This document shows, one piece after another, positions 1 to 64,000 of a DNA stretch of 64,000 bases. Below the pieces are notes generated by a model. That model had not been told where the DNA came from, ran no database searches, and worked only from the letters and a program-made list of their open reading frames with translations. The DNA lies in IMG/VR virus record IMGVR_UViG_3300012001_000006, positions 1 to 64,000 of that record; one strand, 5' to 3'. The position numbers and the translations under genes were made by a program. Each line of letters opens with the position of its first letter. Position 1 is the stretch's first letter. Source of the stretch: a virus.

Positions 1-499
1 TCGCCTGATACCAGGAGATGTCGCCAAGCTCTTCAAGCACGTTCACCCCGTCCAGTACAGCCTTGCCACCCTCGAACTGCTTCATCAGCGCTTCCAGCAC
101 TTCGCCCGATTCGCTGAACATGCCGAGTGCCGAATGCAGCAAGCGAATGTTCAGGTTGTCCAGGCGAACGCCAGCCTTGCCGGCGTCAATCTCGTCGCCA
201 GCCTCCGCAACCATCGCGTCAAACTGATCCTGCGGTATCGGACGATTGATCGCTTCCGGACAATCCTCCATCGTTGCGCGAATGTTATTGGCGTTACCCA
301 TCAGCTCGTCCAGAATCGGGTCGAGCGTTTCGCGGGTCAGCGGATTGCCGTAAAACAGCTTACGCTTCAATTGGTTCGCCACTTCAGCAGCCAAGATCGT
401 GATTGTGAGAAGCTGATGGAGGTCGATCTGATTGATGTCCAGGCTCGCCGGCACCGATTCGGTCTTGATGGCGTTGGCGATATAAGTTTTTGAATCCAT
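1..499 (-). CDS. MazG-like all-alpha NTP pyrophosphohydrolase (partial)
   Basis: The frame is open from an ATG at 499, preceded by a GGAGAACAACAC ribosome binding site, to the window edge, so the C-terminus is missing. Near residues 125-160 the translation reads HSALGMFSESGEVLEAL and then EELGDISWYQA. This is the ExxE...ExxD metal-binding signature of MazG/dUTPase-type all-alpha NTP pyrophosphohydrolases, which split (d)NTPs to monophosphates and pyrophosphate. The first 80 residues are mostly helical and I do not recognise them. It sits at the left end of a nucleotide-metabolism group with thyX and the ribonucleotide reductase, so a role in cleaning or adjusting the nucleotide pool is likely. 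The substrate cannot be told from sequence. Confidence 0.65.
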   Translation of the reverse strand, partial: MDSKTYIANAIKTESVPASLDINQIDLHQLLTITILAAEVANQLKRKLFYGNPLTRETLDPILDELMGNANNIRATMEDCPEAINRPIPQDQFDAMVAEAGDEIDAGKAGVRLDNLNIRLLHSALGMFSESGEVLEALMKQFEGGKAVLDGVNVLEELGDISWYQA

Positions 500-559
500 G
501 TGTTGTTCTCCTGTGGTGCGAATTGGAAGGTGCTGCGGCGTCTTGCCGCAGCTTGTTGT

Positions 560-763
560 TTAGCCGACCGAAGCCAGCTTTGCGACGCCGAAGTCCGCAT
601 CCACGCTGACGATCGATTCAATGCGCGAAGCAATGATCCGAGCGCGGGACGCTTCAGCGTTGCGCAACTCGGCCAAGGTCTTGTTGAAGGCGCCCATGAC
701 GTTATCGACGGTTTGAGTGCCGAAAAAGCGGACGATGAGGCGAGCGACTAATTTGTTTAACAT
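560..763 (-). CDS. small hypothetical protein, 67 aa
   Basis: I chose the ATG at 763 because it follows a good AGGAG site; the open frame runs further upstream without one. The protein begins with a hydrophobic, basic stretch (MLNKLVARLIVRFFG) that could form an amphipathic helix or associate with membrane. A helical region rich in Ala, Arg and Glu follows. No family is recognised. It lies between thyX and the MazG-like gene on the same strand and is probably co-transcribed with them. Confidence 0.6.
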   Translation of the reverse strand: MLNKLVARLIVRFFGTQTVDNVMGAFNKTLAELRNAEASRARIIASRIESIVSVDADFGVAKLASVG

Positions 764-794
764 GGATATCTCCTGGTGAAATTCAAAAAACGGG

Positions 795-1655
795 TTAGTG
801 AAACGATACTTCGACGGTTTCGCGGAACTGCCGCCAGCCGACAAAATTGTTTGAGCGTTGCGTTGCCAGTGGCAGCGGATACGCTTGATGCTCGATCGGG
901 CTGGCGTGAATCGGCTTGCCGCCCACCAGACGCATATACAGATCCAAATCCTTATCAGGGTCAGGGCTGGCGCCGTCGTGCGTCAGGTACGAAACACGCG
1001 CACAGCGGGCCGCAGAGAGCTTCGCCAGGTATTCGGGACTGTCGAACCATCGAACGCGCTCAGCCTGCGTCACGTACGGCAGATGCCAGCTTGACGAAAT
1101 CATGCGGTTACGCTTGCGAATCACCGGCGCCGACGTGTACATCGCCAGTTTCATCTGCTTCGCCAGCTCGCGAATCTCAGGCTGTGCGTCGGGATGGTCG
1201 CGCAGCGAAAAGAAGTTGCTCCACTCGGTCGCCGTGACGACGACGTGGATGTGCTGGAACGGCTCAAGGACGCGATTAACGACCTGTTTGTGGTAGCCAG
1301 CCTCGCTCATTGCTTCGGCGATGTATGCGGCGGCGTGCGCAGCTTCGCGCCAGGCTTCCTGCACAGAACACAGACCAACCACCGACTCATGCAGCGGCAC
1401 AAGCGCGTTATGCTCTTCATTCGCCTGCATACCGGCTTGGTTCTTGCCCCAATGAATCGGCATCGCCGGTTCGCGGCGCACCGCGTCGAGCATCTTGGCG
1501 ACAGGGATAGCGCGGCTGCTCGACGCGTTGCGGCTGAATACCCGATGCGTCATGAACTCGGCGTGAATGAACCGCGGATAAGTCAGTTGCATCGTGACCA
1601 GGCGCTTGCCTTCGACGCTGATTGAATCCTCGATTACCTTTGCTGAAATTGTCAT
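795..1655 (-). CDS. thyX: FAD-dependent thymidylate synthase ThyX
   Basis: It makes dTMP from dUMP using methylene-tetrahydrofolate, with FAD and NADPH. The ThyX signature RHRxxSxNxxSxR appears as THRVFSRNASSSRAIP near residues 36-51. A second conserved region, AARCARVSYLTHDG, lies near residue 213. The 286-residue length is slightly above the usual 220-260. The ATG at 1655 follows an AAGGAG site. With the B12-type ribonucleotide reductase and the MazG-like gene it forms a dNTP-supply group. ThyX leaves tetrahydrofolate intact, so unlike ThyA it does not need a matching dihydrofolate reductase. Confidence 0.95.
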   Translation of the reverse strand: MTISAKVIEDSISVEGKRLVTMQLTYPRFIHAEFMTHRVFSRNASSSRAIPVAKMLDAVRREPAMPIHWGKNQAGMQANEEHNALVPLHESVVGLCSVQEAWREAAHAAAYIAEAMSEAGYHKQVVNRVLEPFQHIHVVVTATEWSNFFSLRDHPDAQPEIRELAKQMKLAMYTSAPVIRKRNRMISSSWHLPYVTQAERVRWFDSPEYLAKLSAARCARVSYLTHDGASPDPDKDLDLYMRLVGGKPIHASPIEHQAYPLPLATQRSNNFVGWRQFRETVEVSFH

Positions 1656-1696
1656 ACGTTCTCCTTAATTCCGTGTTTCTGTAAATGCGTGGCGAT

Positions 1697-1939
1697 TTAC
1701 GCCGCGTCGTTCGAGTTGATGACCGTTCTCATGCCCAACAGCGCCTTCTTCGCTTTCGCGCCACCGTCCCAACCCTGGCGGGCATAGAACAGAAGCGTCT
1801 CCACGACCTGCCCTGCGGCGGTCTCGTTGATCGGATACGCGACAGGTTGAGCTGGCTCTTCGGTCGGCGACTGCACTTCAACGACGGGCGGTGACGGTGG
1901 AGTCACGGCGCGCGGTTTGAATTGAATAATGTTGCTCAT
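1697..1939 (-). CDS. hypothetical protein, 80 aa
   Basis: The start at 1939 follows AGGAGATTCG. It is the first gene downstream of the strong promoter at 1987-2007, with a leader of about 40 nt. The N-terminal third is Pro- and Val-rich (PPSPPVVEVQSPTEEP) and probably disordered; the rest (ETAAGQVVETLLFYARQGWDGGAKAKKALL) looks helical. No known family is recognised. Its position suggests an early-expressed small protein co-transcribed with thyX. Confidence 0.6.
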   Translation of the reverse strand: MSNIIQFKPRAVTPPSPPVVEVQSPTEEPAQPVAYPINETAAGQVVETLLFYARQGWDGGAKAKKALLGMRTVINSNDAA

Positions 1940-1977
1940 CGAATCTCCTGTGAAGCGCGGGGTACGAATACCCCGCT

Positions 1978-2011
1978 GACTTATACATTATAGCTCAGTA
2001 TTGACTGACTT
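1978..2011 (-). promoter_or_regulatory. leftward promoter with operator AGCTCA-GTAT-TGACTG
   Basis: On the minus strand a perfect TATAAT (1987-1992) directly abuts a 6-4-6 palindrome at 1992-2007, so binding there would cover the -10 box. Further TGACTT half-sites lie at 1978 and 2006. I see no good -35. A 26-base stretch here is identical to the promoter at 40487. It would drive the 80-aa gene, thyX and the genes to the left. Confidence 0.7.
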
Positions 2012-2032
2012 TCGCAGGCAATACTGAACCGT

Positions 2033-2710
2033 TTATGCTGCGCAATCGAACTCCACTTTCCACTCAAGATAGAGCTTGGCTGTACGGCTCGCTCTAGCCA
2101 TCATGGCGTACGAAAGATTATTGGTTCGACAAAACTCACGCAGTCCTTTAATTCTGAACACTTCTCCTTCAGGTGACGTGAGAATATATTTTTTCGATCT
2201 TGCATTCACCTCTCCTCTAACGCCACTCATAGGATGGTTTGTCGTCATAATCTCCTTGATTTTGGCGTGCCACTCTGGCGACTGCTTTCTGCCAAAAAAC
2301 GACGCTTTTTCGCCGGTATATTGGCGTAATTTTTCCTTCGTTTCTTCAGAAGTGACATGACCCATGTGCGCCTTTGAAATTGCTAAATTGTGGGCTTCCG
2401 ACCGAGCCAGACCACGAAAACCATCTCCACCTACCGTCATGTTGTAACCATGCGGCGAAAGCGTGGCGCAATCCTTTATAAGTCGAATCTCTTCATTCTT
2501 GGCGAGCGTCTCATCATCAAAGAATGCCAACTCTTCGATATTCCAGGCATCAATGCCATACTTTTGAATGGCTCGGTGAAGGGCAAATGTGGAGCCGCGA
2601 CGAGCGGCTCCACAATGCTCTACAAAACGAATTCGCACAGAAGGCTTGTTCGTGTAGCCAATATAAGATTTGTGGCTTGGTGATGTTAATTTGTAAACAA
2701 GATATGCCAT
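2033..2710 (-). CDS. GIY-YIG homing endonuclease
   Basis: The N-terminal GIY-YIG nuclease core is clear (YLVYKLTSPSHKSYIGYT, with a conserved Arg and Glu further on). The C-terminal half has a SEETKEKL...GRKQSPEWHAKI segment like the NUMOD3 DNA-binding modules of homing nucleases, and a KKYILTSPEGEVFRIKGL stretch like NUMOD-type modules. The start at 2710 (MAYLVYKL) has an AAAGG site; 12 upstream in-frame codons have none. The gene is more AT-rich than its neighbours, as expected for a mobile gene. It stands between the ribonucleotide reductase gene and the promoter at 1987, as a free-standing homing endonuclease, not inside an intron that I can see. Confidence 0.85.
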   Translation of the reverse strand: MAYLVYKLTSPSHKSYIGYTNKPSVRIRFVEHCGAARRGSTFALHRAIQKYGIDAWNIEELAFFDDETLAKNEEIRLIKDCATLSPHGYNMTVGGDGFRGLARSEAHNLAISKAHMGHVTSEETKEKLRQYTGEKASFFGRKQSPEWHAKIKEIMTTNHPMSGVRGEVNARSKKYILTSPEGEVFRIKGLREFCRTNNLSYAMMARASRTAKLYLEWKVEFDCAA

Positions 2711-2721
2711 ATTTACCTTTG

Positions 2722-2760
2722 AATAAGTCACCGATGACTGTAGCACATCGGCAACTTATT
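2722..2760 (-). terminator. large hairpin after the RNR gene, overlapping an operator
   Basis: Two nested inverted repeats, AATAAGT/ACTTATT outside and CCGATG/CATCGG inside with a CA/CA step between, make a 13-bp interrupted stem 10 nt after the reductase stop codon. There is no clean T-run, so the terminator call is tentative. The left arm contains operator AAGTCA-CCGA-TGACTG (2725-2740). Confidence 0.45.
2725..2740. promoter_or_regulatory. operator AAGTCA-CCGA-TGACTG
   Basis: A member of the dispersed 6-4-6 palindrome family. It lies between the reductase stop and the homing endonuclease start, with no TATAAT box beside it, so it resembles a stoperator more than a promoter operator. Confidence 0.6.
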
Positions 2761-2769
2761 GTCGGGGCT

Positions 2770-5283
2770 TTATGCTGTTGCCACGTTTTCGCCAAACGAA
2801 ATCGGGCAGCTTCCGGTAGAACAGTCAACGTGTTCTAAGCCAATATCCTCCTGTATAGATCCTTCACTTTTGAGAGCGTTGACGATCAGTTCATATTGAG
2901 CTTTCGTCGTTGGCTCCTCCGGTTGGTACTCGTAGGCGGAGTCGTCGGTTTGCGGCATCACCGAACAGCAGCGGATCGTCGATTGACCAGCAAGCAAGGT
3001 GCGCTTGAAGTCCTCGAAGCTCACGACTTTAGGGTCATACTTCAGCGTGTAGGACACCTGATTGCCCGATTCGCGCAGCGGTGTGACGCCATCTTCAGCG
3101 ACACCGGTGATCCAATACTTCTCCAACAGGCGAAGGTAGTGGTACTGCTCTTCTGGCGTGGCTTCGGCGGCCGTCACCAGCTTGTCGCCCATGCCAAGCG
3201 AACAGATCGTCGGTTGGGTCGGGAAGCCGACAATCGTGGTGCCAGCGTACGTTTGCAGCTTGCGAACCGGATAGCCTTTCGCGCGATACGCGTCAATCAG
3301 CGGGTCATCGTTGCGGAACTGTACCCACCGCAGGAACTCGCGCATCGAAGGCAAGTGCGCGCCCTCGGTCAGCCCGAACAGCTTGGAGATTGTGCCGGCA
3401 GGCACCATAGTCGTGTCGCTATGCGGCACCACTACGCCAAGCAGGCGCGCATAAACCTCTGCCTCGTCCTGTACCGCGCGCTTGAAGCGCGACAGCGTTT
3501 GCCAGAAGTCTGCCGACTTGGCTTCGTCAATCAGATCCTTCCAGCCGTACCCGAATCGCGCCCATGCGTACTCATGCAAGCCAACCAAGGCCACCCCGAT
3601 GCGGTTCGTGCGCTTGACTTCCTTGCTGTACAAGCTGTCCATCAGGTTGGTGCGGATCAGCGCGCGGGTCGCCACACGGAAAGCGTCTTCTGCATCGTCA
3701 TCCGACAGCCTCTGGACTTCAGCCCGCGCTTCGTCCTGTGAAAGTAGCGGGTTGATACGCCAGCTCGGGCCGTCAAGACCCGCCACCGCATGAAACGGCA
3801 CCACGCTGGCGAGTACGCAGTAACCACCAATCGCCGACAGTACGATTTCGCCGCAAGGATTGGTGATGACCTTGTACCTGCACGACTGCCAGGCTTTTGC
3901 CAGCTCGGCGGTCAATGAAAGCGTTTCGGTGTCCAGCTTGTAGCGGGCCGACTCAGCGAAGTTGCCATCGAACAGAACATCAGTACCCTCGTCCACCCAT
4001 GTCAGTTTGTCCACCGTAATCAAGCCAGGCTCGCCGGTGCCGTCTTTGTATGACGCCTCGCAGATCGCGTCGAAGACTGCTTTGGCGTGTGCGGCCAGCT
4101 CCGGTATCTCTCCGAACGTGTCGGTGTAGTCAGTCTTGACCAAATCCCAGAACTCCTGATCCACCGTCACCGAATTGTTCGATGTCCACAGGAAGCCGCC
4201 ACGTTTGACCGCAATGAATTCCAGCACGCTCTTGTCGCGCCAGGTCTTTGTGGACATACGCGCAGCACGTCGGGCGCCACCCACCAGCACACACTCAGCC
4301 GCGTAGTGATCAGCGTACATCGCGCCGCGCCAGGCAGACATGCCTGCTTCACGCAGTCGGGCGATATTGGCGATCGCAGCCATCAATGGTGCGGGGCCAG
4401 ACGCGGGACGGTTCTGCATTCCCTTGATTGGGGTGCCTTTAGCGCGCACGCCGGAGAAGTCCAGCAGCAGCACGTCTTCGCGGTAAATCTTCTGGAACGC
4501 CATCAACTCCATCTTTTCGAGCGCCTTTGCCCACCCTTCGCGCGAGTCCGGCACTTCAAAAACGTGAATCTTGCGGCTTGAGTACAGGTGTTCGGCGGTG
4601 CGACGATCATGTACGGCGAACAGACCGCTTTGAATATCCTTGTGTGATTGGTCGCAGACGCAGGTGACGATTGGCAGGTTCTTGAAATCCATTCGCATCA
4701 TGGCGTCATCGTACGAGCGACCGACGCCGGAGCCGTTCAGCATCAGGTAGAACGACAGGAAGTTGGCTGCCGCGGTGCTGCAATTCGTGAACACTTCCAT
4801 CGGGCGGGTCGGCTGTGTGTCGTCGCCGTGTTGCAGGTGGCGGCCCGACATCAGGATCGACGCTTGGCGCAGGTGGTGGTGCATTCGCGTGAATTCGAGG
4901 TATTGCTCGGTCGCGTGGATCAAGGTCGTCTTGCCAAGTTGGCGACTGGTGTCGGTCAGCGGGTGCAGCATGGCGTTGCCTTCAGCGACACGCTTCGCCA
5001 CGTCTTCCCACTTTTCGATTTCGATTACGCCAACAACGCTCAGAATCACTTCAACAATCACGTCGTCGCCATACGGCACGTCGTAGTGGTCGATGACCAG
5101 ATTGTTGGACAGACACCACTCAGCGACCTCTTTGTCGAGTGCCATATCGTCGCGGCGTGGAATACTGATGCGCTTGAAGTACAGCGGAACCGGCCGTGTG
5201 ATCTTGCGGTTGATGGTGCGATTTGCGACCGCCTCACCCATGCCTGGCGCATAGACTCTTGCGGGTGTTTCTTGATAGCTCAT
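2770..5283 (-). CDS. nrdJ: ribonucleotide reductase, adenosylcobalamin-type (class II)
   Basis: It reduces ribonucleotides to deoxyribonucleotides. Visible features are FTNCSTAAANF near residue 165 (first redox cysteine), LNGSGVGRSYDD, ECVLVGGARRAARMS, the active-site NPCGEI near residue 500, and a C-terminal DCSTGSCPI with the cysteine pair that re-reduces the active site. NPCGEI, and the absence of any small radical-generating subunit in the window, favour a B12-dependent class II enzyme over class Ia. At 837 residues it is longer than monomeric class II enzymes. The start follows AAGGATATAC, and expression comes from the promoter at 5321-5345. CobS/CobT-like genes elsewhere in the window may be linked through cobalamin. 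Confidence 0.85.
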   Translation of the reverse strand: MSYQETPARVYAPGMGEAVANRTINRKITRPVPLYFKRISIPRRDDMALDKEVAEWCLSNNLVIDHYDVPYGDDVIVEVILSVVGVIEIEKWEDVAKRVAEGNAMLHPLTDTSRQLGKTTLIHATEQYLEFTRMHHHLRQASILMSGRHLQHGDDTQPTRPMEVFTNCSTAAANFLSFYLMLNGSGVGRSYDDAMMRMDFKNLPIVTCVCDQSHKDIQSGLFAVHDRRTAEHLYSSRKIHVFEVPDSREGWAKALEKMELMAFQKIYREDVLLLDFSGVRAKGTPIKGMQNRPASGPAPLMAAIANIARLREAGMSAWRGAMYADHYAAECVLVGGARRAARMSTKTWRDKSVLEFIAVKRGGFLWTSNNSVTVDQEFWDLVKTDYTDTFGEIPELAAHAKAVFDAICEASYKDGTGEPGLITVDKLTWVDEGTDVLFDGNFAESARYKLDTETLSLTAELAKAWQSCRYKVITNPCGEIVLSAIGGYCVLASVVPFHAVAGLDGPSWRINPLLSQDEARAEVQRLSDDDAEDAFRVATRALIRTNLMDSLYSKEVKRTNRIGVALVGLHEYAWARFGYGWKDLIDEAKSADFWQTLSRFKRAVQDEAEVYARLLGVVVPHSDTTMVPAGTISKLFGLTEGAHLPSMREFLRWVQFRNDDPLIDAYRAKGYPVRKLQTYAGTTIVGFPTQPTICSLGMGDKLVTAAEATPEEQYHYLRLLEKYWITGVAEDGVTPLRESGNQVSYTLKYDPKVVSFEDFKRTLLAGQSTIRCCSVMPQTDDSAYEYQPEEPTTKAQYELIVNALKSEGSIQEDIGLEHVDCSTGSCPISFGENVATA

Positions 5284-5320
5284 GTATATCCTTATAGTTG
5301 CAAAAATTAGTTGGGGATGA

Positions 5321-5345
5321 ATTATAACGAAGTCACTCCTGACTT
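5321..5345 (-). promoter_or_regulatory. RNR promoter with perfect operator AAGTCA-CTCC-TGACTT
   Basis: TATAAT on the minus strand (5321-5326) lies 3 nt from a perfect 6-4-6 palindrome (5330-5345). It gives the reductase mRNA a leader of about 30 nt. No consensus -35 is seen. The palindrome occupies the -10/-35 spacer, where a bound regulator would block polymerase. Confidence 0.7.
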
Positions 5346-5419
5346 AGTATATGAATCCAGAAATTACCACGCGTCCGCAGTTGTCAGCGGTAAGTCTTTT
5401 GGCAACGGTTTTATCTTTC

Positions 5420-5908
5420 TTACCGGCAGCACTTCCCTTCGATGCTGTTCCAATTCTGTTCGTAGTCTCGCGCGAACGCCTCTGGACTCCCCGCGTCGAG
5501 CGTGTCCGTCATTCTCGAACCGCAGGCTCGAAAGTCGCACTTCGCCGTCAACTGCGTCACCGTATTCATAGTGGCCGACTCCGTGATTGTCTCCACATGC
5601 AGCTTCGTGTGAGCGCAATCGACGCAAGCCGGCATCTCCTTCGTTATCGAGTGCATGAGCTTCTTGACGCCATCGTCAATCAGATGCGCCTTGTAGTCGC
5701 GGTCGCGACTGGCTAACAAAAAACGGTCATGCGTCAACCGCATAGACAGTTGCTTGCGATCGAGGCGCACGTCGTCGGCGAAGACGCGCTTAATCTCGGC
5801 AGGCCCGTCCGGTGTGTAGACGGGCCAGAGCAGCGGTTTAGGACGTGTGGGCGGTTTTGATGTCGCCCACAGCGATCCGACGAACGACTCCGGCGTTGAG
5901 GTAGCCAC
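5420..5908 (-). CDS. hypothetical protein with cysteine motifs, 162 aa
   Basis: It starts with GTG at 5908, just after the resolvase gene's stop. The C-terminal half has CVDCAHTKLH, then CDFRACGS, and ends KCCR. The spaced cysteine pairs could hold zinc, but I do not recognise a named family. The N-terminal part is basic and Pro-containing. Being the last gene before the RNR promoter, it ends the operon that starts with the SbcD gene. Confidence 0.6.
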   Translation of the reverse strand: MATSTPESFVGSLWATSKPPTRPKPLLWPVYTPDGPAEIKRVFADDVRLDRKQLSMRLTHDRFLLASRDRDYKAHLIDDGVKKLMHSITKEMPACVDCAHTKLHVETITESATMNTVTQLTAKCDFRACGSRMTDTLDAGSPEAFARDYEQNWNSIEGKCCR

Positions 5909-5910
5909 AG

Positions 5911-6525
5911 TTAAGCCAGGTCGCGCGCCATTGCGTTATGGAACATTGGCGTCGACTTATACATGGCGATCATCTGCCGAAACTCGTCGGTCGCCATACC
6001 CGCTTCGATAGCTGCAACCGCGTCCGCCATGTGTTCGCACTGGCTGGCGATCGGTGTGCGTACGCCCTTGACGACCTTGGTGGGCCACGGTGCGTTGGGG
6101 TGCTTCTTCATCATCGCCTCGATCATTTCGTCCTTGGTCGCCGTCTTGGTGCCGCAGGCGATCATCTTGACCTCGTTTGGCGTGACCTGGATCATCGGGA
6201 TAGCCCGACCGACCGCAGCCAGCACACCGATGCAGATGCCGTAGCTCGCCATTGCGCGGGCTGACTGACTACCGACCGGCACTTCGATAAAAGCCAGCCA
6301 GTGACCTTCGATCGCCTCCATTGCGCCCTTGTGGAGTAGCTTGGCCCGCTCTAGGTCTTCGCTGTTCTTGCGAACAACCTTTTTCAGCTTCCTATCTTGC
6401 TCGTTCACGGTTTGAATGAGCGACAAACCATCCACGACTATCGTCATGGTGTCAGTGTCAAGCGTCGCTTTGGCGACACCAAAGTTGCTCAATGACGGGT
6501 CGAACCCCAGGATCTTAAATTTCAT
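5911..6525 (-). CDS. RuvC-like Holliday-junction resolvase (RNase H fold)
   Basis: The pattern is that of the RuvC family: ILGFDPSLSNFGVA at residues 5-18 (first catalytic Asp), AFIEVPVGSQSARA near residue 80 (Glu), a VTPNEVK strand, and HMADAVAAIEAG near residue 165 (final Asp). Such enzymes cut branched DNA during recombination or packaging. The start is the ATG at 6525 inside TAATG, with AGGAGG 7 nt upstream, so translation is coupled to the preceding gene. It belongs with RecA and SbcC/SbcD functionally. Confidence 0.8.
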   Translation of the reverse strand: MKFKILGFDPSLSNFGVAKATLDTDTMTIVVDGLSLIQTVNEQDRKLKKVVRKNSEDLERAKLLHKGAMEAIEGHWLAFIEVPVGSQSARAMASYGICIGVLAAVGRAIPMIQVTPNEVKMIACGTKTATKDEMIEAMMKKHPNAPWPTKVVKGVRTPIASQCEHMADAVAAIEAGMATDEFRQMIAMYKSTPMFHNAMARDLA

Positions 6526-6866
6526 TACCAAACCTCCTCAACTGTTGATGGAACATCCGTTACTACTGCTTTTGCTCTCCTAAATTTGGGCCAGCTCTCG
6601 CCATGTTCGTCACACGCTTCTGCTTCCAGCGATACGGCGCTAGTGCCTGGCGGGATTAGCGTTCGTCTGCGCAGCACCACTTCCAGGTCGCTCTGGTCTT
6701 TCAGCAACTCGGTCAACTCCTTCCCCGAAGCCATTGGCGCCAGGCAGCTCAGTTCAATCGTTACGGTCGTTTTTCCCGCCACCATATGATCGCCAGTCAT
6801 TGTCGAAACGTGGCGCGTGTCGGTCTTCGAGTTGATGTCCATCTTCAGTACCGATAGCGTCACCAT
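6525..6866 (-). CDS. hypothetical protein, 113 aa
   Basis: It overlaps both neighbours: its start lies in ATGGTGA at the end of the upstream gene, and its stop overlaps the resolvase start. The fold looks beta-rich (TTVTIELSCLAPM, DLEVVLRRRTLIPPGTSAVSLEAEA). No family is recognised. Tight coupling to the resolvase and SbcC genes suggests co-regulated production with recombination proteins. Confidence 0.65.
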   Translation of the reverse strand: MVTLSVLKMDINSKTDTRHVSTMTGDHMVAGKTTVTIELSCLAPMASGKELTELLKDQSDLEVVLRRRTLIPPGTSAVSLEAEACDEHGESWPKFRRAKAVVTDVPSTVEEVW

Positions 6867-7156
6867 ACGGCCGCCGTCAATGGTCGGTCGCGTTCCTGCA
6901 AGAGAAACGTGTCCAAGCGCGTGATCAGCGCGTTCACGTTCGACTCCAATGAAACGACGCGCATCTGCAAGGCGATAACGTCCACCGGCGGCCCTGACAT
7001 GCCTGGCGTTTTCCCCTCGATCATCGTCACGCGGTTATTCATCAAGGACAGGTTGTGCGTCCAGGGCGTAAAGGCAGTACCCTTAACTCCGATCAGATCA
7101 GTCTCAACTATCCGAAGACGCGCATCGATTGCCGCGCACAACGCTTCGTCTACCAT
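6860..7156 (-). CDS. hypothetical coiled-coil protein, 98 aa
   Basis: A short protein with two predicted coiled-coil stretches (ALCAAIDARLRIVETDL and ALQMRVVSLESNVNALITRLDTFLL) joined by a Pro/Gly linker. It starts at ATGGTAG, overlapping the stop of the upstream gene, and its own end overlaps the next start in the same way. Because of these ATGGTx overlaps three consecutive proteins end in Trp. Function unknown. Confidence 0.6.
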   Translation of the reverse strand: MVDEALCAAIDARLRIVETDLIGVKGTAFTPWTHNLSLMNNRVTMIEGKTPGMSGPPVDVIALQMRVVSLESNVNALITRLDTFLLQERDRPLTAAVW

Positions 7157-8079
7157 GATCCGAAGCCGATCTCTTCGTACTCGACAAACTTGTCCTTGTT
7201 CGCCTCTGCTTCGCGAATCTTGGACTGCGCGGTGTGAATCGCCTTGATCGCGTTGTCGATACCGCCGAACACCGCGTCACCCATCAGGTCGGTGAAGCCA
7301 GTCAGGGTTGCACCCGCCTCGGTCGTGTTCATTTCCATGACGGTGTAGGCGCTGGCGCTGGTTGGTGCGAACTTGACGAGAATCTTGTCGCGCTTGCCAA
7401 AGTAGACGCTCTGCACGACGAACTCTTCGCCACCGATATGCGACGCCTTCGAGTAGCTGCCCGCCTTCATCACCGTCAACGATGCAGGGCCAGTCAGCGA
7501 GACAGGATTCGCCGTAACCTGGCTCTGGTTCGCTGCGATCCAGTCGTTGATACTTTTCGTCAAGGCTTCCATTTCGGCCTTTACGTCGTCTGCGTTTATG
7601 CTCATACCGTCCTTTGCTATGTTGTCCCAATCTTCTGGTGAAATTTCTGCCGCCTCCTCGTACCACGCGCTGTCGTCCTTTGTTAGCGGCGTAAACAGCG
7701 TTGTCACTTTTGGCGTCAAAGCTGCCATCGCCGCCTTCATCGCCGCCGTCGCAGTCGTTAGCGTCGAGCCGGTCGAGCCGGTCGAGGCTGATGTGCTGAC
7801 GGTGCCTGTCAAATCCATGTAGTCGCCAAGTACGATGTGCTGCTCGGCAGCATCATCCTTTGCCGCTTTGATCATGTCGGCGTACGCGGTACTCTTGCCG
7901 GCGCGACGAGGCATGATCAGCGTCTTCATGAACGCCGGATCGTCCGTGCTTGCGCCAGGCGTATCCATCAGCACTCGCATCGACTCGATAAAGCTAGGTC
8001 TGCGCGGAGGCGCTAAAATGACGCCTCCCTTGATCGCATCCAGAAAGCTCTTCGATGGCGGGGTTAGATCAAAAGCCAC
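7150..8079 (-). CDS. hypothetical protein, 309 aa
   Basis: It begins with GTG at 8079, 11 bases inside the end of the SbcC gene. Near residue 55 it has LIMPRRAGKST, which looks like a phosphate-binding loop, but the rest shows no Walker B or helicase motif. A Ser/Thr/Gly linker (residues 95-110) separates this part from an acidic middle (SPEDWDNIAKDGMSINADDV) and a C-terminal beta-rich domain. A role with SbcC/SbcD is possible from position only. It could be a remnant of an ATPase or a new family. Confidence 0.6.
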   Translation of the reverse strand: MAFDLTPPSKSFLDAIKGGVILAPPRRPSFIESMRVLMDTPGASTDDPAFMKTLIMPRRAGKSTAYADMIKAAKDDAAEQHIVLGDYMDLTGTVSTSASTGSTGSTLTTATAAMKAAMAALTPKVTTLFTPLTKDDSAWYEEAAEISPEDWDNIAKDGMSINADDVKAEMEALTKSINDWIAANQSQVTANPVSLTGPASLTVMKAGSYSKASHIGGEEFVVQSVYFGKRDKILVKFAPTSASAYTVMEMNTTEAGATLTGFTDLMGDAVFGGIDNAIKAIHTAQSKIREAEANKDKFVEYEEIGFGSW

Positions 8080-10015
8080 GTTGGGTCGCCCCCGTTACGC
8101 TTGAGACGCCACCGCTTTTCTTGACCAGAATCACGTTGTCGATCCAATCAGAAAGGCTGTTGTGGCTGACGACCAGTACCGTGCCGCGTTCTTTCGCCTT
8201 CTTGTCGAGTACGGTCATCAGGCGCTCAAGACCTGGCTCATCCAGTGCGTGATCGATTTCATCAGCCATGAACAAGTTGATCGGCTTGGTCGCGCGGGTC
8301 GCTACCATGTCTTGCAGCGCCATCGCGGTGGCGATTCGCACCTTGCGCTTCTCACCGCCGGAGATCGCCTTGAAGGTCTTGCCACCCTTGTCGTTGGTGA
8401 CTTCGATGTTGAATTTCTCCTTCAGGTCGCCCTTGGCCGTCTTCGACAGCGTTGACCAGACCGCATGGATATTCCCGTCAGACAGCGCGCCGAGATATTC
8501 ACCTGTCTTTTCGTTCAAGAATGGCGTGACGGTATCGAGAATGTGCGCCCGTACGCCGGCAGGCCCGAACACCTTGACCGCGTTCGCGTACAGTTCAGCT
8601 TGTGTCTCCAGCGTGCCGCAGGTGACTTCAGCGACCAGGATTGCGGACTCGGCGCCGGTGATTTCAACCTGCTTGCCCTCGACCGCCTTCGTCCAGGTAT
8701 TCGCTTCGGTCAGGCACCCTTTCGCCTTCACCTTGACCGCCTCGATGTCGCGCAGGTTCGCTTCCACGCCTTTGCGCAGCGTGGCGATGGTAGACAGGTT
8801 GCTGCGGATCGCGGTCATTTCAGCGACCGCTGCCGACACATCGGTCAGCCCTGCCGTGAAGGTGTCGATTTCGACCTGTATCGCCGCTTGCGCAGCCAGT
8901 GCCTCTTTGTAGGAGCGCGCCATCGTCAGCAGTTCGTCTTTGGTCGTGCCGATCTGCTTTTGACGGGTCTCTTTGACCGACTCCAAGTCGTGCGCGCAGT
9001 ACGCCTTGCCACATTCGGCGCAGGGTTGGCCCACTTGCGAGTCGATCGCTTCCAGCGCCTTGACCTGGCTGGCGTGCGTGTCCTTCTTGCCGCTGGTCTG
9101 CGTGTGCAGTCGTGTGACCGCCGTCGATGCCGCGTGTAGGCGCTCGGCCAATTTGCGCTGCGCCGCCTTCTGCTCGTCGTTTTTGGCGAGGCTCGCTTCG
9201 AGTTCAGCTTGCCGCGCGATCAGTTGAGGCTCGTCAAACGTGGCGATGTCCGCTTCGGTCGCGGCAACCTGCTCTTGCAGCGGTTTGATCTTCGCCAGTT
9301 CGTCCTTCGCCCGAACCTTGCGCTCACCTTCAAAGACTGCGTGGCTCGTTTGGTACGCTGTCAGTTCCGCGTTTAGCAGCCCCAGGCGCTCGCCGAGCGC
9401 CTTTAAGGTAGTCTGCGCGGCAATGTGCTGTTTCTCGACCACCAGCGACCGTTTGGCGGCTTCCTTGTATGCTTCAGCAAGCTCTTCGACGCCGGCGGCC
9501 TCCTCGATCAGCAGTTTCAACTGCTTGTCGGTCATGCCTGGCAGATCGGGCATCTTTTCCTGCCCTGCGTAGATCGCGCCGATGAATACGTCGAGGCTGC
9601 AACCCATGATCTTGTTGACCACTTCCTGCGTTTCCTTGTCGGTTCCCTTTGACAGATCGACCACCGTGCCGGTGGCGGGAACCTCATGCACGATTAGCTG
9701 ATTCTTGCGCGTGGCGTGCTTGCGGTAGCGTGAAATCAGGTAGGCGGTGGCGCCATCGACCAGCGTGACGCCCACTTCGCAATCCTTCTTGGCGGTCTCG
9801 TTGACCACATCGTCACCCGACACTTCACGCGCCGTCGTGCCGTACAAGACCCAACAGAGCGCGTCAACGATGGATGACTTGCCGGCGCCGTTCGACTTGG
9901 CGCTGGTGTCGTCTTCATTCTCACCCTGAATCAGCAGCAGACCGCGGCCGTCCAGTTCGAGTTCGGCCCGACCGATGGTCAGGAAATTGGTAATGCTCAG
10001 TTTTGGGATATCCAT
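8069..10015 (-). CDS. sbcC: SbcC/Rad50-type ATPase (T4 gp46-like)
   Basis: SMC-like ATPase subunit of the SbcCD/Mre11-Rad50 nuclease, which processes DNA ends for recombination-dependent replication. The N-terminal Walker A lies in TSAKSNGAGKSSIVDALCW (about residues 38-56). Coiled coil follows on both sides of a zinc hook CAEC near residue 335. The C-terminal half has ISGGEKRKVRIATA (ABC signature), NLFMADEIDHALDEP (Walker B) and VVSHN. The 648-residue length fits phage Rad50 proteins. AAGGAGG precedes the start, which overlaps the previous stop in TGATG. Confidence 0.93.
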   Translation of the reverse strand: MDIPKLSITNFLTIGRAELELDGRGLLLIQGENEDDTSAKSNGAGKSSIVDALCWVLYGTTAREVSGDDVVNETAKKDCEVGVTLVDGATAYLISRYRKHATRKNQLIVHEVPATGTVVDLSKGTDKETQEVVNKIMGCSLDVFIGAIYAGQEKMPDLPGMTDKQLKLLIEEAAGVEELAEAYKEAAKRSLVVEKQHIAAQTTLKALGERLGLLNAELTAYQTSHAVFEGERKVRAKDELAKIKPLQEQVAATEADIATFDEPQLIARQAELEASLAKNDEQKAAQRKLAERLHAASTAVTRLHTQTSGKKDTHASQVKALEAIDSQVGQPCAECGKAYCAHDLESVKETRQKQIGTTKDELLTMARSYKEALAAQAAIQVEIDTFTAGLTDVSAAVAEMTAIRSNLSTIATLRKGVEANLRDIEAVKVKAKGCLTEANTWTKAVEGKQVEITGAESAILVAEVTCGTLETQAELYANAVKVFGPAGVRAHILDTVTPFLNEKTGEYLGALSDGNIHAVWSTLSKTAKGDLKEKFNIEVTNDKGGKTFKAISGGEKRKVRIATAMALQDMVATRATKPINLFMADEIDHALDEPGLERLMTVLDKKAKERGTVLVVSHNSLSDWIDNVILVKKSGGVSSVTGATQRGF

Positions 10016-10431
10016 CAGAACGACCCTCCTTCTTTGTAGGCGTCGACGCCATGCGCCGTCACCGTGACGTTGTTGTGTATGTACGCTTGCGCCAGGCGGG
10101 CCGCTTCCTTCTCGATCTGGCCCTTGACCATTCCGGCGACCGTATCGTTGTTCGGCAGCGTCTTCTGCACCGCCTTAATTGCTTCGGCGACCATCCGACC
10201 GACCGCCTCGTTGACGATCGTCTGGATATTTTTGTCCGACAAAATCTTGTTCACCGCCGTCTGCGTCATGTTCTTCGCCGCATCATTGAGGTCTGCCGGC
10301 GTGATACCGCCCTCCTTCATGCAGAACCGAATGGCGTTGCGCAACTCTTCACGCGCCTTGCGGTTCGCTTGACCGCGCTCGATGCGTTCATGGCGGGTCA
10401 GCGCCACGGTTGGGATATTGCTGTTGCTCAC
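10015..10431 (-). CDS. hypothetical protein between sbcD and sbcC, 138 aa
   Basis: I place the start at GTG 10431, overlapping the sbcD stop as GTGA, because AAGGAG stands 6 nt upstream; the longer open frame has no ribosome site. The protein is helical and charged (ERIERGQANRKAREELRNAI; QIEKEAARLAQAYI). No domain is recognised. The conserved order sbcD-this-sbcC with overlapping ends suggests it acts with the nuclease complex, which is inference. Confidence 0.6.
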   Translation of the reverse strand: MSNSNIPTVALTRHERIERGQANRKAREELRNAIRFCMKEGGITPADLNDAAKNMTQTAVNKILSDKNIQTIVNEAVGRMVAEAIKAVQKTLPNNDTVAGMVKGQIEKEAARLAQAYIHNNVTVTAHGVDAYKEGGSF

Positions 10432-11486
10432 GTCACGCTCCTTACTGTGGTGAGAATGTCCTGGCACAGCGCGGCAACCATGCCCGCCTCTTTGTAGCTC
10501 TGCGCGTTGATGTAATCGTTGATGCTGGATTCGAGCGTCGAGCCAGCCTTGAGGGTGGAACCGGTACGGGCGACCGTCGCCACCTTCACGTCGGGCAGTA
10601 CGACGACGCCCTTTGCGCCAACACTCATGAGGTAGGCACGCATCGCTTCCACATCGGACAACTTCGCACTGTTGATCTTGACGCGAACGTAGTTGCCGTC
10701 CACGATCAGCGGCACTTCGTCCTCTTTGGTCGAGGCGTCGATTTCAACGAACGACGGTGCATGAGTGGCGTGCCACTTCACCCCTTCGTCGGTGACGACC
10801 AGGAACCCCGCTTTGGCGTCGATGTCGCTCCAGGTCTGGTGCGTCAGGGAGCCGATCGAATAGACGCTGCCGCCTAAGTCTTTGTGGTTGTGATAGTGAC
10901 CTGCGAACACGCGTCGGTAGCCGAGCGCCGCAAGGTAGCCAGCGTCGAGACCGTGATCGGGCAACCCTGGAATCACGCCATCGATCGGCGCATGAATCAG
11001 CAAGTCCAGATCGGCGCGCTCAGCTTCCGGCGTCGTTTCGATCGCCGCCTTCAACTCTGCAATGTTCGGTATCCAGGGGATGACCATCATGTCGGAACCG
11101 GCGCCGACGTAATGAATGGTCGGCTTGTTGATGACGGTGCAGCCGATGCCTTCGAGAGCGGTGATCGCGCTCGACATGCGGGACGCCTCTTTGCCTTCGA
11201 GGTCGTGGTTGCCGGCATTGATGACGATCTTCATGCCGCCATTGATCAGCGCCCGATAGGTGTCCAGCGTCGGGTTCAGCACCGATGGCGCAATCGAGCC
11301 GCGCACATGAAACAGGTCGCCGCCGTGATAGATCGTGTCGCCGCCGGCCGCTACTACCGCCCCCGCGCAGCGCACCGTCTCGTCCAGTGTTGCGCGCAAG
11401 CGGCTGTTGACGCCCTCCGGCGTGGTCGTCGCAAAGGCAGACCAGTTGTGATTGTGCGTGTCAGACATTACGCCATACGGTTTCAT
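10428..11486 (-). CDS. sbcD: SbcD/Mre11-type nuclease (T4 gp47-like)
   Basis: Calcineurin-like metallophosphoesterase, the nuclease partner of SbcC. Metal-binding motifs run in order: SDTHNHN (residues 8-14), HGGDLFH (near 54), NAGNHD (near 90), LLIHAPIDG (near 160) and AGHYHNHKD (near 195). The rest, residues 220-352, should be the capping and SbcC-binding part. Its start follows an AAGGAGAG site directly behind operator 11502-11517, so its translation or transcription may respond to the same regulator. Confidence 0.92.
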   Translation of the reverse strand: MKPYGVMSDTHNHNWSAFATTTPEGVNSRLRATLDETVRCAGAVVAAGGDTIYHGGDLFHVRGSIAPSVLNPTLDTYRALINGGMKIVINAGNHDLEGKEASRMSSAITALEGIGCTVINKPTIHYVGAGSDMMVIPWIPNIAELKAAIETTPEAERADLDLLIHAPIDGVIPGLPDHGLDAGYLAALGYRRVFAGHYHNHKDLGGSVYSIGSLTHQTWSDIDAKAGFLVVTDEGVKWHATHAPSFVEIDASTKEDEVPLIVDGNYVRVKINSAKLSDVEAMRAYLMSVGAKGVVVLPDVKVATVARTGSTLKAGSTLESSINDYINAQSYKEAGMVAALCQDILTTVRSVT

Positions 11487-11501
11487 AATTCACTCTCCTT
11501 T

Positions 11502-11517
11502 AAGTCACTATTGACTT
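11502..11517. promoter_or_regulatory. perfect operator AAGTCA-CTAT-TGACTT
   Basis: A perfect 6-4-6 palindrome between the SleB-type gene and sbcD. The TTA that encodes the SleB stop codon is the end of the TGACTTA half-site. No TATAAT is adjacent, so it may be a stoperator or an operator of a weak promoter. Confidence 0.65.
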
Positions 11518-11923
11518 ATGCCAAACGATAAAAAACATGCTGTCCAATTACCTTCGTCCGCGTCATCGCGAGACGCCACGCTGGATGCACTCTCAACTCA
11601 TGGTAGAAGGTCGCCCCGCCGGTGAAGTCGCTGACCCGACCGGTGAGGATTTCCCGCGCTATCACGACCGCCACACCGTACGCGGTCATGTCCTTTGGTA
11701 CTGCCCGCGCCTTCAGTGAATACTTGCCATTCACGAAGCGCACATTCCTGTTCGTCCACGAAAACTGCTTTCGTTTCAGCACGACAGGACAAACTTGATC
11801 GATGTCGTTCTTGGCGCGATTCATTGTGACCAGCGCTACGGCATACTGCCCCGCTACGTTTTGGCCCCTCGCTTCATGGTAAATGTTCAGTGCGAGGCAT
11901 GTTGCCGCGATGGTTAGAAGCAT
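11516..11923 (-). CDS. SleB-type cell wall hydrolase
   Basis: Matches the Hydrolase_2/SleB family of peptidoglycan lytic enzymes: the N-terminal CLALNIYHEARGQNVAGQYA contains the catalytic-type Glu, followed by VALVTMNRAK, and later VSDFTGGATFYHELRVHPAW. The first 12 residues (MLLTIAATCLAL) may be a short signal or anchor. It has its own promoter at 11953-11981 and lies among recombination genes, far from the holin/endolysin group. That suggests an entry, superinfection or cargo function, not late lysis, which is inference. Confidence 0.8.
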   Translation of the reverse strand: MLLTIAATCLALNIYHEARGQNVAGQYAVALVTMNRAKNDIDQVCPVVLKRKQFSWTNRNVRFVNGKYSLKARAVPKDMTAYGVAVVIAREILTGRVSDFTGGATFYHELRVHPAWRLAMTRTKVIGQHVFYRLA

Positions 11924-11952
11924 GTTTCTCTCTCAGTAATCTATAAGAACCC

Positions 11953-11981
11953 ATTATAGTGTAGTAAGTCAGGAATGACTA
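11953..11981 (-). promoter_or_regulatory. promoter with operator AAGTCA-GGAA-TGACTA
   Basis: TATAAT on the minus strand (11953-11958) lies 7 nt from the palindrome at 11966-11981. The expected transcript starts about 24 nt before the SleB-type gene. Confidence 0.6.
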
Positions 11982-11983
11982 CC

Positions 11984-12511
11984 TTATAAAGACGAAATTC
12001 TGCGATTGCCTTTGTTGATACGCGACACGTAGGACTTGTCGATTCCAAACTTTACCGCGATATCCTTATGGAATATGCCATCTTCTATGTCTGCTCGGAT
12101 TTGCCGAATCTGCACGTCCGACAACTTGGCTCGATAGTGCTTTTCGCCCTTCGGTATGGTTCCGTGAAGCTCCTTATCTTTTGTATTCGACACCTTGGTT
12201 CCCCAATAAAGGTTGCCAAGGTTGTTGCAGTCGCGAACGCCATTTCGATGACAGGTCTCCATTCCAACAGGACACTCGCCAACAAACGTCTGCAAAACCA
12301 ACCTATGTACCGACTCCCGCTTCTCCTCGCCAATCTTTTTCAAGGTTACGAAAACATAACCATCTTGAAAGTCAGGCTTCAGAATCTTTTCTGGAATAGT
12401 TTGCGCTGCGCCATTTGACTTTACGATGACCCTTCGCAGGCTCTTAATAACGCCCGTATTGGACGCCTGGTAAAAGCCTTCATAGTTTGGGATATCTTTC
12501 CACTCAATCAT
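11984..12511 (-). CDS. HNH homing endonuclease with NUMOD4
   Basis: The N-terminus (WKDIPNYEGFYQASNTGVIKSL) is a NUMOD4 DNA-binding motif. The HNH core follows with VHRLVLQTFVGECPVGMETCHRNGVRDCNNLGNLYWGT broken over residues 70-110. The C-terminus (AKLSDVQIRQIRADI...FGIDKSYVSRINKGNR) is a helix-turn-helix. The gene is AT-richer than its surroundings and inserted between the SleB-type gene and a hypothetical gene. GAGGTGAAAA precedes the start. It is a free-standing homing endonuclease and probably a recent arrival. Confidence 0.9.
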   Translation of the reverse strand: MIEWKDIPNYEGFYQASNTGVIKSLRRVIVKSNGAAQTIPEKILKPDFQDGYVFVTLKKIGEEKRESVHRLVLQTFVGECPVGMETCHRNGVRDCNNLGNLYWGTKVSNTKDKELHGTIPKGEKHYRAKLSDVQIRQIRADIEDGIFHKDIAVKFGIDKSYVSRINKGNRRISSL

Positions 12512-12514
12512 TTT

Positions 12515-12883
12515 TCACCTCATTTTGACGGCAGATTCGATAAAAGCAGCGCTTTTGGTCGGATCGATTCGAAACTTGTTGAGCGGCAGACCACGCTGCC
12601 GGCAGGTCGTGAAGTAGGGAAACGAATTCACCGTGTCGAAGAAGTCCTCGACGTGCGTCATCCACACCAGCTTCTTCTTGCCTTCCCGTCGCACCACACC
12701 GACAGCGGTGATGCCTTGCGCGCGGCACTTCTCCAGAATCGCCAGGTCGATACACCAGGCATTGCGTACGCGGTGCAATTGCTTGTTGACGCGGTGCGCA
12801 AGGTAGAAGCGATGCCCGCTGGCGGTCTCACACCACACGCCTTGCAGCTTGCCATTGACCGAATGCGGTTCGCGTTTCGACAT
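12515..12883 (-). CDS. hypothetical protein, 122 aa
   Basis: The ATG at 12883 lies in TAATG, overlapping the stop of the ExoX-C-like gene. The protein is basic and appears folded (VNGKLQGVWCETASGHRFYLAHRVNKQLHRV, split here by position 10-40), with a KCRAQGITAVGVVRREGKKKLVW stretch. No named family is recognised. Translation coupling with the preceding two genes suggests one functional unit. Confidence 0.55.
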   Translation of the reverse strand: MSKREPHSVNGKLQGVWCETASGHRFYLAHRVNKQLHRVRNAWCIDLAILEKCRAQGITAVGVVRREGKKKLVWMTHVEDFFDTVNSFPYFTTCRQRGLPLNKFRIDPTKSAAFIESAVKMR

Positions 12884-13233
12884 TAGAACGCGCCCCAGGC
12901 GCCGGAGTATTCTGATTGAGGCACGGCGGCCGCGACAGCGGGTTGAGCGGTCGTCGCATCCATGCCGTCTTGCTGGACATTCCACAGCGGGTACTTGCCG
13001 CGCAGGGACTTGCTCTCCGTGATCGTCATATCCAGCAAACAGTGAACCTCGTACGCGAAGAACGCCGTTTCAGCCCTCCTCGCGTCGCGCATCCACACCA
13101 GATAGCCGGAGTCTTCCAGGTAGGTCTCCTGAACTGTCTTGCCTTTGTGCTTTCCAAAAGGCACCTTGTCTTCTAGCCGCAGCGGCGGCTGTTGACTGAA
13201 CGTTCTTTTCGTTGGAAGTGATATGCTGCTCAC
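12883..13233 (-). CDS. ExoX C-terminal-like (DUF3820-type) protein
   Basis: Residues 24-50 contain VPFGKHKGKTVQETYLED followed by SGYLVWM. This is the FGKHKGK...YLxW signature of the DUF3820/exodeoxyribonuclease X C-terminal domain. No nuclease catalytic domain is attached. Such stand-alone domains are common in phage replication regions and may help DNA binding. The tail (ATTAQPAVAAAVPQSEYSG) is low-complexity. Its start overlaps the preceding gene's end by 4 bases. Confidence 0.65.
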   Translation of the reverse strand: MSSISLPTKRTFSQQPPLRLEDKVPFGKHKGKTVQETYLEDSGYLVWMRDARRAETAFFAYEVHCLLDMTITESKSLRGKYPLWNVQQDGMDATTAQPAVAAAVPQSEYSGAWGAF

Positions 13234-13586
13234 TCTAACCTCCTCATCGATATGACCACACTTTTCTTAGTCGCTACGGCGATATGTGGCCCATAAATCT
13301 TTTGAATATATTTGAACAGTCGTGCCGGTGCCTGTGTCGGATCTTCGCAGCCAACTTCCCGATGGTTGGTCGCCGCGTGTGTCTGACATAGCTCACCAAG
13401 CAATCCTGTTTCAACCTTTGTAACCTCTGCCTTGCCGAAGACTGTCTTCGTTTTTTCATTCATCAAGAATACGGTGTCACCTGCGGATAGTCTCTTGGCA
13501 AGTGCTTGGCCGAGACGGAAGGTGTTGAACTCTCCGTCTACGCCTGTGATTGGTGGAATGAAGCCGATTACTTGAGTCTCAACCAT
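13230..13586 (-). CDS. hypothetical protein, possibly ASCH/PUA-like, 118 aa
   Basis: Residues 22-55 (FNTFRLGQALAKRLSAGDTVFL followed by FGKAEVTKVETG) resemble the beta-barrel of ASCH/PUA-like domains, in which a short ligand-binding protein reports modified bases or RNA. The match is weak. It is the first gene behind the promoter at 13627-13635. An alternative is an unrelated phage beta-barrel protein. Confidence 0.5.
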   Translation of the reverse strand: MVETQVIGFIPPITGVDGEFNTFRLGQALAKRLSAGDTVFLMNEKTKTVFGKAEVTKVETGLLGELCQTHAATNHREVGCEDPTQAPARLFKYIQKIYGPHIAVATKKSVVISMRRLE

Positions 13587-13626
13587 GTGTGCCGCCCTTT
13601 TCTATACATGACCATTTGTCAGATTT

Positions 13627-13639
13627 ATTATAGTCAGGG
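13627..13639 (-). promoter_or_regulatory. TATAAT box with one TGAC half-site
   Basis: A perfect minus-strand TATAAT (13627-13632) directly follows TGAC, as in the operator promoters, but the second half-site is missing. Likely promoter for the 118-aa gene and those behind it. Confidence 0.45.
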
Positions 13640-13651
13640 CGGCACTTGGGG

Positions 13652-14731
13652 CTAAGGAGTGATGTCTTCCAACATCACGTTCAATTTCGGCACCAGACCT
13701 TCAGCGTTGATGTAATCGGCCAGCGCGCGCTTGCTGTACCGCTTGCCATCCCATGTGACGTACCCGTTTGCCGGCGCGACCAGTTTCTTCTGATCCAGGA
13801 GCAGGTCGATCAGCGAGTAAGTCGTATCGAATCGGGCCACACCATCCTCGTCAAAGGACATGCGGATTTCGCACTTCTTGAACGGCTTGGTCAGCTTCGA
13901 CTTGATGACTTCCATCTTGATGTTCTGCCCGATGAATTCCTTGCCGCCGGCGACCGTCTGCATGATCTTCTCGCGACCGAGCATGATGCGGTTGGTGGCG
14001 TAGAACTCCATCGCCTTGCCGCCAGGTGTGGTGCGAGGATCACCGAACACGACGCCGATCTTGAGGCGAATCTGGTTCAGGTACAGGAAGGTCGCGTTGA
14101 ACTCTTCGCAGTATTGCGCCATAACCTTCAGGGTCGTGGAGGTGACGCGGGACAGCGCCGACGTGTCGTTCATGGTGAAGGACTCGATTTCGCGCTTGTT
14201 GCCCTTGCTGTCATACAGCATCGACATCGGGATAGCGGACGCGATGGAGTCGAACACGAACAGAATCGGTGCATCGTCAGGGATTGCCTTCGAGGCGCGG
14301 ATCGCGCGGCAGGCTTTAGCGGCCCATGTGTTACCGCTTTCCCACGTTTCGGCCTTGTGATAGAGCCAGTACGGACGCTCGTCGTTCAGCCCGAACCCTT
14401 TTGCCAGGCCCACGTCAAACGAGCGCTCCCAATCGACGAAGCCGGCGACGCCGCCCATCTTCTGCGCTGCGACCATCCATTCGGTTGCCAGTGCGGTCTT
14501 CCCGCTTGACGATTCACCCATCATTTCGACCATGCGGCCGAAAGGCAGACCGCCGTCGTAGCGACCGGACAGCGCTTCGTTCAGTGGCGCGTAGCCTGTG
14601 TCGATGAAGTTGACGACGGCTGCATTGTCGTCGTTGGCGCCAACGGCGCTGTCGAGCGCACTAATCAGGTCGTCGATCGATCCGCCGGCTTTGGCTGCGG
14701 GGCGTTTTACTGCTGGTGTGGCTGCTGTCAT
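13652..14731 (-). CDS. recA: RecA-family recombinase (UvsX/RecA)
   Basis: ATP-dependent strand-exchange protein. Walker A is GESSSGKT near residue 72; the Walker B-type strand is ILFVFDSIAS near 150. The L2-like loop and ATP-cap region read NQIRLKIGVVFGDP then TTPGGKAMEFYA near 220-245. The N-terminus has a Pro/Ala-rich leader. Length 359 is close to bacterial RecA. The AAGGAATCACC site precedes the ATG. It works with the gp32-like SSB, the 5'-3' exonuclease and SbcC/SbcD in phage recombination-dependent replication. Confidence 0.93.
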   Translation of the reverse strand: MTAATPAVKRPAAKAGGSIDDLISALDSAVGANDDNAAVVNFIDTGYAPLNEALSGRYDGGLPFGRMVEMMGESSSGKTALATEWMVAAQKMGGVAGFVDWERSFDVGLAKGFGLNDERPYWLYHKAETWESGNTWAAKACRAIRASKAIPDDAPILFVFDSIASAIPMSMLYDSKGNKREIESFTMNDTSALSRVTSTTLKVMAQYCEEFNATFLYLNQIRLKIGVVFGDPRTTPGGKAMEFYATNRIMLGREKIMQTVAGGKEFIGQNIKMEVIKSKLTKPFKKCEIRMSFDEDGVARFDTTYSLIDLLLDQKKLVAPANGYVTWDGKRYSKRALADYINAEGLVPKLNVMLEDITP

Positions 14732-14740
14732 GGTGATTCC

Positions 14741-15775
14741 TTATTGAAAGTACGACACGAACTCGTTCATGTTCCTCAAGAGCGAGATAAAGTTCAATTC
14801 CTCACAGATATTCGCGAAAGCGTCCTTGTCGAACTTGCCGGTGTCGAGCCGTACATCAGCCTTCTCCGGTGGTTCAACTTTCAGCAATTGCATCAGTTGG
14901 AAATTGCGTTTGTAGATGGAGCGTCCCTGACCAGGCCACGCATCCACCCATTGCTTCTTCAGCTTCGCTTCTTCCTTTTCAGTCCGAACCTCCGCTGTAA
15001 GAACCTGCTGCGCCACCCACTCCTCTTTCGTGAATGGCGATGTACCCTTCCAAAGACGCTGGTGCGCCTTCAGCTTTGGCACGTACTCACCGCTGTCGCA
15101 GCGACGCCAAAACTCGCGAACGCTCCCGAACTCTGCGATGAACTCTGGCGCGCCCTTGTCACCGATACCGCCCACGCCTGAGATCACGTCAGACGTATCG
15201 CCCGTCAGAATCTTTGTTTCGAGGTAGGCGAACGGCGTCAGGCAGCCGGTCTTGGCGTAGAAGTTCTTGGAGTCGATGAAGCGGCTATCGTCGCGCATGT
15301 CGCGCCACCACACTTCGCCGGAGGTCGCTGTGGCACCGCGAACGAGTTGCACCCAATCGCCGTCACCGGTGATCAAGCCAACCTTCGAGCCTGGCGCGGC
15401 AGACAGCTTGCGCGCGAATAAACCGCCCAAGTCATCAGCCTCATGCTTCAGACCGGTCAACTGGCGCACGCCGAGCGTGTTGAGCATCTTCGCGATGTAC
15501 GGGCGCATTGCCTTATAGGCTTCGCGGTTTCTAACCTTCTCGGCGTCAGCGTTGCGATTTGATTTGTAGTCGGGATGCAGCTTGTAGCGCCAGTCGGCTT
15601 TGCCGTCCCATAAGACCATCGGGGTGTAGCGTGGATACGTCTTGCGGATCGCCAGCATGGTGCGAATGAAACCGAACGCTGATTGCGTCTCCATGCCGTT
15701 TGCGGTCAACCGCGTTGTTGCCTGTGCCGCGAAGCCAATCGAGTTCGCGTCAATCAGTAATGTGCTGTTGCTCAT
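14741..15775 (-). CDS. 5'-3' exonuclease / flap endonuclease
   Basis: FEN-type nuclease that removes primers and flaps. It has the expected acidic clusters: TLLIDANS (residues 5-12), LKHEADDLGGLFARKL (near 115), LITGDGDWVQLV (near 135) and TGDTSDVISGVGGIGDKGA (near 195), the last being the helix-3-turn-helix DNA-binding part. The 344-residue length fits phage enzymes. GAGGAG precedes the ATG. It lies between the SSB and RecA genes. Confidence 0.9.
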   Translation of the reverse strand: MSNSTLLIDANSIGFAAQATTRLTANGMETQSAFGFIRTMLAIRKTYPRYTPMVLWDGKADWRYKLHPDYKSNRNADAEKVRNREAYKAMRPYIAKMLNTLGVRQLTGLKHEADDLGGLFARKLSAAPGSKVGLITGDGDWVQLVRGATATSGEVWWRDMRDDSRFIDSKNFYAKTGCLTPFAYLETKILTGDTSDVISGVGGIGDKGAPEFIAEFGSVREFWRRCDSGEYVPKLKAHQRLWKGTSPFTKEEWVAQQVLTAEVRTEKEEAKLKKQWVDAWPGQGRSIYKRNFQLMQLLKVEPPEKADVRLDTGKFDKDAFANICEELNFISLLRNMNEFVSYFQ

Positions 15776-15798
15776 GGAACAATCTCCTCAGATGGAAA

Positions 15799-15824
15799 GG
15801 GCCAACACCCGAAGGTGCTGGCCC
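15799..15824 (-). terminator. hairpin with TTCG loop between SSB and exonuclease genes
   Basis: On the minus strand an 11-bp stem with one G-T pair closes a TTCG loop and is followed by TTTCC. It is likely a partial terminator or attenuator that lets the SSB be made in excess over the exonuclease and RecA. Confidence 0.55.
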
Positions 15825-15840
15825 CTATGTAGCTTGCTGG

Positions 15841-16701
15841 TTACAGTTCGCCGAGAAGATCATCCAACTCTGTGTCGAGCGCTACGTCAGCGCGGACGGC
15901 TGCTTTTACTTCCAGGTCAGGCACGTCCTCGATGCCATCCGAAGCACCTGCTGGCCCCGCGAGACGCGCAGCGCTGGTTGCTGGCTTGTCACCGCCGGCG
16001 CCTGGTGCTGGCAACAGACCGACGATGTTGTTCACCGCGGCGATTGCACGACGTTGCTGCTCGTCGCTTTCCTGCTTGACGTACTCGTCCAGATTATGAA
16101 TCTTGGCGAGCGATGCTTGCGGCACCTTGTAGGTCTTGAGGCTGACCTGCGCGTCATACTTCGTCAACTTGCCGACGCCTTCGCGGGTCATGATGATGAT
16201 TTGACCGGCTTCTGGATCGAGCGGAGAGCCTTCGCACTCTTCGATGATGGAGACCACCTTGCTGAACACGCCGTACTTCAGGTCGAGGATGACCGGTGTG
16301 TTTGGCTCGGACGAATCCAACATCAACGCGTTGACCAGCGTCGAGCGGTTCGCTTTGGCTTCGCTCAAGACCTTTTGGGTCTCGTCGTCGCTGGCGCTAC
16401 GGCCGGCAACTGCCAGTGCGGCGCACACTTCACAAGGGCGGTCATAAGTCGCCTGAGTGCAGAGGTACACGGCTTGCAGCGTGTCGGTGGCATCTTTAAC
16501 GAAGTGCTGGCCGTATTCGTGCCAGAAGGTCTCGTCGCCGCCGGCGATCGGTTTGCCGTCTTTGTCAATCGAGCGCCAGCCTGGCAAAATGCGGACGCGG
16601 TTAGCACCAGCCTTGAGCTTGACTGTCTTTTCGATCTTTTTGAGGGAGGCTTTCTTGGTAGCGAGGAGCTGCATGAGGGTTGGTTTTGCTGCTGCGGTCA
16701 T
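15841..16701 (-). CDS. gp32-like single-stranded DNA-binding protein
   Basis: It resembles T4 gp32 and relatives: a basic N-terminus (KKASLKKIEKTVKLKAGANR), then VRILPGW, a zinc-type cluster with His residues near 60-66 and CxxC in YDRPCEVCAAL near 90, and an acidic C-terminal tail ending DTELDDLLGEL. That tail usually binds partner replication proteins. It coats ssDNA during replication and recombination. A strong operator-linked promoter at 16778-16798 precedes it, as suits an abundant protein. Confidence 0.8.
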   Translation of the reverse strand: MTAAAKPTLMQLLATKKASLKKIEKTVKLKAGANRVRILPGWRSIDKDGKPIAGGDETFWHEYGQHFVKDATDTLQAVYLCTQATYDRPCEVCAALAVAGRSASDDETQKVLSEAKANRSTLVNALMLDSSEPNTPVILDLKYGVFSKVVSIIEECEGSPLDPEAGQIIIMTREGVGKLTKYDAQVSLKTYKVPQASLAKIHNLDEYVKQESDEQQRRAIAAVNNIVGLLPAPGAGGDKPATSAARLAGPAGASDGIEDVPDLEVKAAVRADVALDTELDDLLGEL

Positions 16702-16777
16702 GATTGTTCCTTTTGTTTAGATTTGAGGGTTAATGCCTTTGGACTCAGCGGTTACACCTTATCGTTTCAGCATCTAC

Positions 16778-16798
16778 ATTATAGCTCACTGTTGACTT
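16778..16798 (-). promoter_or_regulatory. SSB promoter with operator AGCTCA-CTGT-TGACTT
   Basis: Perfect minus-strand TATAAT (16778-16783) fused to the palindrome at 16783-16798, same geometry as at 1987 and 40487. The leader to the SSB gene is about 70 nt. Confidence 0.7.
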
Positions 16799-16830
16799 AC
16801 TTTCGTAAGCCAACATGAGGCAATTCGAAC

Positions 16831-17658
16831 TTATTTACCTACCAGTGCGGCTGCGCGCCCGAAGACTTCCTTACGACCCTCTTCCAGTGCCGTGATGCGC
16901 GCCTGGCCCTTGAACTCGTCGCGGCGATCGGCACCCAATTGGATGATCATGTCGCGGCGCGTTTTGATCGCGTCGTAGCAATGACGGCGCACCGAAGCGA
17001 TGGTGTCTGCCTCGATCAACCGGTTGTGCATCGAGGCGTAGCGCGGATCGAGGCGAACGGCGTTTTCGACCATCTTCTCCGTGACCTTCTCGCCGGCCAA
17101 CGCCAGACTCTTACGGGCGTCGTTGTACAGCTTCGCTTCGGCGATCTCCACTTGCAGCTTGATGCGGTCAGCCTGGGCCACCGCGTTCGCAGCTTGGGAG
17201 CCGTGAAACGCTTGAATGCCGGACTGCTGCATGAGGCAATCGTCCAGGTTCGTGTCCGAGACGCGAATCTCCGCCTTGAACTCGTCCATGTCGATGTAGA
17301 AGTTGAGCGCTGGCGGCCCTTTCTTCGGTGCGGGGTTCGGCTCCGCTTCAGTCGCGGCTGCTGCTACCGTCGCCTTGTGATCAGCCTCGATCTGTTTGAG
17401 CTTCGCGGCCAACGCTTCCTTCTTGTCAGCTTCGGCTGCTGCCGCCTTCAACTGCTCGGCGGCCTCGTCCGGCTCATCAGCCAGCGTCGGCTTAACGACC
17501 GGCTCCGGCTCTGGTGTTGGCTCCGGTTCGGGGTCAGGCACCACTACCGCCGCCACGATCGCCGGCTTCACCACCATGTCTGCGGTTTCTGCGTCCAGTT
17601 CTGCCATCAGTGCGTCGAGTTCATCGTCGCCAATCAATACTTCTTTTGCTGCTGCCAT
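16831..17658 (-). CDS. replication/recombination accessory protein, possibly UvsY-like
   Basis: The start is the ATG at 17658 (MAAAKEVL) after AGGGAGAACGA. Residues 1-60 are acidic and Pro-rich (PDPEPEPTPEPEPVV). Residues 60-105 form an Ala/Lys/Glu helix. The C-terminal 150 residues are helical (EIAEAKLYNDARKSLALAG, AVRLDPRYASMHNRLIEA, RDMIIQLGADRRDE), recalling UvsY-type recombination mediators in composition and in position beside the SSB and RecA genes. That link is inference only. An alternative is a DNA polymerase accessory factor. Confidence 0.55.
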   Translation of the reverse strand: MAAAKEVLIGDDELDALMAELDAETADMVVKPAIVAAVVVPDPEPEPTPEPEPVVKPTLADEPDEAAEQLKAAAAEADKKEALAAKLKQIEADHKATVAAAATEAEPNPAPKKGPPALNFYIDMDEFKAEIRVSDTNLDDCLMQQSGIQAFHGSQAANAVAQADRIKLQVEIAEAKLYNDARKSLALAGEKVTEKMVENAVRLDPRYASMHNRLIEADTIASVRRHCYDAIKTRRDMIIQLGADRRDEFKGQARITALEEGRKEVFGRAAALVGK

Positions 17659-17717
17659 TTCGTTCTCCCTGTTTGTGTACTTCAATCGATATGATGCTGC
17701 TTAATGCTTGGATTTGC

Positions 17718-17737
17718 TACTCAATACTGACTGACTT
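17718..17737. promoter_or_regulatory. operator TACTCA-ATAC-TGACTG
   Basis: A 6-4-6 palindrome with an extra TGACTT half-site (17732-17737), immediately after the DNA polymerase stop codon. No TATAAT is adjacent. It may control the 275-aa gene or act as a stoperator. Confidence 0.6.
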
Positions 17738-17738
17738 G

Positions 17739-20700
17739 TCAGCTCAAAATCTCACTAACTTTTTCGAACACCGCCATCAACACCTCACCCTTCGTTGGAT
17801 CGAACGTAATCTGCTGCGCGTTCAAGCCGCACACGATCGAGGCGTCGAGCTTCGGGTCGTAGATGACCTTGCCCGCCAACTCGGCCGTGCCGCCCTTCAA
17901 CCCTGGCACGAAATGCTTGATTGCGGCCGAGCCAAGCGCGACGATGATTGCCGGCTTGATCAGTTCAATCTCGCGCTCAAGGTACTTCGCGCAGCCATTG
18001 ATCTGTGCGTTGGTCAGAAACTTCTCAGACTTTTTGGCCTTGACCAGCGTCGTGTAATAACCGTCTGCCGGTAGCAGGCCCGCGTCTTTGATCGCTTGCT
18101 TGATGTAACCCGCAGCGTCGCCCTCCAACAGCTTGCCGACCTTCTCTTCCTGCCACGACGGACAGTCCGAGACAACCATGAATTTGACCGTACTCTTCAT
18201 CCTCACGGTCGGGTGTGGCTGATCGTGCAGGTCGCAGCCGGTGCAGGTTCGATAGTCCTGAACGACGTGAATGATCTTGGCGCGCAAGAACTTCTCCGTC
18301 ACGTCGGTCTGGCGATCTGCTTTCACCGAGTCCACGATCAGACCAGGCAGAAGCTCCATCTGGTCTTTGCGGCGGTCAGGGTGACGCGCAGCCTTCTCTG
18401 TCGAATCGATCGCCGCGTATGCGCCAACCAGCCCTAAGTTATCGACCACCCGCGCATTGACCTTGGAACCCTTTTGCGCTGCCGACGTTCTGAACTCCTC
18501 GATAGTATCGAAGCGACCCTTGACGGCACCCCATACCGGCTTGCCTTTTGCGTCAAAAGTCAGTTCCCGCGCAGCCTCGCGCAGTTCGACGATGCGCTTG
18601 GCGGCGTTGTCCGAGCAGCCTTTCATCTTCGAGAATGGCATCAGCAGGTGCTTGTTGTCCGGTATCGTGAAATACTCGGTGGACTTGTTGATGTCAGGCG
18701 GCAGCAACTCGATGCCGTAGCCCCTGGCGTCATTGACCAAGCTCGTCAGTTTGTCGTCGCCAACCACCGACAGACAAGCGGCGAAGTATTCAGCGGGATA
18801 GCGCACCCGCACCCACATCGTCCAATAGCTGATGACCGAGTATTCAACGGCGTGCGACTTGTTGAAGCCGTAACCGGCGAAGGCTTCGATCTTATCGAAT
18901 AGCTCACCCGACTCGTATGCCGCCATGCCCGACTTGCTCAAGCACCCGTCGATCCATTGTTGACGCATCGACGCCATCTTGTCTTTGTCCTTCTTACCCA
19001 TCGCCTTACGCAAGTGATCTGCTTCGGTGCGGGTAAAGCCGGCAAGGTCGACCGCCAGTTGCATGACCTGTTCCTGGTACACGATGACGCTGTACGTTGG
19101 ACTCAGCGACGCCTCCATGTTCGGATGCTCGTAATACGGCACCTTCGTACCCTGCTTGATCTGCACGAAGTCAGCCATCAGGCCCGACTCCATTGGCCCT
19201 GGACGGTACAGTGCGGTCGCCGCGGTGATGTCCTCGAACGTCAGCAAGCCACCCATCGCGAGGTCGCGCAGCAACTTTTTCATGCCTGGCGATTCGAACT
19301 GAAACACGCCCGTCGTGTCGCCACGCCCGAACGATTCCATGATGTCGGTCTCTTCGAGCGGCAGATCGATGTAGCTGAACGCGTAACCGTGCCGGTCTTT
19401 GATGTAGCGGCGGGCCAGCTCAAGCACATCGAGCGTGGACAGGCCCAAGATATCCATCTTGACCAGCCCGAAGTCCTCGACGACGCGCTTGTCCCAACAG
19501 ACCACCGGCACGCCATCATCGCTCTCGCGGGTCTCGACAACGGCACGGTTGATCAGCGGCTCACCGGCGACCACGACACCTGCGGCGTGCTTACCGAACG
19601 AGCGCATGACCCCTTCCAGCTTCAGGGCGTGGCCCCAAATGTCTTCGTGCGTATTCTTGAACTTCTCCAGCTCCGGTACGGCTCTGGCTGCGTCGGTCAA
19701 CGAGCAGGACTGACCGTGTTCTTTCGGCACCAGCTTGGTCGCCATCAGATCCAGGTTCGACAAGTCATGCACCCGACCGGCGTCACGCAGGGCAGATGCC
19801 GACGCCAACGTCGAGAAGTTGCTGATACCCGCTACGCGATCGGCGCCATACTTGCCCGCCAGATAGCCGACGACCATGTGGCGCTTCGAACTCATGAAGT
19901 CAAGATCGGCGTCAGGTAAGTCGAGGCGGTCAGGGTTGATGAACCGCTCGAACAGGAGGTTGAAGCGGATTGGATCGACATCGGTGATGCCGAGCAGGTA
20001 CGCAACCAGTGAGCCGCCGACCGAACCGCGTCCAGGGCCGACGATGATTTCGTTCTGCTTGGCCCAGACGACCAGATCCTCAACCAGCAAGAAGTAGCCG
20101 GCGAATCCCATCTTTTTCAGGACGCTTAGTTCGAACGCCAGACGTGCGCGGTATGCTGGCAACTCTGTCGCGGTCGGCATGTGACCGAGTACCGGCTGCA
20201 CGAAGCGGCGCTTCCAACCCTCGATGCATTTCTTACCGAGCGTTTCGAACTCGTTGACCGCCATGACCGGCAGCGAGACGGGCATTTTCTTGAACTCGTA
20301 CTCGCACAGGTTCGCCAGCTTTTCGATGCCGCCCATCGCTGTGCGCCACATCATTGGCTCGTTGACGCCGTTCCATTGCTTGACGCGGGCCGCAGCGCCG
20401 GTGACTCGACGCGCCAGATCAATCGGCGGACGAAAGCCAAAATCCTTGACGTGCTGCTTGACGCGGAACGTGGTGGACATCTTCGATTGCGACGTGATGA
20501 CACCGAGAACGTCCAAGGTGGACGCATCAGCGTCGTCGCGGTACAGGAATGGGTAAGTGGCGACTGTCGCATAGCCACCCTTCGCCGCCTCGATCGCTTT
20601 CGCATTCAGGGTGTCAAACAGCGGCGTGTCGATCGGCACCAGCTCCACGAAGGTCGGGAATTTCTCCGCCAGGTCTTCGAGAATCCCTTTTGCCTCTTTG

Positions 20701-21152
20701 TGGTGAAACAACCCGTTAAAGTCGCCGGTCGATACCGCAACGCCCTCCAGCCCCATTACGTCCTGCCAGCCGCAGCGCGAATGGTAATAGAAGTATTCCT
20801 TCGAGTTCGCTTTCGACAGCAGCTTCAACAAGGATGAAATGCCGGCGTCGTTGATGGCGTAGACCTTGATCGTCACCATCTGATTCGGCACTTCCTTGAT
20901 GCCGCTTGCCTTCGCCGGCTTGTGATAGGTCGGGTCGTCATAGACGCGCAGCCGGCAGCCGATGATCGACTTCAGGCCCGCCTTCTTGGCGCGGCTGGCG
21001 AAGTCAACCATGTTGTGAATGGACATCGAGTCGCACAGCGCGACCGATTCGTAGCCATGCTTTTTGGCCTCCTCAATTATGTGATCGACTTGCAGTAGTG
21101 ATTGACCGATGGAAAAATCAGACATCACATTGAGCGCATGATTGATATTCAT
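17739..21152 (-). CDS. dnaE: DNA polymerase III alpha fused to a UDG-like domain
   Basis: C-family replicative DNA polymerase. Residues 1-70 are a PHP domain with altered metal residues (NVMSDFS in place of HxHS). Palm motifs are GPGRGSVGGSLVAYLLG, LPDADLDF (two catalytic Asp) and LVKMDILGL (third). The fingers include GVFQFESPGMKKLL, and the helix-hairpin-helix region is GYGFNKSHAVEYSVISYW. The last 200 residues are a family-4-like uracil-DNA-glycosylase fold: CTGCDLHDQ, VVSDCPSWQEEKVGKLL, YYTTLVKAKKSEKF and NGCAKYLEREIELIKP. GEAPG is replaced by SDCPS, so glycosylase activity is doubtful. AGGAG precedes the start. Confidence 0.92.
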   Translation of the reverse strand: MNINHALNVMSDFSIGQSLLQVDHIIEEAKKHGYESVALCDSMSIHNMVDFASRAKKAGLKSIIGCRLRVYDDPTYHKPAKASGIKEVPNQMVTIKVYAINDAGISSLLKLLSKANSKEYFYYHSRCGWQDVMGLEGVAVSTGDFNGLFHHKEAKGILEDLAEKFPTFVELVPIDTPLFDTLNAKAIEAAKGGYATVATYPFLYRDDADASTLDVLGVITSQSKMSTTFRVKQHVKDFGFRPPIDLARRVTGAAARVKQWNGVNEPMMWRTAMGGIEKLANLCEYEFKKMPVSLPVMAVNEFETLGKKCIEGWKRRFVQPVLGHMPTATELPAYRARLAFELSVLKKMGFAGYFLLVEDLVVWAKQNEIIVGPGRGSVGGSLVAYLLGITDVDPIRFNLLFERFINPDRLDLPDADLDFMSSKRHMVVGYLAGKYGADRVAGISNFSTLASASALRDAGRVHDLSNLDLMATKLVPKEHGQSCSLTDAARAVPELEKFKNTHEDIWGHALKLEGVMRSFGKHAAGVVVAGEPLINRAVVETRESDDGVPVVCWDKRVVEDFGLVKMDILGLSTLDVLELARRYIKDRHGYAFSYIDLPLEETDIMESFGRGDTTGVFQFESPGMKKLLRDLAMGGLLTFEDITAATALYRPGPMESGLMADFVQIKQGTKVPYYEHPNMEASLSPTYSVIVYQEQVMQLAVDLAGFTRTEADHLRKAMGKKDKDKMASMRQQWIDGCLSKSGMAAYESGELFDKIEAFAGYGFNKSHAVEYSVISYWTMWVRVRYPAEYFAACLSVVGDDKLTSLVNDARGYGIELLPPDINKSTEYFTIPDNKHLLMPFSKMKGCSDNAAKRIVELREAARELTFDAKGKPVWGAVKGRFDTIEEFRTSAAQKGSKVNARVVDNLGLVGAYAAIDSTEKAARHPDRRKDQMELLPGLIVDSVKADRQTDVTEKFLRAKIIHVVQDYRTCTGCDLHDQPHPTVRMKSTVKFMVVSDCPSWQEEKVGKLLEGDAAGYIKQAIKDAGLLPADGYYTTLVKAKKSEKFLTNAQINGCAKYLEREIELIKPAIIVALGSAAIKHFVPGLKGGTAELAGKVIYDPKLDASIVCGLNAQQITFDPTKGEVLMAVFEKVSEILS

Positions 21153-21634
21153 ATCGCAGAACTCCTTCTATTATTAGCCTGCTCTTTGTACGTAGCCCAC
21201 TTGCAATTACCTGGCCCGTACCCTTTGTCGTTGTTTTCACGCTCGATCGTTAAGCCATCCGGCTGCTCACCCATATCGGCAAGAAAATTGTCAAATGTCG
21301 TCCAGCGTTCGCAAACAGTAATGCCGCGACCTCCGTAGTCCGCATATTTTGGATACTTAGGATTCCCGCAGCGTTGCCTCATATTTGTCCAGCAGATATG
21401 GGTTGGCGTGCGTGTCAATCCGTGCTTCTTCTTTGCTCGACTTACCATCTCCTTATTGACGCAGCCGCACGACGTAGTGTTGCCGCGACGAAGATTTGAT
21501 CCGACCGCTGTGGCGATTCCACCGCAGTCACAAACGCACTTCCATTTGACATTGCCGCACTTCGCAGAATCGGCGCGCTCAACCACTGTCAAGCGTCCAA
21601 ATCTTTGTCCCGTAATGTCTGATAGCGCGCTCAT
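21149..21634 (-). CDS. HNH/AP2-like homing endonuclease
   Basis: The N-terminal half has GQRFGRLTVVERAD and cysteines in KWKCVCDCGG and TTSCGCV, the zinc-binding DNA-recognition part seen in phage AP2/HNH-type endonucleases. The C-terminal half reads YADYGGRGITVCERW, DMGEQPDGLTIERENND and GPGNCKWATYKEQANNRR, the matching nuclease core. Its stop overlaps the DNA polymerase start by 4 bases (ATGA), so translation is coupled. It is one of three homing-type genes in the window and has settled directly before the polymerase gene. Confidence 0.8.
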   Translation of the reverse strand: MSALSDITGQRFGRLTVVERADSAKCGNVKWKCVCDCGGIATAVGSNLRRGNTTSCGCVNKEMVSRAKKKHGLTRTPTHICWTNMRQRCGNPKYPKYADYGGRGITVCERWTTFDNFLADMGEQPDGLTIERENNDKGYGPGNCKWATYKEQANNRRSSAI

Positions 21635-21666
21635 TTTTTCCCTTCGTTAATTCAGTACGTATTATT

Positions 21667-22380
21667 TCAACCGAGGGCAGGATTTAAAACAAACATTTCG
21701 CCCTGGCTCACCATGATTCCAAAGTAGAAAAGCAGCGACGACATCGCCACATGGGAGCCTGCGGTGTTGTCTGTCCAACCGAACTCAGCCACGAACCGCG
21801 CTTTCAGTGTCGCTTTCGTGAAGCCGCCATTCATGAGCAGGTCACACGCGACCCGCAGAAAAGCTGGCCCTGTCTCAGCGAACGGGTTGACGCCCTTCGC
21901 GAGTCCTTCGCGACATTCGGTGATCTTGTTCTGTCTGCACAATATGACTGCCTGATCGTACGTTTTCACGTTGCCGATTCTGGCGAGTGCCGCCTGGTGT
22001 TCGGCGCTGATTTCAAACGTCACCTGCTCCACCGTCGTCTTGCGCTTGACCGGCTGCGTGATCGCGGCCGGCTGCGTGATCGCGGGAGTCTTCGCCTTCT
22101 CAACCGCGGCGGCCGCCTTCGCGAACTTGACCGGCGGCACCGATGCCGCTTGCCTGATGCGGTCAGCTTCCGCCTTCGCTTGCGCTTGCTGTCTGGCCCG
22201 AACATGCTTCGCCAGGATGTCCTTGACGTTGATGGTCGACTGAATCGCCTCAAGCGTCTTCATCGACTCTGCGTTGCACGCCTCAAACGCCACGCATCCC
22301 TGACAGACCTTGCTGTCCATGCTGAATACGCTGGCCGCGCCGAAGCAGCCTGGCGCCTGTGATCGCTGTAGTTCTGTCAT
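21667..22380 (-). CDS. hypothetical protein with N-terminal four-cysteine motif
   Basis: Residues 12-35 contain CFGAASVF...VCQGCVAFEAC, a C-x(14)-C-x2-C-x5-C arrangement like small iron-sulfur or zinc sites (compare the WhiB type). An Ala/Pro/Lys linker (residues 60-115, with repeated ITQPAAITQP) leads to a helical C-terminal domain (residues 120-237: NVKTYDQAVILCRQNKI, TKATLKARFVAEFGWT, ending MFVLNPALG) that may bind DNA. It overlaps the sigma-like gene as ATGA. It may be a regulator working with the sigma factor, which is inference. Confidence 0.6.
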   Translation of the reverse strand: MTELQRSQAPGCFGAASVFSMDSKVCQGCVAFEACNAESMKTLEAIQSTINVKDILAKHVRARQQAQAKAEADRIRQAASVPPVKFAKAAAAVEKAKTPAITQPAAITQPVKRKTTVEQVTFEISAEHQAALARIGNVKTYDQAVILCRQNKITECREGLAKGVNPFAETGPAFLRVACDLLMNGGFTKATLKARFVAEFGWTDNTAGSHVAMSSLLFYFGIMVSQGEMFVLNPALG

Positions 22381-23144
22381 GCCATTGCCTTTCTTTCTTT
22401 GCGCAGGGCCGATTCGTACTTGCGGCGAATCGATGTCAGTTCCGAATCCACCTTCACGATGTCCGCATCGCTCAGATCGTCCGATATCAGCTTCAGGAAC
22501 CGGCCAATGCTCTGCACCGTCACATCACCACCACAAGGCACCTCGTTCGTGCCAAGCACGTCATGGGACGCCTGACCCATCAATTCCTTCAGCAGCGCCT
22601 CTGGCGGGTCTTGCAGCCACTCCACGACCAGTTGCGACAGCGGCGACAGTCTGCGTAGCGCGACCTGCCGCTCTTGCGCTTCTTCCAGGATCTCTTCGGG
22701 TGTCGGTTCGTCCGACGCGATCCTCGCCTCGAAGCTCTCGCCGCCCTCCTCGCCCATCAGGGTCAGTTCCGAGAATCGCATCGGTTTCAAGCCATAGTTG
22801 TAGTCTGGTCGCGACTGCAATCCGGCCGCAGTCAGCGTCTTGTTTTCTTCCTTGCGGTCGGTGATCTCCTGACGTTGGTGCCTGTTCAGGTTCTTGACGC
22901 CACTCATGACGCCAATCGTCTTTCGAAACTGCGAGAACGCCGCCATCGTGAAGTACGCCGAGAATTTGATGCCCTTATCGGGATCGAAGCCGGCAGCGGC
23001 CTGCACGAACGCGACCGACGCTTCCTGAAACATATCGTCGTAGTCCATCGCAAGACCGACACCATGCGCCCACCGCAAGCCAAACTTCGCTTGCATGTGG
23101 ACGATGCCCTTGTGATCCTCGAACCGAATAGGTATCTGGTTCAT
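22377..23144 (-). CDS. sigma-70-family RNA polymerase sigma factor
   Basis: Residues 33-75 match sigma region 2: DYDDMFQEASVAFVQAA, GFDPDKGIKFSAYFTM and AAFSQFRKTIG, the core-RNAP and -10-binding helices. The C-terminal half (RQVALRRLSPLSQLVVEWL near 180; then helical and basic to the end) does not show a canonical region 4 helix-turn-helix, so -35 recognition may be lost or different. It would redirect host RNA polymerase to phage promoters. Many phage promoters here have a perfect TATAAT without a -35, which fits a region-2-driven factor. Confidence 0.75.
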   Translation of the reverse strand: MNQIPIRFEDHKGIVHMQAKFGLRWAHGVGLAMDYDDMFQEASVAFVQAAAGFDPDKGIKFSAYFTMAAFSQFRKTIGVMSGVKNLNRHQRQEITDRKEENKTLTAAGLQSRPDYNYGLKPMRFSELTLMGEEGGESFEARIASDEPTPEEILEEAQERQVALRRLSPLSQLVVEWLQDPPEALLKELMGQASHDVLGTNEVPCGGDVTVQSIGRFLKLISDDLSDADIVKVDSELTSIRRKYESALRKERKAMA

Positions 23145-23146
23145 GA

Positions 23147-24325
23147 TCAGCCAAAGATGCGCTGAGCAAGGCCGTCACAGACTTCACGGTCGATCCTGGA
23201 CAGCTTGTTGATGAACGACAAGGTAAGACCCTGGCGGAACGACCCGCGCATCACGCCGATGGTGGACGCGAAGATCAAGGTGCGTGGCGAAATCGTGTCG
23301 CTGATCTTGGCGCCGTCGTACGCTTGACGCACCAGACTGGCGAATTCGATCATCTTGTCGGCGTCTTCCTTCACCAGCTTGCAATGGTTCTGGAGAATCT
23401 GCGACTCTGCCTTCTTGTCCATATACTTCTTGTTGATGACCATGCCGAAGCGGTCGTAGTTGGCGCTGTTCTGAATCATGGTTCCCTGATACAGACCAGT
23501 TTCGTCGCCACTACCGTTCGTGTTACCGGTGCAGCAGAAGCGGAAGTTCGCATGTGGCTTGATGATGCGCAGATGACGCGGCGCTTCCTTGATCACCAGC
23601 GACTTGCCTTCCAACACAGCCTGGTAATTCGCCAGCACTGACGGCAGACCGAAGTCGTATTCGTCGGCGATGTACGTCCAGCCGTTCATCATCGCCAAGG
23701 GAAGTGGCCCAAGCTCGAATTCGGTTTGACCGCCCTTGACCGTCCACTGACCGTTGATGTGGCTCTCTTCGGTGTTGACTGTGTGCTGAATGCGAATCGC
23801 AGGGCGGTTCGTCCGAGCGCAGATTTGCGACAGCAGTTCGGACTTGCCGGAACCTTTGTGGCCCCAGACGTAGCAGGGAATGTTGCGCTCGAAGGCGAGG
23901 ATGACGTTCTTCAACTCGTCGATGTCATACACGTAGTTGTCGGACACGTCCGGCACCATGTCTTGCTGGTCGTGCGGCGACATCACCGAGATTGGAATTG
24001 GTTCACCGCGCGCAGACATTGCAGCCTTGACCTTGCCAAGCTCGAACACTTCATGAAGCATTTGCTTGACCATGTGGCCCTTCGGTATCAGCGTGGTCAC
24101 GCTGGCGGCGGTGCCGGACATCTCCATCGTCGTACCGGAGGCTGCGGCAGCAGCGGCTTCGTCGCGCTTCTTGATCGCGGCGATTGCCGGATTCGACAGC
24201 AGAGGCGCGTCGGGAAACTTGGCGACGTACTCTTCGACCGTCATTTCCGGATGCATCTTCTGCAAGTGGAGTTTGATTGAATGCTCTTGCGCGCCGCACA
24301 CTGCACAGGTAATTTTTCCGCTCAT
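23147..24325 (-). CDS. cobS: CobS-like AAA+ ATPase with Ros/MucR zinc finger
   Basis: The ATG at 24325 (MSGKITC) has GGAGAGAACA; an upstream TTG does not. Residues 6-40 form a Ros/MucR-like zinc finger (CAVCGAQEHSIKLHLQKMH then TVEEYVAKFPDAP). The AAA+ core has WGHKGSGKSELL (Walker A, near 160), TYIADEYDFGLP (Walker B, near 235), FRFCCTGNTNGSGDETG (sensor 1) and DRFGMVI. This is the MoxR/CobS type, which pairs with a VWA protein; the partner is the next gene upstream. Cobaltochelatase activity would need CobN, which is not here, so a chaperone-like or remodelling role is as likely. Confidence 0.85.
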   Translation of the reverse strand: MSGKITCAVCGAQEHSIKLHLQKMHPEMTVEEYVAKFPDAPLLSNPAIAAIKKRDEAAAAAASGTTMEMSGTAASVTTLIPKGHMVKQMLHEVFELGKVKAAMSARGEPIPISVMSPHDQQDMVPDVSDNYVYDIDELKNVILAFERNIPCYVWGHKGSGKSELLSQICARTNRPAIRIQHTVNTEESHINGQWTVKGGQTEFELGPLPLAMMNGWTYIADEYDFGLPSVLANYQAVLEGKSLVIKEAPRHLRIIKPHANFRFCCTGNTNGSGDETGLYQGTMIQNSANYDRFGMVINKKYMDKKAESQILQNHCKLVKEDADKMIEFASLVRQAYDGAKISDTISPRTLIFASTIGVMRGSFRQGLTLSFINKLSRIDREVCDGLAQRIFG

Positions 24326-24387
24326 TGTTCTCTCCAATGGTCATACGACCGTAAGTAAATAATTTGTTTTCGCAACAGAACCAATGT

Positions 24388-24426
24388 TACTCACTATTGA
24401 CTGGATTCGCAAGTCAGTAGTGACTT
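24388..24426. promoter_or_regulatory. tandem operators TACTCA-CTAT-TGACTG and AAGTCA-GTAG-TGACTT
   Basis: Two 6-4-6 palindromes (24388-24403 and 24411-24426) with centres 23 bp apart, about two helical turns, between the CobT-like and CobS-like genes. Cooperative binding on one DNA face is plausible. Confidence 0.65.
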
Positions 24427-24445
24427 ATCCTGTCAGGTTGCCTAA

Positions 24446-26596
24446 CTACTTCAAGATCAGGGCGCGAAGTTCCTTCATGACGACGCCAGGCAGGTCTTCC
24501 ACGTTGTTCAACGTCAAGTGTTTCGGGTAGAAACGCCGCACTTCGTCGGACTGGATGCCGATACCGATCACGTTGACACCGGCCCTTGTGATGTCCGCGA
24601 TCGTTTTCTTCAGGTGCGGCGCCAGGGTATGTGTTTCGCCGGCCGCGTGTGGGGCGCCATCCGACAGCACCATCATGATCTTGCCTGTCTCGCGACGATT
24701 CATCAGGCGGCGGGCCGCAATCTCGACGCACTCGCCATCGACGTTGTTGTGCAAGATGTTCGAGTTGGGCAGCCAACCGAACCGCGCCTTCACGTCCGTC
24801 GTCATGCGCTCGTCGAAACCTTTCAGAATTGGCATATAGAGCGCTTCGACGCGGCTGAATCTGCGACCGAGTTTGGCGGTCTCGGCCGACAGCGTGGCGT
24901 GATCAGCGCAGCCTTCGCCGGTCGTGAAGCAAATCACTTCGCACTTGATGCCAATCCGCTCCAGTACGCTGGCTAACGCGTACGCCGCCTGGGTCGCGGT
25001 GTCGATCTTTTGACCATCCATCGAGCCGGACGCATCGACCACTAACTCGACCGCCACGTCCTTGCTGGTCGCTTCATGCTTGCGGCGAAACACCCGATCG
25101 TCACCGACTGCAAGGCGTGACAGGTTTGCAGCATGGATGCGACCGCTGCGATGCCCTGCCGAGTACATCGACAGCGAACGGGCCGCGATGGCGCGCTCCA
25201 GGTCTTTCTGAAGTGGCGCAACCATGTGATCGACTTTCGACTGCAAGCGCGTCAGCATGGCAGAGTCGTATTCGCGACCGACCTTCAACGGCTCAACGAC
25301 ATCCTTGTCCTTCGTGTAAATCAGGTAGTCGGATTCTTTCGCCGCATCGCAAGCGGCAGACGAAATCAACGTGGACATGGTTTCGTCAAAGTCGCGCTTA
25401 GTCTCCTTGTCGATCGCCGACCAGTTGATGCCGGCAGCTTTCGTGATGTCCGTTTCTGACTCGGCAGGCTTGCTGGCGCCGTCAGACGCTTCAGGCATAC
25501 CGTCACCTTCTTCATCACCTTCGTCGTCACCGCCACCGCCAGACAGGTCGCCATCTTCTTCGTCAGGCATTGGTTCGTCGTCGCCTTCTTCACCCTCACC
25601 CTCTTCCTCTTCTTCGCCCTCTTCCTCATCGGCTTCAGGGTCAGCTTCGGGGTCAGCTTCATCCTCTTCAGGGTCGGCCGCTGGATCAGCTTCAGGGTCT
25701 TCCTCGTCGGTTGGTGCCGGCGTTGGGTCTGCCTCTGGATCTTCTTCGGGCGGTTCGGTTGCGGCAGGGTCTTTTTCGCCTGGTGTCGGTTCGCCCTCTT
25801 CTTCCTCTTCGTCGTCTTTAGGCTTCGGTTCGGCTTTCGCTTTCTTTGGCTTGGGCGACTTGGCGGGCTTCTCTTTCGACTTCTCACCCTTGCCACCGCC
25901 TTCACCTGCGTCACCCGATGGTGACGGCGGTGTCGGGGCCGGCGGTGCCGGTGGGGCTGGCTTAGCAGCCTTCAGGCGCTTCGTAACCTCTTCGGCGATC
26001 TCAAGGCAGTCACGCGTTGATGTCGCGCCCTCGATGCGATCCGCCAGGTCTTTGATTTGGTCATAGACTGGCGCGATGATGTGCATCTTGTCCTTCATGT
26101 ATTCTTTGAACACTTGCTGACCCGCCATTGCGCGAATCAGCGGCACCATCAAGGCGCCGATCACCGTGTCGGTGTCGCCTTTAGCGACCGCTTCCGCAAC
26201 GCGTGGCGTGGTGTATTTGTCGAGGAAGAACTTCCCCGTATTGGCAAGGTTCAGACCAGAACCTTGAAACCGCTGCGCCATGCAACGCTCGATGCGGCTG
26301 TCTTCAATCAGGTTGAGCATTTGGCCCGAACCCGATTTGATCGCTGCATCCATCACGTTGAATTCGGTGAAGAGTATGTGAGCAACTTCGTGATCCAAGA
26401 AACCTTGAATGGCGTCGATCAGTTCGTCGGTAGCGTTATCGGGTAGATACGGCAGGTTGACCAAGAAAGGACGACCAGCGCTGTCAGCTTTCACAAAGGC
26501 GCTTACTCCGCGCTGAGTGACTTGGATTCCCTTACCGGCGAGCATCTGCGTCAATTTGACGACTGATTCACGCATTACATATACACGTTCGTTCAT
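24446..26596 (-). CDS. cobT: CobT-like VWA protein with acidic middle and HExxH motif
   Basis: I place the start at ATG 26596 after GAGGAGATAGAAGCT; earlier ATGs lack a site. Near residue 75 is LDHEVAHILFTEFN, an HExxH zinc-metallopeptidase-like motif. Residues 215-385 are Pro/Lys then extremely Glu/Asp-rich (EEDPEADPTPAPTDEED and similar repeats). The C-terminal VWA domain has the MIDAS motif VVDASGSMDGQ near 500 and MMVLSDGAPH near 640. It forms the usual VWA-plus-AAA+ pair with the CobS-like protein. Role in phage growth is unknown; a link to cobalamin for the reductase, or to protein remodelling, are alternatives. Confidence 0.85.
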   Translation of the reverse strand: MNERVYVMRESVVKLTQMLAGKGIQVTQRGVSAFVKADSAGRPFLVNLPYLPDNATDELIDAIQGFLDHEVAHILFTEFNVMDAAIKSGSGQMLNLIEDSRIERCMAQRFQGSGLNLANTGKFFLDKYTTPRVAEAVAKGDTDTVIGALMVPLIRAMAGQQVFKEYMKDKMHIIAPVYDQIKDLADRIEGATSTRDCLEIAEEVTKRLKAAKPAPPAPPAPTPPSPSGDAGEGGGKGEKSKEKPAKSPKPKKAKAEPKPKDDEEEEEGEPTPGEKDPAATEPPEEDPEADPTPAPTDEEDPEADPAADPEEDEADPEADPEADEEEGEEEEEGEGEEGDDEPMPDEEDGDLSGGGGDDEGDEEGDGMPEASDGASKPAESETDITKAAGINWSAIDKETKRDFDETMSTLISSAACDAAKESDYLIYTKDKDVVEPLKVGREYDSAMLTRLQSKVDHMVAPLQKDLERAIAARSLSMYSAGHRSGRIHAANLSRLAVGDDRVFRRKHEATSKDVAVELVVDASGSMDGQKIDTATQAAYALASVLERIGIKCEVICFTTGEGCADHATLSAETAKLGRRFSRVEALYMPILKGFDERMTTDVKARFGWLPNSNILHNNVDGECVEIAARRLMNRRETGKIMMVLSDGAPHAAGETHTLAPHLKKTIADITRAGVNVIGIGIQSDEVRRFYPKHLTLNNVEDLPGVVMKELRALILK

Positions 26597-26617
26597 AGCT
26601 TCTATCTCCTCGTTCAT

Positions 26618-26633
26618 CACTCAGCATTGAGTG
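26618..26633. promoter_or_regulatory. operator CACTCA-GCAT-TGAGTG
   Basis: A fully symmetric variant palindrome with flanking GTTCA/TGAAC, just upstream of the CobT-like gene's ribosome site. It is the only copy with TGAGTG half-sites on both sides. Confidence 0.5.
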
Positions 26634-26702
26634 AACATTTACAATGATAGAGAAGCTCGTCAGGAAGCGCAACGACTATCTGAAAGAATCCTGAACGTAA
26701 AA

Positions 26703-26726
26703 AAAGCGGACGTTTATGTCCGCTTT
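26703..26726 (-). terminator. rho-independent terminator
   Basis: On the minus strand a 9-bp stem AAAGCGGAC/GTCCGCTTT with a 6-nt loop is followed by a run of seven T. It ends the 61-aa gene transcript ahead of the CobT operon. Confidence 0.85.
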
Positions 26727-26745
26727 GTCGTTGGCGCTGACGCCC

Positions 26746-26931
26746 TCAAAGCCGGAGCAGCCCATGTTTCGTTCCGGTCGTATTGACCAGGATGATGTTG
26801 CCTAATTTCGGATGATTAGCTCTATATACGAGGGACTCCCCCAAGTCTAACTGATCTTGAACTGTCGACTCCTCCAACGTGTCGACAAATGATTGCAGGC
26901 TAAGAACGGACGTTTTTGCTGAATGTGGCAT
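26746..26931 (-). CDS. small hypothetical protein, 61 aa
   Basis: A monocistronic gene with its own promoter (26974-26994), a GGAGAG ribosome site and a terminator (26703-26726). The sequence (LQSFVDTLEESTVQDQLDLGES, then NIILVNTTGTKHGL) is acidic in the middle with a beta-like end. No family is known. Its independent, operator-controlled transcription opposite the XRE gene is the position of a cro-like or early regulatory gene in many phages, but no DNA-binding motif is visible. Confidence 0.65.
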   Translation of the reverse strand: MPHSAKTSVLSLQSFVDTLEESTVQDQLDLGESLVYRANHPKLGNIILVNTTGTKHGLLRL

Positions 26932-26973
26932 TTATTCTCTCCGAGTTGATTACTGTTATGTGCGCTACACCAC

Positions 26974-26994
26974 ATTATAGCTCACCGCTAACTT
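26974..26994 (-). promoter_or_regulatory. leftward promoter with operator AGCTCA-CCGC-TAACTT
   Basis: Minus-strand TATAAT (26974-26979) fused to a slightly degenerate palindrome (26979-26994). It faces away from the XRE gene and drives the 61-aa gene. Confidence 0.65.
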
Positions 26995-27184
26995 ACTTTT
27001 ATTGTGGAAATTGTTAATCTTCGTTTCTTCTTTACTGCATAAATCGGGACTGAATTGGGGCTGCTTTTTAAATCTTATTAAAACGATAACGGTAAGTCAC
27101 TAAGAAGTAATAGTTTATGAACTATAATATAAACGTGAGATGAATCACTTACCTGCCGGTCGTCCGGCGCTGAATGGAGAAAAC
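26995..27184. promoter_or_regulatory. divergent control region upstream of the XRE gene
   Basis: An AT-rich stretch without a gene. It holds a degenerate operator (AAGTCA at 27094-27099, then CTAA and a poor second half) and a plus-strand TATAAT (27123-27128) that should start the XRE transcript about 50 nt before its ATG. No clear -35 is seen. The half-operator just upstream of the -10 suggests autoregulation of the XRE gene. Confidence 0.5.
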
Positions 27185-27625
27185 ATGACTAAAGAACCCA
27201 AAGCCTCAAAGGCGACGAAGAGTCCGACCGTTGCCCAGTATCTTGAAATGCAATTCAATCTCTGCGGCAAGTCGCAGATAGAGATCGCCACCGAATGCGG
27301 CTTTCCAAAGCCAAACATTCTCTCGATGATCAAGCAGGGCAAAACAAAACTACCCATCTCGAAGATCGCCGTAATGGCGAAATCGCTCGGTGTTGATCCG
27401 CTGCATCTGTTCAAATTATGTATGCAGGAATACGAGCCGGCGAATTGGGAGGCAATCCAAGAAACAATCTTGAAGCAGCCCGTCATCACCGCTAACGAGA
27501 TGGAGATCATTCGGGTGATTCGTAAATCAAACGTGATCAATCCGAAGCTGCGCACGAATGAGGAACGCATTCGTTTGCTCGACGTGATTGCGACGTTGAA
27601 GCCTGAAAACGCCACCAACGACTGA
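27185..27625 (+). CDS. XRE-type helix-turn-helix regulator, candidate phage repressor
   Basis: Residues 25-80 form a helix-turn-helix: GKSQIEIATECGFPKPNILSM (split as helices 2 and 3), then QGKTKLPISKIAVMAKSLGV and DPLHLFKL, the usual XRE end. The first 15 residues are Lys/Thr-rich; the C-terminal 55 residues are helical and could dimerise. The ATG at 27185 follows TGGAGA; a longer frame from 27140 has no site. It is the first gene of the plus-strand island, has its own terminator, and is the best candidate to bind the 6-4-6 palindromes, which have the one-turn half-site spacing typical of XRE dimers. That is inference. Confidence 0.8.
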   Translation: MTKEPKASKATKSPTVAQYLEMQFNLCGKSQIEIATECGFPKPNILSMIKQGKTKLPISKIAVMAKSLGVDPLHLFKLCMQEYEPANWEAIQETILKQPVITANEMEIIRVIRKSNVINPKLRTNEERIRLLDVIATLKPENATND

Positions 27626-27644
27626 TCCATTCTCACCCTCAAAA

Positions 27645-27664
27645 AAGGCACCTTCGGGTGCCTT
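27645..27664 (+). terminator. rho-independent terminator after the XRE gene
   Basis: An 8-bp stem AAGGCACC/GGTGCCTT with a TTCG loop and T-runs on both strands, 19 nt after the stop codon. It may work in both directions. Confidence 0.9.
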
Positions 27665-27701
27665 TTTATTGTCGTTTTATTGGACGAGAACAACTATGCT
27701 C

Positions 27702-27730
27702 TTGTGTAACATTGTGCGCAAGTGTATAAA
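27702..27730 (+). promoter_or_regulatory. candidate promoter of the Arc-LuxR pair
   Basis: TTGTGT (27702-27707), a 17-nt spacer and TATAAA (27725-27730). The -10 lies inside the palindrome 27719-27740, so a bound regulator would compete with polymerase. The match is modest and other starts nearer 27834 are possible. Confidence 0.35.
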
Positions 27731-27740
27731 AATACACTTG
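27719..27740. promoter_or_regulatory. 22-bp perfect palindrome, lux-box-like
   Basis: CAAGTGTAT-AAAA-ATACACTTG, a perfect dyad with 9-bp arms. Its central 20 bp have the lux-box layout TGTA-N6-TACA bound by LuxR-type dimers. It lies 94 bp upstream of the Arc-like gene and in the control region of the luxR-like gene. The identification rests on geometry and context. It could instead be the Arc-like protein's operator. Confidence 0.55.
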
Positions 27741-27833
27741 ACAGATTAAGTGCGAAGTGATTCGACTACCTGTAATATATGACTTCATGCTGTCGCTACA
27801 TGGTGAAAATGATATTTTGTACACTATGCGGCT

Positions 27834-28082
27834 ATGAAAAGTCCAAAGTCCGTGCGCCGGCAGGTTACAAATATCATTCCATTTGGCTTGCGTATGCAGC
27901 CCGATCTGAGAAAGTTGATTGAAAAGGCGAGTGAGGATACGGGTCGGTCGCTCAATGCGGAAATTTGCATCCGACTCCACCAAACCTTTATGGCAGACAA
28001 CAAGGCCGATGAATTGCTGGCGGTGGCAAGGGCAATTCATGCGGATATCCAGACCCTAAAGACCGTGCGCGCGCCAAAGTAA
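27834..28082 (+). CDS. Arc-type ribbon-helix-helix DNA-binding protein
   Basis: An 82-residue protein with the Arc pattern: the beta strand NIIPFGLRM at residues 13-21, helix A QPDLRKLIEKASEDTGRS and helix B LNAEICIRLHQTFM. Arc-like proteins bind operators as dimers of dimers and often repress antirepressor or lysogeny genes. The gene precedes the luxR-like gene by 72 bp on the same strand, and the lux-box-like palindrome is upstream. Working guess: it is the regulatory output or partner of the quorum-sensing receptor. No ribosome site is obvious before the ATG. Confidence 0.8.
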   Translation: MKSPKSVRRQVTNIIPFGLRMQPDLRKLIEKASEDTGRSLNAEICIRLHQTFMADNKADELLAVARAIHADIQTLKTVRAPK

Positions 28083-28154
28083 TCCGCTGAGCCTGGCGAG
28101 ACACTCTCAAAACTGCTATTCTCTCGACGACTTCACCATGAAGCTATCGATGGA

Positions 28155-29276
28155 GTGAATCGCATCGCGCGCGTCTCAAAAATAGCAGTAAGCAAAGACG
28201 GCTATATCCGAATGCGGAAAGCTGCATTCAAGAAGTTGGCATTTCAACAGTTGGTGGCGAATGCTGATCCGGAATTGCTTAGTGAATTGATCGGTCAGGC
28301 GATCCCGTCCCGCATTGCAGGTTTTTGCGAATGGGTGAGCGACACAGCGCCGGTGGTCAGCGTCGGTTTTGATTGGCACATCAATGACGAACCAAACCGC
28401 GTCGCCATCTTGTCTAATGCGCCTCGCACCAATCTGATGATGGTCAACGCGAAGGGCTACGATTACGGGCCGCAGCGCACGTCGCGGTTCCTACTAACTT
28501 GGATTAATACCTTTCTCCGCCCGCGATTATCGCCTCTCGCGCGGCAAGATATTGTGTCGAACAGTAGCGGATGGCGCGGCGGCTACCTGTCCATTCTGGA
28601 CAACTTGACGACAGAAATGGCGCTCTACAAACAGGTTGAGCGGCGGGTGCGCGCGCTTGGCTTTGACTACACCGCGTACGGCATTCGGATGGCCTTCCCT
28701 ATCATCCGGCCAACTGTGTGGACGCACAACAATTACCCCGAAGAGTGGCAGCGGCGTTACGCAGAAAAGGATTACGTCGATATCGACCCTACCGTTCAGC
28801 GCGCGATCGAGTCGCCGCTGCCGATGGTTTGGTCAGACGCATTATTTGAGGATCAGCCAGAATTCTGGCGTGATGCGCAAAGGCACGGCTTGCGCTTTGG
28901 GTGGGCGCAGTCGTCAAGGGATGCCACCGGCTCGGTCGGTCTTCTCAGCGTGGCGCGACGCGATGGACCGATCACGGACGCCGAACTGCAAGAAAAGCAG
29001 CACAAGTTGTCGATGCTCGTCCAAATCACACACGCCGGCATGTCCAGGATTATGGCGCCCGCACTTGCGCCAGGGCTGCGCGCGACCGTAACCTCTGGAG
29101 AGCGCGAGATTTTACGCTGGACGGCCGAGGGGAAAACATCAGCCGAGATTGCGAGCATTTTGGAATTACCGGAGCGCACCGTCACGTTTCGACGCACCGC
29201 CGTAATTAGAAAGTTAGGCGCCGTGAATATCACCCAAGCGACGGTGATGGCGTTCTCTCTCGGGATGATTTGCTAG
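28155..29276 (+). CDS. LuxR-type quorum-sensing receptor with RsaM-like N-terminal domain
   Basis: Residues 140-285 are an autoinducer-binding domain with the invariant contacts Trp and Tyr in YPEEWQRRYAEKDYVDIDP (Asp too), the Trp in PMVWSD, and a Gly in GSVGLLSVAR. Residues 310-373 are the LuxR helix-turn-helix (SGEREILRWTAEGKTSAEI, then ERTVTFRRTAVIRKLGAVN). Ordinary receptors are about 240 residues; this one has about 130 extra at the front: DGYIRM, GFCEWVSDTAPVVSVGFDW and TNLMMVNAKGYDYGPQRTS. From memory these resemble RsaM (DUF4902) proteins, which modulate quorum sensing beside luxR/luxI in Burkholderia and Pseudomonas. No luxI is in the window, so it would sense host signal. It starts with GTG. 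Confidence 0.9.
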   Translation: MNRIARVSKIAVSKDGYIRMRKAAFKKLAFQQLVANADPELLSELIGQAIPSRIAGFCEWVSDTAPVVSVGFDWHINDEPNRVAILSNAPRTNLMMVNAKGYDYGPQRTSRFLLTWINTFLRPRLSPLARQDIVSNSSGWRGGYLSILDNLTTEMALYKQVERRVRALGFDYTAYGIRMAFPIIRPTVWTHNNYPEEWQRRYAEKDYVDIDPTVQRAIESPLPMVWSDALFEDQPEFWRDAQRHGLRFGWAQSSRDATGSVGLLSVARRDGPITDAELQEKQHKLSMLVQITHAGMSRIMAPALAPGLRATVTSGEREILRWTAEGKTSAEIASILELPERTVTFRRTAVIRKLGAVNITQATVMAFSLGMIC

Positions 29277-29285
29277 AAAAATAAT

Positions 29286-29301
29286 AAGTCATTGATGACT
29301 A
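29286..29301. promoter_or_regulatory. operator AAGTCA-TTGA-TGACTA
   Basis: A 6-4-6 palindrome 9 bp after the luxR-like stop and about 60 bp before the excisionase-like gene. TATAAG/GATAAT boxes at 29321-29331 could be the -10. It would place the excisionase-like gene under the same regulator as the late and replication genes. Confidence 0.6.
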
Positions 29302-29360
29302 TCATTTGCGCCAATTATTGTATAAGATAATGCCATTACTTACCGAGTGGCGAGATAGCT

Positions 29361-29705
29361 GTGAGAACCCTAGACATTGATGAATGCGCCGAATTCCTGA
29401 AGGTTGATCGCTCGACCGCATTGCGACTGGCCGGCGGTGGCGAGCTACCTGGCGCCAAGATCGGACGCGCGTGGGTGTTCCTGCTGGACGACTTGGTGGA
29501 GTATCTGCGCACACAGGTGCGCTCTCAGGCGCGGCAGCGTCAAGCGGAAGCCGACACCGATGGCGCGCTGAACAAGGCGGTCGTCAATAACGCCTCGTTC
29601 GTGATGTCACCCATGCGCCGGCGGCCGAAGAATGCGGCCCCCGACCTGTCAGGCTACCCTGACCTTACCAGAGCTTCCCCGCCAAATTTGAGCCGCGCAG
29701 GTTAG
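29361..29705 (+). CDS. excisionase-like HTH protein (HTH_17/AlpA type)
   Basis: Starts with GTG. Residues 3-50 form a MerR/excisionase-like winged helix-turn-helix: LDIDECAEFLKVDRSTALRL, then GGELPGAKIGRAWVFLLDD and LVEYLRTQV. Such proteins bend attachment-site DNA and set integrase direction. The C-terminal 60 residues are basic and Pro-rich and look disordered. It converges with the integrase gene, overlapping its end by 41 bases. This supports a role in excision control, though antisense effects between the two transcripts are also possible. Confidence 0.7.
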   Translation: MRTLDIDECAEFLKVDRSTALRLAGGGELPGAKIGRAWVFLLDDLVEYLRTQVRSQARQRQAEADTDGALNKAVVNNASFVMSPMRRRPKNAAPDLSGYPDLTRASPPNLSRAG

Positions 29706-30828
29706 CGTAACGCGCCAACATTCTGGTCGAACTGTGGCCGGTGATCTTCATAATCTCTGTGTCCGACAATGTGGTGCGTTCGAAGAAGCGGGATGTCGCC
29801 TCATGACGCAGATCGTGGAAGGTTAGATCGGGACAGCCCGCCGTCTCGAAGACGCGCGAATACTGCTGCGACATCGCCGCGCTCAATCGCTCCAACGTCT
29901 GCCGCTCCACGCCCCCATCCCACCAAGGGAACAGCCTCTCTTTGTTGAACTTGAAGTCTTCCATGCCGCGCGTGCCGGCGCCCACATGCTCCAGGTACTC
30001 GCGCAGTTTGGCAACCGCGACCGTCGACAACGGCACCTGTCGTTTGCTGCCGTTCTTTGTTTTCTCCAGGAAGATCGTACACAATTCAAAGTTCAGTTGA
30101 TCGAGCGTGAGCGTGTACATTTCCCGCATTCTCATCGCCGTCTCCAGCGCCAGGTCAAACAGCATCTCGATGGCCGCCTGGTAGCGCATCTCAAGCGCCC
30201 TCTGCTTGTCGGCCGACTTCGCGCCCGCCATCACCGCGCGAATCGCCGGCTCTTCCAGCACACCTACGCGGCGATCGCGCGACACGTCTTCGCGCCTGGT
30301 GTGATGTGGGTTGTTCTTGGCCGCCTCGAACGATTCCTTGTCGGTGTATTGCGCGTAGCGTTTTGGCAGTTGACGAATTGGATTGAGCGCGAGCGCGACG
30401 ATGTTTTTATTGGACGCCCAATCGAAGCATCGAGCGAGCGCGCCGACGTGATGTCGAATCGTTGATGGCGCGATATTCAACTCGATCTTCATACTGCGAA
30501 TCCACTTCTCAACCCACACGTAGTTGATCAACTTGATCGGCGTCGCGCCGATTCTGGCATACGCCACGTTGAGCAGGTTCACGTCCGATTGCGGTATCGT
30601 GTTGTGCGCGAGATAGCCGCGAATCACTTCGGCCAAGATGGTGTAGACGGCGGTTCGGGTGTCCAGCTCCGGCGGCACGATGCCGTTATCGAGCAGCGCT
30701 TCGATCTTCGCGATGTAGGCGTCGCCTTCTTCTTCGTTGTTGGTGTAGTAGCGCCACGGCCGCGGCAGCAATTTTGCGCGCTTGACGACGTACTCCCACG
30801 AGTCGCCTTTCTTCCGTTTCATAGCCAT
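29665..30828 (-). CDS. int: tyrosine recombinase (phage integrase)
   Basis: The start is the ATG at 30828 (MAMKRKKGD) 6 nt after GGGAGG; an upstream TTG has none. Catalytic residues are present: Arg in ETAMRMREMYTLTLDQL, Lys in EKTKNGSKRQVPL, HDLRHEATSRFFE (HxxR), GHSSTRMLARYANLR (second His/Trp position and Tyr nucleophile). Residues 90-190 are the core-binding SAM-like domain. It catalyses integration at the tRNA-Cys gene whose 3' half forms the adjacent attP (30997-31046). The N-terminal 60 residues should bind arm sites. Confidence 0.93.
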   Translation of the reverse strand: MAMKRKKGDSWEYVVKRAKLLPRPWRYYTNNEEEGDAYIAKIEALLDNGIVPPELDTRTAVYTILAEVIRGYLAHNTIPQSDVNLLNVAYARIGATPIKLINYVWVEKWIRSMKIELNIAPSTIRHHVGALARCFDWASNKNIVALALNPIRQLPKRYAQYTDKESFEAAKNNPHHTRREDVSRDRRVGVLEEPAIRAVMAGAKSADKQRALEMRYQAAIEMLFDLALETAMRMREMYTLTLDQLNFELCTIFLEKTKNGSKRQVPLSTVAVAKLREYLEHVGAGTRGMEDFKFNKERLFPWWDGGVERQTLERLSAAMSQQYSRVFETAGCPDLTFHDLRHEATSRFFERTTLSDTEIMKITGHSSTRMLARYANLRGSNLAGKLW

Positions 30829-30863
30829 CTTTTTCCTCCCGTTGACGGCCAACAGGCCGAAGT

Positions 30864-30884
30864 GCGGGTGGACTGTCCACCCGC
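30864..30884. repeat. palindrome GCGGGTGGAC-T-GTCCACCCGC
   Basis: A 10-bp-arm perfect dyad 36 bp upstream of the integrase start, with a third related GGGTGGAA at 30888-30895. The GTCCACC element recurs on the other side of attP (31081-31099), so these may be integrase arm sites, or an int operator. Confidence 0.5.
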
Positions 30885-30902
30885 GATGGGTGGAATCATA
30901 CC

Positions 30903-30921
30903 CTTTTAGGCACTTTTAGGC
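30903..30921. repeat. direct repeat CTTTTAGGC x2
   Basis: Two copies one base apart (30903-30911, 30913-30921) between the integrase gene and attP; 10-bp phasing suits a bending protein such as the excisionase-like product. Confidence 0.5.
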
Positions 30922-30949
30922 GACTCTACGTTGGCGACGGGCAAGAAAA

Positions 30950-30969
30950 AGCCCACTAGGAAGTGGGCT
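30950..30969 (-). terminator. rho-independent terminator
   Basis: Minus strand: AGCCCACT-TCCT-AGTGGGCT followed by TTTTC. It ends the leftward replication transcript just past attP and insulates the integrase gene. Confidence 0.85.
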
Positions 30970-31071
30970 AAGTCTTTGATTCTATTACCTAAAAACTGGA
31001 GGCGGGGGTCGGGATCGAACCGGCGTAAACGGCTTTGCAGGCCGCTGTCGTTTGTTTAGAATCAAAGACTT
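30970..31071. repeat. 15-bp inverted repeat flanking attP
   Basis: AAGTCTTTGATTCTA at 30970-30984 and its exact reverse complement at 31057-31071 bracket the tRNA fragment, 12 bp and 10 bp from its ends. They may be binding sites in the intasome, or form a stem around the tRNA segment in RNA. Confidence 0.65.
30997..31046 (-). other. attP: putative attP core: 3' half of a tRNA-Cys gene
   Basis: On the minus strand the sequence runs from the anticodon stem (GCGGC), loop CTGCAAA with anticodon GCA, through the T-arm (GTTCGATCC) to the acceptor strand, discriminator T and CCA. The 5' acceptor and D-arm are absent, so it is not a working tRNA gene. It is the identity block that would rebuild the host tRNA-Cys gene on integration. 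It lies directly upstream of the integrase gene. Confidence 0.85.
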
Positions 31072-31078
31072 GCGTGAG

Positions 31079-31099
31079 TCGTCCACCTTATCGTCCACC
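31079..31099. repeat. direct repeat TCGTCCACC x2 on the second attP arm
   Basis: Copies at 31079-31087 and 31091-31099, 12 bp apart, sharing GTCCACC with the palindrome at 30864-30884 across the core. Likely integrase arm-type sites. Confidence 0.5.
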
Positions 31100-31115
31100 C
31101 GACACTTTTTCAACT

Positions 31116-31763
31116 TCAGCGCGACAGGTAGGTCTCGATGGACTTGCGATCCGCCTCTTCGTCGATGCGAATCAGGTTCGCGTAGCCATTTTCCAGTTCG
31201 GCCCACACCATCCCGAACGCCTCGAAGATTGTGAAGTCGAGGCCGGTCAGTCGGGCCAGACGCCCACCTTCGTTTTGCCAGAACACGTACGGGAAGCGAA
31301 GCTGCTGCGGACAGGCCAGGATGCACTTCTTAGCCAGCGCTGAGAGCGCCTTGGTGCGCTCCATGCGGGAGACCATCGTCCAGGTCACGCTGGCGACCTC
31401 TGACGCGTCCATGCCGGTCTCCAGGGCGAACAGAATCGCCGCAGCTTTCGGTTGCTGCGCGTGTCGCAGTCCATTACGCAGCTCACCCGCTGTCAGGTAG
31501 ACGCGCGATGGCGAGCGGTAGGTCAGCATGGGAGGGCTGGCAAATTCGTTGCGCGCGACCGCCGCTTGTACTTCTCGCATTGCGAGGTCGATGGCTGATT
31601 CTGCTTGATCGCGCTGGCCGGCTTCTGACATGCGGGCCACGAACGCGTAGATGGATGCGGTGCTGATCTTGTCGGCCGGTCGAGACCAGAGCGGCGACTG
31701 TGAGAGCGGCGATACGCCGAGAATTGTGGAAATCTTACCGATGTCCTTGAGCGCTGGTGTCAT
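31116..31763 (-). CDS. tyrosine-recombinase-like protein lacking catalytic residues
   Basis: The start is the ATG at 31763 after GGAGGGAAC. Residues 95-135 (LTAGELRNGLRHAQQPKAAA, then ILFALETGMDASEVASVTW) resemble the first core helices of tyrosine recombinases, but the catalytic Arg position of ETGxRxSE is Asp. No HxxR or nucleophile Tyr motif follows. The N-terminal 90 residues are helical like a SAM-like domain. It ends 17 bp from the attP arm repeats. It may be an inactive integrase relative that binds att DNA, or an unrelated helical protein; the resemblance is weak. Confidence 0.5.
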   Translation of the reverse strand: MTPALKDIGKISTILGVSPLSQSPLWSRPADKISTASIYAFVARMSEAGQRDQAESAIDLAMREVQAAVARNEFASPPMLTYRSPSRVYLTAGELRNGLRHAQQPKAAAILFALETGMDASEVASVTWTMVSRMERTKALSALAKKCILACPQQLRFPYVFWQNEGGRLARLTGLDFTIFEAFGMVWAELENGYANLIRIDEEADRKSIETYLSR

Positions 31764-31799
31764 GTTCCCTCCAACGCTCAAGGATACCGCATTGCTAAA

Positions 31800-32423
31800 T
31801 TACGCGATAGCGAAATCCAGCGCCAGCATATCGGCGATTTCGACGCAATTCGTTATGTCGATCCGCTGCAAATCCAGATCGTACGCATGCGCCTCAAGTC
31901 GCCAAGCCTGCTCGGTCGTCATCATCACTTCCATGCGCTTCGCTGCCGTCTTGATAACTCTGTTGTGACTGTTGCTCCCTATCGCCGCCGCTGCCGTCGC
32001 ATCATTGATCGTACGCTGTAAAAATCGCTCATTGATGACTGACTGCGGATTGTCGACGAAAACCTGGCGCAACTGAATTTCGTCGCGGTGGCTTTTGCAC
32101 CACAACGCGATCTGTTTCGCGCCGACCGGCTCACACACCAGAACGATATGGTCGCCATGCATGAACAGTCGATTCAGTTCCGCCGTTGACAGTCCGTAGA
32201 AGTTGTCGCCGAACTGGATGCACTCGATGAACATGCCGCAGTCTTTCATCGTCTTGAACTTGTCTGCGCCGATGAAATAGTAATCGACGCCATCGACTTC
32301 GCCGGCGCGTGGCAGCCGCGTGGTGGTTGATACCGCTTTCATGCAGCCGCGTTCGACCATCATACTTTCGAGCGTGGATTTACCGGCGCAGGATGGGCCG
32401 GTCAGTGTGGTGAGTTGTTTCAC
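31800..32423 (-). CDS. guanylate kinase-like nucleotide kinase
   Basis: Walker A GPSCAGKST is at residues 9-17. The guanylate-kinase signature follows: STTTRLPRAGEVDGVDYYF near residues 32-50 and FGDNFYGLS near 72. The rest contains the lid and helical C-terminus. It would phosphorylate (d)GMP or a related dNMP to diphosphate, serving phage DNA synthesis with ThyX and the reductase. The 207-residue length matches guanylate kinases. A copy of the operator core (32026) lies inside it and may be chance. Confidence 0.82.
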   Translation of the reverse strand: MKQLTTLTGPSCAGKSTLESMMVERGCMKAVSTTTRLPRAGEVDGVDYYFIGADKFKTMKDCGMFIECIQFGDNFYGLSTAELNRLFMHGDHIVLVCEPVGAKQIALWCKSHRDEIQLRQVFVDNPQSVINERFLQRTINDATAAAAIGSNSHNRVIKTAAKRMEVMMTTEQAWRLEAHAYDLDLQRIDITNCVEIADMLALDFAIA

Positions 32424-33130
32424 AGAATGATCTCCAAAGGGGGTAGAGTTTGTTGAGTCAGCCCGATTGCCGCAGCGGCGTCCAGACCGAGCTTTCGGAC
32501 TTGATGGTTGATGTACGCCTCGACATCGATCTTGGCGGCTGTGGTGGCCTTTGCAAGCGCCTCTTCCGCCTGCCCCACGACGAAGCTGACTGAGCCTGGC
32601 AGGTACTCGGCTTCGCGACCCAAGTTCTTGTGGATCTCGCGCAATTCACCCTTCGGCAGTTTGCCCGACTCAATCAGGTCGCCGAGCTTGCGGATTTCAG
32701 CTTGCATAGCTTCCATGCGCCTTCTTCCAGACGCTTCGATTTCGCGCTTGAAGATTTCCATCTTCGACTCGTTCATGACGATGTACGGCATCGGCTCGCC
32801 GTTCACGTATGCGAGAGTGCATGGAACGCCGTCGCCACGTCCAGGCGATGTGATGAATTCGGCAAACTGCGAATGGCTCATTTCGAACTCAACGAGCGTC
32901 GTGCCAACGCTGTGATTCCAGTCATTCGACAGGTTGCGCGCCAGCTCTGCGCGCTTGACCCGAATGCAAATCCGATGGTCGTGCTTAACGTCCGAGCCAA
33001 AGAGCGTCTTGTCGCCGCCCGTCACGACCGACATCGTGACGACGCCAAAAGCGGGATGGTCGAAGACTTCGTGCGGCTCGCACTTTCCCGTTCTCTCCTC
33101 GCGCTTAGTTGGCCGCTGATGCTTTCTCAT
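32420..33130 (-). CDS. hypothetical protein, 236 aa
   Basis: The start at 33130 follows GGAGCCGGAAA. Its stop overlaps the kinase start by 4 bases. The N-terminus is basic; residues 40-120 look beta-rich (DHRICIRVKRAELARNL, GTTLVEFEMSHSQFAEF); residues 120-200 form a long charged helix (EIFKREIEASGRRRMEAM). No family is recognised. It may act with the kinase, by position only. Confidence 0.65.
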   Translation of the reverse strand: MRKHQRPTKREERTGKCEPHEVFDHPAFGVVTMSVVTGGDKTLFGSDVKHDHRICIRVKRAELARNLSNDWNHSVGTTLVEFEMSHSQFAEFITSPGRGDGVPCTLAYVNGEPMPYIVMNESKMEIFKREIEASGRRRMEAMQAEIRKLGDLIESGKLPKGELREIHKNLGREAEYLPGSVSFVVGQAEEALAKATTAAKIDVEAYINHQVRKLGLDAAAAIGLTQQTLPPLEIIL

Positions 33131-33326
33131 TTTCCGGCTCCTTTTCTGTTGCGGCTCCGCGAGCCAGTTTGTCGGTGATCATCACAAGGAAACGCGTCAT
33201 GGTGAAGATCGGTACTTCGTTGCCGGCGTTGTCGATGATCTGGACGAGACCGCCTTTGTTCGTGTTGAACACGCGTTCCGTCCAGGGCATCGTCGCCTTC
33301 AGCGCTTTGAATTCTTGCTCGTTCAC
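33105..33326 (-). CDS. hypothetical protein, 73 aa
   Basis: Starts with GTG overlapping the upstream stop as GTGA. A compact sequence (EFKALKATMPWTERVFNTN, then IIDNAGNEVPIFTMTRFLVMI) with a charged, Glu/Lys/Ala tail that overlaps the next gene by 26 bases. No family is recognised. Confidence 0.55.
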   Translation of the reverse strand: MNEQEFKALKATMPWTERVFNTNKGGLVQIIDNAGNEVPIFTMTRFLVMITDKLARGAATEKEPENEKASAAN

Positions 33327-33643
33327 GACGCACCTACCTTTCGTTTGCCAACTTCCTTCTTCAAGAGGATCTTCATCATCAGCACCGAGCCTTCAGTGGT
33401 GGCGAAAATGTAGATGATGCCGACCGCGACGATGTTCCACCAGTTGCCGGTCTTGATCGCTTGCCATACCTGCAAGGTGATCAGAATGTTCGTGGCGAAC
33501 CAGACGCCGTTGGAGCAGAGCGCAGCCCAACGGTGATAGTTTGGATCGCCGCTGTTGCGGCTGCGGCTGACCCATGTGAATGCCATGTTCTGTACGAAGG
33601 CGATCAGCGCGAGCGTGGCGAGGTCGAGAATTGAAATGTTCAT
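33323..33643 (-). CDS. membrane protein with three predicted TM segments, 106 aa
   Basis: The true start is the ATG at 33643 after AAGGGGCTTC; the longer open frame upstream is a shadow of the next gene. Hydrophobic segments are LDLATLALIAFVQNMAFTWV, ALCSNGVWFATNILITLQVW and WNIVAVGIIYIFATTEGSVL, with a basic C-terminus (KILLKKEVGKRK) probably cytoplasmic. No named family. Its place among replication genes suggests an early inner-membrane protein, for example superinfection exclusion, which is speculative. Confidence 0.7.
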   Translation of the reverse strand: MNISILDLATLALIAFVQNMAFTWVSRSRNSGDPNYHRWAALCSNGVWFATNILITLQVWQAIKTGNWWNIVAVGIIYIFATTEGSVLMMKILLKKEVGKRKVGAS

Positions 33644-33651
33644 GAAGCCCC

Positions 33652-34032
33652 TTAAAAGGTTGAGTGTTGTTGCGGTTGATCGGGTGAAAATGTCGGCATT
33701 GGAGGGAACGCGATCCTCCGCAGGTCGGCGATGTGTTCTTTCATCAGCGAGACGACTTGTTCGCCGGCGCCAGTTACCTGCTGCCCCGAACTCGGCCGAA
33801 TGCCGGCCTCCCACAGCGCATCGAGCAACGCCTGGGCCGACTGTTCGTCGAGTTGAAATGCCGGATTGGGCGCGCTGTAGACGCCATACGCGCTCGTTGA
33901 CACGGCCAGTGGCGGGAAAGGCATGAGCGTCTCCACTCCAGTCGGCGTCTGGCGGGCAAGCACATGCACGTCGTACGCGTTGCACGCCAGGTTGCGCTCA
34001 AGCCGCGCTTTGCAGATCGGTATCAGGTTCAC
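33652..34032 (-). CDS. hypothetical protein, 126 aa
   Basis: Starts with GTG at 34032 overlapping the upstream stop (GTGA), with AAGGAG before it. Sequence: IPICKARLERNLACNAYDVHV near the front, a Pro-rich strand (TLMPFPPLAVSTSAYGVYS), a helix (DEQSAQALLDALWEAGIRP) and a basic tail. No family is recognised. Confidence 0.6.
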   Translation of the reverse strand: MNLIPICKARLERNLACNAYDVHVLARQTPTGVETLMPFPPLAVSTSAYGVYSAPNPAFQLDEQSAQALLDALWEAGIRPSSGQQVTGAGEQVVSLMKEHIADLRRIAFPPMPTFSPDQPQQHSTF

Positions 34033-34334
34033 GTAGTCTCCTTCGGAATCCACACCCAAGCGGCGACCCACGTTCCGCGCTCAGTTTTCGCCAGCATCGG
34101 CTTGTCGTCGATTTCGATGTCGTCGTCGGACGGCAATGCGTACTGTTCGCGCGCCAGGGCGACAATCGCGCCCTCCTCGCCAGACAGCTCCGGCTCCAGC
34201 ACCGTATTGACCGCATTGACGATCTTTTCCAGATCGATGCTGCCGATCGTTGTGATCGGGTGCGGAGGGAACTGCTGCATCCCAAGCCTGGCCCGTCTGA
34301 AGTCGGCCTTCAGGTCGTCGATGTCGATTTTCAC
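34029..34334 (-). CDS. hypothetical protein, 101 aa
   Basis: Starts with GTG overlapping the stop of the preceding 53-aa gene. An acidic protein: a helical front (DIDDLKADFRRARLGMQQF), a middle helix and a C-terminal Trp-rich strand (RGTWVAAWVWIPKE). Part of a chain of overlapping small genes downstream of the ligase. Function unknown. Confidence 0.6.
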   Translation of the reverse strand: MKIDIDDLKADFRRARLGMQQFPPHPITTIGSIDLEKIVNAVNTVLEPELSGEEGAIVALAREQYALPSDDDIEIDDKPMLAKTERGTWVAAWVWIPKETT

Positions 34335-34492
34335 GCCGCCTCCTCCACGTCGCCAACCATCACGTCGGTCGTGCTGTCAAACACATTCGAGTCGCGCGCA
34401 TCCTCAAGACTTTGCGCCATCTCGTCACGCGCTTTCTCAGCCTCCCCCTGGCTCTTTGCGCAGATCGTCACCAGAATCGTGAAGTTCTTCAT
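34331..34492 (-). CDS. small hypothetical protein, 53 aa
   Basis: A short gene that fills the gap between ligase and the 101-aa gene. The ATG at 34492 overlaps the ligase stop; its TGA overlaps the next GTG. The product has a beta strand (NFTILVTICAKSQ), a charged helix (GEAEKARDEMAQSLEDARD) and an acidic end (DVMVGDVEEAA), suggesting a small folded alpha/beta protein. The overlaps at both ends argue that it is real. Confidence 0.65.
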   Translation of the reverse strand: MKNFTILVTICAKSQGEAEKARDEMAQSLEDARDSNVFDSTTDVMVGDVEEAA

Positions 34493-35883
34493 GCTGCCGC
34501 CTTCAGGATTGCCGCGCCCCGCTTTGCAGCCTCTTCTTGAGCGAAGACTTGCGCCAGTGTGTCCGCGACCGTTTTATCCTTGCGCAATTCAACGTAGCGC
34601 GGAAGGAAGAGCGAGTGCAGATCGCCTTCTTTCGACGGCCGCATGACACCGGTCGCCTTGACAGCCATGATGGTGCCGAGCAGCGCTGCGCGGTTGTCAC
34701 TTATCTCCTTACGCTTCGCATCCTTGAAGCCGGACACGGACACGCGCAGTTGACCGCAGGACGTTTCAGTGATGACCGACCCGAAGGTGGCCGCGTTCTT
34801 GCCGTTGCCTGGTTCGAAGCCGACGATTTTCAGATCGACGACGAACTCCAGCTTCAGCTTGACCTGATCCTTTGATGTCGCGTCGCGCCAAATCGCCGTC
34901 ATCTTTTTAAGGACGACGCCCTCTTTGCCGAGCGCCAGCAGTTCGGCATAGTATTCGTACGCCGCAGCCAGGCTCTTGACGATGCGCGTCGGGATGAGGC
35001 GTACCAGCGACGCAGGGCCGATCGCCGCTTCGCGTATTTGCGTGATGAGGCCCGTCAGGCGATTCTTGTACGGATCGAGGTACTGGCCCTTCGGTTTGAC
35101 CGATGTCAGCGGAATCTGATCCCACACCAGCAGCACCGGCTTTTCGCCAGGGCCGAAGTCGCCGCCCTTGAGGACGCTGTTCAGAATGCCGTTGCCGATT
35201 TCACGCGCCAGGACAACGCCGTCGCGCTCGACGACCACTTCGCCATGACTTTGCGTGGAGCGTGGGAAGGTGAGCTGAATGTCGCCAATCATTTCGTCGA
35301 ACTTTTCAGTCGGGAACTGGCTGCCTGCGCGCGACGACAGAAACACTTCGCCGTCGTCTTCGTGATCGACGTTGAAGAACATGCCGTCCGCCTTCTCTTG
35401 CGCGATAACGCCGCCAGCAAAATCCCACTTGCTCAGATCGGTGTCGGTCGGCAGGCAGCAGCGCATGTACGGGAAGTCCGGCACCAGGCCAGGAAACGCC
35501 TTGTTCGTGGTGTTCTCGCCAAAGCCGGCGCGCAAGTCTTTCAACAGGATGCGCTTGAACAGCTCCGCAGACTCTTCGCCGAGACGGTTGATTTCGTCCA
35601 GAATCGCCGCCTGCATTGCGGTGCCGGTCAGGGCGCGGACACGCATCTGGTCAAGGATCTCCCACGTCTTCGCGTCGAACTGACCGGCGCCAGGTGCGGT
35701 GCGTTCCGGTATCTTCTTGACGCCGTAGGTGATCGTCGTGTCGCAGGCGGCCTTCAGCACTTTGCGCAGGAGGTCGCTGGTGTCGCACTTCTTGAGCATC
35801 GCCTCTTTGTCGTTCTTGCCAGGTGTGGCGGCGATCGATTCAATTAAGCCAAAAACCTCGTCGCTATTCATAAGTAAGATCAT
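34489..35883 (-). CDS. lig: ATP-dependent DNA ligase
   Basis: Nucleotidyltransferase-type ligase sealing nicks during replication. The adenylated lysine is in IAQEKADGMFFNV (motif I, near residue 170). Further motifs are SSRAGSQFP (III region), GEVVVERDG, LALGKEGVVLKK (IV) and KLKLEFVVDLKIVGFEPG (V). The N-terminal 150 residues are a helical DNA-binding domain and the C-terminal 110 an OB-type fold. Length 464 is near T4 ligase. GGAGGAAAC precedes the ATG at 35883. Confidence 0.93.
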   Translation of the reverse strand: MILLMNSDEVFGLIESIAATPGKNDKEAMLKKCDTSDLLRKVLKAACDTTITYGVKKIPERTAPGAGQFDAKTWEILDQMRVRALTGTAMQAAILDEINRLGEESAELFKRILLKDLRAGFGENTTNKAFPGLVPDFPYMRCCLPTDTDLSKWDFAGGVIAQEKADGMFFNVDHEDDGEVFLSSRAGSQFPTEKFDEMIGDIQLTFPRSTQSHGEVVVERDGVVLAREIGNGILNSVLKGGDFGPGEKPVLLVWDQIPLTSVKPKGQYLDPYKNRLTGLITQIREAAIGPASLVRLIPTRIVKSLAAAYEYYAELLALGKEGVVLKKMTAIWRDATSKDQVKLKLEFVVDLKIVGFEPGNGKNAATFGSVITETSCGQLRVSVSGFKDAKRKEISDNRAALLGTIMAVKATGVMRPSKEGDLHSLFLPRYVELRKDKTVADTLAQVFAQEEAAKRGAAILKAAA

Positions 35884-35894
35884 GTTTCCTCCGG

Positions 35895-36578
35895 TTATCG
35901 TGATGCGGCAACACGCCGCGCGTACTGCAATGGGGATTCGTTCGGCAGCATCATTACTACCGGACGTGACGCGATGAGCGTCTTCAATTCGGGTGGCGTC
36001 GCGTTGACGGCCAGCGCAGCGACAACCTTCGGCGCTGGTGCCGGTGCGACAACCTTCGGTGCCAGTGCGGCGGGCGTCTCCGCCAGCTTCTTCATTTCGG
36101 CGTTGATCGCTGCGGCGTAGCTGTCTTCTTCCGGCGCCGGCGTGTCGAACTCGCGATCAGCCGCGGTCGGCGCTTCCTTCGGGGCCGACTTCGTGACGAC
36201 ATCGATCACGCGCCGCTTGCCTGGCATACGCGGGATTTCATCCGGCAGCGTCAAGTTCGTGATGATTTGGTTCTGAATGAACTGGCGCGGAAAGTAGAAC
36301 AGCGCCTCGCCCTTCAACAGCTCCTCGTTACGCATATGAATCGCCGCACAAGTCTTGTTGGCGATCGAAGGGATGCAATCGGCGTGCAGCGGGTGCGTAC
36401 GGCCCGCCTCATGCTCTGAAATCTTCCAGAGACACGACGAGTACGACGGACTGCGCTGCACGATGTCGCAGCCACGCAGATAGAACGCGTTGTCGCCGCC
36501 GGCCGAAGCCGATGGTGGGTAAATTTTCTTCGGCACTTCTGCCGGCTTCACTTCTTCAACTTTTGTTTCATCGGTCAT
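35895..36578 (-). CDS. hypothetical protein with cysteine-rich domain, 227 aa
   Basis: Three ATGs follow CTGGAG; the third (36578) has the best spacing. Residues 35-85 hold four cysteines (RGCDIVQ, YSSCLWK, HADCIPS, NKTCAAIHM) and several histidines, likely a metal-binding fold. Residues 135-200 are Ala/Pro-rich linker (APKVVAPAPAPKVVAALAV). The C-terminus ends in ARRVAASR. It lies just before the ligase gene. Family unknown. Confidence 0.6.
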   Translation of the reverse strand: MTDETKVEEVKPAEVPKKIYPPSASAGGDNAFYLRGCDIVQRSPSYSSCLWKISEHEAGRTHPLHADCIPSIANKTCAAIHMRNEELLKGEALFYFPRQFIQNQIITNLTLPDEIPRMPGKRRVIDVVTKSAPKEAPTAADREFDTPAPEEDSYAAAINAEMKKLAETPAALAPKVVAPAPAPKVVAALAVNATPPELKTLIASRPVVMMLPNESPLQYARRVAASR

Positions 36579-36590
36579 CATCATCTCCAG

Positions 36591-37064
36591 TTACCAGCTA
36601 CCCCAATTGCCATCGCGAACGATCGGCGGCTCTTCAATTTTTGTCGTGTCAACTATGTCAACCGCCGGCACGCCAGGCGTCATCGCAAAGTAGTCAAAAT
36701 ACTCAGAGACAGCCTCGCGATCCGTTGTCTCGTTGTAATGCTTCATCGTCGTCTCGCGCAGGCCCGTTTGGCTCAGTGACTTAGGGCCGACGATGTGGAA
36801 GCCAAACTTCGCCTCCGCGAATTTGTACACGCCCTTGCCAGGTCGCGGCGCCGACTTTTGGTTCAGAATTTCGCGCTGTGCCGACTTGGCCGCCCCTTCG
36901 CTTGCGTAGTATTCGATCTTCGTTTGGCCGCCACCGAGCCTCTTGCCGATCGGGCCGTATCGCTTGATCAAGATCGACTTACCACCGTCGCCGACGATCC
37001 GCACCGTTTCGTAGAACTTGGTGCCTCCGTCATGCTCCAGATATTTTGCCTCGACTTGATACAT
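36591..37064 (-). CDS. WGR-domain-like protein
   Basis: Residues 5-75 follow the WGR pattern: KFYETVRIVGDGGKSILIKR, then YGPIGKRLGGGQTK, YYASEGAAKSAQREILNQK and PGKGVYKF. WGR domains bind nucleic acid in poly(ADP-ribose) polymerases and in some bacterial regulators. The rest (80-157) is unassigned and ends GNWGSW. Stand-alone WGR proteins in phage early regions have no settled role. RBS is weak before ATG 37064. Confidence 0.6.
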   Translation of the reverse strand: MYQVEAKYLEHDGGTKFYETVRIVGDGGKSILIKRYGPIGKRLGGGQTKIEYYASEGAAKSAQREILNQKSAPRPGKGVYKFAEAKFGFHIVGPKSLSQTGLRETTMKHYNETTDREAVSEYFDYFAMTPGVPAVDIVDTTKIEEPPIVRDGNWGSW

Positions 37065-37100
37065 ATTCAGCTCTCCCGCGCATTTGACGCTTCACTCGAT

Positions 37101-37150
37101 AAGTCATATGTTACTTATCTATCTCAGGATTCACAAGTCATTAATGACTT
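37101..37150. promoter_or_regulatory. tandem operators AAGTCA-TATG-TTACTT and AAGTCA-TTAA-TGACTT
   Basis: Two palindromes (37101-37116, 37135-37150), centres 34 bp apart, in the 100-bp gap between a 71-aa gene and the WGR-like gene. No perfect TATAAT is adjacent. Confidence 0.65.
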
Positions 37151-37165
37151 ATCCGTACAGGTTGC

Positions 37166-37381
37166 CTATGGCATCACTTTGAAGTTTTCATCGAACAGCG
37201 AATGGATCCAACGTGAGGTCTCGCTCTCTTGTGGCAAGTCCGCCGGCACCACTAGAAGCCAGGGGCCGCGCTTATCCGAAAACAACACGCTGTCTCGCTT
37301 CGTCAGCACACGCCAGCGCGCGCCACGCTCTTTGATAACCTGTCTCCCGCGCTTCGAGAGTCCGGCCAGTTCTATGTTCAC
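37166..37381 (-). CDS. small hypothetical protein, 71 aa
   Basis: Starts with GTG at 37381, two bases after the primase stop codon. A basic, Trp-containing small protein (LSKRGRQVIKERGARWRVL, then RGPWLLVVPADLPQES). Charge suggests nucleic-acid contact. It closes the helicase-primase operon before the tandem operators. Confidence 0.55.
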   Translation of the reverse strand: MNIELAGLSKRGRQVIKERGARWRVLTKRDSVLFSDKRGPWLLVVPADLPQESETSRWIHSLFDENFKVMP

Positions 37382-37382
37382 G

Positions 37383-38468
37383 TCACGCCCTCTTGCGCAG
37401 TCGCAGCCGCGTCGCCACACCCGCGTTGATCACTTCCGCTTTCCAGAATGCAGCGCAGACTTCGGACGCGGGGATTTCGTTCGGGTCTTTGTCCTTCGGC
37501 AGTATCGCGATGCGCGCCTGGATGCCGCAGCCGTTCAGCATCAGCCCCGCCTCGATCGCATCGTCGATGGCGCGATCCTCGCCGTCCCACATGAAGGTTG
37601 CCTGTTTCAGCCCCTTCTCCTTCAAGCGCATGACCTTGGCGAGCTGGCTATGCTCGTCGCCGCGCGACAGGTGCTTGCCGAACGTACCAATCGGCACCAC
37701 GTCACGCAGGGCCATATCGCCGTCCAGAGCGATTTTCATGGCAGCCACGTCGAATACCCCCTCACCGATGGCGATACGCGCAGCACCGACCGCATTGTGG
37801 CCGTTGTACAGGTGTGTACCGGTCGAGGAAAAGCCAGGCGGGAATAGATATTTCTTATCTGCCGTGTCAGTGATGTCTCGCCCCTGGAAGCTGACCAGTT
37901 CGCCTTCCAGATCGAATACAGGAATGATGATCCGGTTGGTGTAATCCTGAAACAAAGGTCGCCCACGCTCGTCCTCATAATTGAACTTCCCTCTCTGTGA
38001 AAAGCGCAGCGAGAAATACTTGGCGATGTCCGCGGTGATGTTGCGGCTGTCCAGGTACTTCAGGTTGCGCCCGTTGTGCGGCAGCGCGATCGATGCCGGC
38101 AGCTTCAGTTCCTCGCCGGTTAGACTGACCGCCACGCTGATCTTGCGCGCCGGCCGCCAGCCCTGATCACGCGCGAACGTCTTGATGTGGTCAACCGTCG
38201 CCTTGTTCGTTCCGCCGATCGATGCGTGGATGAAGCTCCACTTGTTGTATTTCGTTTCGCAGTCGCCGGCGAAGCAGTTGCCGAGACCGCTGTCGGCGTT
38301 CAGAAACACCTTCCAGTTCGAGTTACCGCAGCAAGGGCATTCCTTGACGTTAAGCTGCTGGCCGGATGCGCCGCGCGCCCGTTTGTAGCGGACACCTTCC
38401 TGATCCAGCCAGGACTCGATGTCGAGCGTATCGATGGCCTCGCGCAGCTCCTCGTTGCGGTCGGTCAT
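37383..38468 (-). CDS. dnaG: DnaG-type primase
   Basis: Residues 42-75 are a CHC2-type zinc ribbon (VKECPCCGNSNW, then GNCFAGDC). A TOPRIM fold follows: ARIAIGEGVFDVAAM (catalytic Glu, near 235) and ATFMWDGEDRAIDDAIEAG (Asp pair, near 295). At 361 residues it lacks the C-terminal helicase-interaction domain of bacterial DnaG. It synthesises RNA primers with the DnaB-type helicase encoded just upstream. The start directly follows the TAA of the 31-aa microprotein gene. Confidence 0.88.
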   Translation of the reverse strand: MTDRNEELREAIDTLDIESWLDQEGVRYKRARGASGQQLNVKECPCCGNSNWKVFLNADSGLGNCFAGDCETKYNKWSFIHASIGGTNKATVDHIKTFARDQGWRPARKISVAVSLTGEELKLPASIALPHNGRNLKYLDSRNITADIAKYFSLRFSQRGKFNYEDERGRPLFQDYTNRIIIPVFDLEGELVSFQGRDITDTADKKYLFPPGFSSTGTHLYNGHNAVGAARIAIGEGVFDVAAMKIALDGDMALRDVVPIGTFGKHLSRGDEHSQLAKVMRLKEKGLKQATFMWDGEDRAIDDAIEAGLMLNGCGIQARIAILPKDKDPNEIPASEVCAAFWKAEVINAGVATRLRLRKRA

Positions 38469-38564
38469 TTAGGCATCCAGCCAGAGGCACAAGAAGCCGA
38501 TAACGAACGCATACCACGGTGCGTCATAGTGAATACAGGCGAAAAAAGCGAAGATAGCAGTCAT
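38469..38564 (-). CDS. 31-residue membrane microprotein
   Basis: A tiny reading frame exactly fills the space between helicase and primase: its ATG overlaps the helicase stop (TAATG) and its TAA touches the primase ATG. The product has two hydrophobic stretches (TAIFAFFACI and YAFVIGFLCLWL) separated by HYDAPW, enough for one membrane hairpin or span. Perfect packing between coupled genes argues for real translation, whether for its product or only to deliver ribosomes to the primase. Confidence 0.5.
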   Translation of the reverse strand: MTAIFAFFACIHYDAPWYAFVIGFLCLWLDA

Positions 38565-40015
38565 TATTCGATCTTTATGATGGAACTTATGAATTTCATC
38601 TTCGCCAATTCTTGCTTGATGAAAATCGTAAAGCCGGATTCTTGGTTTCGGGATGCGGCAAAGAATAGTCGCGCCTCATTAGCCGCTCGCTCCTCGTCGG
38701 TGACGTTGATCGATATCATCAAGTCAACCGTCCGCACCTTGTTGAAGTCGTCCGCGACGTGTTCCGCTTTCGCTACGGCCGCCTGGTATCCCACGCGGTT
38801 CGTCTGCGTTGCGGTGAGCATGGCGACGTTCTCTTCGAACGCAATGGCGCGCAGTCCGAGCCAGATGTTCTTGGAGTTCTCAATCGCGTCGTTGCAGCGG
38901 TGATCCGGCGCCATGATGTCGCCGTAATCGACCACCACCAAGTCGAAAATGATGGCCGGTCGGACGGTGCCGTCCGACTTCAACTTTGGCGTCTTGTAGC
39001 GCTGAATCAGCGCACTCAGCATGGATGGCGTCAGGGTGCCGCTTGGGTATTCGTGAATCATCAACGCGCCGGTGTTCTTTTGCAGCGCCTCGACCTTCGC
39101 ACGGACATCGTGGATCTTGATACCTAGCTCCTTGACATAGGTGTCGGTGATCGACGCATCCAGGCGCTCGGCGAGAATCCGACCCGCAACCTCGCATGTC
39201 ACGTACAGCACATTCTTTTTTGCCAGCGATGCGAACTTGGCGAAGTTGATCAGCGCCGTTGTTTTGCCCGCCTTCGCGCCGCCCACGATGCAAGACAGCT
39301 CCTTCTTGCCCCACCCCCTGTGGTAGAGCAGGTTATCCATCTGCAACAAACCGGTCGTGACGCCGGTTGGCGGCATCAACCCTGCCGCGCGATCCGTGCG
39401 CTCGTTGGTGCGCTCGGTGATCCGATCGTAATAGTCGTATTCGTCGCCATCGGTATTGACGCCGACCTCGACCGCCATCTTGATTGCCGTCTCGATCTTA
39501 TCGAACTGCTTTTTCTCCAGCAGATCGACCGACTTGAGGATCGCGGCCGAGACCGCCTGGTGGCGCGCAAAGACCGCAACGTCTTCCGCCATCGCATCGC
39601 TGTTGCTCAGATCGGCGGTCGATTTGAAGATCGCGCCGAATGCTTCTTTCGCCACATCGAGGATGTCGCTACGAATTGTCTTTTCTTCTTTGGCGGTCTT
39701 GAACAGCTTGATCGCCACGGTCAAGCCTGGCAGGTCGTTGTACTTCTCGTAGAAGCGCAACGCCATGTTGACGATCGCCGCCTCGCCCACGTTGTCGAAA
39801 TACTCCGGCTTGATCAGGTGGCCGACCTTGCGCATGAAGCTGATATCACGCATGGCGTGAGTGGCGATCTTGGTTTGAAAGGCGGGGTCATCTTCAAACT
39901 TCGACACTTCAGCCGTATCGATCGTTACGTCGGCGGCCGACACTGGTGTAGCAATGCCCGAATACGCTTTGCCGACCATTGCAGCGACGGACTCTTCTGC
40001 GGTTGCAACGGTCAT
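38564..40015 (-). CDS. dnaB: DnaB-like replicative helicase
   Basis: RecA-fold hexameric helicase. Residues 1-180 form a helical N-terminal domain. The core has LSCIVGGAKAGKTTALINF (Walker A, near 245), KNVLYVTCEVAG, IIFDLVVVDYGDIM (Walker B, near 355), AMLTATQTNR (motif H3/sensor) and a C-terminal arginine region (LFFAASRNQESG). Length 483 matches DnaB. It unwinds the fork and recruits the primase encoded downstream. Confidence 0.88.
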   Translation of the reverse strand: MTVATAEESVAAMVGKAYSGIATPVSAADVTIDTAEVSKFEDDPAFQTKIATHAMRDISFMRKVGHLIKPEYFDNVGEAAIVNMALRFYEKYNDLPGLTVAIKLFKTAKEEKTIRSDILDVAKEAFGAIFKSTADLSNSDAMAEDVAVFARHQAVSAAILKSVDLLEKKQFDKIETAIKMAVEVGVNTDGDEYDYYDRITERTNERTDRAAGLMPPTGVTTGLLQMDNLLYHRGWGKKELSCIVGGAKAGKTTALINFAKFASLAKKNVLYVTCEVAGRILAERLDASITDTYVKELGIKIHDVRAKVEALQKNTGALMIHEYPSGTLTPSMLSALIQRYKTPKLKSDGTVRPAIIFDLVVVDYGDIMAPDHRCNDAIENSKNIWLGLRAIAFEENVAMLTATQTNRVGYQAAVAKAEHVADDFNKVRTVDLMISINVTDEERAANEARLFFAASRNQESGFTIFIKQELAKMKFISSIIKIE

Positions 40016-40017
40016 GC

Positions 40018-40437
40018 TTATACCTGCTCGGCTGGCGCGGCCGACTCAACAGGGCGCGGGGTGATGGCTGAGAACTCGCTGATATCGTGTTTGAATATCA
40101 CACGGTCGCGGAATGTTTCGCCGGCCCCTTCAGAAAAGGAAGCGACGCGAACCGAAACGGTGAATTTGTCGGAATGCTTGATGGTGCCAACGACAATCGT
40201 CCCGTCGCGCTTTTGAATCGTGACCATTGCGCCCGATGTCTCCAGCGCCTTCAGGAAGAGTTCGTGACCCTTCAAGACTTCCTTCTTTGGCGCCGCCGCT
40301 GTGGTGCGCGCCGTGTATGGCCGAGTTGCTTTGATGATTGGGCGACGAATTGAACCGTCTTCGCGAGCTAAGCGGGCGCCTTCTTCGATTTGCTGTGTAC
40401 GTTCTTTGGCGTCGAATGCCTGCTGTGCGTGTAACAT
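40018..40437 (-). CDS. Hfq-like Sm-fold protein
   Basis: Residues 55-120 follow the Hfq/Sm pattern: GHELFLKALETSGAMVTIQK, RDGTIVVGTIKHSDKFTVSV (Sm1: small residue, Gly, hydrophobic strand) and, after a Glu/Gly loop, RVIFKHDISEFSA, close to the bacterial YKHAIST Sm2 motif. The N-terminal 50 residues are basic and the C-terminal tail is Pro/Ala-rich. It might bind RNA in a ring and modify host or phage RNA regulation. It sits behind a strong operator-controlled promoter (40487) and before the helicase gene. AGGAG precedes the start. Confidence 0.7.
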   Translation of the reverse strand: MLHAQQAFDAKERTQQIEEGARLAREDGSIRRPIIKATRPYTARTTAAAPKKEVLKGHELFLKALETSGAMVTIQKRDGTIVVGTIKHSDKFTVSVRVASFSEGAGETFRDRVIFKHDISEFSAITPRPVESAAPAEQV

Positions 40438-40486
40438 TGAATCTCCTGTAGGTTGATGAAAAATGCTGATTCACTCGAATGACTAC

Positions 40487-40507
40487 ATTATAGCTCAGTA
40501 TTGACTG
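40487..40507 (-). promoter_or_regulatory. replication promoter with operator AGCTCA-GTAT-TGACTG
   Basis: TATAAT (40487-40492) fused to the palindrome (40492-40507). A block of 26 bases is identical to the promoter near 1987. It drives the Hfq-like, helicase and primase genes. Confidence 0.75.
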
Positions 40508-40508
40508 A

Positions 40509-41231
40509 CTATTGCAAGCCGGCGATCAGGCAATGATCAATTGCGTCGGCAACATTTTGACCAGAGAAGCGCCGCAACACGGTCTCGATGCGAATCGCGT
40601 CATGTACATATAGCGATGCGTGAATCCCGAAACGTGGATGGGGGCGCTGCGCGATTTCACCGACCAGATAGTCTTCATAGGCGAGCTGGTCAGGGCCACC
40701 GACGAACGCTGACGTGACGTATCGCGGCGACTTCGCGTATTGAATCTTGGCCTTGCGTTCGAGCGCCCACGCGTTTGCAATCTCCACCAGCATGTCGCTA
40801 TTGGTCGTGATGTGGCAAGGGCGTGGCGGCTGTCTCCAGCCGGCCGTAATGCACCAATCCATCGCCTTGCGCATGAAGAAGTCGTACCGCACTCCCATTT
40901 CGTCGATCTTCTGCCGCAACAGCCAGAACGAGCGCTTCTCCCGCGCATTCATCACGTCCTTGCCGGTGAAGCCCGCCATGAAGCCGCCGCCCTTTCCATA
41001 CGCTGTCAGCATGAAGGTGCCGTAAGCGCGGTTGAAGTGATGGGCAAACAGGTACGTCGCCTGGGTTGGATGCAGTGGACGGTAATCGAACCATTTGTCC
41101 TGGTACAGCTTTGCCTCGCCGGCCAGGACTTTACGATCGATGTTCGCAATCGCCAGTATTTCGCATTCGTTGAATGTCAGCGCCGACCCAAAATAGGGGC
41201 CGTGTGTTTCGCTTGGGGATACTTCGCTCAT
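40509..41231 (-). CDS. hypothetical protein, 240 aa
   Basis: No family recognised. It appears globular with many aromatic and His residues (LYQDKWFDYRPLHPTQATY, LFAHHFNRAYGTFML, GKGGGFMAGFTGKDVMNA, YDFFMRKAMDWCITAGW, RPCHITTNSDMLVEIA). GAGAGGCG precedes the ATG at 41231 and a promoter lies at 41288. It could be an enzyme, from the clustered conserved-looking residues, but nothing specific can be named. Confidence 0.6.
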   Translation of the reverse strand: MSEVSPSETHGPYFGSALTFNECEILAIANIDRKVLAGEAKLYQDKWFDYRPLHPTQATYLFAHHFNRAYGTFMLTAYGKGGGFMAGFTGKDVMNAREKRSFWLLRQKIDEMGVRYDFFMRKAMDWCITAGWRQPPRPCHITTNSDMLVEIANAWALERKAKIQYAKSPRYVTSAFVGGPDQLAYEDYLVGEIAQRPHPRFGIHASLYVHDAIRIETVLRRFSGQNVADAIDHCLIAGLQ

Positions 41232-41287
41232 CTTGGGTACGCCTCTCTCCGCGGTTAATCTTCAATTCTGTATTTCTGCATTTCAGT

Positions 41288-41311
41288 ATTATAGTAAGTC
41301 TTTACCTAAGA
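41288..41311 (-). promoter_or_regulatory. promoter with degenerate operator
   Basis: Minus-strand TATAAT at 41288-41293 and an imperfect dyad AAGTCT-TTAC-CTAAG just upstream. Probable promoter of the 240-aa gene. The rest of 41232-41394 holds nothing else I can identify. Confidence 0.5.
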
Positions 41312-41394
41312 CCGTGGCGGCCCCAAGCAACCTGCCCCCAACTGGATCTGAGATTCAAGAAGGCGAGGCACCGGCCCCACCTTCCCGTTGTTCC

Positions 41395-42171
41395 TTATCG
41401 CTGTAGTGCCGGATTGATGCGACTCGGTGCCGGTGATTCGTACGCTTCCACGACCTCCTGACAGAACCCTGACCGCACGATGTCCTTCTTCTCGAACATC
41501 ACGACTTTCACGGACGAAATGTGCATCAGACGGTTCGCGGCGTCGACAAAACCGCTTTGCCCTTTGATATCGACCTGCGACTCGTCGCCATTGATGACCA
41601 CGGTAGCGTTCTCACCGACGCGCGTCAGGAACAGCTTGAACTGGTCGGCGGTCGCGTTCTGACCTTCATCCAGGATCACGAAGCAATTCTTAAATGTCTT
41701 GCCGCGCATGTAGGCGAACGGCTCGCACTTGATGCGGCCTTCCTTGATCAGATACTCGACGAAGGACTTGCCCAAGCGCTCCTCGAATACGTCGCGCACT
41801 GGATCGAAGTAGGCGTCGAATTTCTCGTCTGCCGTGCCAGGTAGAAAGCCCAAGTTCTCACCGCCCGCCTCGACTGCCGGCCGCGTCAGAATGATCTTCT
41901 CGACCCGCTTGTCCATCAGCGCTTCGCACGCCATAGTGCCGGCGATATAAGTCTTGCCTGTACCTGCCGGCCCCAGACCAAACACAACCCCGCCATCATT
42001 GCGCATGGCACTGGCGTATTTGCGTTGCTTGTCGTTCTTGGGTTCGAAGGCTGCGGCGCGCACCGGTTTGGCCGGCGGCATGTGTTCTGCGTACTGCTGT
42101 TCTGGGAGTGAGCCTGCTCGTTTCGATTGGCGCTTGTTACTTCTGTCCGACTGCTTGCTGCTTCGCGGCAT
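41395..42171 (-). CDS. phoH: PhoH-like ATPase
   Basis: RNA-helicase-like P-loop ATPase common in phages. After a basic N-terminus (RSSKQSDRSNKRQSKRAG), the core has GLGPAGTGKTYIAG (Walker A, near 85), ILTRPAVEAGGENLGFLPG, FAYMRGKTFKNCFVILDEGQN (split: Walker B DEGQN near 170), VVINGDESQVD and GFVDAANRL. Role in phage growth is uncertain; RNA or phosphate metabolism has been proposed. GAGGGACACTC precedes the ATG. Confidence 0.9.
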   Translation of the reverse strand: MPRSSKQSDRSNKRQSKRAGSLPEQQYAEHMPPAKPVRAAAFEPKNDKQRKYASAMRNDGGVVFGLGPAGTGKTYIAGTMACEALMDKRVEKIILTRPAVEAGGENLGFLPGTADEKFDAYFDPVRDVFEERLGKSFVEYLIKEGRIKCEPFAYMRGKTFKNCFVILDEGQNATADQFKLFLTRVGENATVVINGDESQVDIKGQSGFVDAANRLMHISSVKVVMFEKKDIVRSGFCQEVVEAYESPAPSRINPALQR

Positions 42172-42211
42172 GAGTGTCCCTCTTCCAGATTGGTTGGTTG
42201 GTCAAGTCCTT

Positions 42212-42236
42212 ACTATACCTCACTGGTGACTGACTA
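42212..42236 (-). promoter_or_regulatory. phoH promoter with operator ACCTCA-CTGG-TGACTG
   Basis: Minus-strand TATAGT (42212-42217) fused to the palindrome 42217-42232, plus an extra TGACTA half-site at 42231-42236. Confidence 0.65.
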
Positions 42237-42262
42237 AACAATATGAAAGAGGGAATATATTT

Positions 42263-43594
42263 TCAGTGCATGAGTAGCGGTTTGATAACGTGATGATCAA
42301 CCTCGATCGGCTCGCGTACGTACATCTTGCCGCCCGCCACGCAGAAGTCCGTGATCGACACGTAGTCATGCACCGTGGAGCGCGTGTGCGTGTCGATGTG
42401 GGCGATATCGAACCCGTTGTGCCACTTCTCACCCTCGCAGTACGATGCGCTGCGCTTGTGGCCGCTGCCGAGCTGATGCCACTCAAACGCGCCGTAGATC
42501 GGCGTGAAGTCCGACCAGACGACGTGCTTGTGGTGATGTCCGTTCACGCCAGGCATTTTCCAATCGCGTGCGAATGGGAAGTGATGGCAGACGAAGGTGT
42601 CGTAATAGATTTTGTAGTTCTGGGCCAGCTCCTTCTCGAAGTCGCGCTTGGTGAAGGCGGCCAGGTCGGCTTTCGCGATGTAGTTGATTTCGAACTTGTC
42701 CAGGCCCAACAGCTTGGCGATCGTCCAGCCGTGGAGGTCTGCCAGCACCGCCCTGATCGCTGGTGATTCGTCCGCCAGGTGCCGCAGCATCCGTGCTTCG
42801 TGGTTGCCTTCAATGAAGTCGATCTGCGCGTCCGGTGCGGCAGCGCGTGTCGGCCCGAGGATGCGTTCGTGGGCAAACTTGATGCGCTGCACGACCCCCC
42901 ACTCCCGCGGATCGACGCCGTAGCGCCCGAATTCCGGCAAATCAAAAATGTCTCCATTGAAAACGATGATGTCTGGCTGCACGCGGGCCACCGTATCGAG
43001 CCATACGCGCAGGTAGAATTCATCGACCTCGACATCGTGGAGATCCGAACAGATCATGATCGTCTTGAAGCGGCCGGTGCCGTCCTTTAGGTACTTGGTC
43101 GCATAGTCCATACGATCGACGGTCATCTGCCGATAGTGGTCTACCGATGCGTGCTTGGCGATGTGGCGCTCAAGTTGGTGCTGCTGGCGCGAGAGTTTGA
43201 GACCGGCCTGGCGCTTGAACTCTTCGAACGTGCCAAAGAAGCGGTTCCAGGTCGATTCCGAGATGGCGCTGTGATTGCGGAAGTAGTTGCGGCTGATGAC
43301 TTGCTCGGTGTCGATCTTGGCGATGCGGCGCAGTTCCTCGATACAGTCTTCTGCCGTCCAGTCCGCCATGAACTTCGATGTGTCTTCCGACATCGGCACT
43401 TCTGATGTCGGAGCGCGCAAGATCATTTTCTGCGCTGCCGGATCACTCTTGGCTAAATTGCGCAGGAATCCCGCCTTGTTGCGCACCGTCTTGATTGAGA
43501 TGTCCAGCTCGTTCGATACGTCTGCGAGTGTGTGGAAGGATTCGAGGTCGTTGTAGACTTCGACAAAGCGCTGTAAGTCGGTCAATTTGGGCAT
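42263..43594 (-). CDS. metallophosphoesterase with homing-associated repeat
   Basis: Residues 15-45 (ESFHTLADVSNELDISIKTV) are a helix-turn-helix. Residues 78-135 (CIEELRRIAKIDTEQVISRN, then SESTWNRFFGTFEEFKRQAG) match the DNA-binding repeat associated with HNH homing nucleases. The C-terminal domain is a calcineurin-like phosphoesterase: ICSDLHDVEVDE, FNGDIFDLPEFG, DFIEGNHEARML, CHHFPFA and NGHHHKHV. Thus a sequence-guided phosphoesterase or nuclease. No ribosome site is seen before the ATG at 43594. The terminator at 43620 lies just upstream. Confidence 0.75.
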   Translation of the reverse strand: MPKLTDLQRFVEVYNDLESFHTLADVSNELDISIKTVRNKAGFLRNLAKSDPAAQKMILRAPTSEVPMSEDTSKFMADWTAEDCIEELRRIAKIDTEQVISRNYFRNHSAISESTWNRFFGTFEEFKRQAGLKLSRQQHQLERHIAKHASVDHYRQMTVDRMDYATKYLKDGTGRFKTIMICSDLHDVEVDEFYLRVWLDTVARVQPDIIVFNGDIFDLPEFGRYGVDPREWGVVQRIKFAHERILGPTRAAAPDAQIDFIEGNHEARMLRHLADESPAIRAVLADLHGWTIAKLLGLDKFEINYIAKADLAAFTKRDFEKELAQNYKIYYDTFVCHHFPFARDWKMPGVNGHHHKHVVWSDFTPIYGAFEWHQLGSGHKRSASYCEGEKWHNGFDIAHIDTHTRSTVHDYVSITDFCVAGGKMYVREPIEVDHHVIKPLLMH

Positions 43595-43619
43595 ATTCGG
43601 GCGAGTAAGAGGATGAAAA

Positions 43620-43643
43620 AAGCAGGCCGTTTCGGGCCTGCTT
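43620..43643 (-). terminator. late-operon terminator
   Basis: Minus strand: 9-bp stem AAGCAGGCC/GGCCTGCTT, 6-nt loop, then a run of T. It follows the last gene of the tail-lysis operon. Confidence 0.9.
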
Positions 43644-43650
43644 GTTTAGT

Positions 43651-43666
43651 ACGTCACGTATGACTT
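43651..43666. promoter_or_regulatory. operator ACGTCA-CGTA-TGACTT
   Basis: Palindrome between the 99-aa gene's stop and the late terminator. A TACTAA next to it on the minus strand is a weak -10 candidate. Confidence 0.6.
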
Positions 43667-43671
43667 ACGCA

Positions 43672-43971
43672 TTAGACCGCGGCAGGAATCGCTTCGGGTG
43701 CAAAGAGCGCCGCAGCAGCCGCTATGCCTCCGTCTTTCTGATACGCCGCGAGCATGGCGGCAATGTGCGGCCAGACGTGTTCGAAGGCGACTTCGGCCGA
43801 ACCGAATGCTGAGTAGAACGAAGTCAGACCAGCCTTAACCATTTCCATCTTTGCTTCTGCCGGAGCAGACGCGCCAACAGAGCCTTCCACCGCACCGATC
43901 AGCTTGACCGCGACAGGAATCAGGCCAGCTACGCCCTCGACGATTTGAACAGCTTGGAGTACGTTGAACAT
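43672..43971 (-). CDS. hypothetical phage protein, 99 aa
   Basis: I set the start at ATG 43971 (MFNVLQ) because AAAGGAA stands 7 nt upstream; a longer frame begins at 43995. The N-terminus is hydrophobic (VQIVEGVAGLIPVAVKLIGAV) and the C-terminus Ala-rich (GGIAAAAALFAPEAIPAAV). Last gene of the late operon, after the holin. It may be a second holin or a membrane-associated lysis factor; no firm family. Confidence 0.55.
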   Translation of the reverse strand: MFNVLQAVQIVEGVAGLIPVAVKLIGAVEGSVGASAPAEAKMEMVKAGLTSFYSAFGSAEVAFEHVWPHIAAMLAAYQKDGGIAAAAALFAPEAIPAAV

Positions 43972-44067
43972 GCAATTTCCTTTCAGTTGATACATTTGAC
44001 TTCAAAAATGACCCCATCAATCGAGGCCAGGTAATTCTCTAAAGACCGCTGCGCCGACAGCGATTCG

Positions 44068-44487
44068 TCAGCCGAAATATGGCGGGAGACCTGCGTCTGC
44101 GGCCGAGCTGAAAGGCCGCACTTCGCTTTTGGGGTTAGGAGCTTCGTTAGCGACGGTAGGCTCAGCAGTTTCGGCTGACACTCGGTTGCTGACTGACGAA
44201 TCAATTGCTCCAGGCGCGACGACGACTTTTGCCGGCAATAGCCCGCCGCGTTTGCTCGTAATGTTGTTGAGTACAAAATGAACAAGAGCAACAATGCCAG
44301 CAGCGATTGCAGCGGCGGTGGTGGTGTCCAATGTGATGCCAATGCCATAATCCCCCGCTACTTTGACCGCCATCATGATTGCCGGAACCAAGACCGTTGC
44401 CGCGTTGCCGCCATCCTTCCAGGCTTCTGGGTTGGCGACCTCGTTACCCTTTCGGAATAACGAGAGTAAATCCATCAACTTTTCCAT
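44068..44487 (-). CDS. holin-like membrane protein
   Basis: Two hydrophobic segments, ATVLVPAIMMAVKVAGDYGI (residues 29-48) and AAAIAAGIVALVHFVLNNI (about 58-76), are followed by a basic stretch and a long polar tail. This layout fits a class II holin that lets endolysin through the inner membrane. It lies immediately after the endolysin gene and has its own operator-controlled promoter (44520-44544). GAGG precedes the ATG at 44487. Confidence 0.65.
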   Translation of the reverse strand: MEKLMDLLSLFRKGNEVANPEAWKDGGNAATVLVPAIMMAVKVAGDYGIGITLDTTTAAAIAAGIVALVHFVLNNITSKRGGLLPAKVVVAPGAIDSSVSNRVSAETAEPTVANEAPNPKSEVRPFSSAADAGLPPYFG

Positions 44488-44519
44488 ACGTACCTCGATA
44501 AATGTTTGCCACCTTCGCC

Positions 44520-44544
44520 ATTATAGCTCACTCAATACTGACTT
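44520..44544 (-). promoter_or_regulatory. holin promoter with operator CACTCA-ATAC-TGACTT
   Basis: TATAAT (44520-44525), 3 nt, then palindrome 44529-44544. The endolysin stop codon (TTA, from 44543) lies in the TGACTTA half-site. Confidence 0.65.
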
Positions 44545-45061
44545 ATGAATCCTGTGCGCCAAAACGCAGATCGGCAGCGATACGCCGCGCCCATCCCTTG
44601 CCGGCAAACTCCCAATTCTTGCAGCCCGTCATGAAGATCAGGCGCTCAGCCAGAAACCTCATAATCAGGTCGTGGGCCGCCATCGCCGCGATCGCCGCGA
44701 CCGTTACAGGGCCAACGTGTCCGTCGTCTGCGCAGCTCACCGCGCGCTGGATGGCGCGAATCGCCGGGCTGATACCGGAGTTGACCGCAAAGTCCAGCAT
44801 TTGATATGCGACGCCGAACGCTTGGCCGTCCAGGTGTGCCGCATCCCAGAAGTCGCGCTTGTACAGGGCGATCGCCTGGTCGCGCGTCAGCTCCTTGATG
44901 TTGACGGTTGGGTAGCTGCGCTTGCTGATACCCCAATTGGTTTCACCGCCTGGATCTTGAGGGTCGTTAACATAGCCGCCCTCATTGCCGAGCAAGCGGC
45001 CGATGGCAACGTAAAAGTCTGGCCGCTCTGCCGATACTACGTGTGTGGTTCCGAAGAACAT
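44543..45061 (-). CDS. GH108-family endolysin
   Basis: Muramidase-type lysozyme. Residues 14-60 have the GH108 core IGRLLGNEGGYVNDPQDPGG (catalytic Glu in NEGGY) and TNWGISKRSYP. Residues 85-165 match the associated peptidoglycan-binding domain (AYQMLDFAVNSGISPAIRAI, DDGHVGPVTVAAIAA, GCKNWEFAGKGWARRI). No signal peptide, so release should depend on the holin encoded next. GGAGCATTT precedes the ATG. Confidence 0.92.
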   Translation of the reverse strand: MFFGTTHVVSAERPDFYVAIGRLLGNEGGYVNDPQDPGGETNWGISKRSYPTVNIKELTRDQAIALYKRDFWDAAHLDGQAFGVAYQMLDFAVNSGISPAIRAIQRAVSCADDGHVGPVTVAAIAAMAAHDLIMRFLAERLIFMTGCKNWEFAGKGWARRIAADLRFGAQDS

Positions 45062-45073
45062 AAATGCTCCGTG

Positions 45074-45481
45074 TTAATGTAAGAGGCGAACGACGGGCGG
45101 AACGACGACCGATGCGACGTAGGTAAGAACGCCCCCAACTACCGTCCAGACGATCTTCATGGTTTTTTGCGCACCCACCTCCTTACCGTTGCTTGCCGCC
45201 TGCTTCAGCTCCGTGGTGCGCAGCTTGGTGTCTATCAAATCAACCCGCCCCTGCAAGTGCGCGATTGACTCACCTGACACGTTTTGGGCGCGTTCGCGCT
45301 CTTCCAAGCGGTCGACCCTCTCACCGTAGTTACGAACGGTTGTGGCGGTATTCTGGTGTCTTTCTTCGAGAACCGCGAGACGAGTAATTGCCTCCGCGAT
45401 CAGTTTCATGCTGCCGCGCATCTCACGCATGTCTTCCTGCATTTGCCCCATTTGCTGTTCCAGGGAGTGACTGAGAGGCAT
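45074..45481 (-). CDS. XhlA-like coiled-coil membrane protein
   Basis: Residues 1-100 are coiled coil (EQQMGQMQEDMREMRGSMKL, AVLEERHQNTATTVRNYG, LQGRVDLIDTKLRTTE). A single C-terminal membrane span follows (MKIVWTVVGGVLTYVASVVV). This is the layout of XhlA-type proteins that assist holin and endolysin. AAGGAATCAAA precedes the ATG. It lies directly before the endolysin gene in the operon. Confidence 0.7.
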   Translation of the reverse strand: MPLSHSLEQQMGQMQEDMREMRGSMKLIAEAITRLAVLEERHQNTATTVRNYGERVDRLEERERAQNVSGESIAHLQGRVDLIDTKLRTTELKQAASNGKEVGAQKTMKIVWTVVGGVLTYVASVVVPPVVRLLH

Positions 45482-45580
45482 TTTGATTCCTTCGAATTAA
45501 GGTAGTCCATGTCAATCCTTCGTCGCTCGCTTGCAAAGGGATAAGTGTGACTGGATTCTATCGCCTTTCAGCCATTTTGT

Positions 45581-45596
45581 AAATCATTACTGACTT
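45581..45596. promoter_or_regulatory. operator AAATCA-TTAC-TGACTT
   Basis: A 6-4-6 palindrome overlapping the stop codon of the papain-like gene, before the XhlA-like gene. No TATAAT is adjacent. Confidence 0.55.
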
Positions 45597-46114
45597 ATTT
45601 CTTTGTCCGGCAAAATCTTACACAATTCGTGTCCAGCGTCCAGTACCGCCGCAACCACCGCGGCCGGCGTCGCTTTTGGGCCGAAGTCGAGACCGGACAG
45701 CCTGCGGGCGAGGATGAACAGTTCGGCGCATTCGAGCTTGCTACTGGCGCCAAGCGTCAGCAGGTTCAGTTGCGCCATCACGGCGTCGATCTTGGAGTAC
45801 TCGGCTACCCCGATCACGGACTTCAGGTAAGCCGTCTCGGCAGGGGAAAAGTCGGTCTTGAGTGGCGCCCAATAGCAGCCGTGCGCGCTCAGAACCGCCG
45901 ATAGCGGCACGCGGCGAACAACCGGCACAACCGACTCAATCACCCACACCACGCCATCCTGGTCGACTTGCGCCAGGGCGACGTGGCAGTATTCCGACTC
46001 GGTGCCGATGCGTACCGCTTGAACTTGCAGGTCGTACCAAGTAGACCAGTCGTAATGAGACCAGGCGAGCATGTCGCCTGTCTGGATCTTCCTCTTTGCT
46101 TCGGAGAAATTCAT
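45587..46114 (-). CDS. permuted papain-fold (YiiX/NlpC-type) hydrolase
   Basis: The motif order is His before Cys, as in circularly permuted NlpC/P60 proteins of the YaeF/YiiX group: IQTGDMLAWSHYDW (residues 11-24), ESEYCHVALAQVD (His, near 44) and later SSKLECAELFILARRLSG (Cys, near 128). Likely an amidase acting on peptidoglycan or a lipid/peptide bond. It lies between fibre genes and lysis genes. CAAGGAACGCG precedes the ATG. Confidence 0.7.
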   Translation of the reverse strand: MNFSEAKRKIQTGDMLAWSHYDWSTWYDLQVQAVRIGTESEYCHVALAQVDQDGVVWVIESVVPVVRRVPLSAVLSAHGCYWAPLKTDFSPAETAYLKSVIGVAEYSKIDAVMAQLNLLTLGASSKLECAELFILARRLSGLDFGPKATPAAVVAAVLDAGHELCKILPDKEISQ

Positions 46115-46149
46115 CGCGTTCCTTGATTGACGTTGGCCGGCAGTGTCGT

Positions 46150-46662
46150 CTATTCGTACACCGTCAATTCGAACGGCACAGGCAGCGCGATATGCAATGG
46201 AAGATCACGGCTGTTGATACCCGCCTCGGTGACTTGGTAGTAGCCAGAGCGGTCGAATGTGATGCTGACATTCGCCACACCATTGACGAAGTTGACACCC
46301 TTGATACGCGACACGGCACCATTGCTTTCAATTGGCACCGCGAACGTCTGCGTGAGCGGTATGACCACCCCATGCCCGTCCTTCAGCGTGGCTGAAAAGT
46401 TGACAGGCGCGCCAATGGCAGCGGTAAGAGAAGGTGCGGTAATCTCCAGGTGCGTCTCGGCGGAGAGTTTGTCGTGTTCAGCTTGTGCGGCCGCAGCATC
46501 ACTGGCGGTTTGCGCGGCCGTGATCGCGGCAAGATAATTATCCTGCCAGGTCTGGGCAAGGGCTGCGGTAGTAAATGCCGAACCATCTGCCGGATCAATG
46601 TCCTGATACAGAAAGTGGTCCGGCAGACTTACGACGTAATTTCCATTTTTTTCGATAATCAT
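46150..46662 (-). CDS. tail accessory protein with Ig-like domain, 170 aa
   Basis: Residues 1-75 begin with a short strand (NYVVSLPDHFLYQDID) and an Ala-rich helix (ITAAQTASDAAAAQAEHDK). Residues 75-170 form a beta-sandwich of bacterial Ig type (HLEITAPSLTAAIGAPVNFS, KDGHGVVIPLTQTFAV, SGYYQVTEAGINS). It follows the fibre gene and may decorate or assemble the tail tip. Its C-terminal Ig fold resembles that of the 131-aa protein at 50724. Confidence 0.6.
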   Translation of the reverse strand: MIIEKNGNYVVSLPDHFLYQDIDPADGSAFTTAALAQTWQDNYLAAITAAQTASDAAAAQAEHDKLSAETHLEITAPSLTAAIGAPVNFSATLKDGHGVVIPLTQTFAVPIESNGAVSRIKGVNFVNGVANVSITFDRSGYYQVTEAGINSRDLPLHIALPVPFELTVYE

Positions 46663-46671
46663 TTTTATTCC

Positions 46672-48156
46672 TTAGAATGTGAGATTCAGGGTCAGGGATT
46701 TCTTAAACAGGCCGTAGTAGTCTGTACTTATTGTTCCAGTGGTAGTACCCGTACCCTGTGCGATCCAGAGATCCAAGACGCCAGCTACCATGCGTGCGCC
46801 TACTACTTGCCCCCATTGCGTTGACGCGGCTGTAGCTGAAATTCCCTGTGCGCTATTACCTGTTAAGTAAAGACTGCCGATGTATCTGCTAACTCCTGTC
46901 GTCTTGTTAAGGATCGCCATTGCAATCTTTCGCGACCCCGCGTCAGGTCGCCGTACAGTGGATGCTTGCCCATTTATCTGCATGGAGATGGTATGCAGCA
47001 TGTAGGTGCTGTCTAGCCGATGGAATTTATGACTGCCGTTACCCAATTGCTGAATATCGGAGTTTTGATTAAAACCATTACCTTGTGTGCATTCTGCAAG
47101 TAGATCCCAATTTATGTCACCGAGAGGTGCAATCTTCGTTCCACCCCCATTCGACATAGCAAATGGAGGCCAGTAACGCGTACCTGTTTGTTCGGGGGAA
47201 CTAGCACCATACCCAGCTACCGCAGGGAGAATGCCAAAGTTTGTCCAGTAACCTGGAGAGGCCAGTAACGCGTAATTACCAACATTGTCATTATTACGGC
47301 AATAATTAGAGCTATACATCCAACCATAGCTAGAGGGATATGGGTCAGCAGTAGTTGTTGCTGTGCCTCCTGAAAGAATGTACCAACTTGCCCCATAAGT
47401 ACGGTAGTAAATAACATCGTCCGAGCCGCGTGCAATCATCCCCTGATTAGTGTCCACAATTACTTGCGTCCATGCTGCCGTGCCGGTACGCTTCCAAAGA
47501 CCGTAGTAACCGGCACTTGCACAGTTTGCCCAGACGGTGCCGCTGGCATCTTCGGTAATATAGATAAAACATTTGGATTGAGAATCTACCGTACCGACCC
47601 CTGTTGTAAGGTCTACCGCCTGAACAGTGTATGGGTTGGCTTGCATGGCGATGAAGAGCAAGTTCTTCGAATCACTCCGCCAAGAACAGGAATATTGGGC
47701 GTATTGCGCCGCATACGCGTATGTTGAAACAGGCTCTGCGTTCGCTATATCACGGTGCAAACAGGTCATCGGAGTAGACGCAATGATCAAATCCCTCTTA
47801 TTCGAGAGATCAGACCGTTCAGACATCAGGATATTGGTGCTGGCAGTAAATCCGGCGGCAGTATTCGTCATAGCCGTGCTGGCCGCGTTGACCGCCGTAA
47901 CGGAATTAGTTTGCGCCGTCTGCAAAGCCGTGACCGCTGCCGCTTCCGACGCGGAATTCGCTGTCGTGGCGGCATTCAACGCCGTCACACTGTCACTCAT
48001 CATCCCTGCTGCAACCGCCTGGAAGTCCGTACCGGCCTGAAGCAGTTGCAGACCTTTCGTGTAGATTGCAATCTGCTCAGTGGTGGCCGTACCTGCCGTG
48101 ATTAAATCGGCCAGTGCGTTGATAAGTTGTGCGCTGAGTTGAACTGAAGTCGTCAT
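46672..48156 (-). CDS. tail fibre / receptor-binding protein
   Basis: Residues 1-115 are an Ala/Thr-rich helix (ALNAATTANSASEAAAVTAL) like the neighbouring fibre shaft. Residues 115-494 are rich in Trp, Tyr, Gly and Ser (SCSWRSDSKNLLFIAM, SGTVWANCASAGYYGLWK, SSYGWMYSSNYC), like a beta-propeller or beta-helix receptor-binding head. DNA for this part is clearly more AT-rich than the rest of the window, pointing to a swapped host-range module. It is immediately downstream of the long fibre gene. Confidence 0.7.
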   Translation of the reverse strand: MTTSVQLSAQLINALADLITAGTATTEQIAIYTKGLQLLQAGTDFQAVAAGMMSDSVTALNAATTANSASEAAAVTALQTAQTNSVTAVNAASTAMTNTAAGFTASTNILMSERSDLSNKRDLIIASTPMTCLHRDIANAEPVSTYAYAAQYAQYSCSWRSDSKNLLFIAMQANPYTVQAVDLTTGVGTVDSQSKCFIYITEDASGTVWANCASAGYYGLWKRTGTAAWTQVIVDTNQGMIARGSDDVIYYRTYGASWYILSGGTATTTADPYPSSYGWMYSSNYCRNNDNVGNYALLASPGYWTNFGILPAVAGYGASSPEQTGTRYWPPFAMSNGGGTKIAPLGDINWDLLAECTQGNGFNQNSDIQQLGNGSHKFHRLDSTYMLHTISMQINGQASTVRRPDAGSRKIAMAILNKTTGVSRYIGSLYLTGNSAQGISATAASTQWGQVVGARMVAGVLDLWIAQGTGTTTGTISTDYYGLFKKSLTLNLTF

Positions 48157-48157
48157 G

Positions 48158-50260
48158 TTAGTAGCCTCTTGTCATAATTAAAATATCCTTTATGTCGCCC
48201 ATATCCAGAAATCGATAGAGGGCGGCACTCTGTTCGCTTGCGAGTAATGAACTTGCGGTGACACTGTTTGCGGTGATGGCGGTAATTGCAGCCTGCGTTG
48301 CGGTCGATACCGGCTTGTTGAGGTCGCTGGTGTTGTCCACATTGTCGAGGCCCACATCGCCCTTTACCAGCACCACTACGCCACCCTTGCCGGCGACCGA
48401 ATCCACTGCACCGCTGGTGATGTAGATGTAGGCGGAACCCGACCAGCGGTAAGCCTTGTTGGTGTCCAGCGCCACGTAAATCTTGCCCGCCTCACCGATA
48501 GCCGGCATCGAGGCGAGGTTGGCGAATTCCAGTACGTCATCGACGTAACTTGGTAGGTAGGCCGCTGCGATCTTGCTGTCGGAACCGAGCGGCGCTACAC
48601 CGCTTGCGGCGCCCTTTTGTGCTGCGTCGAGCGGCGTGAATGTCAGCGCCGTCGTAACGTTTAATGCCGTCAGCTCGCTGCGAATCGTGGCCGAGGTTTT
48701 GTTCTCGACGTTGCCCAATCCAATCGCTGCCGCGGTGATGGTGGGCTTGTTTAGTATTTGCGCAACGCCTGTTGTTGCGTTCCAGTCGGCGTTAATTTGC
48801 CCCGACGCCGCCTGGGCCGCCGACGCTGCTGACGCTGCTGCGCTGGCTGCGGCCGCCTCTGCTTGAGTAGTTGAGACGCCAGCCTGGGTTGTCGCCGTGG
48901 TTGCGCTACTTACTGCCGCCGCTGCCTGTGTAGTTGCGGCAGTTGCGCTGTCGGATGCTGATGTTGCGCTGGTGGCGGCGCTGGCGGCGCTGGTTGAGGC
49001 GGCCAAAGCACTTGCTGACGCGTCTGCCGCTTTAGTCGTTGCTGTCGTCACGCTGGTTGCCGCCGCAGCAGCACTACCCGCTGCTGCCGCTGCACTGCTT
49101 GCCGAACCTGTAGCTGAAGCAGACGCCGCTGTGGCACTGGATGCGGCCGTCGCGACAGAGCTGGCGGCGCTGGCGGCACTTGCTGCGGCGTCAGTCGCCT
49201 GCGCCGTTGCGAGCGTTACCTGGGCGGCGCCGTTTGTTGTCGCCGCGGTAGCTTGAGTCGTTGCAGTCACGGCGGAGTCTGCGGCGGAAGTAGCGCTAAT
49301 TGAAGCTGCTGTGGCGCTTGCGGCCGATTCTGTGACGTGATCGCCAGCGGTGATTGCGGAAGCTGCTGATGCGGTTGCAGAAGCTGCGGAGTTGCCCGCC
49401 TGCGCGGTCGAGATACCCGCCTGCGCGGTCGAGATACCCGCCTGCGTGGTTGCTGTAGCAGCGCTGTCTGACGATGCTGTTGCGCTGGTGGCTGAAGCTG
49501 TCGCGCTTGTGGCGGCGCCGGATGCTGATCCTGCGGCTGCTGCGGCCGACAGGGCCGCGTTGACCGTTTCAATCTGAGCGTCAGCGTCGTAGTCGCCCCA
49601 TGCGGTGCCGCTATAGACGCGCAGCTTGTGTTCTGTGGTGTTGAAGTACTCGGTGCCGGCGGTCAGTGCGGCGCCGTTGCCGTCAAGTGCTGGATCGGTA
49701 GCGAACGAGCCTAAATACTTTTCGCGAAATGATGCGAGTTGCGCTGCCAGGGCTGATGCGGAGCTGGCGGCGGCGGTCGCTTGCGTGGTTGCGGTAATTG
49801 CACTGTCCGCGGCGGCAGTAGCGTTAGTCGCCACACCGGCAGCCGTCGAGACCACGACGGCGGTGTCGGCAACGACGGTGTTGTATTGGGCCGCAACGAC
49901 CGCAAAGCCAGACGGTGACGCTGCCGTCATCATCTCTTGCAATTTATACATTGTCGCCGTCCAGATCGCTGCCGTACCAACGTCGCCTTGAGCGATCGTT
50001 GGCAGCATGTCTGGGTAGGTGTAATCCGCAACGAAAACGCCAGGCGCGGAAGAATTTGTGTCGCCGACATAGTTGCCGGTCAGCGTGACGTGGGTGTTGG
50101 TGCCGTCGAATGTAGCATCAGCGGCGACGGTATAAGGCACAAGCAGTGAGTCCACCATGAAGATGGAGTTCCGCTTGATTCGCAAGGTCAAGTCGATGCC
50201 CGCAAGGACAACCGCCTGGCTACCGTTCGTTACGCTGCACGTCTGTTTAACTTGTGACAT
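48158..50260 (-). CDS. Ala-rich tail fibre protein
   Basis: The second ATG (50260, MSQVK) has better spacing to GGTGG than the first. Residues 1-120 are beta-rich, probably for attachment to the tail tip. Residues 140-480 are Ala/Ser/Thr repeats (SATASATSATASSDSAATAT and similar), a trimeric coiled shaft. The C-terminal part (ILNKPTITAAAIGLGNVENK, YIYITSGAVDSVAGK, KGDVGLDNVDNTSDLNKP) carries the collar motifs of T4-like and lambda Stf-type fibres. A 21-bp tandem repeat (49399-49440) sits in the shaft. Confidence 0.8.
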   Translation of the reverse strand: MSQVKQTCSVTNGSQAVVLAGIDLTLRIKRNSIFMVDSLLVPYTVAADATFDGTNTHVTLTGNYVGDTNSSAPGVFVADYTYPDMLPTIAQGDVGTAAIWTATMYKLQEMMTAASPSGFAVVAAQYNTVVADTAVVVSTAAGVATNATAAADSAITATTQATAAASSASALAAQLASFREKYLGSFATDPALDGNGAALTAGTEYFNTTEHKLRVYSGTAWGDYDADAQIETVNAALSAAAAAGSASGAATSATASATSATASSDSAATATTQAGISTAQAGISTAQAGNSAASATASAASAITAGDHVTESAASATAASISATSAADSAVTATTQATAATTNGAAQVTLATAQATDAAASAASAASSVATAASSATAASASATGSASSAAAAAGSAAAAATSVTTATTKAADASASALAASTSAASAATSATSASDSATAATTQAAAAVSSATTATTQAGVSTTQAEAAAASAAASAASAAQAASGQINADWNATTGVAQILNKPTITAAAIGLGNVENKTSATIRSELTALNVTTALTFTPLDAAQKGAASGVAPLGSDSKIAAAYLPSYVDDVLEFANLASMPAIGEAGKIYVALDTNKAYRWSGSAYIYITSGAVDSVAGKGGVVVLVKGDVGLDNVDNTSDLNKPVSTATQAAITAITANSVTASSLLASEQSAALYRFLDMGDIKDILIMTRGY
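49399..49440 (-). repeat. 21-bp tandem repeat in fibre shaft
   Basis: Two exact copies (49399-49419, 49420-49440), encoding AGISTAQ twice and followed by a third diverged copy. A likely slippage or recombination site that changes fibre length. Confidence 0.8.
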
Positions 50261-50297
50261 TTTCATCCACCGATTCGACTTCTGGCGATTCTATCAT

Positions 50298-50313
50298 AAG
50301 TCATGACTGACTT
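50298..50313. promoter_or_regulatory. fibre promoter with perfect operator AAGTCA-TGAC-TGACTT
   Basis: Perfect palindrome; on the minus strand TATGAT directly abuts it (50293-50298) as a -10. It gives the fibre genes their own regulated transcript. Confidence 0.65.
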
Positions 50314-50323
50314 ATGCGAGAAA

Positions 50324-50734
50324 TTAAAAATTATTCAGCTTTGCAGTTACGGCGGCAACATGGGAGACGATCGTCGGCACCGTACTGATGCTCGTTAGAG
50401 TGTCCTTGCCGGCTATTCTGGCACCCTCAATGTTCGGCCCGATCACGTTATTCCAGGTGTCGCCGATGGTCTTAATCCGGTCGGCGGTATCTTTGGGCGA
50501 CATGCCGGTCTCTGTTGATTCAGCCCGAACCCACGGAAAGCCCGTCACGTCTTGCGGGTAGCCCGCCGTCACGTAGGCGCGCGCATCGTCGTACTTGGCC
50601 TTATAGGTGGCGTCCTGCCCCTGGACGGTCGTGATGTACCGCGCGCGGGCCTCGCCGGCGGCTGTATCGATCTTGTCGCGACCCCAGACGCGAGCCTCCT
50701 CGTCGGTCTTGAACGGGTGAATGTCAAATCGCAT
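50324..50734 (-). CDS. tail-tip associated protein, 136 aa
   Basis: Small protein upstream of the fibre gene (KTDEEARVWGRDKIDTAAG, VQGQDATYKAKYDDARAYV, TAGYPQDVTGFPWVRAE). This resembles fibre-associated or fibre-assembly proteins of siphoviruses, but I cannot name a family. Its start overlaps the end of the 131-aa gene. Confidence 0.5.
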   Translation of the reverse strand: MRFDIHPFKTDEEARVWGRDKIDTAAGEARARYITTVQGQDATYKAKYDDARAYVTAGYPQDVTGFPWVRAESTETGMSPKDTADRIKTIGDTWNNVIGPNIEGARIAGKDTLTSISTVPTIVSHVAAVTAKLNNF

Positions 50735-51119
50735 GGATGGTTACTCGCTTGTCTTGATAGGGAAAGAGCGTCAGCAGCACCGTGTAGGTGCCGGCCAGCG
50801 CAAACGTCATCGTCACATCGACAGCCGCGTCGGTGACGCCAGACATCGCTGTCGGGCCAGTCACGTCGATCTTGGCGCCGACCGGTACGCCGCTAATCAC
50901 CAGCTCGTCGGTGGAGTCGGCCGTCACGGTCATCTTCGAGAACATAGCGGGGCTTTCCGGTCGCGCCACCTTCTCCCCGCCGACGATATACTCGGTTTGC
51001 GGGTTAGCCTCATCGCCCATCCAGAGGTTGTCGCCTTGTAGTTCAATCATCCCCTCCGGCACGCTCCCCATGAAAAGGATTCGGCCGGCAGCATCGTACT
51101 TCGCATACTTCACATTCAT
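50724..51119 (-). CDS. tail-associated protein with Ig-like fold, 131 aa
   Basis: The start is ATG 51119, overlapping the J-gene stop (ATGA), with GGAG upstream; a longer frame is J-gene shadow. Residues 1-60 are a small beta domain (YAKYDAAGRILFMGSVPEG, NLWMGDEANPQTEYI). Residues 60-131 form an Ig-like sandwich (DELVISGVPVGAKIDVTGP, DVTMTFALAGTYTVLLT). Probable tail-tip or fibre-adaptor protein. Confidence 0.55.
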   Translation of the reverse strand: MNVKYAKYDAAGRILFMGSVPEGMIELQGDNLWMGDEANPQTEYIVGGEKVARPESPAMFSKMTVTADSTDELVISGVPVGAKIDVTGPTAMSGVTDAAVDVTMTFALAGTYTVLLTLFPYQDKRVTIHAI

Positions 51120-54100
51120 CGCATCACTCCAAGAAAAGTCACACCCCATGCCGCCAAGTCCCACGTACCGTCCGTCCAGTTATTGCCGACCCACATCGTA
51201 AAGGTATGAGTGCCGGCGCCAAGGAAGACTTTCGCGCTCGCGATGTGCGACTGCGTGACGCCACCGTATGCGGTGTCCGCCCAATCTAGGTAGGTGTTGC
51301 CATCTACCTTCACCATAAAGCGCGTGTTGCCGCCGGTGAACCCGCTGCCAGTCTGGCTGGCTTGCCAGTTGGCGACGGTCAGCACATTCACGGCGTCATT
51401 GAAGCTCAGCGTCAGCGATGCGATCTGCACCAGCGACCCCGCGACGAGACCGGACGCAGAATAGGCGCCGCTAACGTACGACGGCACAGTTACCGCGTTG
51501 CCTGCAATCTTTAAGGTGTTGATTTGCGCATCACCAATCTTGGCGGTGGCAATTGATGCGTCACCAATCAAGGCGGTGCTGATGATTACAGCCGGCGTGC
51601 CGCCGACCGCACCAATCGTGAACGGGTACACGTTTGGATAGCCTGGCATAACCACCGAGAAGCTGTCGGCCCGCACCATAAATTCAGAGACCGGCACGCC
51701 GTTGATGGTAGTGCTGGCGAGTCCATAGCCAGAGACGTAGCCGTTGTTGTCGATCTTGACGGTGTACTGCGCCGCCAACCCGTTGATTGATGTCGCCTGA
51801 ACGCCGATCGCCGTTGTGTGGTCTGCAACCGTGCTGGAGATGGTTGATATTGCCGCGGCACTCGCTGAGTCTGCGTTGGCACGTACCGTCGTTTCTGTAG
51901 CGATGGACGCCGTGTTGTCGTCAACCGTCGCCATCAACGCACTGATCGTTGTTGCGAGCGCTGAGTCCGCGGTCGTGCGTGCGGTCGTTTCCGTAACGAT
52001 TGCCGCCGTGTTGGTGTCAGTACTCGCTGCCACAGCGTCGATGCGCGCACTGAGGGCGCTGTCCGCGGTGGTGCGCGCGGTTATTTCGGTGGAGATAACC
52101 GCCGTGTTGTTGTTTGTCACTGCCGACACCGAACTCAGTGTCGAAGAAATGGCATCAGTTGTCGTGTTGACGGAGTTGGCAAGATTGGTGATGGCCGTAC
52201 CGCGCTCGGTCGCTTCGGCCAACACTCGCGCCGCCACGCTACCCAGCAGCCCGACAGGGCCGTCAACAAGGTTGATGCGATCCTGCAAGGTCGTGATAAG
52301 TTGTGAGTCCTTCAGTACGCCACCCGCAATCGCGTCCACATCCATATAGGGCGTCTTGAAGTGCGTCACGGCGGAAGGCAGCAACTCGGTCTTGCCGAAC
52401 GCGTCATAGGCGGCAATGCGGTAATAATAATCCGCATTGAACATCAGCTTCGACAGGGTGATCGCCTTGTCGGGGCCGTCAAATACCACGAATGTATCGC
52501 CGTAGGTGGCTATACCGGCGTCAGAAAGATCGTTGGCGTTTTGCGACAGCCAGATCGTCGCGCCGGCGAAGTCGGGGTCTTCTGAGTGGGCGTACGAAAT
52601 CGCAGCGGAGTTATAGGTCGCTGTGGAATCTGTGCCAAGCACTATCGGCGGCGGATTGTACGCATCGAGCGTGGTGATAGGCCCGAGATTGTTGGACTTA
52701 TCGCGCATCCTGATCTGAAACTGAAGGTGACGTTCGATGCCATCTTCGAAGTTGTGTTCGTACGAGTAGGTGTAGTTGCTGGCGGTCACGTACTCGGTTC
52801 TACGCAGCGTCACGCCCGCTTTGTCGAATATCTTGATCTCGTAATCTTTGAATTGCGGGTCAAGCGCACCGGCATCAGCGCCGACCGGCTCAGATCCGAA
52901 CTCGTACGAGTGCGTCAGCGAGTTGTAGCGCCAACTGATCTTGCAGTTCTTGCCAGACCAGATGAATTCAGCGCCGGTGACGCTGCCAACATTCACCTTT
53001 GGCAGTTCGCCAATGACTGTGTAGGTGATGGATGGCGATATGGCGAGCGCGCAGCGTTTGCCGAACGCGTCATAGGCGACGACCGTTACGGTCAGCACGT
53101 CGCCCTTGGCGGTGTCGATCGCGGTGTCGGTGCGATGCGGTACGGAGCCGATCTTGATTTGCGGGCCGTCATTCTTCTTCACATAGATGTCGGCGCCATC
53201 ATACATACCGGTTTGCGGCAGCGCCCAGGAGGCAACCGCTTTGCTAACGATATTGCTGCCGGAGACGTATGTCTCCTCGTACATGACCAGATCCATTACC
53301 GGCCCGATGATGGAATCTTCTGGGTGAATGACGGGCGGCGTGGTGGTGCCATACCGTCCGAAGTCATAGACCAGCGGGTCATACTGAAGCGCCGTAATGT
53401 CGCGACGATACTCGTGCGAGCCGATGATTGAAGTGACGCGGAAAGCCTGTTTCACCTTACCGACTTCGCCGAACATCCAGTTGCCGTACAGGGCGGCAGT
53501 CTGGATCATTGGCGTCTGAAGTGTGATGACGGAGGTATCGCCAGGTACGTTGACGACGTTGACCTCCTCGACAACATCAGTATCCCAAAGTGTGTAGGCT
53601 GCGCCAACCACCAAGCCGGCCGGATCGTCAACGATGACGCCGTAGCTTCCACCGCCCTGATCAAAGGTGGCCGACGCGCGCACGTCGATCGTGCCGACCT
53701 TGAGACGCTTGACCGTCTTCATGCCGTTGTAACCGGTGAGGAAGATCGAGTCACCTGCGATGTTGTAGATGGCGCCGGCCGCTTGCTGTTGTGTGTCATG
53801 CAGCGCCAGCAGCATGTACTGCTTGCCGGCCTCCATCGTGACTGGCCGGTCGAGCTGAACAACGGATGCGGTATTGTCGTCGTTAAACCGTCCCGCCTGC
53901 GCCCAATTCGGCATGTCGTGCTGAACGTAGATCAGACTACCTACCGTGCAGCTAATCGCTTCGAGCGGCGCGGAAAAGCTGACAGTTTTCAGAATATAGC
54001 GATTCAAGTTCATCATGAACTGCGCTTCCTTGAACGCTGTCTCCGCATTGTCCACGCCATACATCGTGATCGCCGAGTTGCGTGTTGGCGTGCCGTTCAC

Positions 54101-56134
54101 CAGTACCGCCGGATCGTAAACCTTGACCGTCTTTTGCTTGTAACTGTCCGTCTTGTCGAAGTAGGTAACGTCAATACTATTGGCGCGATCGGCGGTGCCG
54201 AGCCAGGTTTCCTTGTATGTGTTTTCGATCATATTGGCGACCGAGAACATCATTACCGGCGTAGCGGGCGCCTCCGTGATGATTGAATACTTGGTGCCGA
54301 TATTGACCATCTGCGCGTGACCGACGCGCAAAACAAGCTGCGCGGCGTCCCAGACGTTCGACACCGTGTCAAATGGGCCGTGCCAGGTGAGACCTTCGTC
54401 GTCGCAATAGACGGCCCAAGTTTTGAACGCTGAAAAATCGAGGCGGGCAGAGTTGACGCCGGCGCCATACCGCTTGTTCGTCAACATATCCCACAAGATC
54501 CATGCGGGGTTGCTGCTGGCGCTTGGATACCAATTCTCTATCGTCGCCCAACTGCCAGGCAAGCCGTAGGCGTTAATGATGCGGCCGCCGTTCATGAATG
54601 TCACGTTTGGAACGCCGCTAATTGTGTCATCCAGAACGATGCGCAGACCGAGCAGCGCTGTGTTTGGGTAGGACAGCGTATCGTTGACAATCTCATTAAC
54701 GTCCGTAAGGTAGACGGTATCCATCACCGATGCGTCGGTCGACTTGGCGTTGGCACGCGAGACGCGAATGTCGTACTTTCCTTTTTCCAGAGGGCCGGTC
54801 TGATATGACCGGCGCACTGCCGACCGCATATTTGCCGTCATATCTGGCGTGTTGCCGTATAGTGGAACCGTCCCCGTTAAAACACTGCTGCCGCCGCCGT
54901 CATTACTGAAAGACGTGACAAGGGCGTTCGCGCTCAGGTACGTAAGCTCCGTTTGGTCGGTAATAGTTAAGCCAGTGTCGTCATAAGTCCACACATATGT
55001 TGGCGTAAGCAAACTGAATGCGCCTGTAACAGCATCCTGCACATAAATTTGACCGTCCTGGCCGGTCTGAATTACTTGGTCTGGGCCTGGCGCATTGGTG
55101 AGTGTAGCGGTGCAGTGGCGTTGACCGATAATGTGTGAGCCGATCGGGACGGGAGTCCAGCTTGACGCGCCAACCAGGCGGTAGTCCATATTCAACACGA
55201 CCGTCTGTTCCGAGGTCGATCCGTCGTTCAAGTCAGTCCTGCTCAAACCATACGGTGCGGTGAAGTCGAGGCGAAACGCATCCACGATCGCTTGAGTCGT
55301 GTAGTGGATATAGTCCTGTGATGTTTCCAGCCCCAAGCTGTGTGAGGTTGTAACGCCGCTAAACCAAGGTATTGGCGTTTGGTTCTGGTTGCCGAGTCGG
55401 ATGTCTGTTTGAACTTGCTTATAGTCCGTGATTGGGTTGTTGTTGATTTGAATGTCGGTAATGCCCGCGATCGGGCCTTCGCCGGCATTGATCAGCATGT
55501 ACAGGTCTTGCGTATCACCGTCGTTCACGACGAACATATCAATTACGTTCCCGGCGGTACGAAACTTGCCGTATGAAACTGGCACCGGCGCCCCCTCAAC
55601 GGAGGTAAGTTTTGCGCCATCAATGCCGTACGTTGTCGAGCTGGTGCTTGAATTGGTTGGCTTGCTTGGCGCGAGGATGCCTTGAATCAGCATCGATCCC
55701 GCCACCATAACGATGCCTTGGGCTAATCCAACACTCACGCCCATATCACCGGCAAAGGCGGCAAAGCCAGCGCCGCCCGTCATGACGCCAAGCGCGATAA
55801 TCGCAATGATCGCCACAATTTGCTTCGCGCCGTTACTGCCTGCCGGTACAGGGCAGACAACCAAATTGTCCGTCCTGTCCAAATACGTTACCGCAAACTT
55901 GTCGCTTTCAACAATCTTCCCATTGACCGACACGACGACCAGATCAGCAACGATTGGGAAGTAGTCTTGAAGGGTTTTTTTAGCGCCCCAAAGCACTGTC
56001 TCGCGCACGAACTCACGCGGGTTGAATGGATTGGTAACGCGAATGACGGGAATCTCGACAGGCTGAGCAAGCTCGCTCGTCTTGGATCTGCGTACGCGTT
56101 TTTTAAGCGATTTTTTAGTGACCGACGTATTCAT
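51116..56134 (-). CDS. tail tip / host-specificity protein J with I-like N-terminus
   Basis: A 1672-residue central tail protein. I chose the ATG at 56134 (MNTSVTKKSL). Residues 1-20 are basic; 105-160 hold membrane-like segments (KQIVAIIAIIALGVMTGGAG, LAQGIVMVAGSMLIQGIL), as in lambda gpI, here joined to J. The middle has the J core (SWTPVPIGSHIIGQ, YDIRVSRANAKSTDASVMDT, WILWDMLTNKRYGAGV) and fibronectin-like domains (about 1000-1320). Residues 1350-1500 repeat TARTTADSALSARIDAVAA-like units, and the end is a beta-rich tip. It determines receptor contact. Confidence 0.9.
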   Translation of the reverse strand: MNTSVTKKSLKKRVRRSKTSELAQPVEIPVIRVTNPFNPREFVRETVLWGAKKTLQDYFPIVADLVVVSVNGKIVESDKFAVTYLDRTDNLVVCPVPAGSNGAKQIVAIIAIIALGVMTGGAGFAAFAGDMGVSVGLAQGIVMVAGSMLIQGILAPSKPTNSSTSSTTYGIDGAKLTSVEGAPVPVSYGKFRTAGNVIDMFVVNDGDTQDLYMLINAGEGPIAGITDIQINNNPITDYKQVQTDIRLGNQNQTPIPWFSGVTTSHSLGLETSQDYIHYTTQAIVDAFRLDFTAPYGLSRTDLNDGSTSEQTVVLNMDYRLVGASSWTPVPIGSHIIGQRHCTATLTNAPGPDQVIQTGQDGQIYVQDAVTGAFSLLTPTYVWTYDDTGLTITDQTELTYLSANALVTSFSNDGGGSSVLTGTVPLYGNTPDMTANMRSAVRRSYQTGPLEKGKYDIRVSRANAKSTDASVMDTVYLTDVNEIVNDTLSYPNTALLGLRIVLDDTISGVPNVTFMNGGRIINAYGLPGSWATIENWYPSASSNPAWILWDMLTNKRYGAGVNSARLDFSAFKTWAVYCDDEGLTWHGPFDTVSNVWDAAQLVLRVGHAQMVNIGTKYSIITEAPATPVMMFSVANMIENTYKETWLGTADRANSIDVTYFDKTDSYKQKTVKVYDPAVLVNGTPTRNSAITMYGVDNAETAFKEAQFMMNLNRYILKTVSFSAPLEAISCTVGSLIYVQHDMPNWAQAGRFNDDNTASVVQLDRPVTMEAGKQYMLLALHDTQQQAAGAIYNIAGDSIFLTGYNGMKTVKRLKVGTIDVRASATFDQGGGSYGVIVDDPAGLVVGAAYTLWDTDVVEEVNVVNVPGDTSVITLQTPMIQTAALYGNWMFGEVGKVKQAFRVTSIIGSHEYRRDITALQYDPLVYDFGRYGTTTPPVIHPEDSIIGPVMDLVMYEETYVSGSNIVSKAVASWALPQTGMYDGADIYVKKNDGPQIKIGSVPHRTDTAIDTAKGDVLTVTVVAYDAFGKRCALAISPSITYTVIGELPKVNVGSVTGAEFIWSGKNCKISWRYNSLTHSYEFGSEPVGADAGALDPQFKDYEIKIFDKAGVTLRRTEYVTASNYTYSYEHNFEDGIERHLQFQIRMRDKSNNLGPITTLDAYNPPPIVLGTDSTATYNSAAISYAHSEDPDFAGATIWLSQNANDLSDAGIATYGDTFVVFDGPDKAITLSKLMFNADYYYRIAAYDAFGKTELLPSAVTHFKTPYMDVDAIAGGVLKDSQLITTLQDRINLVDGPVGLLGSVAARVLAEATERGTAITNLANSVNTTTDAISSTLSSVSAVTNNNTAVISTEITARTTADSALSARIDAVAASTDTNTAAIVTETTARTTADSALATTISALMATVDDNTASIATETTVRANADSASAAAISTISSTVADHTTAIGVQATSINGLAAQYTVKIDNNGYVSGYGLASTTINGVPVSEFMVRADSFSVVMPGYPNVYPFTIGAVGGTPAVIISTALIGDASIATAKIGDAQINTLKIAGNAVTVPSYVSGAYSASGLVAGSLVQIASLTLSFNDAVNVLTVANWQASQTGSGFTGGNTRFMVKVDGNTYLDWADTAYGGVTQSHIASAKVFLGAGTHTFTMWVGNNWTDGTWDLAAWGVTFLGVMR

Positions 56135-56507
56135 AGAATCCCACAATTCTTTGCTTCCAACTTTCAACTTGAACAATCGACACGCCGCCTGAGTGTTCCC
56201 ACGTATGAATCATTTGGTACTGGTTAATCATGTAGCCGACATGTGCGACGTACCGCCCTACCCGAATCAGCACCACGGCGCCTGGCCGCTGCTTAACTTC
56301 TTTCCATTGCGGCAGGGTCGCGCCCATCATTGCCGCGACAAGTGCTTGGTCGCTGGCGAATCCGAAGTCAGGTAATGACTTACCTTGGCGCCGATGCAAA
56401 TCCATGATCAAGCCGTAGCAGTCGAACCTTGCAGGGCCGCGGCCGCCGTATTGGAATGGGACACCAATCAGGTCTGCGAAGTCGATCGGCACTTCCTGAT
56501 TAGCCAT
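56115..56507 (-). CDS. NlpC/P60 tail peptidase (lambda gpK-like)
   Basis: Start at ATG 56507, 8 bases inside the gpL-like gene. Motifs: IDFADLIGVPFQYGGRGPAR, FDCYGLIMDLHRRQG (catalytic Cys, near residue 30) and GRYVAHVGYMIN (His, near 86). It probably cuts peptidoglycan during DNA entry and helps tail-tip assembly. The gene order M-L-K-I/J matches lambda. Its stop lies inside the J gene. Confidence 0.88.
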   Translation of the reverse strand: MANQEVPIDFADLIGVPFQYGGRGPARFDCYGLIMDLHRRQGKSLPDFGFASDQALVAAMMGATLPQWKEVKQRPGAVVLIRVGRYVAHVGYMINQYQMIHTWEHSGGVSIVQVESWKQRIVGFYEYVGH

Positions 56508-57132
56508 ACGACACGTTCTGGTTGCTGATGCCGGGGAATGCGCCGAAGTTCGCCTGGTTGCCGTGCGCCTCGCAGCCATTGATGCCACGCAACGACAGGT
56601 CGCAGGAAGTCATCGCTCCCTGATACCCGCACTCGACCCCCTTGAAACGAAACTGACAGTAATCGCGCGTCTGGATACGCAACGGGAAGGTTTTTGTGAT
56701 GATGTTTTCGGCGCCGAGCGTGAATGTGCAGGTGTAATTTGTTGAGGTCGCGCCGATCACGACGAAGTATTCGACGACTTCTGGCGGCTGTGCTAGGTTG
56801 CCGGCGTTCACAACCGAGATCGCCACATTGAAGCCGACACCGCCCCCGTAAAGCTGCATTTGAGATTGCACCGCCAGCGAGTGGTCGTTCATCGTGAGAT
56901 TCACAGACGACTGCTTGCCAGACTCCTCCCGCAGCTCGATATCGAAGCTGGCCGGCAGGTAGGTATGACCGTTAAAGACGATCTCTTCCGTGTTGCGGAC
57001 TAGGTTCATCGTCTGCACGACGGCGCCTGTGATCGGATTGACGACATCGATATCCAGGCAGATTAGCCAGGGAACGTCGGAAGAAAGCCGGTTCTTCTCA
57101 ATAATGCTGGCGACGGAAAGTGATTTACTCAT
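56500..57132 (-). CDS. minor tail protein, lambda gpL-like iron-sulfur type
   Basis: The N-terminal 140 residues are beta-rich tail-hub type (YLPASFDIELREESGKQSSV). The C-terminal part has four cysteines, YCQFRFKGVECGYQGAM and SCDLSLRGINGCEAHGN, ending FGAFPGIS. This arrangement matches lambda gpL, whose C-terminal domain holds an iron-sulfur cluster. A TATAAT-operator promoter lies only 6 nt upstream of the ATG, so the mRNA may be leaderless; no ribosome site is visible. Confidence 0.85.
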   Translation of the reverse strand: MSKSLSVASIIEKNRLSSDVPWLICLDIDVVNPITGAVVQTMNLVRNTEEIVFNGHTYLPASFDIELREESGKQSSVNLTMNDHSLAVQSQMQLYGGGVGFNVAISVVNAGNLAQPPEVVEYFVVIGATSTNYTCTFTLGAENIITKTFPLRIQTRDYCQFRFKGVECGYQGAMTSCDLSLRGINGCEAHGNQANFGAFPGISNQNVSYG

Positions 57133-57138
57133 GCCGGC

Positions 57139-57163
57139 ATTATATATCAGTCAGTTGTGACTT
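57139..57163 (-). promoter_or_regulatory. tail promoter with operator CAGTCA-GTTG-TGACTT
   Basis: Minus-strand TATAAT (57139-57144), 3 nt, palindrome 57148-57163. Transcription would start close to the A of the ATG at 57132. Confidence 0.6.
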
Positions 57164-57172
57164 ATCAAGTGA

Positions 57173-57538
57173 TTACGCCTGTTGCAAGGAAAACTGAACA
57201 TCCCAACGCTGCGCGGTGCCGATGCCGGTGTACTTAAAGTTTAGCTTCTTATCCATAAATCGCACCTGAAAGACCGCCTTGTCGATCGGATCAGTCCAGG
57301 CAAAAATCACCGAGCCGCCCTTCACGGTGTCGTAAAACGCCTGAAGTGCGCCGCGATCCGCGTTCGACAGGTTCGTGAAGCCGGACGTGAAGGAGCGGCG
57401 TGGCGCGCGGGTCGTCTTGGCGCGCGAGACAACGTAGCCGCCATCCATCTTCGACTGCATCGATACGTCTTCCTGCTCGACGGAGTAGAATTTGGAATCC
57501 TGACCTGTTGAAAGCGTTGGGAAGATAGGGGTGGTCAT
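57173..57538 (-). CDS. minor tail protein, lambda gpM-like
   Basis: A 121-residue protein (TPIFPTLSTGQDSKFYSVEQ, SRAKTTRAPRRSFTSGFTNL, YDTVKGGSVIFAWTDPID, GTAQRWDVQFSLQQA). The ending RWDVQFSL is typical of phage minor tail proteins that follow the tape measure. It joins tube to tip. AAGGATATGTAA precedes the ATG. Confidence 0.8.
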   Translation of the reverse strand: MTTPIFPTLSTGQDSKFYSVEQEDVSMQSKMDGGYVVSRAKTTRAPRRSFTSGFTNLSNADRGALQAFYDTVKGGSVIFAWTDPIDKAVFQVRFMDKKLNFKYTGIGTAQRWDVQFSLQQA

Positions 57539-57548
57539 TTACATATCC

Positions 57549-60500
57549 TTATTTTAGCGCCGACTTCATACCGGAGCGGAAGCCGCCGGCCTGGTTCGCC
57601 GCGGTTAGAACGACATCTAAAATCATTTGGGCGCCATCCATGCGCGGCTGACCCTGCTGAGCGCTAACAGGCTGGCCGCTTTGGTTAATAACGTTGACGG
57701 TTACGTTTGGCGCCGAATTTCCCTGCTGGCTGCCCTTCATTGTTACAGGGATGCTGCGACCGTCTGGAAGCGGCACGTATGCTTCGGGGCCAGCCTCGCC
57801 GTAGATCGCGACCTGCGGGCTGTTCGCGATGCCGCCGGAGGCGTATTTGCGCAACTCCATCGACCCCATGCTTGTCATGACGCCGCCGTTCGCAAAGGCG
57901 GTCGCGTAATCTGCGTACGTTAAGCCGTCGATGTTCTGGCCGTAAAAGTTCGAGCCGCCTAATCCACCGCCTAATCCACCGCCTAATCCACCGCCAGAGG
58001 CGCCTGCGCGAAGATTATTCATAAACGTGGTCAAGGCGGCGTTAGTGCTGCCAACCGTAGTCGTCATACTCGCTAGAGCCGTTGTATTTGCGGTGGTCGC
58101 TGATGTCTCGGCGGACTTGCTTGCCGTCTTTGTCACGCCGCCACCCAATGACGAACCACCACCGAACAGACCGCTAAGAAAGTTCGTGCCGGCGCTGACG
58201 ACGCTCTTCAATGAATCACCAATCGCCTTTTTAATCGCCACGTCCGCTATGCTTGTCAAAACCGACTGCATGTAGCCGAGGATGTTATCCTTGAACTGCT
58301 TCATGCGGCTTTCGCCTTTCGTCATCGACTTTTCAAGCAGCGAAACGAAGCCTGATGCCCATTGATCTTGCAGGCTATTAAGCTGTTGCGTCGTATCTTG
58401 CCATTGACGATTTAAGCTAACAATAGGCTGTTCCAGAGCGTGCGCAAGCTCCTGGGCCTGCCTCGTCATGGTCAAGTTGTGCTGCGCCTGTTCTTTCTCA
58501 ATCAGCGCGTCGGATTTAGCATTGATGCCGACAATTTCGTCCGCGGTTGAGGAGGCGATTTCCGTTTCGCGCCGCTTGTTAAACTCGAATACGCGTTGCG
58601 CCGTTTCGTCATTTTCCTTCTTGTTTGCCTCGCTGAACTGCTGACGGATCGCGTCATCGTGGGTTATATCCCACTTCGGAATCTTGTTCTTCTGCGTGAC
58701 ATCGGCGGTATTGTTCGCCAAGTCTGCGCCGGCCTGATTGAAGAGCGCCTTATTCTTCGCCCTCTCCCATTCTGCAAACCCCACCGTGCCGGCTTTCAGA
58801 CTCTCCCCCGTACGGGCGAACTCCCTGTCCAGCGCGCGAAGTGCGTCCGACTGCTTGGTCAAGCTGCCGCCGTTCATACGCTCCATCGCGGCGTCAAACT
58901 CGCCCGACGTTGCGGCCGCGCGCTCATTTGCGTAGACGACCGCCTTGGTCTGCGCAGCCAGCAGCATTTCTTGTGCTGTTTTCGCTTTTAGCCTATTGAT
59001 TTCGTCGGAGTCGGCGGCGGGTCGTACCTTGATTGGCTTGCCGTTCTTGTCTTTCGCATCCTTGTCGTACTTTCCGGCGGCCCGATTGCCCTCGATGATC
59101 GACGCAGCTTCATCTTTCAAGGTTGCGAGCTTTTCGCCACCCGAGATGAGCGCCTTGAGCTTTGCTTCCTGTGCGCCAAGTTTGCCGTCAGCTTCCGCGA
59201 GCGCAGCCGTCAGTGGATCTTCGCGATTAGCGCGACCACCATGTCCGCCAGTGACGTTTGCGGCGTCAATGACCCGCTGCGCGGCTGCGTCAGCGCCCGT
59301 TTTCGCAACCGGCTTCGCCACTACTGGCGCGACCGGCGGCAACCCTAGCCCTGCCGCTTCGCGATCAGCTTGACGCTGCGCCGCCTGACGCTCCTCCCAT
59401 GTGCCTTTTTTACGATCTGCCTTCTCTTTTTCCGTCAGCGTGCCGGACGCAAGGCGTCCGTTGTATGACTCGCCGTTCCGATCGTCTCTTTCGGCCGCCA
59501 GGCGCATCTTGCCGGCTTCGTCGGTGAAGAATGCGCGCGTCTTGGATACCGCGTCCGCGATTGTGTCGTAAAACCGCGCGCCGAACGAAATAGCCCAATC
59601 GATCACCTTCGCACCACCAACCTCCAGGTTGGCAACCCAATCGGTCAACTGGTACAGCATCGCCAGTTCGCCGATGATCGGAATCATCTTGAGGAATGCG
59701 GAGCCAATCTTACCGGCGATACCGATCATCTTGGCGCCGGCGCCCAATACCATTTCGCCGGCACTTACCGCACCCGCGCCGAACTTACCGAGCGACGGAA
59801 CTGCCGTTGCGATCTTCTCGCCGACGCCGCCGATCGCGTTACCCATCCCTGCGTAACCTGGAATGGAGGCGGCGACCTTGCTGGCTGATTCACCGATATT
59901 CACGTTCCACTTCGCGCTTTCAACATTCCCCAGGCCGAACATGCGCGTCAAGAGCGAGCCGGAGTTGGTGACTGTGCCAAATGCGCTGGATGCCGCGGTT
60001 GCGCCGCCGGCCATGTTGCGCAAGATACTCACGAACGAGCCGGCCATACCGAACATACTGGCGAAGCCTTTGAACGCCAGTACCGCACCACCAATTGACG
60101 CTGCGATCGCGCCAAACTGAACCACCATCGGGTTCGCTGTTGCAAACTCTTTGGCTTTCTGCACGATGCTTGAAAACGCAGTCAAAAGCTCTTTCAAGAC
60201 CGGCAATAGCTGCGTACCGACCAGCATCGCAACGTCGGTCGCTTGCGCCTTGAAGTCCTTCATCTGGCGGTCGTACGTTTGCTGCAAATCCTTGTCAACC
60301 CCGTCAATTCCCTTCGAGCCTGTAATCGTCTTGCTCTGCTCGGCCAAACGCTTCTGTGAGCGTGGGTCGCCGGCGGTCATCAGCGCTTGCGCGGCGGTCG
60401 TGGTGATCCCCAGATGGGCCAGGTACATCGACACGGCAGTCATCTGGTTCTCGGCAGAGTTGACATCCTTGCCTTGGTAGAACTTCGCGACGTTGCCTTG

Positions 60501-62357
60501 CTTCTGCGTGTACGCGATGATGTCCGGCATGATCGACTGCACCGCGGCGACCGGATTTTTCAGCCACAGGTCGGCATTCTTGAAGCCGCCATGCTTGGCA
60601 TCCTTCAAGACGCCGGCGTTGTCTTTCGACATATCGAGACCGGAGGTATTCATCACGCCGGCGCCCGCGAATTCCTTAACTGCTTCGCTGCTCAAGCCTT
60701 TACCGAGCGCGTAGGACTGCATCATCTTGAACGCGGTGCCGACCGTAGACACGCCGCCGGCCGAACCACCGCCGTCGCCGCCGCCTGCAACCTTGAATTG
60801 ATCAACCACGCCTGCAAGGTTGATCAGGCCCGCGTCGCTCAACTGACCGGCGCCGACACCCAGGCGTCGCAGCACCGTTTCAATGTCTTGCGTCTGCACC
60901 TTGCCGGCCGTGCCGATCGAAATCTTCTGCAAGGTCTCGAACGTGCGCTTTGTGGCTTCAGGATCAGCCGTTTGTTGCCGCATTTCGGCCACGCCGTACA
61001 TATTGCGAATGGTCGATTGCGTGTCGCCATGCACCAAATCGAGCGACTTCAGATTGTTCGAAGCCTTGACCGCGGACTCAAGCGTCTTGTTGATGATGTC
61101 CGCGTTGTTCGAGCCGATCGAGGCGATCGCCGACATGCGCGACTTGATCGCGTCCAGTGTCGAGAGGAACTTCAGATTGTTGCTCATCGCTTCCGAATCG
61201 GCATAGATGCCGGCTTCTTCCGCTTTTGGCAGGTTCAACGCGCCGACGATCACCTTCTGGCGCTGCATCTCGTCAGCCGCGCCGATCGATGCGCCGATAC
61301 CCTTTTCAATCTTGGCGCCGGCGTACATCTGCGCCATGCCCTTCCACATCTGGCCCATCGAGGCGACTTGCGCGCGCTGCTCCTCGAAGCGCTGCCGTTC
61401 GGACAGTTGGAAGTTGCGAATTTGTGCGGCCGACTCATCGGCGTTCGCGCGACGTTCAGCGAAGGCGGCCTTGTCAGCCTCGCGACGCATCTTGGTCAGG
61501 CGAATGATCTCTTCCGCGTTTGACTGCTCAACGTGAGCTAGAACGCCTGCCGCGCCTGCCTGTTGCGTGGTGAGCTGGATCGACTTCTCGATCTCGGCAT
61601 TCTTCCACTTCATCTCATTGATGGTGGCCTGAACGTGAGCGGCTTCAGCCTGTGCCTCTGCTGCGCCGGCCGCGAACGGTGCGGCGTCCTTTCGAATCTG
61701 CGCGCCGGTGGCGGCATTCTTGCCGAAGTAATTCTTTGCCGGCGCGACGTTCGCGTCGTACAGGTGATCCAGCTTGCGCTGAAGCGCGGTTAGTTCCGCA
61801 ACCGCCCTCTCGCGCTCGGCGATGATTTTGACGTTACCCTGGCGCTCTACCTCCAGCGCCTTGATCTTGTTTGCCGCTGTGCCTTCGATCGCGCGCTTGC
61901 CGCTGGCGACGCTGTTCGTGTTGGCCTCATCGAGCTGGAGAATACTGGCAACCGTCTTGCGAATAGCGGGGCCGAGCGAGTCGAGACTTTCGCTATACAG
62001 CTTTGTCCACTTGTCGGCGCCGGTCGAGGTCGCTCGTTTGTTTGCGTCCGCAAGCGCATCAACGCCCTGCGCGGCAGCTTTTGATTTGGAGCCGATCGCG
62101 TCGAGCTTCGTGACGGTCTCTGCCATTTGGCTGACCATCGCCTGAAGCGTCTTGCCGACTGCGCCGAAGCCGCCAGCAAAGGCGGCGATCTCTTTGGTGA
62201 GGCCGGAGACTGAACCCTCGATCGAGTCGGCCACCTTGCCGAAGCTCTTCAGCCCTGCCTCGAATACCTTGACGACCTCGCCGGCACTTTTGGTCTTGAC
62301 GCTGAATCCAGCGTCTTCGAGAGTTAATACGACCTTGATGTCTTTGCTAATCGTCAT
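57549..62357 (-). CDS. tape measure protein
   Basis: A 1602-residue protein that sets tail length, predicting a tail of roughly 240 nm at 0.15 nm per residue (rule of thumb). Residues 1-330 are coiled coil; 330-760 a phage tape-measure core (YAGAKIEKGIGASIGAADEM, VQTQDIETVLRRLGVGAGQL). Hydrophobic segments near 775-800 (VQFGAIAASIGGAVLAFKGF) and 920-945 (AFLKMIPIIGELAMLYQLTD) may enter the host membrane. The end is Gly-rich (SGGGLGGGLGGGLGGSNFYG) with a VYGEAGPEAYVPLPDGRSIPV-like C-terminal motif. GAGGGCAGC precedes the ATG. Confidence 0.95.
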   Translation of the reverse strand: MTISKDIKVVLTLEDAGFSVKTKSAGEVVKVFEAGLKSFGKVADSIEGSVSGLTKEIAAFAGGFGAVGKTLQAMVSQMAETVTKLDAIGSKSKAAAQGVDALADANKRATSTGADKWTKLYSESLDSLGPAIRKTVASILQLDEANTNSVASGKRAIEGTAANKIKALEVERQGNVKIIAERERAVAELTALQRKLDHLYDANVAPAKNYFGKNAATGAQIRKDAAPFAAGAAEAQAEAAHVQATINEMKWKNAEIEKSIQLTTQQAGAAGVLAHVEQSNAEEIIRLTKMRREADKAAFAERRANADESAAQIRNFQLSERQRFEEQRAQVASMGQMWKGMAQMYAGAKIEKGIGASIGAADEMQRQKVIVGALNLPKAEEAGIYADSEAMSNNLKFLSTLDAIKSRMSAIASIGSNNADIINKTLESAVKASNNLKSLDLVHGDTQSTIRNMYGVAEMRQQTADPEATKRTFETLQKISIGTAGKVQTQDIETVLRRLGVGAGQLSDAGLINLAGVVDQFKVAGGGDGGGSAGGVSTVGTAFKMMQSYALGKGLSSEAVKEFAGAGVMNTSGLDMSKDNAGVLKDAKHGGFKNADLWLKNPVAAVQSIMPDIIAYTQKQGNVAKFYQGKDVNSAENQMTAVSMYLAHLGITTTAAQALMTAGDPRSQKRLAEQSKTITGSKGIDGVDKDLQQTYDRQMKDFKAQATDVAMLVGTQLLPVLKELLTAFSSIVQKAKEFATANPMVVQFGAIAASIGGAVLAFKGFASMFGMAGSFVSILRNMAGGATAASSAFGTVTNSGSLLTRMFGLGNVESAKWNVNIGESASKVAASIPGYAGMGNAIGGVGEKIATAVPSLGKFGAGAVSAGEMVLGAGAKMIGIAGKIGSAFLKMIPIIGELAMLYQLTDWVANLEVGGAKVIDWAISFGARFYDTIADAVSKTRAFFTDEAGKMRLAAERDDRNGESYNGRLASGTLTEKEKADRKKGTWEERQAAQRQADREAAGLGLPPVAPVVAKPVAKTGADAAAQRVIDAANVTGGHGGRANREDPLTAALAEADGKLGAQEAKLKALISGGEKLATLKDEAASIIEGNRAAGKYDKDAKDKNGKPIKVRPAADSDEINRLKAKTAQEMLLAAQTKAVVYANERAAATSGEFDAAMERMNGGSLTKQSDALRALDREFARTGESLKAGTVGFAEWERAKNKALFNQAGADLANNTADVTQKNKIPKWDITHDDAIRQQFSEANKKENDETAQRVFEFNKRRETEIASSTADEIVGINAKSDALIEKEQAQHNLTMTRQAQELAHALEQPIVSLNRQWQDTTQQLNSLQDQWASGFVSLLEKSMTKGESRMKQFKDNILGYMQSVLTSIADVAIKKAIGDSLKSVVSAGTNFLSGLFGGGSSLGGGVTKTASKSAETSATTANTTALASMTTTVGSTNAALTTFMNNLRAGASGGGLGGGLGGGLGGSNFYGQNIDGLTYADYATAFANGGVMTSMGSMELRKYASGGIANSPQVAIYGEAGPEAYVPLPDGRSIPVTMKGSQQGNSAPNVTVNVINQSGQPVSAQQGQPRMDGAQMILDVVLTAANQAGGFRSGMKSALK

Positions 62358-62386
62358 GCTGCCCTCAAGCTATTAAATTTCAGTAA

Positions 62387-63054
62387 TTACGAAAGCCCCT
62401 TCAATTCTGCGAAGCCCACCTCGTCTCTTTCATCTATCAACTGCGCCGGTGGCTGGTCTTCCAACTTAACCAAGGTGCCTGCCTCGACGACCAAACGCTG
62501 TCTGTATGTGGCGGCTCCTTCAGCGCTCTCGCTGCAAACCGCAACCGTCAGCGAGCGCATATCCTTTTGGGCTTGAATTCGATCGACGTTTCTGCTCATT
62601 AGCCAGAACGTCTTCAATGGAAGCGTCATCACTTCCGCGTAGCTCTGGGCGTAAAAGTGCATGACTCGACAGAAGAAGAAACCGAAATCGATCTCCTCTA
62701 TCTGTGCGCCTTTTAGTTTCCCGCTGGTGTGCCGTCCTCTGCTTTGTCGGCTGGAACGGTGTCGGCCTGCTCGTTATCGCCGCGTACGAATGCGGTAATC
62801 GAGCGCAGCTTTTCCAGCGTGAGACCGCCGAGCGCTTCGCGCGGCAGCGTTGGGACACAGCGAATGATCATGTCGATGGTTGCTTCGATCTGGTCAACGA
62901 TGCTGGCAGCGTCCGAGAGCTTTTCAGCAGCGCGGGTTGTTTCGATGAAGTTGGCAACACTCATCTCGATCACCGGATAGGTGACGCCTTTGATTACCAA
63001 TTCGCGTGCTTCTTCGTTGGCGCTCAAAGCGTCCAGGTTCAGGATTTTTGCCAT
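62387..63054 (-). CDS. tail assembly chaperone GT, made by -1 frameshift
   Basis: Gene G and the downstream frame are joined by a -1 slip at 62716-62722 (G GGA AAC), just before the G stop. The fused product is 222 residues: G, then LKGAQIEEIDFGFFFCRVMH, AQSYAEVMTLPLKTFWLMSR and an acidic end. T-domains of this kind recruit the tail tube protein while G coats the tape measure. Both lie, as expected, between tube and tape-measure genes. Confidence 0.88.
62713..63054 (-). CDS. tail assembly chaperone G
   Basis: The unshifted 113-residue product (AKILNLDALSANEEARELVI, NFIETTRAAEKLSDAASIVD, PREALGGLTLEKLRSITAFV) ends DGTPAGN directly at the slippery site. Such G proteins bind along the tape measure during tail assembly and are made in large excess over GT. 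TACAAGGAAATACTGAA precedes the ATG. Confidence 0.85.
   Translation of the reverse strand: MAKILNLDALSANEEARELVIKGVTYPVIEMSVANFIETTRAAEKLSDAASIVDQIEATIDMIIRCVPTLPREALGGLTLEKLRSITAFVRGDNEQADTVPADKAEDGTPAGN
62716..62722 (-). other. programmed -1 ribosomal frameshift site GGGAAAC
   Basis: On the minus strand the G-gene codons read GCG GGA AAC TAA. The heptamer G_GGA_AAC fits X_XXY_YYZ, and the stop codon follows at once. Slipping back one base opens a frame that reads straight into the T domain. Confidence 0.88.
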
Positions 63055-63073
63055 TTCAGTATTTCCTTGTAAG

Positions 63074-63100
63074 GAAGCCCCACCGTATAGGTGGGGCTTC
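63074..63100 (-). terminator. 11-bp hairpin upstream of gene G
   Basis: GAAGCCCCACC/GGTGGGGCTTC with a 5-nt loop lies between the tube gene and gene G. There is no T-run on the minus strand, so it may be an mRNA processing or attenuation element instead of a full terminator. Confidence 0.45.
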
Positions 63101-63114
63101 GTTGGTTGGTGAAT

Positions 63115-63130
63115 AAGTCAGGTCTGACTT
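63115..63130. promoter_or_regulatory. perfect operator AAGTCA-GGTC-TGACTT
   Basis: Perfect 6-4-6 palindrome 2 bp after the tail tube stop codon. No TATAAT nearby; stoperator-like. Confidence 0.6.
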
Positions 63131-63132
63131 AG

Positions 63133-63975
63133 TTAGCTGCCGACAGAAAAGAGCTTGCCGGTGTTTGGGTCTGGATAGCCGGTGAAATCACAGTTGTACA
63201 CGCGCTCATTTTCGAGCTTGTATGCAAAGGTCAATCCACCTGCTGTGCCGGCCAGCGGGATCACGAAATCTTCCGACTGGTCGTTGTCGGGCCGCGACTT
63301 CGGATGCAGACGAAGTTCCTTGGCTGTCGACAACAGATCGACACCAACGCCGTTGGTCACATCGACGCGAGCGACAGTTCCGTCAACACCGCCGGTCAGG
63401 GTTGCGCCGGACACGGTAACGGAGGCGCCGGCAGTGCCGCTCGCCAGCGTGAAGGCGTTGCCGATGACGCCGCGCATACCGTACGCGACGTTCACAATCG
63501 CGCCGACAGCCGAGTAGGATGCGACGTTGAGGGCGGGAGCGACCGAGCTGTTCAGCACGGCAGCCAAAGCTGCGGCCGAAGCGGCAGCGGTGGCGCCGAT
63601 GGTAACTTCATTCACTGCGGCGGCCAGCGTCTTGAAGGTCAGAGTTTGACCATTCACGACGACCGTTTGACCGGTGGTTGGCTGAACGGCGACAGTCATC
63701 TGGCCGGCTGCGGCAACGGCATCCGTTACCAGCGTTGCGCCTGGCATAACCTTCACCAGATTGTCCAGCGTGGTTTCGGCCATAGGCACCTTGACCGTCA
63801 CTTCGCGGCCCATGATGTATTCGTTGATGGAGGTTTTGCCGAATTGATCGACTGTGACCTTGTGGGTGTCCGTCTTTACGGCCACTTCAACGCCGCCTTG
63901 GGTGTAACCCAAGTCACCGCCGCCGAAGAAGACCTTACAAACGCCCAACTTGACGTTTCTTGTATCACTTGCCAT
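63133..63975 (-). CDS. major tail tube protein
   Basis: The ATG at 63975 (MASDTRN) follows AAAGGAG. Residues 1-75 (VKLGVCKVFFGGGDLGYTQG, SINEYIMGREVTVKVPMAET) and 215-280 (LLSTAKELRLHPKSRPDNDQ, YNCDFTGYPDPNTGKLFSVG) form the tube fold. Between them lies an inserted Val/Ala/Thr-rich domain (about 85-205), probably surface-exposed on the tail. It is first in the tail gene order, before G/GT and the tape measure. Late-region genes upstream are beyond the window. Confidence 0.85.
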   Translation of the reverse strand: MASDTRNVKLGVCKVFFGGGDLGYTQGGVEVAVKTDTHKVTVDQFGKTSINEYIMGREVTVKVPMAETTLDNLVKVMPGATLVTDAVAAAGQMTVAVQPTTGQTVVVNGQTLTFKTLAAAVNEVTIGATAAASAAALAAVLNSSVAPALNVASYSAVGAIVNVAYGMRGVIGNAFTLASGTAGASVTVSGATLTGGVDGTVARVDVTNGVGVDLLSTAKELRLHPKSRPDNDQSEDFVIPLAGTAGGLTFAYKLENERVYNCDFTGYPDPNTGKLFSVGS

Positions 63976-64000
63976 TTTAAAACTCCTTTGCAAAGGAAAA

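Follow-up and report, generated by a model that had tools for sequence, protein, structure and literature searches.

Organisation of the locus

We analysed the first 64,000 bases (henceforth referred to as the window) of an 81,265-base IMG/VR virus record. On the + strand of the window, an XRE-like gene, a terminator, a 22-bp palindrome, arc, luxR, a copy of a phage-wide operator and an HTH_17 gene follow one another in this order, as listed here together with the integrase gene:

27185..27625, + strand: XRE-like HTH regulator, 146 aa, a core gene with a 56% identical orthologue in contig L231 (tblastn)
27642..27667, + strand: intrinsic-terminator-like hairpin 3' of the XRE gene
27719..27740, no strand assigned: palindrome CAAGTGTAT-AAAA-ATACACTTG (GTGTA-N6-TACAC), candidate operator for the RsaM-LuxR receptor
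27834..28082, + strand: Arc-like ribbon-helix-helix protein, 82 aa (Pfam Arc, 3e-6)
28155..29276, + strand: RsaM-LuxR chimera, 373 aa (DUF4902/RsaM 13-120, autoinducer-binding 156-294, GerE 313-366)
29284..29303, no strand assigned: phage-wide operator copy ahead of the HTH_17 gene, probably marking the 3' edge of an insert
29361-29705, + strand: HTH_17 gene
29665-30852, - strand: integrase

The XRE-like protein matches HTH_3 with an E value of 0.012, which falls under the curated cutoff, and its PHROG match is to transcriptional regulators. A relative phage found via CobT (L231) is syntenic with the window across CobT, CobS, xre (56%), HTH_17 (56%) and the integrase (46%), and in this relative xre is followed by HTH_17 within about 145 bp, without arc, luxR or such a dyad. 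Since all three are absent from L231, the palindrome would belong to the cassette DNA and travel with those genes, and on the simpler reading arc and luxR form an insert of ~1.6 kb, at approximately 27642-29280, that carries the palindrome. A single relative fits both insertion in the window and loss in L231, of which insertion is the simpler. The original prediction placed a LuxR-spaced palindrome before an Arc-LuxR gene pair and linked it to lysogeny control, and in this lysogeny region we do find such a palindrome before genes for an Arc-like and an autoinducer-binding LuxR-type protein: both genes lie in what appears to be one inserted cassette, with the XRE-like regulator upstream and the integrase downstream of palindrome, arc and luxR. 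The weakest link of our interpretation is that no second phage carrying arc and rsaM-luxR together was found.

The palindrome and its surroundings

The palindrome (CAAGTGTATAAAAATACACTTG) is the perfect 9-4-9 dyad that had been described at 27719-27740, with perfect 9-bp arms, an AAAA spacer and, within its inner 20 bp, the lux-box dyad core TGTA-N6-TACA. This core occurs only here in the 81,265-base record, and a search of the record that allowed up to 4 mismatches returned no second copy of the palindrome. When the 165 bp between terminator and arc were shuffled with a first-order Markov model, perfect dyads with a spacer of 4 and arms no shorter than 9 bp appeared in 0.1% of shuffles, and in 0.7% when spacers of 0-8 were allowed. 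Because the palindrome is unique in the record and rarely reproduced by shuffling, the observation is confirmed: it is real and moderately beyond chance. The exact 16-base palindrome pattern had 0 matches in 399 genomes from the order of Paraburkholderia. In IMG/VR the pattern was present in 28 stretches, several being copies of one another, and no Arc or LuxR relatives are encoded at these 28 loci.

The palindrome had also been said to overlap a possible -10 element. Such an element does exist (TATAAA at 27725-27730), but it is weak, its sixth position not being T, and a consensus scan listed no + strand promoter at the palindrome; the TTGTGT upstream of it matches a -35 at 3/6 positions. A second candidate overlaps the right arm of the dyad, as judged from sequence and inference:

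27738..27743, + strand: TTGACA hexamer (perfect -35)

If the TTGACA promoter is real, the centre of the dyad would lie near -42.5 to -43.5, which is class II geometry, and transcription would be predicted to start near 27772; there is no good -10 at 16-18 bp past this hexamer.

The receptor is a chimera with an unusual recognition helix

The luxR gene encodes a LuxR-type receptor with autoinducer-binding (PF03472, 1e-36) and GerE (PF00196, 2e-14) domains behind an RsaM/DUF4902 domain (PF16245, 1e-26). Its PDB matches are RhlR and QscR, and its N-terminal part matches RsaM (4o2h, 4e-15). Since no luxI was detected in the 81,265-base record, by a search that found luxI in two positive controls, the receptor is, judged from sequence, a LuxR solo; with its N-terminal RsaM fusion and no luxI nearby it has the features of an RsaM-LuxR chimera (type 8 LuxR solo). 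Residues W198, Y202, D211, P212, W226 and G249, the conserved pocket residues of LuxR-type receptors, are invariant in our alignment. In the AF2 model residues from about 141 to 373 are confident, with 340-353 forming one helix of the GerE domain, and the RsaM part is poor (pLDDT under 50).

The recognition helix, TVTFRRTAVIRK, departs from those of 90 distinct relatives at three positions. At the position of R346 the relatives have H in 87 cases, Y in 3 and R in none; R is found at the position of R347 in 0/90; and the position of A349 is N in 71/90 and A in 2/90. Together with the changed outer base pair of the palindrome (see below), this helix makes an altered DNA specificity of the receptor plausible.

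Close relatives of the receptor were absent from the IMG/VR and GTDB genomes searched with peptide patterns, and an alignment query returned ordinary LuxRs only, plus one locus in a metagenome-assembled gammaproteobacterium (L067:1327-2748). At that locus luxR is closely preceded by an rsaM ORF that shares its strand and reading frame and is separated from it by a stop, an arrangement that is possibly a forerunner of the chimera. A search for RsaM-LuxR fusions in 398 genomes from the Paraburkholderia family gave no open frame longer than 276 aa, and a protein search for the fusion in the order of Paraburkholderia gave LuxR-domain matches only. The start of luxR is uncertain: GTG 28155 comes first, and the first in-frame ATG (28212) would cut into the RsaM domain.

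The palindrome is not a standard lux box

As a reference for lux boxes we used the surroundings of 121 related luxR genes. Here CTG-N10-CAG dyads dominate, with 26 observed against 1.2 expected, and GTG-N10-CAC dyads are not enriched (1 observed against 2.0 expected). The palindrome has GTG-N10-CAC in place of the CTG-N10-CAG outer bases, and with a full lux position weight matrix (PWM) it scores 3.7 bits, which places it only 27th in 81 kb. The earlier description of the palindrome as lux-box-like is therefore retained for the TGTA-N6-TACA spacing and not for the outer CTG/CAG bases, which are GTG/CAC, and a half-canonical box lies 28 bp downstream:

27768..27787, no strand assigned: half-conserved canonical lux box ACCTGTAATATATGACTTCA (10.8 bits, third of 81 kb for the lux PWM)

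This box (P 0.016 in local shuffles) abuts or overlaps the first predicted Arc operator described below. When position 3/18 of the lux PWM was dropped, a choice made after the palindrome had been seen, the box and the palindrome became the top two sites of 81 kb, both in the arc promoter, and two sites of such score were obtained in 0/6000 local shuffles. These results suggest that the palindrome is a real but non-standard control site, of which the receptor is the likeliest user and the Arc-like protein probably is not.

A division of labour in which the half-canonical box serves the receptor and a different protein owns the 22-bp palindrome would explain why the lux PWM built from related boxes gives 10.8 bits to the former and 3.7 to the latter, and the left half of the box (ACCTGTAAT) is identical to that of the ARM81ld box. 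However, the right half (GACTTCA) is poor and doubles as an Arc site, the boxes used to train the PWM score at least 13.0 bits, and the perfect palindrome would then need another owner; we regard this division of labour as unlikely.

Equally unlikely, in our estimate, is that the palindrome is the operator of the phage XRE protein or of a host factor, either LexA (as an SOS-box-like site) or a CRP/FNR-type protein. The core of the palindrome (TGTATAAAAATACA) is one base off TGTATATAAATACA, which lies in an SOS-box-like site of L130 upstream of a umuD-like gene, and GTGTA-N6-TACAC has CRP-like spacing. LexA boxes require CTGT-N8-ACAG, but the outer C/G are G/C in the palindrome (GTGT-N8-ACAC), which is thus not a LexA box. 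The L130 dyad was first taken as a near-identical lux box, a reading rejected in view of its SOS-box-like sequence and its place before the umuD-like gene. For the XRE protein there is a better candidate in TAAGTCA-N4-TGACTTA (22 sites of at least 16 bits in 81 kb), against whose PWM the palindrome scores -25 bits and so does not qualify as a copy, and L231 keeps xre yet is without the palindrome.

The dispersed TAAGTCA-N4-TGACTTA sites, several of which lie just before gene starts, probably serve the XRE-like repressor as operators. The pattern has 14 matches in the window against 0.01 expected, and the sites of the whole record are:

Window: 2723, 5328, 11500, 11964, 24409, 29284, 37099, 37133, 43649, 44527, 45579, 50296, 57146, 63113
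Rest of the record: 64010, 67560, 68595, 71208, 73227, 76645, 78181, 80006

The motif is shared by related contigs (L226-L231 and L233), and by eye, operator variants such as CTCAGTAGTGAC and GTCACTACTGAC flank xre and the promoter of HTH_17 at L231:5970-6740.

That the palindrome is no protein site at all, having arisen by chance or acting as a leader RNA hairpin, we consider very improbable. As RNA it could fold into a 9-bp hairpin of -8.9 kcal/mol; no U-run follows it, so it is not a terminator, and an Rfam search of the region gave no match. A dyad like this arises in 0.1-0.7% of local shuffles, and the window has just one further perfect dyad of its size below 40% G+C, itself one of the phage-wide operator copies.

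Predicted operators of the Arc-like protein

The Arc domain of the 82-aa protein scores 27.4 bits against a cutoff of 20.4, which identifies it as an Arc-like repressor. Its DNA-contact strand lies in PFGLRMQPDL, and P16-L25 are all invariant between the window protein and its homologues. We gathered 79 further loci of Arc homologues, and in 91 non-redundant upstream regions inverted repeats such as CTACA-N3-TGTAG and TACAC-N-GTGTA were strongly over-represented. A PWM of this 13-15-bp palindromic operator, built from 169 sites (RCTACAYNRTGTAGY), peaks 9, 45 and 61-63 bp upstream of the start codon in the homologues and, because the DNA-contact strand is invariant, this motif should transfer to the window protein. 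The sites predicted with it, none with an assigned strand, are:

27782..27796: predicted Arc operator 1, ACTTCATGCTGTCGC (12.7 bits)
27795..27809: predicted Arc operator 2, GCTACATGGTGAAAA (12.4 bits)
27819..27831: degenerate Arc-operator-like site GTACACTATGCGG touching the arc start (weak, score -1.9)
28130..28144: predicted Arc operator immediately 5' of luxR, ACTTCACCATGAAGC (17.1 bits)

The site before luxR is the best of the 81 kb, and operators 1 and 2 rank 4th and 5th; the remaining two of the top five are at 36455 and 65039. By chance 0.9 sites of at least 12.4 bits and none of at least 17 would be expected per 81 kb, and neither the pattern at 27782-27809 nor that at 28130-28144 was reproduced in 4000 local shuffles. 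The degenerate site occupies the place of the operator that homologues conserve 9 bp before the start codon. Taken together, these sites predict, at the level of sequence, that the Arc-like protein controls both itself and luxR. An inverted repeat (ACTGCTATT ... AATAGCAGT) in the region 28112-28193 brackets this Arc operator together with the start of luxR, for which TGCTATTCT is a possible extended -10.

The palindrome as an operator of the Arc-like protein, which it resembles in its half-sites GTGTA and TACAC and in that two abutting Arc operators yield TGTA-N6-TACA through spacing in a few homologous promoters, is the least credible of the readings considered and was rejected, since its halves are without their Arc half-site partners and no 15-bp stretch across it rises above -6 bits, compared with 12.4-17.1 at the three nearby sites.

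A possible two-regulator switch

The dyad and the insertion were computed, as were the protein families, the motif and positions of the Arc operators and the unusual helix; receptor binding to the dyad, the sign of regulation and the effect on lysogeny are what we infer. Our leading interpretation, to which we give somewhat less than even weight, is that the palindrome is a cis-regulatory site brought by the arc/rsaM-luxR cassette, with the RsaM-LuxR receptor as its likeliest binder. Since its recognition helix is unlike those of all sampled relatives, the receptor may prefer GTGTA-N6-TACAC over CTGTA-N6-TACAG. AHL-loaded receptor at 27719-27740 would govern how arc and luxR are transcribed, helped or opposed at the half-canonical box (27768-27787), and possibly as an activator, with TTGACA placed as in a class II promoter. 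The Arc-like protein would repress arc via 27782-27809 and luxR via 28130-28144. Together, the two regulators would make up a switch, next to the genes for the XRE protein and the integrase, through which host AHLs could sway the lysis-lysogeny state. AHL could promote either lysis or lysogeny at this locus, both outcomes having phage precedents (lysis in Apop/ARM81ld, lysogeny in Phaeobacter).

A bolder version, in which the phage took an RsaM-LuxR chimera and changed its specificity (R346/R347/A349) together with a private GTGTA-N6-TACAC operator, the Arc operators being interleaved with those of the receptor, we hold as a minority view, on the doubtful side. If true, it would describe an AHL-listening switch that is insulated from the CTG-type lux boxes of the host.

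Relation to known systems

The Aeromonas linear plasmid phages Apop and phiARM81ld carry XRE-LuxR modules (PMC10432266; PMC6456758), and in Apop and ARM81ld the XRE protein and the AHL-bound LuxR jointly activate their targets and the receptor leads to lysis (PMC10432266). The window resembles them in having a gene for a small DNA-binding partner directly before a phage luxR solo and a lux-spaced dyad upstream. In contrast, the partner in the window is Arc-like (ribbon-helix-helix) and not XRE, the receptor has an N-terminal RsaM domain, and the dyad is GTGTA-N6-TACAC and not CTGTA-N6-TACAG; the window phage also encodes an integrase, and a counter-oriented smORF was not identified in the window. 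Shortly upstream of the XRE-LuxR operons of Aeromonas phages (phiARM81ld and the PhAER phages), in a place equivalent to that of the palindrome, we found the dyad ACCTGTAATTAATTACAGGC or a close variant. A near-perfect lux-box dyad, ACCTGTAAT(T/A)AATTACAGGC, lies ~34 bp before an Aeromonas phage xre-luxR operon at L041:2557-2576, with equivalents in L040, L127 and L128, and makes a good candidate for the site on which XRE and LuxR act jointly. The searched parts of the two Aeromonas papers (PMC10432266; PMC6456758) yielded no box sequence, so the role of the dyad there is likewise one that we infer.

RsaM-LuxR chimeric solos of 'type 8' have been described from the bacterial genomes of two Massilia species, in a report that does not mention phages (PMC10710839). 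Compared by description, the window receptor shares their domain order (RsaM, autoinducer-binding, GerE) and has no luxI nearby; unlike them, it sits in a phage record beside an Arc partner. Prophages of Phaeobacter inhibens carry xre-luxR-luxI systems in which the receptor leads to lysogeny (PMC13345283, preprint); the window likewise pairs LuxR with a second transcription factor, a pairing that controls the prophage decision in Phaeobacter, but the Phaeobacter phages produce AHL themselves, and the search of the window record gave no luxI. The Arc-like repressors with divergent promoters in other temperate phages (L002-L009, L135-L213) have the same DNA-contact strand and the same operator motif; unlike the window, these loci often hold divergent arc-like pairs, and none has a LuxR neighbour.

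RsaM-LuxR chimeras (from the two Massilia species) and phage modules of a partner plus LuxR (from the Aeromonas phages) are thus already known, and no description of an Arc partner, a phage-borne chimera or a GTG-type dyad was found in the literature searched, a scope outside which most subscription journals fell. Partners and targets are known for only a small number of phage quorum-sensing receptors, and the two studied Aeromonas cases have an XRE partner; to these the cassette would contribute a partner of Arc type, a receptor that contains its own RsaM domain and an operator that may have changed together with the recognition helix. RsaM is a quorum-sensing regulator, and since RsaM and LuxR form one chain here, its action on LuxR proteins becomes testable. 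With the cassette one could likewise test whether phages keep their AHL-sensing circuits separate from the lux boxes of their hosts, and the Arc operator map provides concrete sites for testing.

Elsewhere in the window, a CobS/MoxR-like AAA ATPase and a CobT-like VWA protein, common to the related contigs, are encoded at 23147-26620. Judged from their translations alone, a PolIII alpha-like polymerase is encoded at 17739-21152 and a ribonucleotide-reductase-like protein at 2770-5283.

Follow-up and report, generated by a model that had tools for sequence, protein, structure and literature searches.

An RsaM–LuxR fusion encoded by a temperate siphophage, a candidate density-sensing regulator of lysogeny

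A gene of a temperate phage encodes a protein of 373 residues in which an RsaM (DUF4902) domain, an autoinducer-binding domain and a LuxR-type helix-turn-helix (HTH) are joined, and this fusion is genuine. The gene lies in the stretch of 64,000 nucleotides analysed here (the window; positions 1 to 64,000 of the IMG/VR virus record IMGVR_UViG_3300012001_000006), where it is the second gene of a two-gene cassette that begins with the gene of an Arc-like DNA-binding protein. The sequence shows the three domains, the cassette, its insertion between an XRE regulator and the excisionase-like gene xis, a conserved candidate operator and the phage setting. The role of the protein as a density-sensing switch is probable, and we see about an even chance that it is an acyl-homoserine-lactone (AHL)-responsive lysogeny regulator; it would be a LuxR solo to which RsaM is fused, and its gene the output gene of a mobile Arc–RsaM-LuxR cassette. 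An RsaM-HTH form described below is new; the domain architecture of the window protein itself was already known. The gene and its domains are located as follows:

28155 to 29276, plus strand: RsaM-LuxR fusion, 373 aa, GTG start
28191 to 28514, plus strand: RsaM / DUF4902 domain, residues 13-120, from Pfam PF16245, 4o2h and the RsaM alignment
28620 to 29036, plus strand: autoinducer-binding domain, residues 156-294, from PF03472 and invariant columns
29091 to 29252, plus strand: LuxR/GerE HTH, residues 313-366, from PF00196

In a Pfam search, DUF4902 was found at residues 13-120 (E=1.3e-26, 93.3 bits, against a curated cut-off of 25 bits), Autoind_bind (PF03472) at residues 156-294 (E=1.1e-36, 126 bits) and GerE (PF00196) at residues 313-366 (E=1.6e-14, 53.7 bits). 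A phmmer search of the PDB matched residues 13-114 to chain 4o2h, the crystal structure of the RsaM protein BCAM1869 (E=4e-15), and residues 141-372 to RhlR and QscR chains (1e-50 to 1e-46), with SdiA also returned. The original prediction, that the extra N-terminal part is an RsaM-type domain placed before complete autoinducer-binding and LuxR HTH domains, is thus confirmed, and the profile check that it had called for assigned the N-terminal part to RsaM and the rest to LuxR. In the alignment with five bacterial LuxRs, the ligand-site columns W198, Y202, D211, P212, W226 and G249 and the HTH columns E316, L320 and G326 are all kept in the fusion; these nine residues, invariant in the alignment, are the positions usually named for AHL and DNA binding in work on TraR and LuxR. 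The RsaM part is 25-38% identical to stand-alone RsaMs, shares with them the invariant residues G56, E59, W74, N93 and D103, and falls inside the RsaM family in the tree. RsaM proteins have in their core a conserved Trp quartet, which is missing in some members; judged by alignment only, the fusion keeps W60 and W74, has F72 at the third position and lacks the fourth. Because this part is fused to LuxR in one 373-aa frame, it is called here an RsaM domain and not an RsaM. The open frame of the fusion reaches back 5' as far as the stop of the Arc-like gene. The AlphaFold model, calculated from a three-sequence alignment, has a pLDDT of 51, and its domain interface is not usable.

The window belongs to an IMG/VR virus record of 81,265 bases. 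The record has no end repeats and, as relatives measure 105-118 kb, is suggested to be incomplete. It encodes virion proteins (terminase, portal, scaffold, major head protein, tape measure and tail-J), a replication and recombination set (DnaE-type polymerase, primase, helicase, ligase and UvsX-like recombinase), and also CobS/CobT-like proteins, a ParB-like protein, an integrase and an excisionase. Judged by this gene content, the carrier is a genuine temperate siphophage; the terminase, portal, head and tail genes bear out the earlier statement that the receptor is encoded by a phage. The phage polymerase shares 66-74% identity with the polymerases of several other IMG/VR contigs and 57% with the polymerase of circular Acinetobacter elements of ~107-115 kb, which we take to be phage-plasmids. 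A Burkholderiaceae genome (G156) contains a related prophage (CobT 64%) whose integration site adjoins a tRNA-Cys gene. The surroundings of the cassette contain the following genes and a probable attachment site:

26746 to 26931, minus strand: small counter-oriented ORF, 61 aa, divergent from the XRE gene and kept in relatives
27140 to 27625, plus strand: XRE/CI-like regulator, 161 aa (phrog_8, 2e-8), a core gene of the phage group
27834 to 28082, plus strand: Arc-like DNA-binding protein, 82 aa (PF03869, 27.4 bits, above cut-off), first gene of the cassette
29361 to 29705, plus strand: excisionase-like (HTH_17) gene xis (PF12728, 3.6e-12), 85 bp 3' of the fusion
29665 to 30852, minus strand: tyrosine integrase, 395 aa (PF00589, 1.9e-20)
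31026 to 31047, minus strand: probable attP core, a 22-bp match to the tRNA-Cys anticodon region, the integration site of the G156 prophage

The integrase, excisionase-like and repressor-like neighbours that had been proposed for the receptor gene are therefore real, and the Arc-like gene, about which the original prediction was silent, is part of the cassette. Since the 22-bp tRNA-Cys segment adjoins the integrase gene, the window phage probably integrates. The XRE/CI-like gene is also present in the relatives of the phage and in the ~107-kb elements of A. baumannii; tblastn matched the 61-aa ORF in seven related sequences (L003-L008 and L011), and a 64-aa ORF stands at the same place in G156.

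The cassette, in the order Arc-like gene and RsaM-LuxR fusion, sits between the XRE repressor-like gene and xis. These two genes are 1,735 bp apart in the window, as against 364 bp in the relative L007 and 315 bp in G156. The extra DNA consists of the two cassette genes, and the slot is empty in both of these otherwise collinear relatives. In L057 and L062, the slot is occupied by a CI-like repressor, which indicates that it is a place for lysogeny regulators. In L004 (1552-3714), the slot is taken by the genes of a 390-aa protein that weakly matches GmrSD_N and of a 328-aa partner, possibly a defence pair. Among 36 related records, an autoinducer-binding domain was matched in one, the phage of L007, which is the closest relative. 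This is an unrelated LuxR-like protein of 245 aa encoded outside the slot (L040 1264-2001), with a weak match (31.8 bits), a sub-threshold HTH and without the usual D-P pair.

A census of PF16245 covered genomes sampled evenly from the GTDB family, order and class surrounding Massilia frigida (394, 399 and 369, partly overlapping; ~1,150, a sample), together with public phage and plasmid records; at most of the loci the frames were inspected for fusions. It gave 63 RsaM domains, those of the window and the public records included. Stand-alone proteins account for 59 of them, and for 54 of these a luxR was found in the fetched stretch. The remaining four are fused, and all of them are phage-borne and adjoin a phage XRE repressor. 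Three mutually unlike phage types carry the fused RsaMs seen here. A 515-aa RsaM frame in G146 was rejected as a fusion, being a read-through frame over a normal rsaM. Matches named "Acinetobacter phage MD-2021a" (CAKLQH020000009.1 / CAKLQF020000013.1, L024) were rejected as phage because they look like host chromosome, with luxR-rsaM-luxI amid acyl-CoA genes on a 127-kb contig.

One of the fused proteins comes from a Burkholderiaceae genome, G188, and differs from the window protein in that the AHL domain is missing. It is an RsaM-HTH protein of 199 aa (DUF4902 77 bits, GerE 47 bits), which stands with its Arc-like partner at L079 1302-1901 and 1978-2238 (G188:C11, ~410.7-411.7 kb), in the order XRE gene, Arc-like gene, RsaM-HTH gene. 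Its identity to the window is 44% in RsaM, 55% in the HTH and 60% over 68 aa in Arc. The carrier is a complete siphophage prophage with terminase, portal, head, integrase and O-like replication genes, unrelated to the window phage; PF16245 was absent from every other genome of the G188 genus, in a search of 15. The RsaM domains of the window and G188 are sisters in the tree (99/99 support). In the RsaM tree, the fusions need two changes, and a single clade was not rejected by the AU test (p=0.449); the supported branches of the HTH tree, which comes with long-branch warnings, force two fusion origins. The fusion may have arisen once or twice. Natural RsaM-LuxR fusions, above all this one, in which RsaM replaces the AHL domain before the HTH, point to a direct action of RsaM on LuxR-type proteins, and they give compact constructs for testing it.

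The other two fusions are from Massilia. The proposal that fusion of receptor and modulator would be of a new kind did not hold, as a "chimeric RsaM-LuxR solo", type 8, was listed for two Massilia species in the 2023 review of Venturi and co-workers, where it is treated as a bacterial gene and the word phage does not occur (PMC10710839). We infer these species to be M. violaceinigra and M. frigida. The M. violaceinigra fusion (NZ_CP024609.1 71374-72510; L018 6007-7143; the strain B2 is a glacier isolate) lies on an 87,120-bp circular "plasmid", which encodes an SU10-type portal, an N4-gp56-like capsid, a weak terminase match, a tail fiber, ParAB and integrases. It stands 3' of an XRE repressor, co-directional with it and beside a YdaS gene. 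The M. frigida fusion (L027 5579-6745) is 92% identical to it, on a collinear contig where an XRE repressor and a YdaS gene likewise adjoin it, and both copies have the AHL domain. By the genes around it, the "chimeric LuxR solo" of M. violaceinigra is a phage gene, carried by a phage-plasmid, and the record is to be corrected in this respect. The Massilia chimera resembles the window fusion in the order of RsaM, autoinducer-binding domain and HTH and has no luxI nearby; the search for luxI found no match in the 81-kb record of the window phage, with control genomes giving no match either. However, the two are 22% identical, and no Arc-like gene is annotated beside the Massilia copy.

Four elements of possible regulatory meaning were found around the cassette:

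27642 to 27667, plus strand: intrinsic terminator of the repressor-like gene, 11-bp stem and T tail
27719 to 27740, no strand: O1, 22-bp palindrome CAAGTGTAT-AAAA-ATACACTTG with perfect arms
27783 to 27803, plus strand: O2, CTTCATGCTGTCGCTACATGG, 5' of the Arc gene, conserved in G188
29287 to 29300, no strand: palindrome AGTCAT-TG-ATGACT, before the xis -10 (TATAAGAT, 29321-29328)

The terminator after the XRE-like gene indicates that the cassette is a separate transcription unit. No terminator was found between the fusion and xis, and in the promoter scan the cassette lacks a convincing sigma-70 -10. In both the window phage and G188, the palindrome CAAGTGTA-N6-TACACTTG followed by ACA is present 5' of the Arc gene; all 16 specified bases of the O1 arms are identical between them, whereas the centre and flanks differ. 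The O2 element CTTCATGCTGTMGCTACATGG is likewise kept before the Arc gene, and its 17-mer recurs exactly before both G188 cassette genes. The unit is a cassette that has moved, with its own putative operator, between unrelated phages. O1 overlaps a -35-like TTGACA (27738-27743) by 3 bases, and its centre is ~8 bp 5' of this hexamer, that is, near -43 if the spacer is 17 bp. A centre near -43 is a class II LuxR-like position. Arc-family proteins, too, bind palindromes, and O1, a candidate operator, may be a site of the Arc protein and not of the LuxR HTH. A search of the window at up to 3 mismatches, including the small-ORF and xis promoters, found no other O1-like site. The elements AGTCA-N4-TGACT and GTATAAGAT of the xis promoter are common to L007 and G156. 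As the xis palindrome is present in relatives without the cassette, it is older than the cassette and a core-phage operator, and the idea that the cassette itself acts on it was dropped. Roughly 70 bp 5' of the M. violaceinigra fusion gene stands a TACACTTG half-site resembling the one in O1.

The closest functional parallel is given by the phage modules of Apop and ARM81ld (PMC6456758, PMC10432266, PMC9894119), in which a phage LuxR solo without luxI adjoins an XRE gene. There is precedent for C4-HSL setting off lysis through phage operons of xre and luxR that are accompanied by a counter-oriented small ORF (PMC10432266; PMC9894119); in Apop, XRE and AHL-bound LuxR switch on the small ORF, which inactivates the repressor (PMC10432266). 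The window has a counter-oriented small ORF 5' of its XRE gene, which may or may not have a similar role, and its XRE gene stands 5' of the fusion on the same strand, as in these modules, although only in the window does an Arc gene lie between. There xre and luxR form one operon, whereas here the terminator at 27642-27667 splits them; the Apop and ARM81ld LuxR domains are only ~29% identical to that of the window, and no RsaM domain is reported for them. Prophage-borne AHL receptors controlling lysogeny are also represented by the LuxI/LuxR of Phaeobacter prophages, which, however, make their own AHL; RsaM is not mentioned there (PMC13345283). The stand-alone RsaMs BCAM1869/4o2h, AbaM and TofM are homologous to the RsaM domain of the fusion but are separate proteins of 140-170 aa beside luxI/luxR. 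Members of the family are marked by a novel alpha/beta dimeric fold. How RsaM exerts its strong control over AHL quorum sensing is not understood; the protein forms dimers, binds neither AHL nor DNA, represses host AHL production in bacteria and has large regulons (PMC10710839).

Our best reading of the fusion is that it regulates phage lysogeny in the XRE–LuxR manner, its RsaM part acting in cis on the LuxR output domain; we think that this could go either way. In its favour are the domain matches with the intact ligand site, the lack of a luxI match in the record, the CI-like repressor that takes the slot in L057 and L062, the position of the G188 and Massilia genes beside an XRE gene, and the precedent of the phage xre-luxR operons. 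It is proposed that host-made AHL would bind the LuxR domain of the fusion, and that the fused RsaM would act in cis on the receptor, as a dimerisation or anti-activator module, and set the threshold; bacterial RsaM, a protein of its own, holds LuxR circuits in check, whereas here it would do so within the same receptor chain. The fusion would then act at O1, in line with the LuxR class II-like spacing, and control its own operon, and read-through into xis could couple host density to excision or induction. Alternatively, the fusion and the XRE protein encoded next to it may act together on the divergent small ORF, in the manner of Apop and ARM81ld. The terminator between XRE and fusion, where the known modules share an operon, is counted against this explanation, and so are the lack of a second O1-like site in the window, the greater age of the xis palindrome, the possible assignment of O1 to Arc and the G188 homologue without the AHL domain. 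If the G188 cassette works, it works without an AHL domain, and AHL sensing therefore cannot be the whole story of the family.

Other functions have to be weighed, and the probability given above to an AHL-using lysogeny regulator overlaps in part with those of the next two explanations. The cassette might be cargo that rewires host quorum sensing by pairing with or titrating host LuxR, RsaM or AHL, or by binding host promoters, with little role in lysis or lysogeny. The GmrSD_N-like gene and its partner in the slot of L004 are non-lysogeny cargo, bacterial RsaM has the repressive effect on host AHL production and the large regulons mentioned above (PMC10710839), and the cassette, behind a terminator, has an upstream region to itself. 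However, an XRE repressor adjoins the gene in all three unrelated carriers, and the cassette-specific operator is kept in G188. The recognition helix of the fusion reads TFRRTAV, as against NFHxxNA in the aligned RsaM-linked bacterial LuxRs, which suggests a DNA target of its own, and we regard such cargo as rather improbable. Sensing or dimerisation might, on the other hand, be the real task of RsaM, with an AHL domain that the family can do without, so that the cue would be other than AHL, or AHL would be perceived indirectly via docking to host LuxR. The 199-aa G188 protein, which keeps RsaM, HTH, Arc partner and operator without the AHL domain, fits this, as does the dimeric RsaM that binds neither AHL nor DNA (PMC10710839). 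We nevertheless consider it unlikely: the AHL domain is present in the window and both Massilia proteins, all usual ligand residues are intact in the window protein, and the RsaM-HTH form is known from one example, which may be a decayed copy.

The rarity of the fusion and the two of four Trp residues in the window protein could also mean that the acquired gene is decaying or without function, or that a host rsaM and luxR were falsely joined in assembly. This is very improbable, as the 373-aa frame is intact, the GC3 of the gene (0.67) is near the phage value, gene order and operator recur around an independent homologue in another genome, and the two Massilia fusions are 92% identical to each other.

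Returning to the lysogeny regulator, a wider form of it can be put forward tentatively and with some doubt, namely that the mobile Arc-RsaM-(AHL domain)-HTH cassette constitutes a phage-specific class of lysogeny regulators among unrelated phages, in which RsaM would be a cis gate and the AHL domain would be optional. If true, such a class would show that RsaM works by direct contact with LuxR-type regulators. Few quorum-sensing receptors are listed for phages, and the fusion extends them by a new sensory architecture. As to its distribution, peptide patterns found no close relatives of the whole fusion in IMG/VR and GTDB contigs, and profile scans of IMG/VR, which was searched by short peptide patterns only, with the LuxR-domain, RsaM-domain and Arc alignments returned only one stand-alone rsaM at a provirus edge; either the cassette is rare or the pattern search was too narrow. 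The latter gene (L066 9995-10405) is Burkholderia-like and, located at the very end of a provirus contig, is probably host flank. In the record of the window phage itself, GC of the last ~1.3 kb (80001-81265; L002 18002-19266) is far below the rest, the value of 0.348 in the last bin being underestimated, as this bin is short, and two ABC-transporter-type ATPase genes (L002 11952-12944, 13987-14646) are located near the ParB-like gene.
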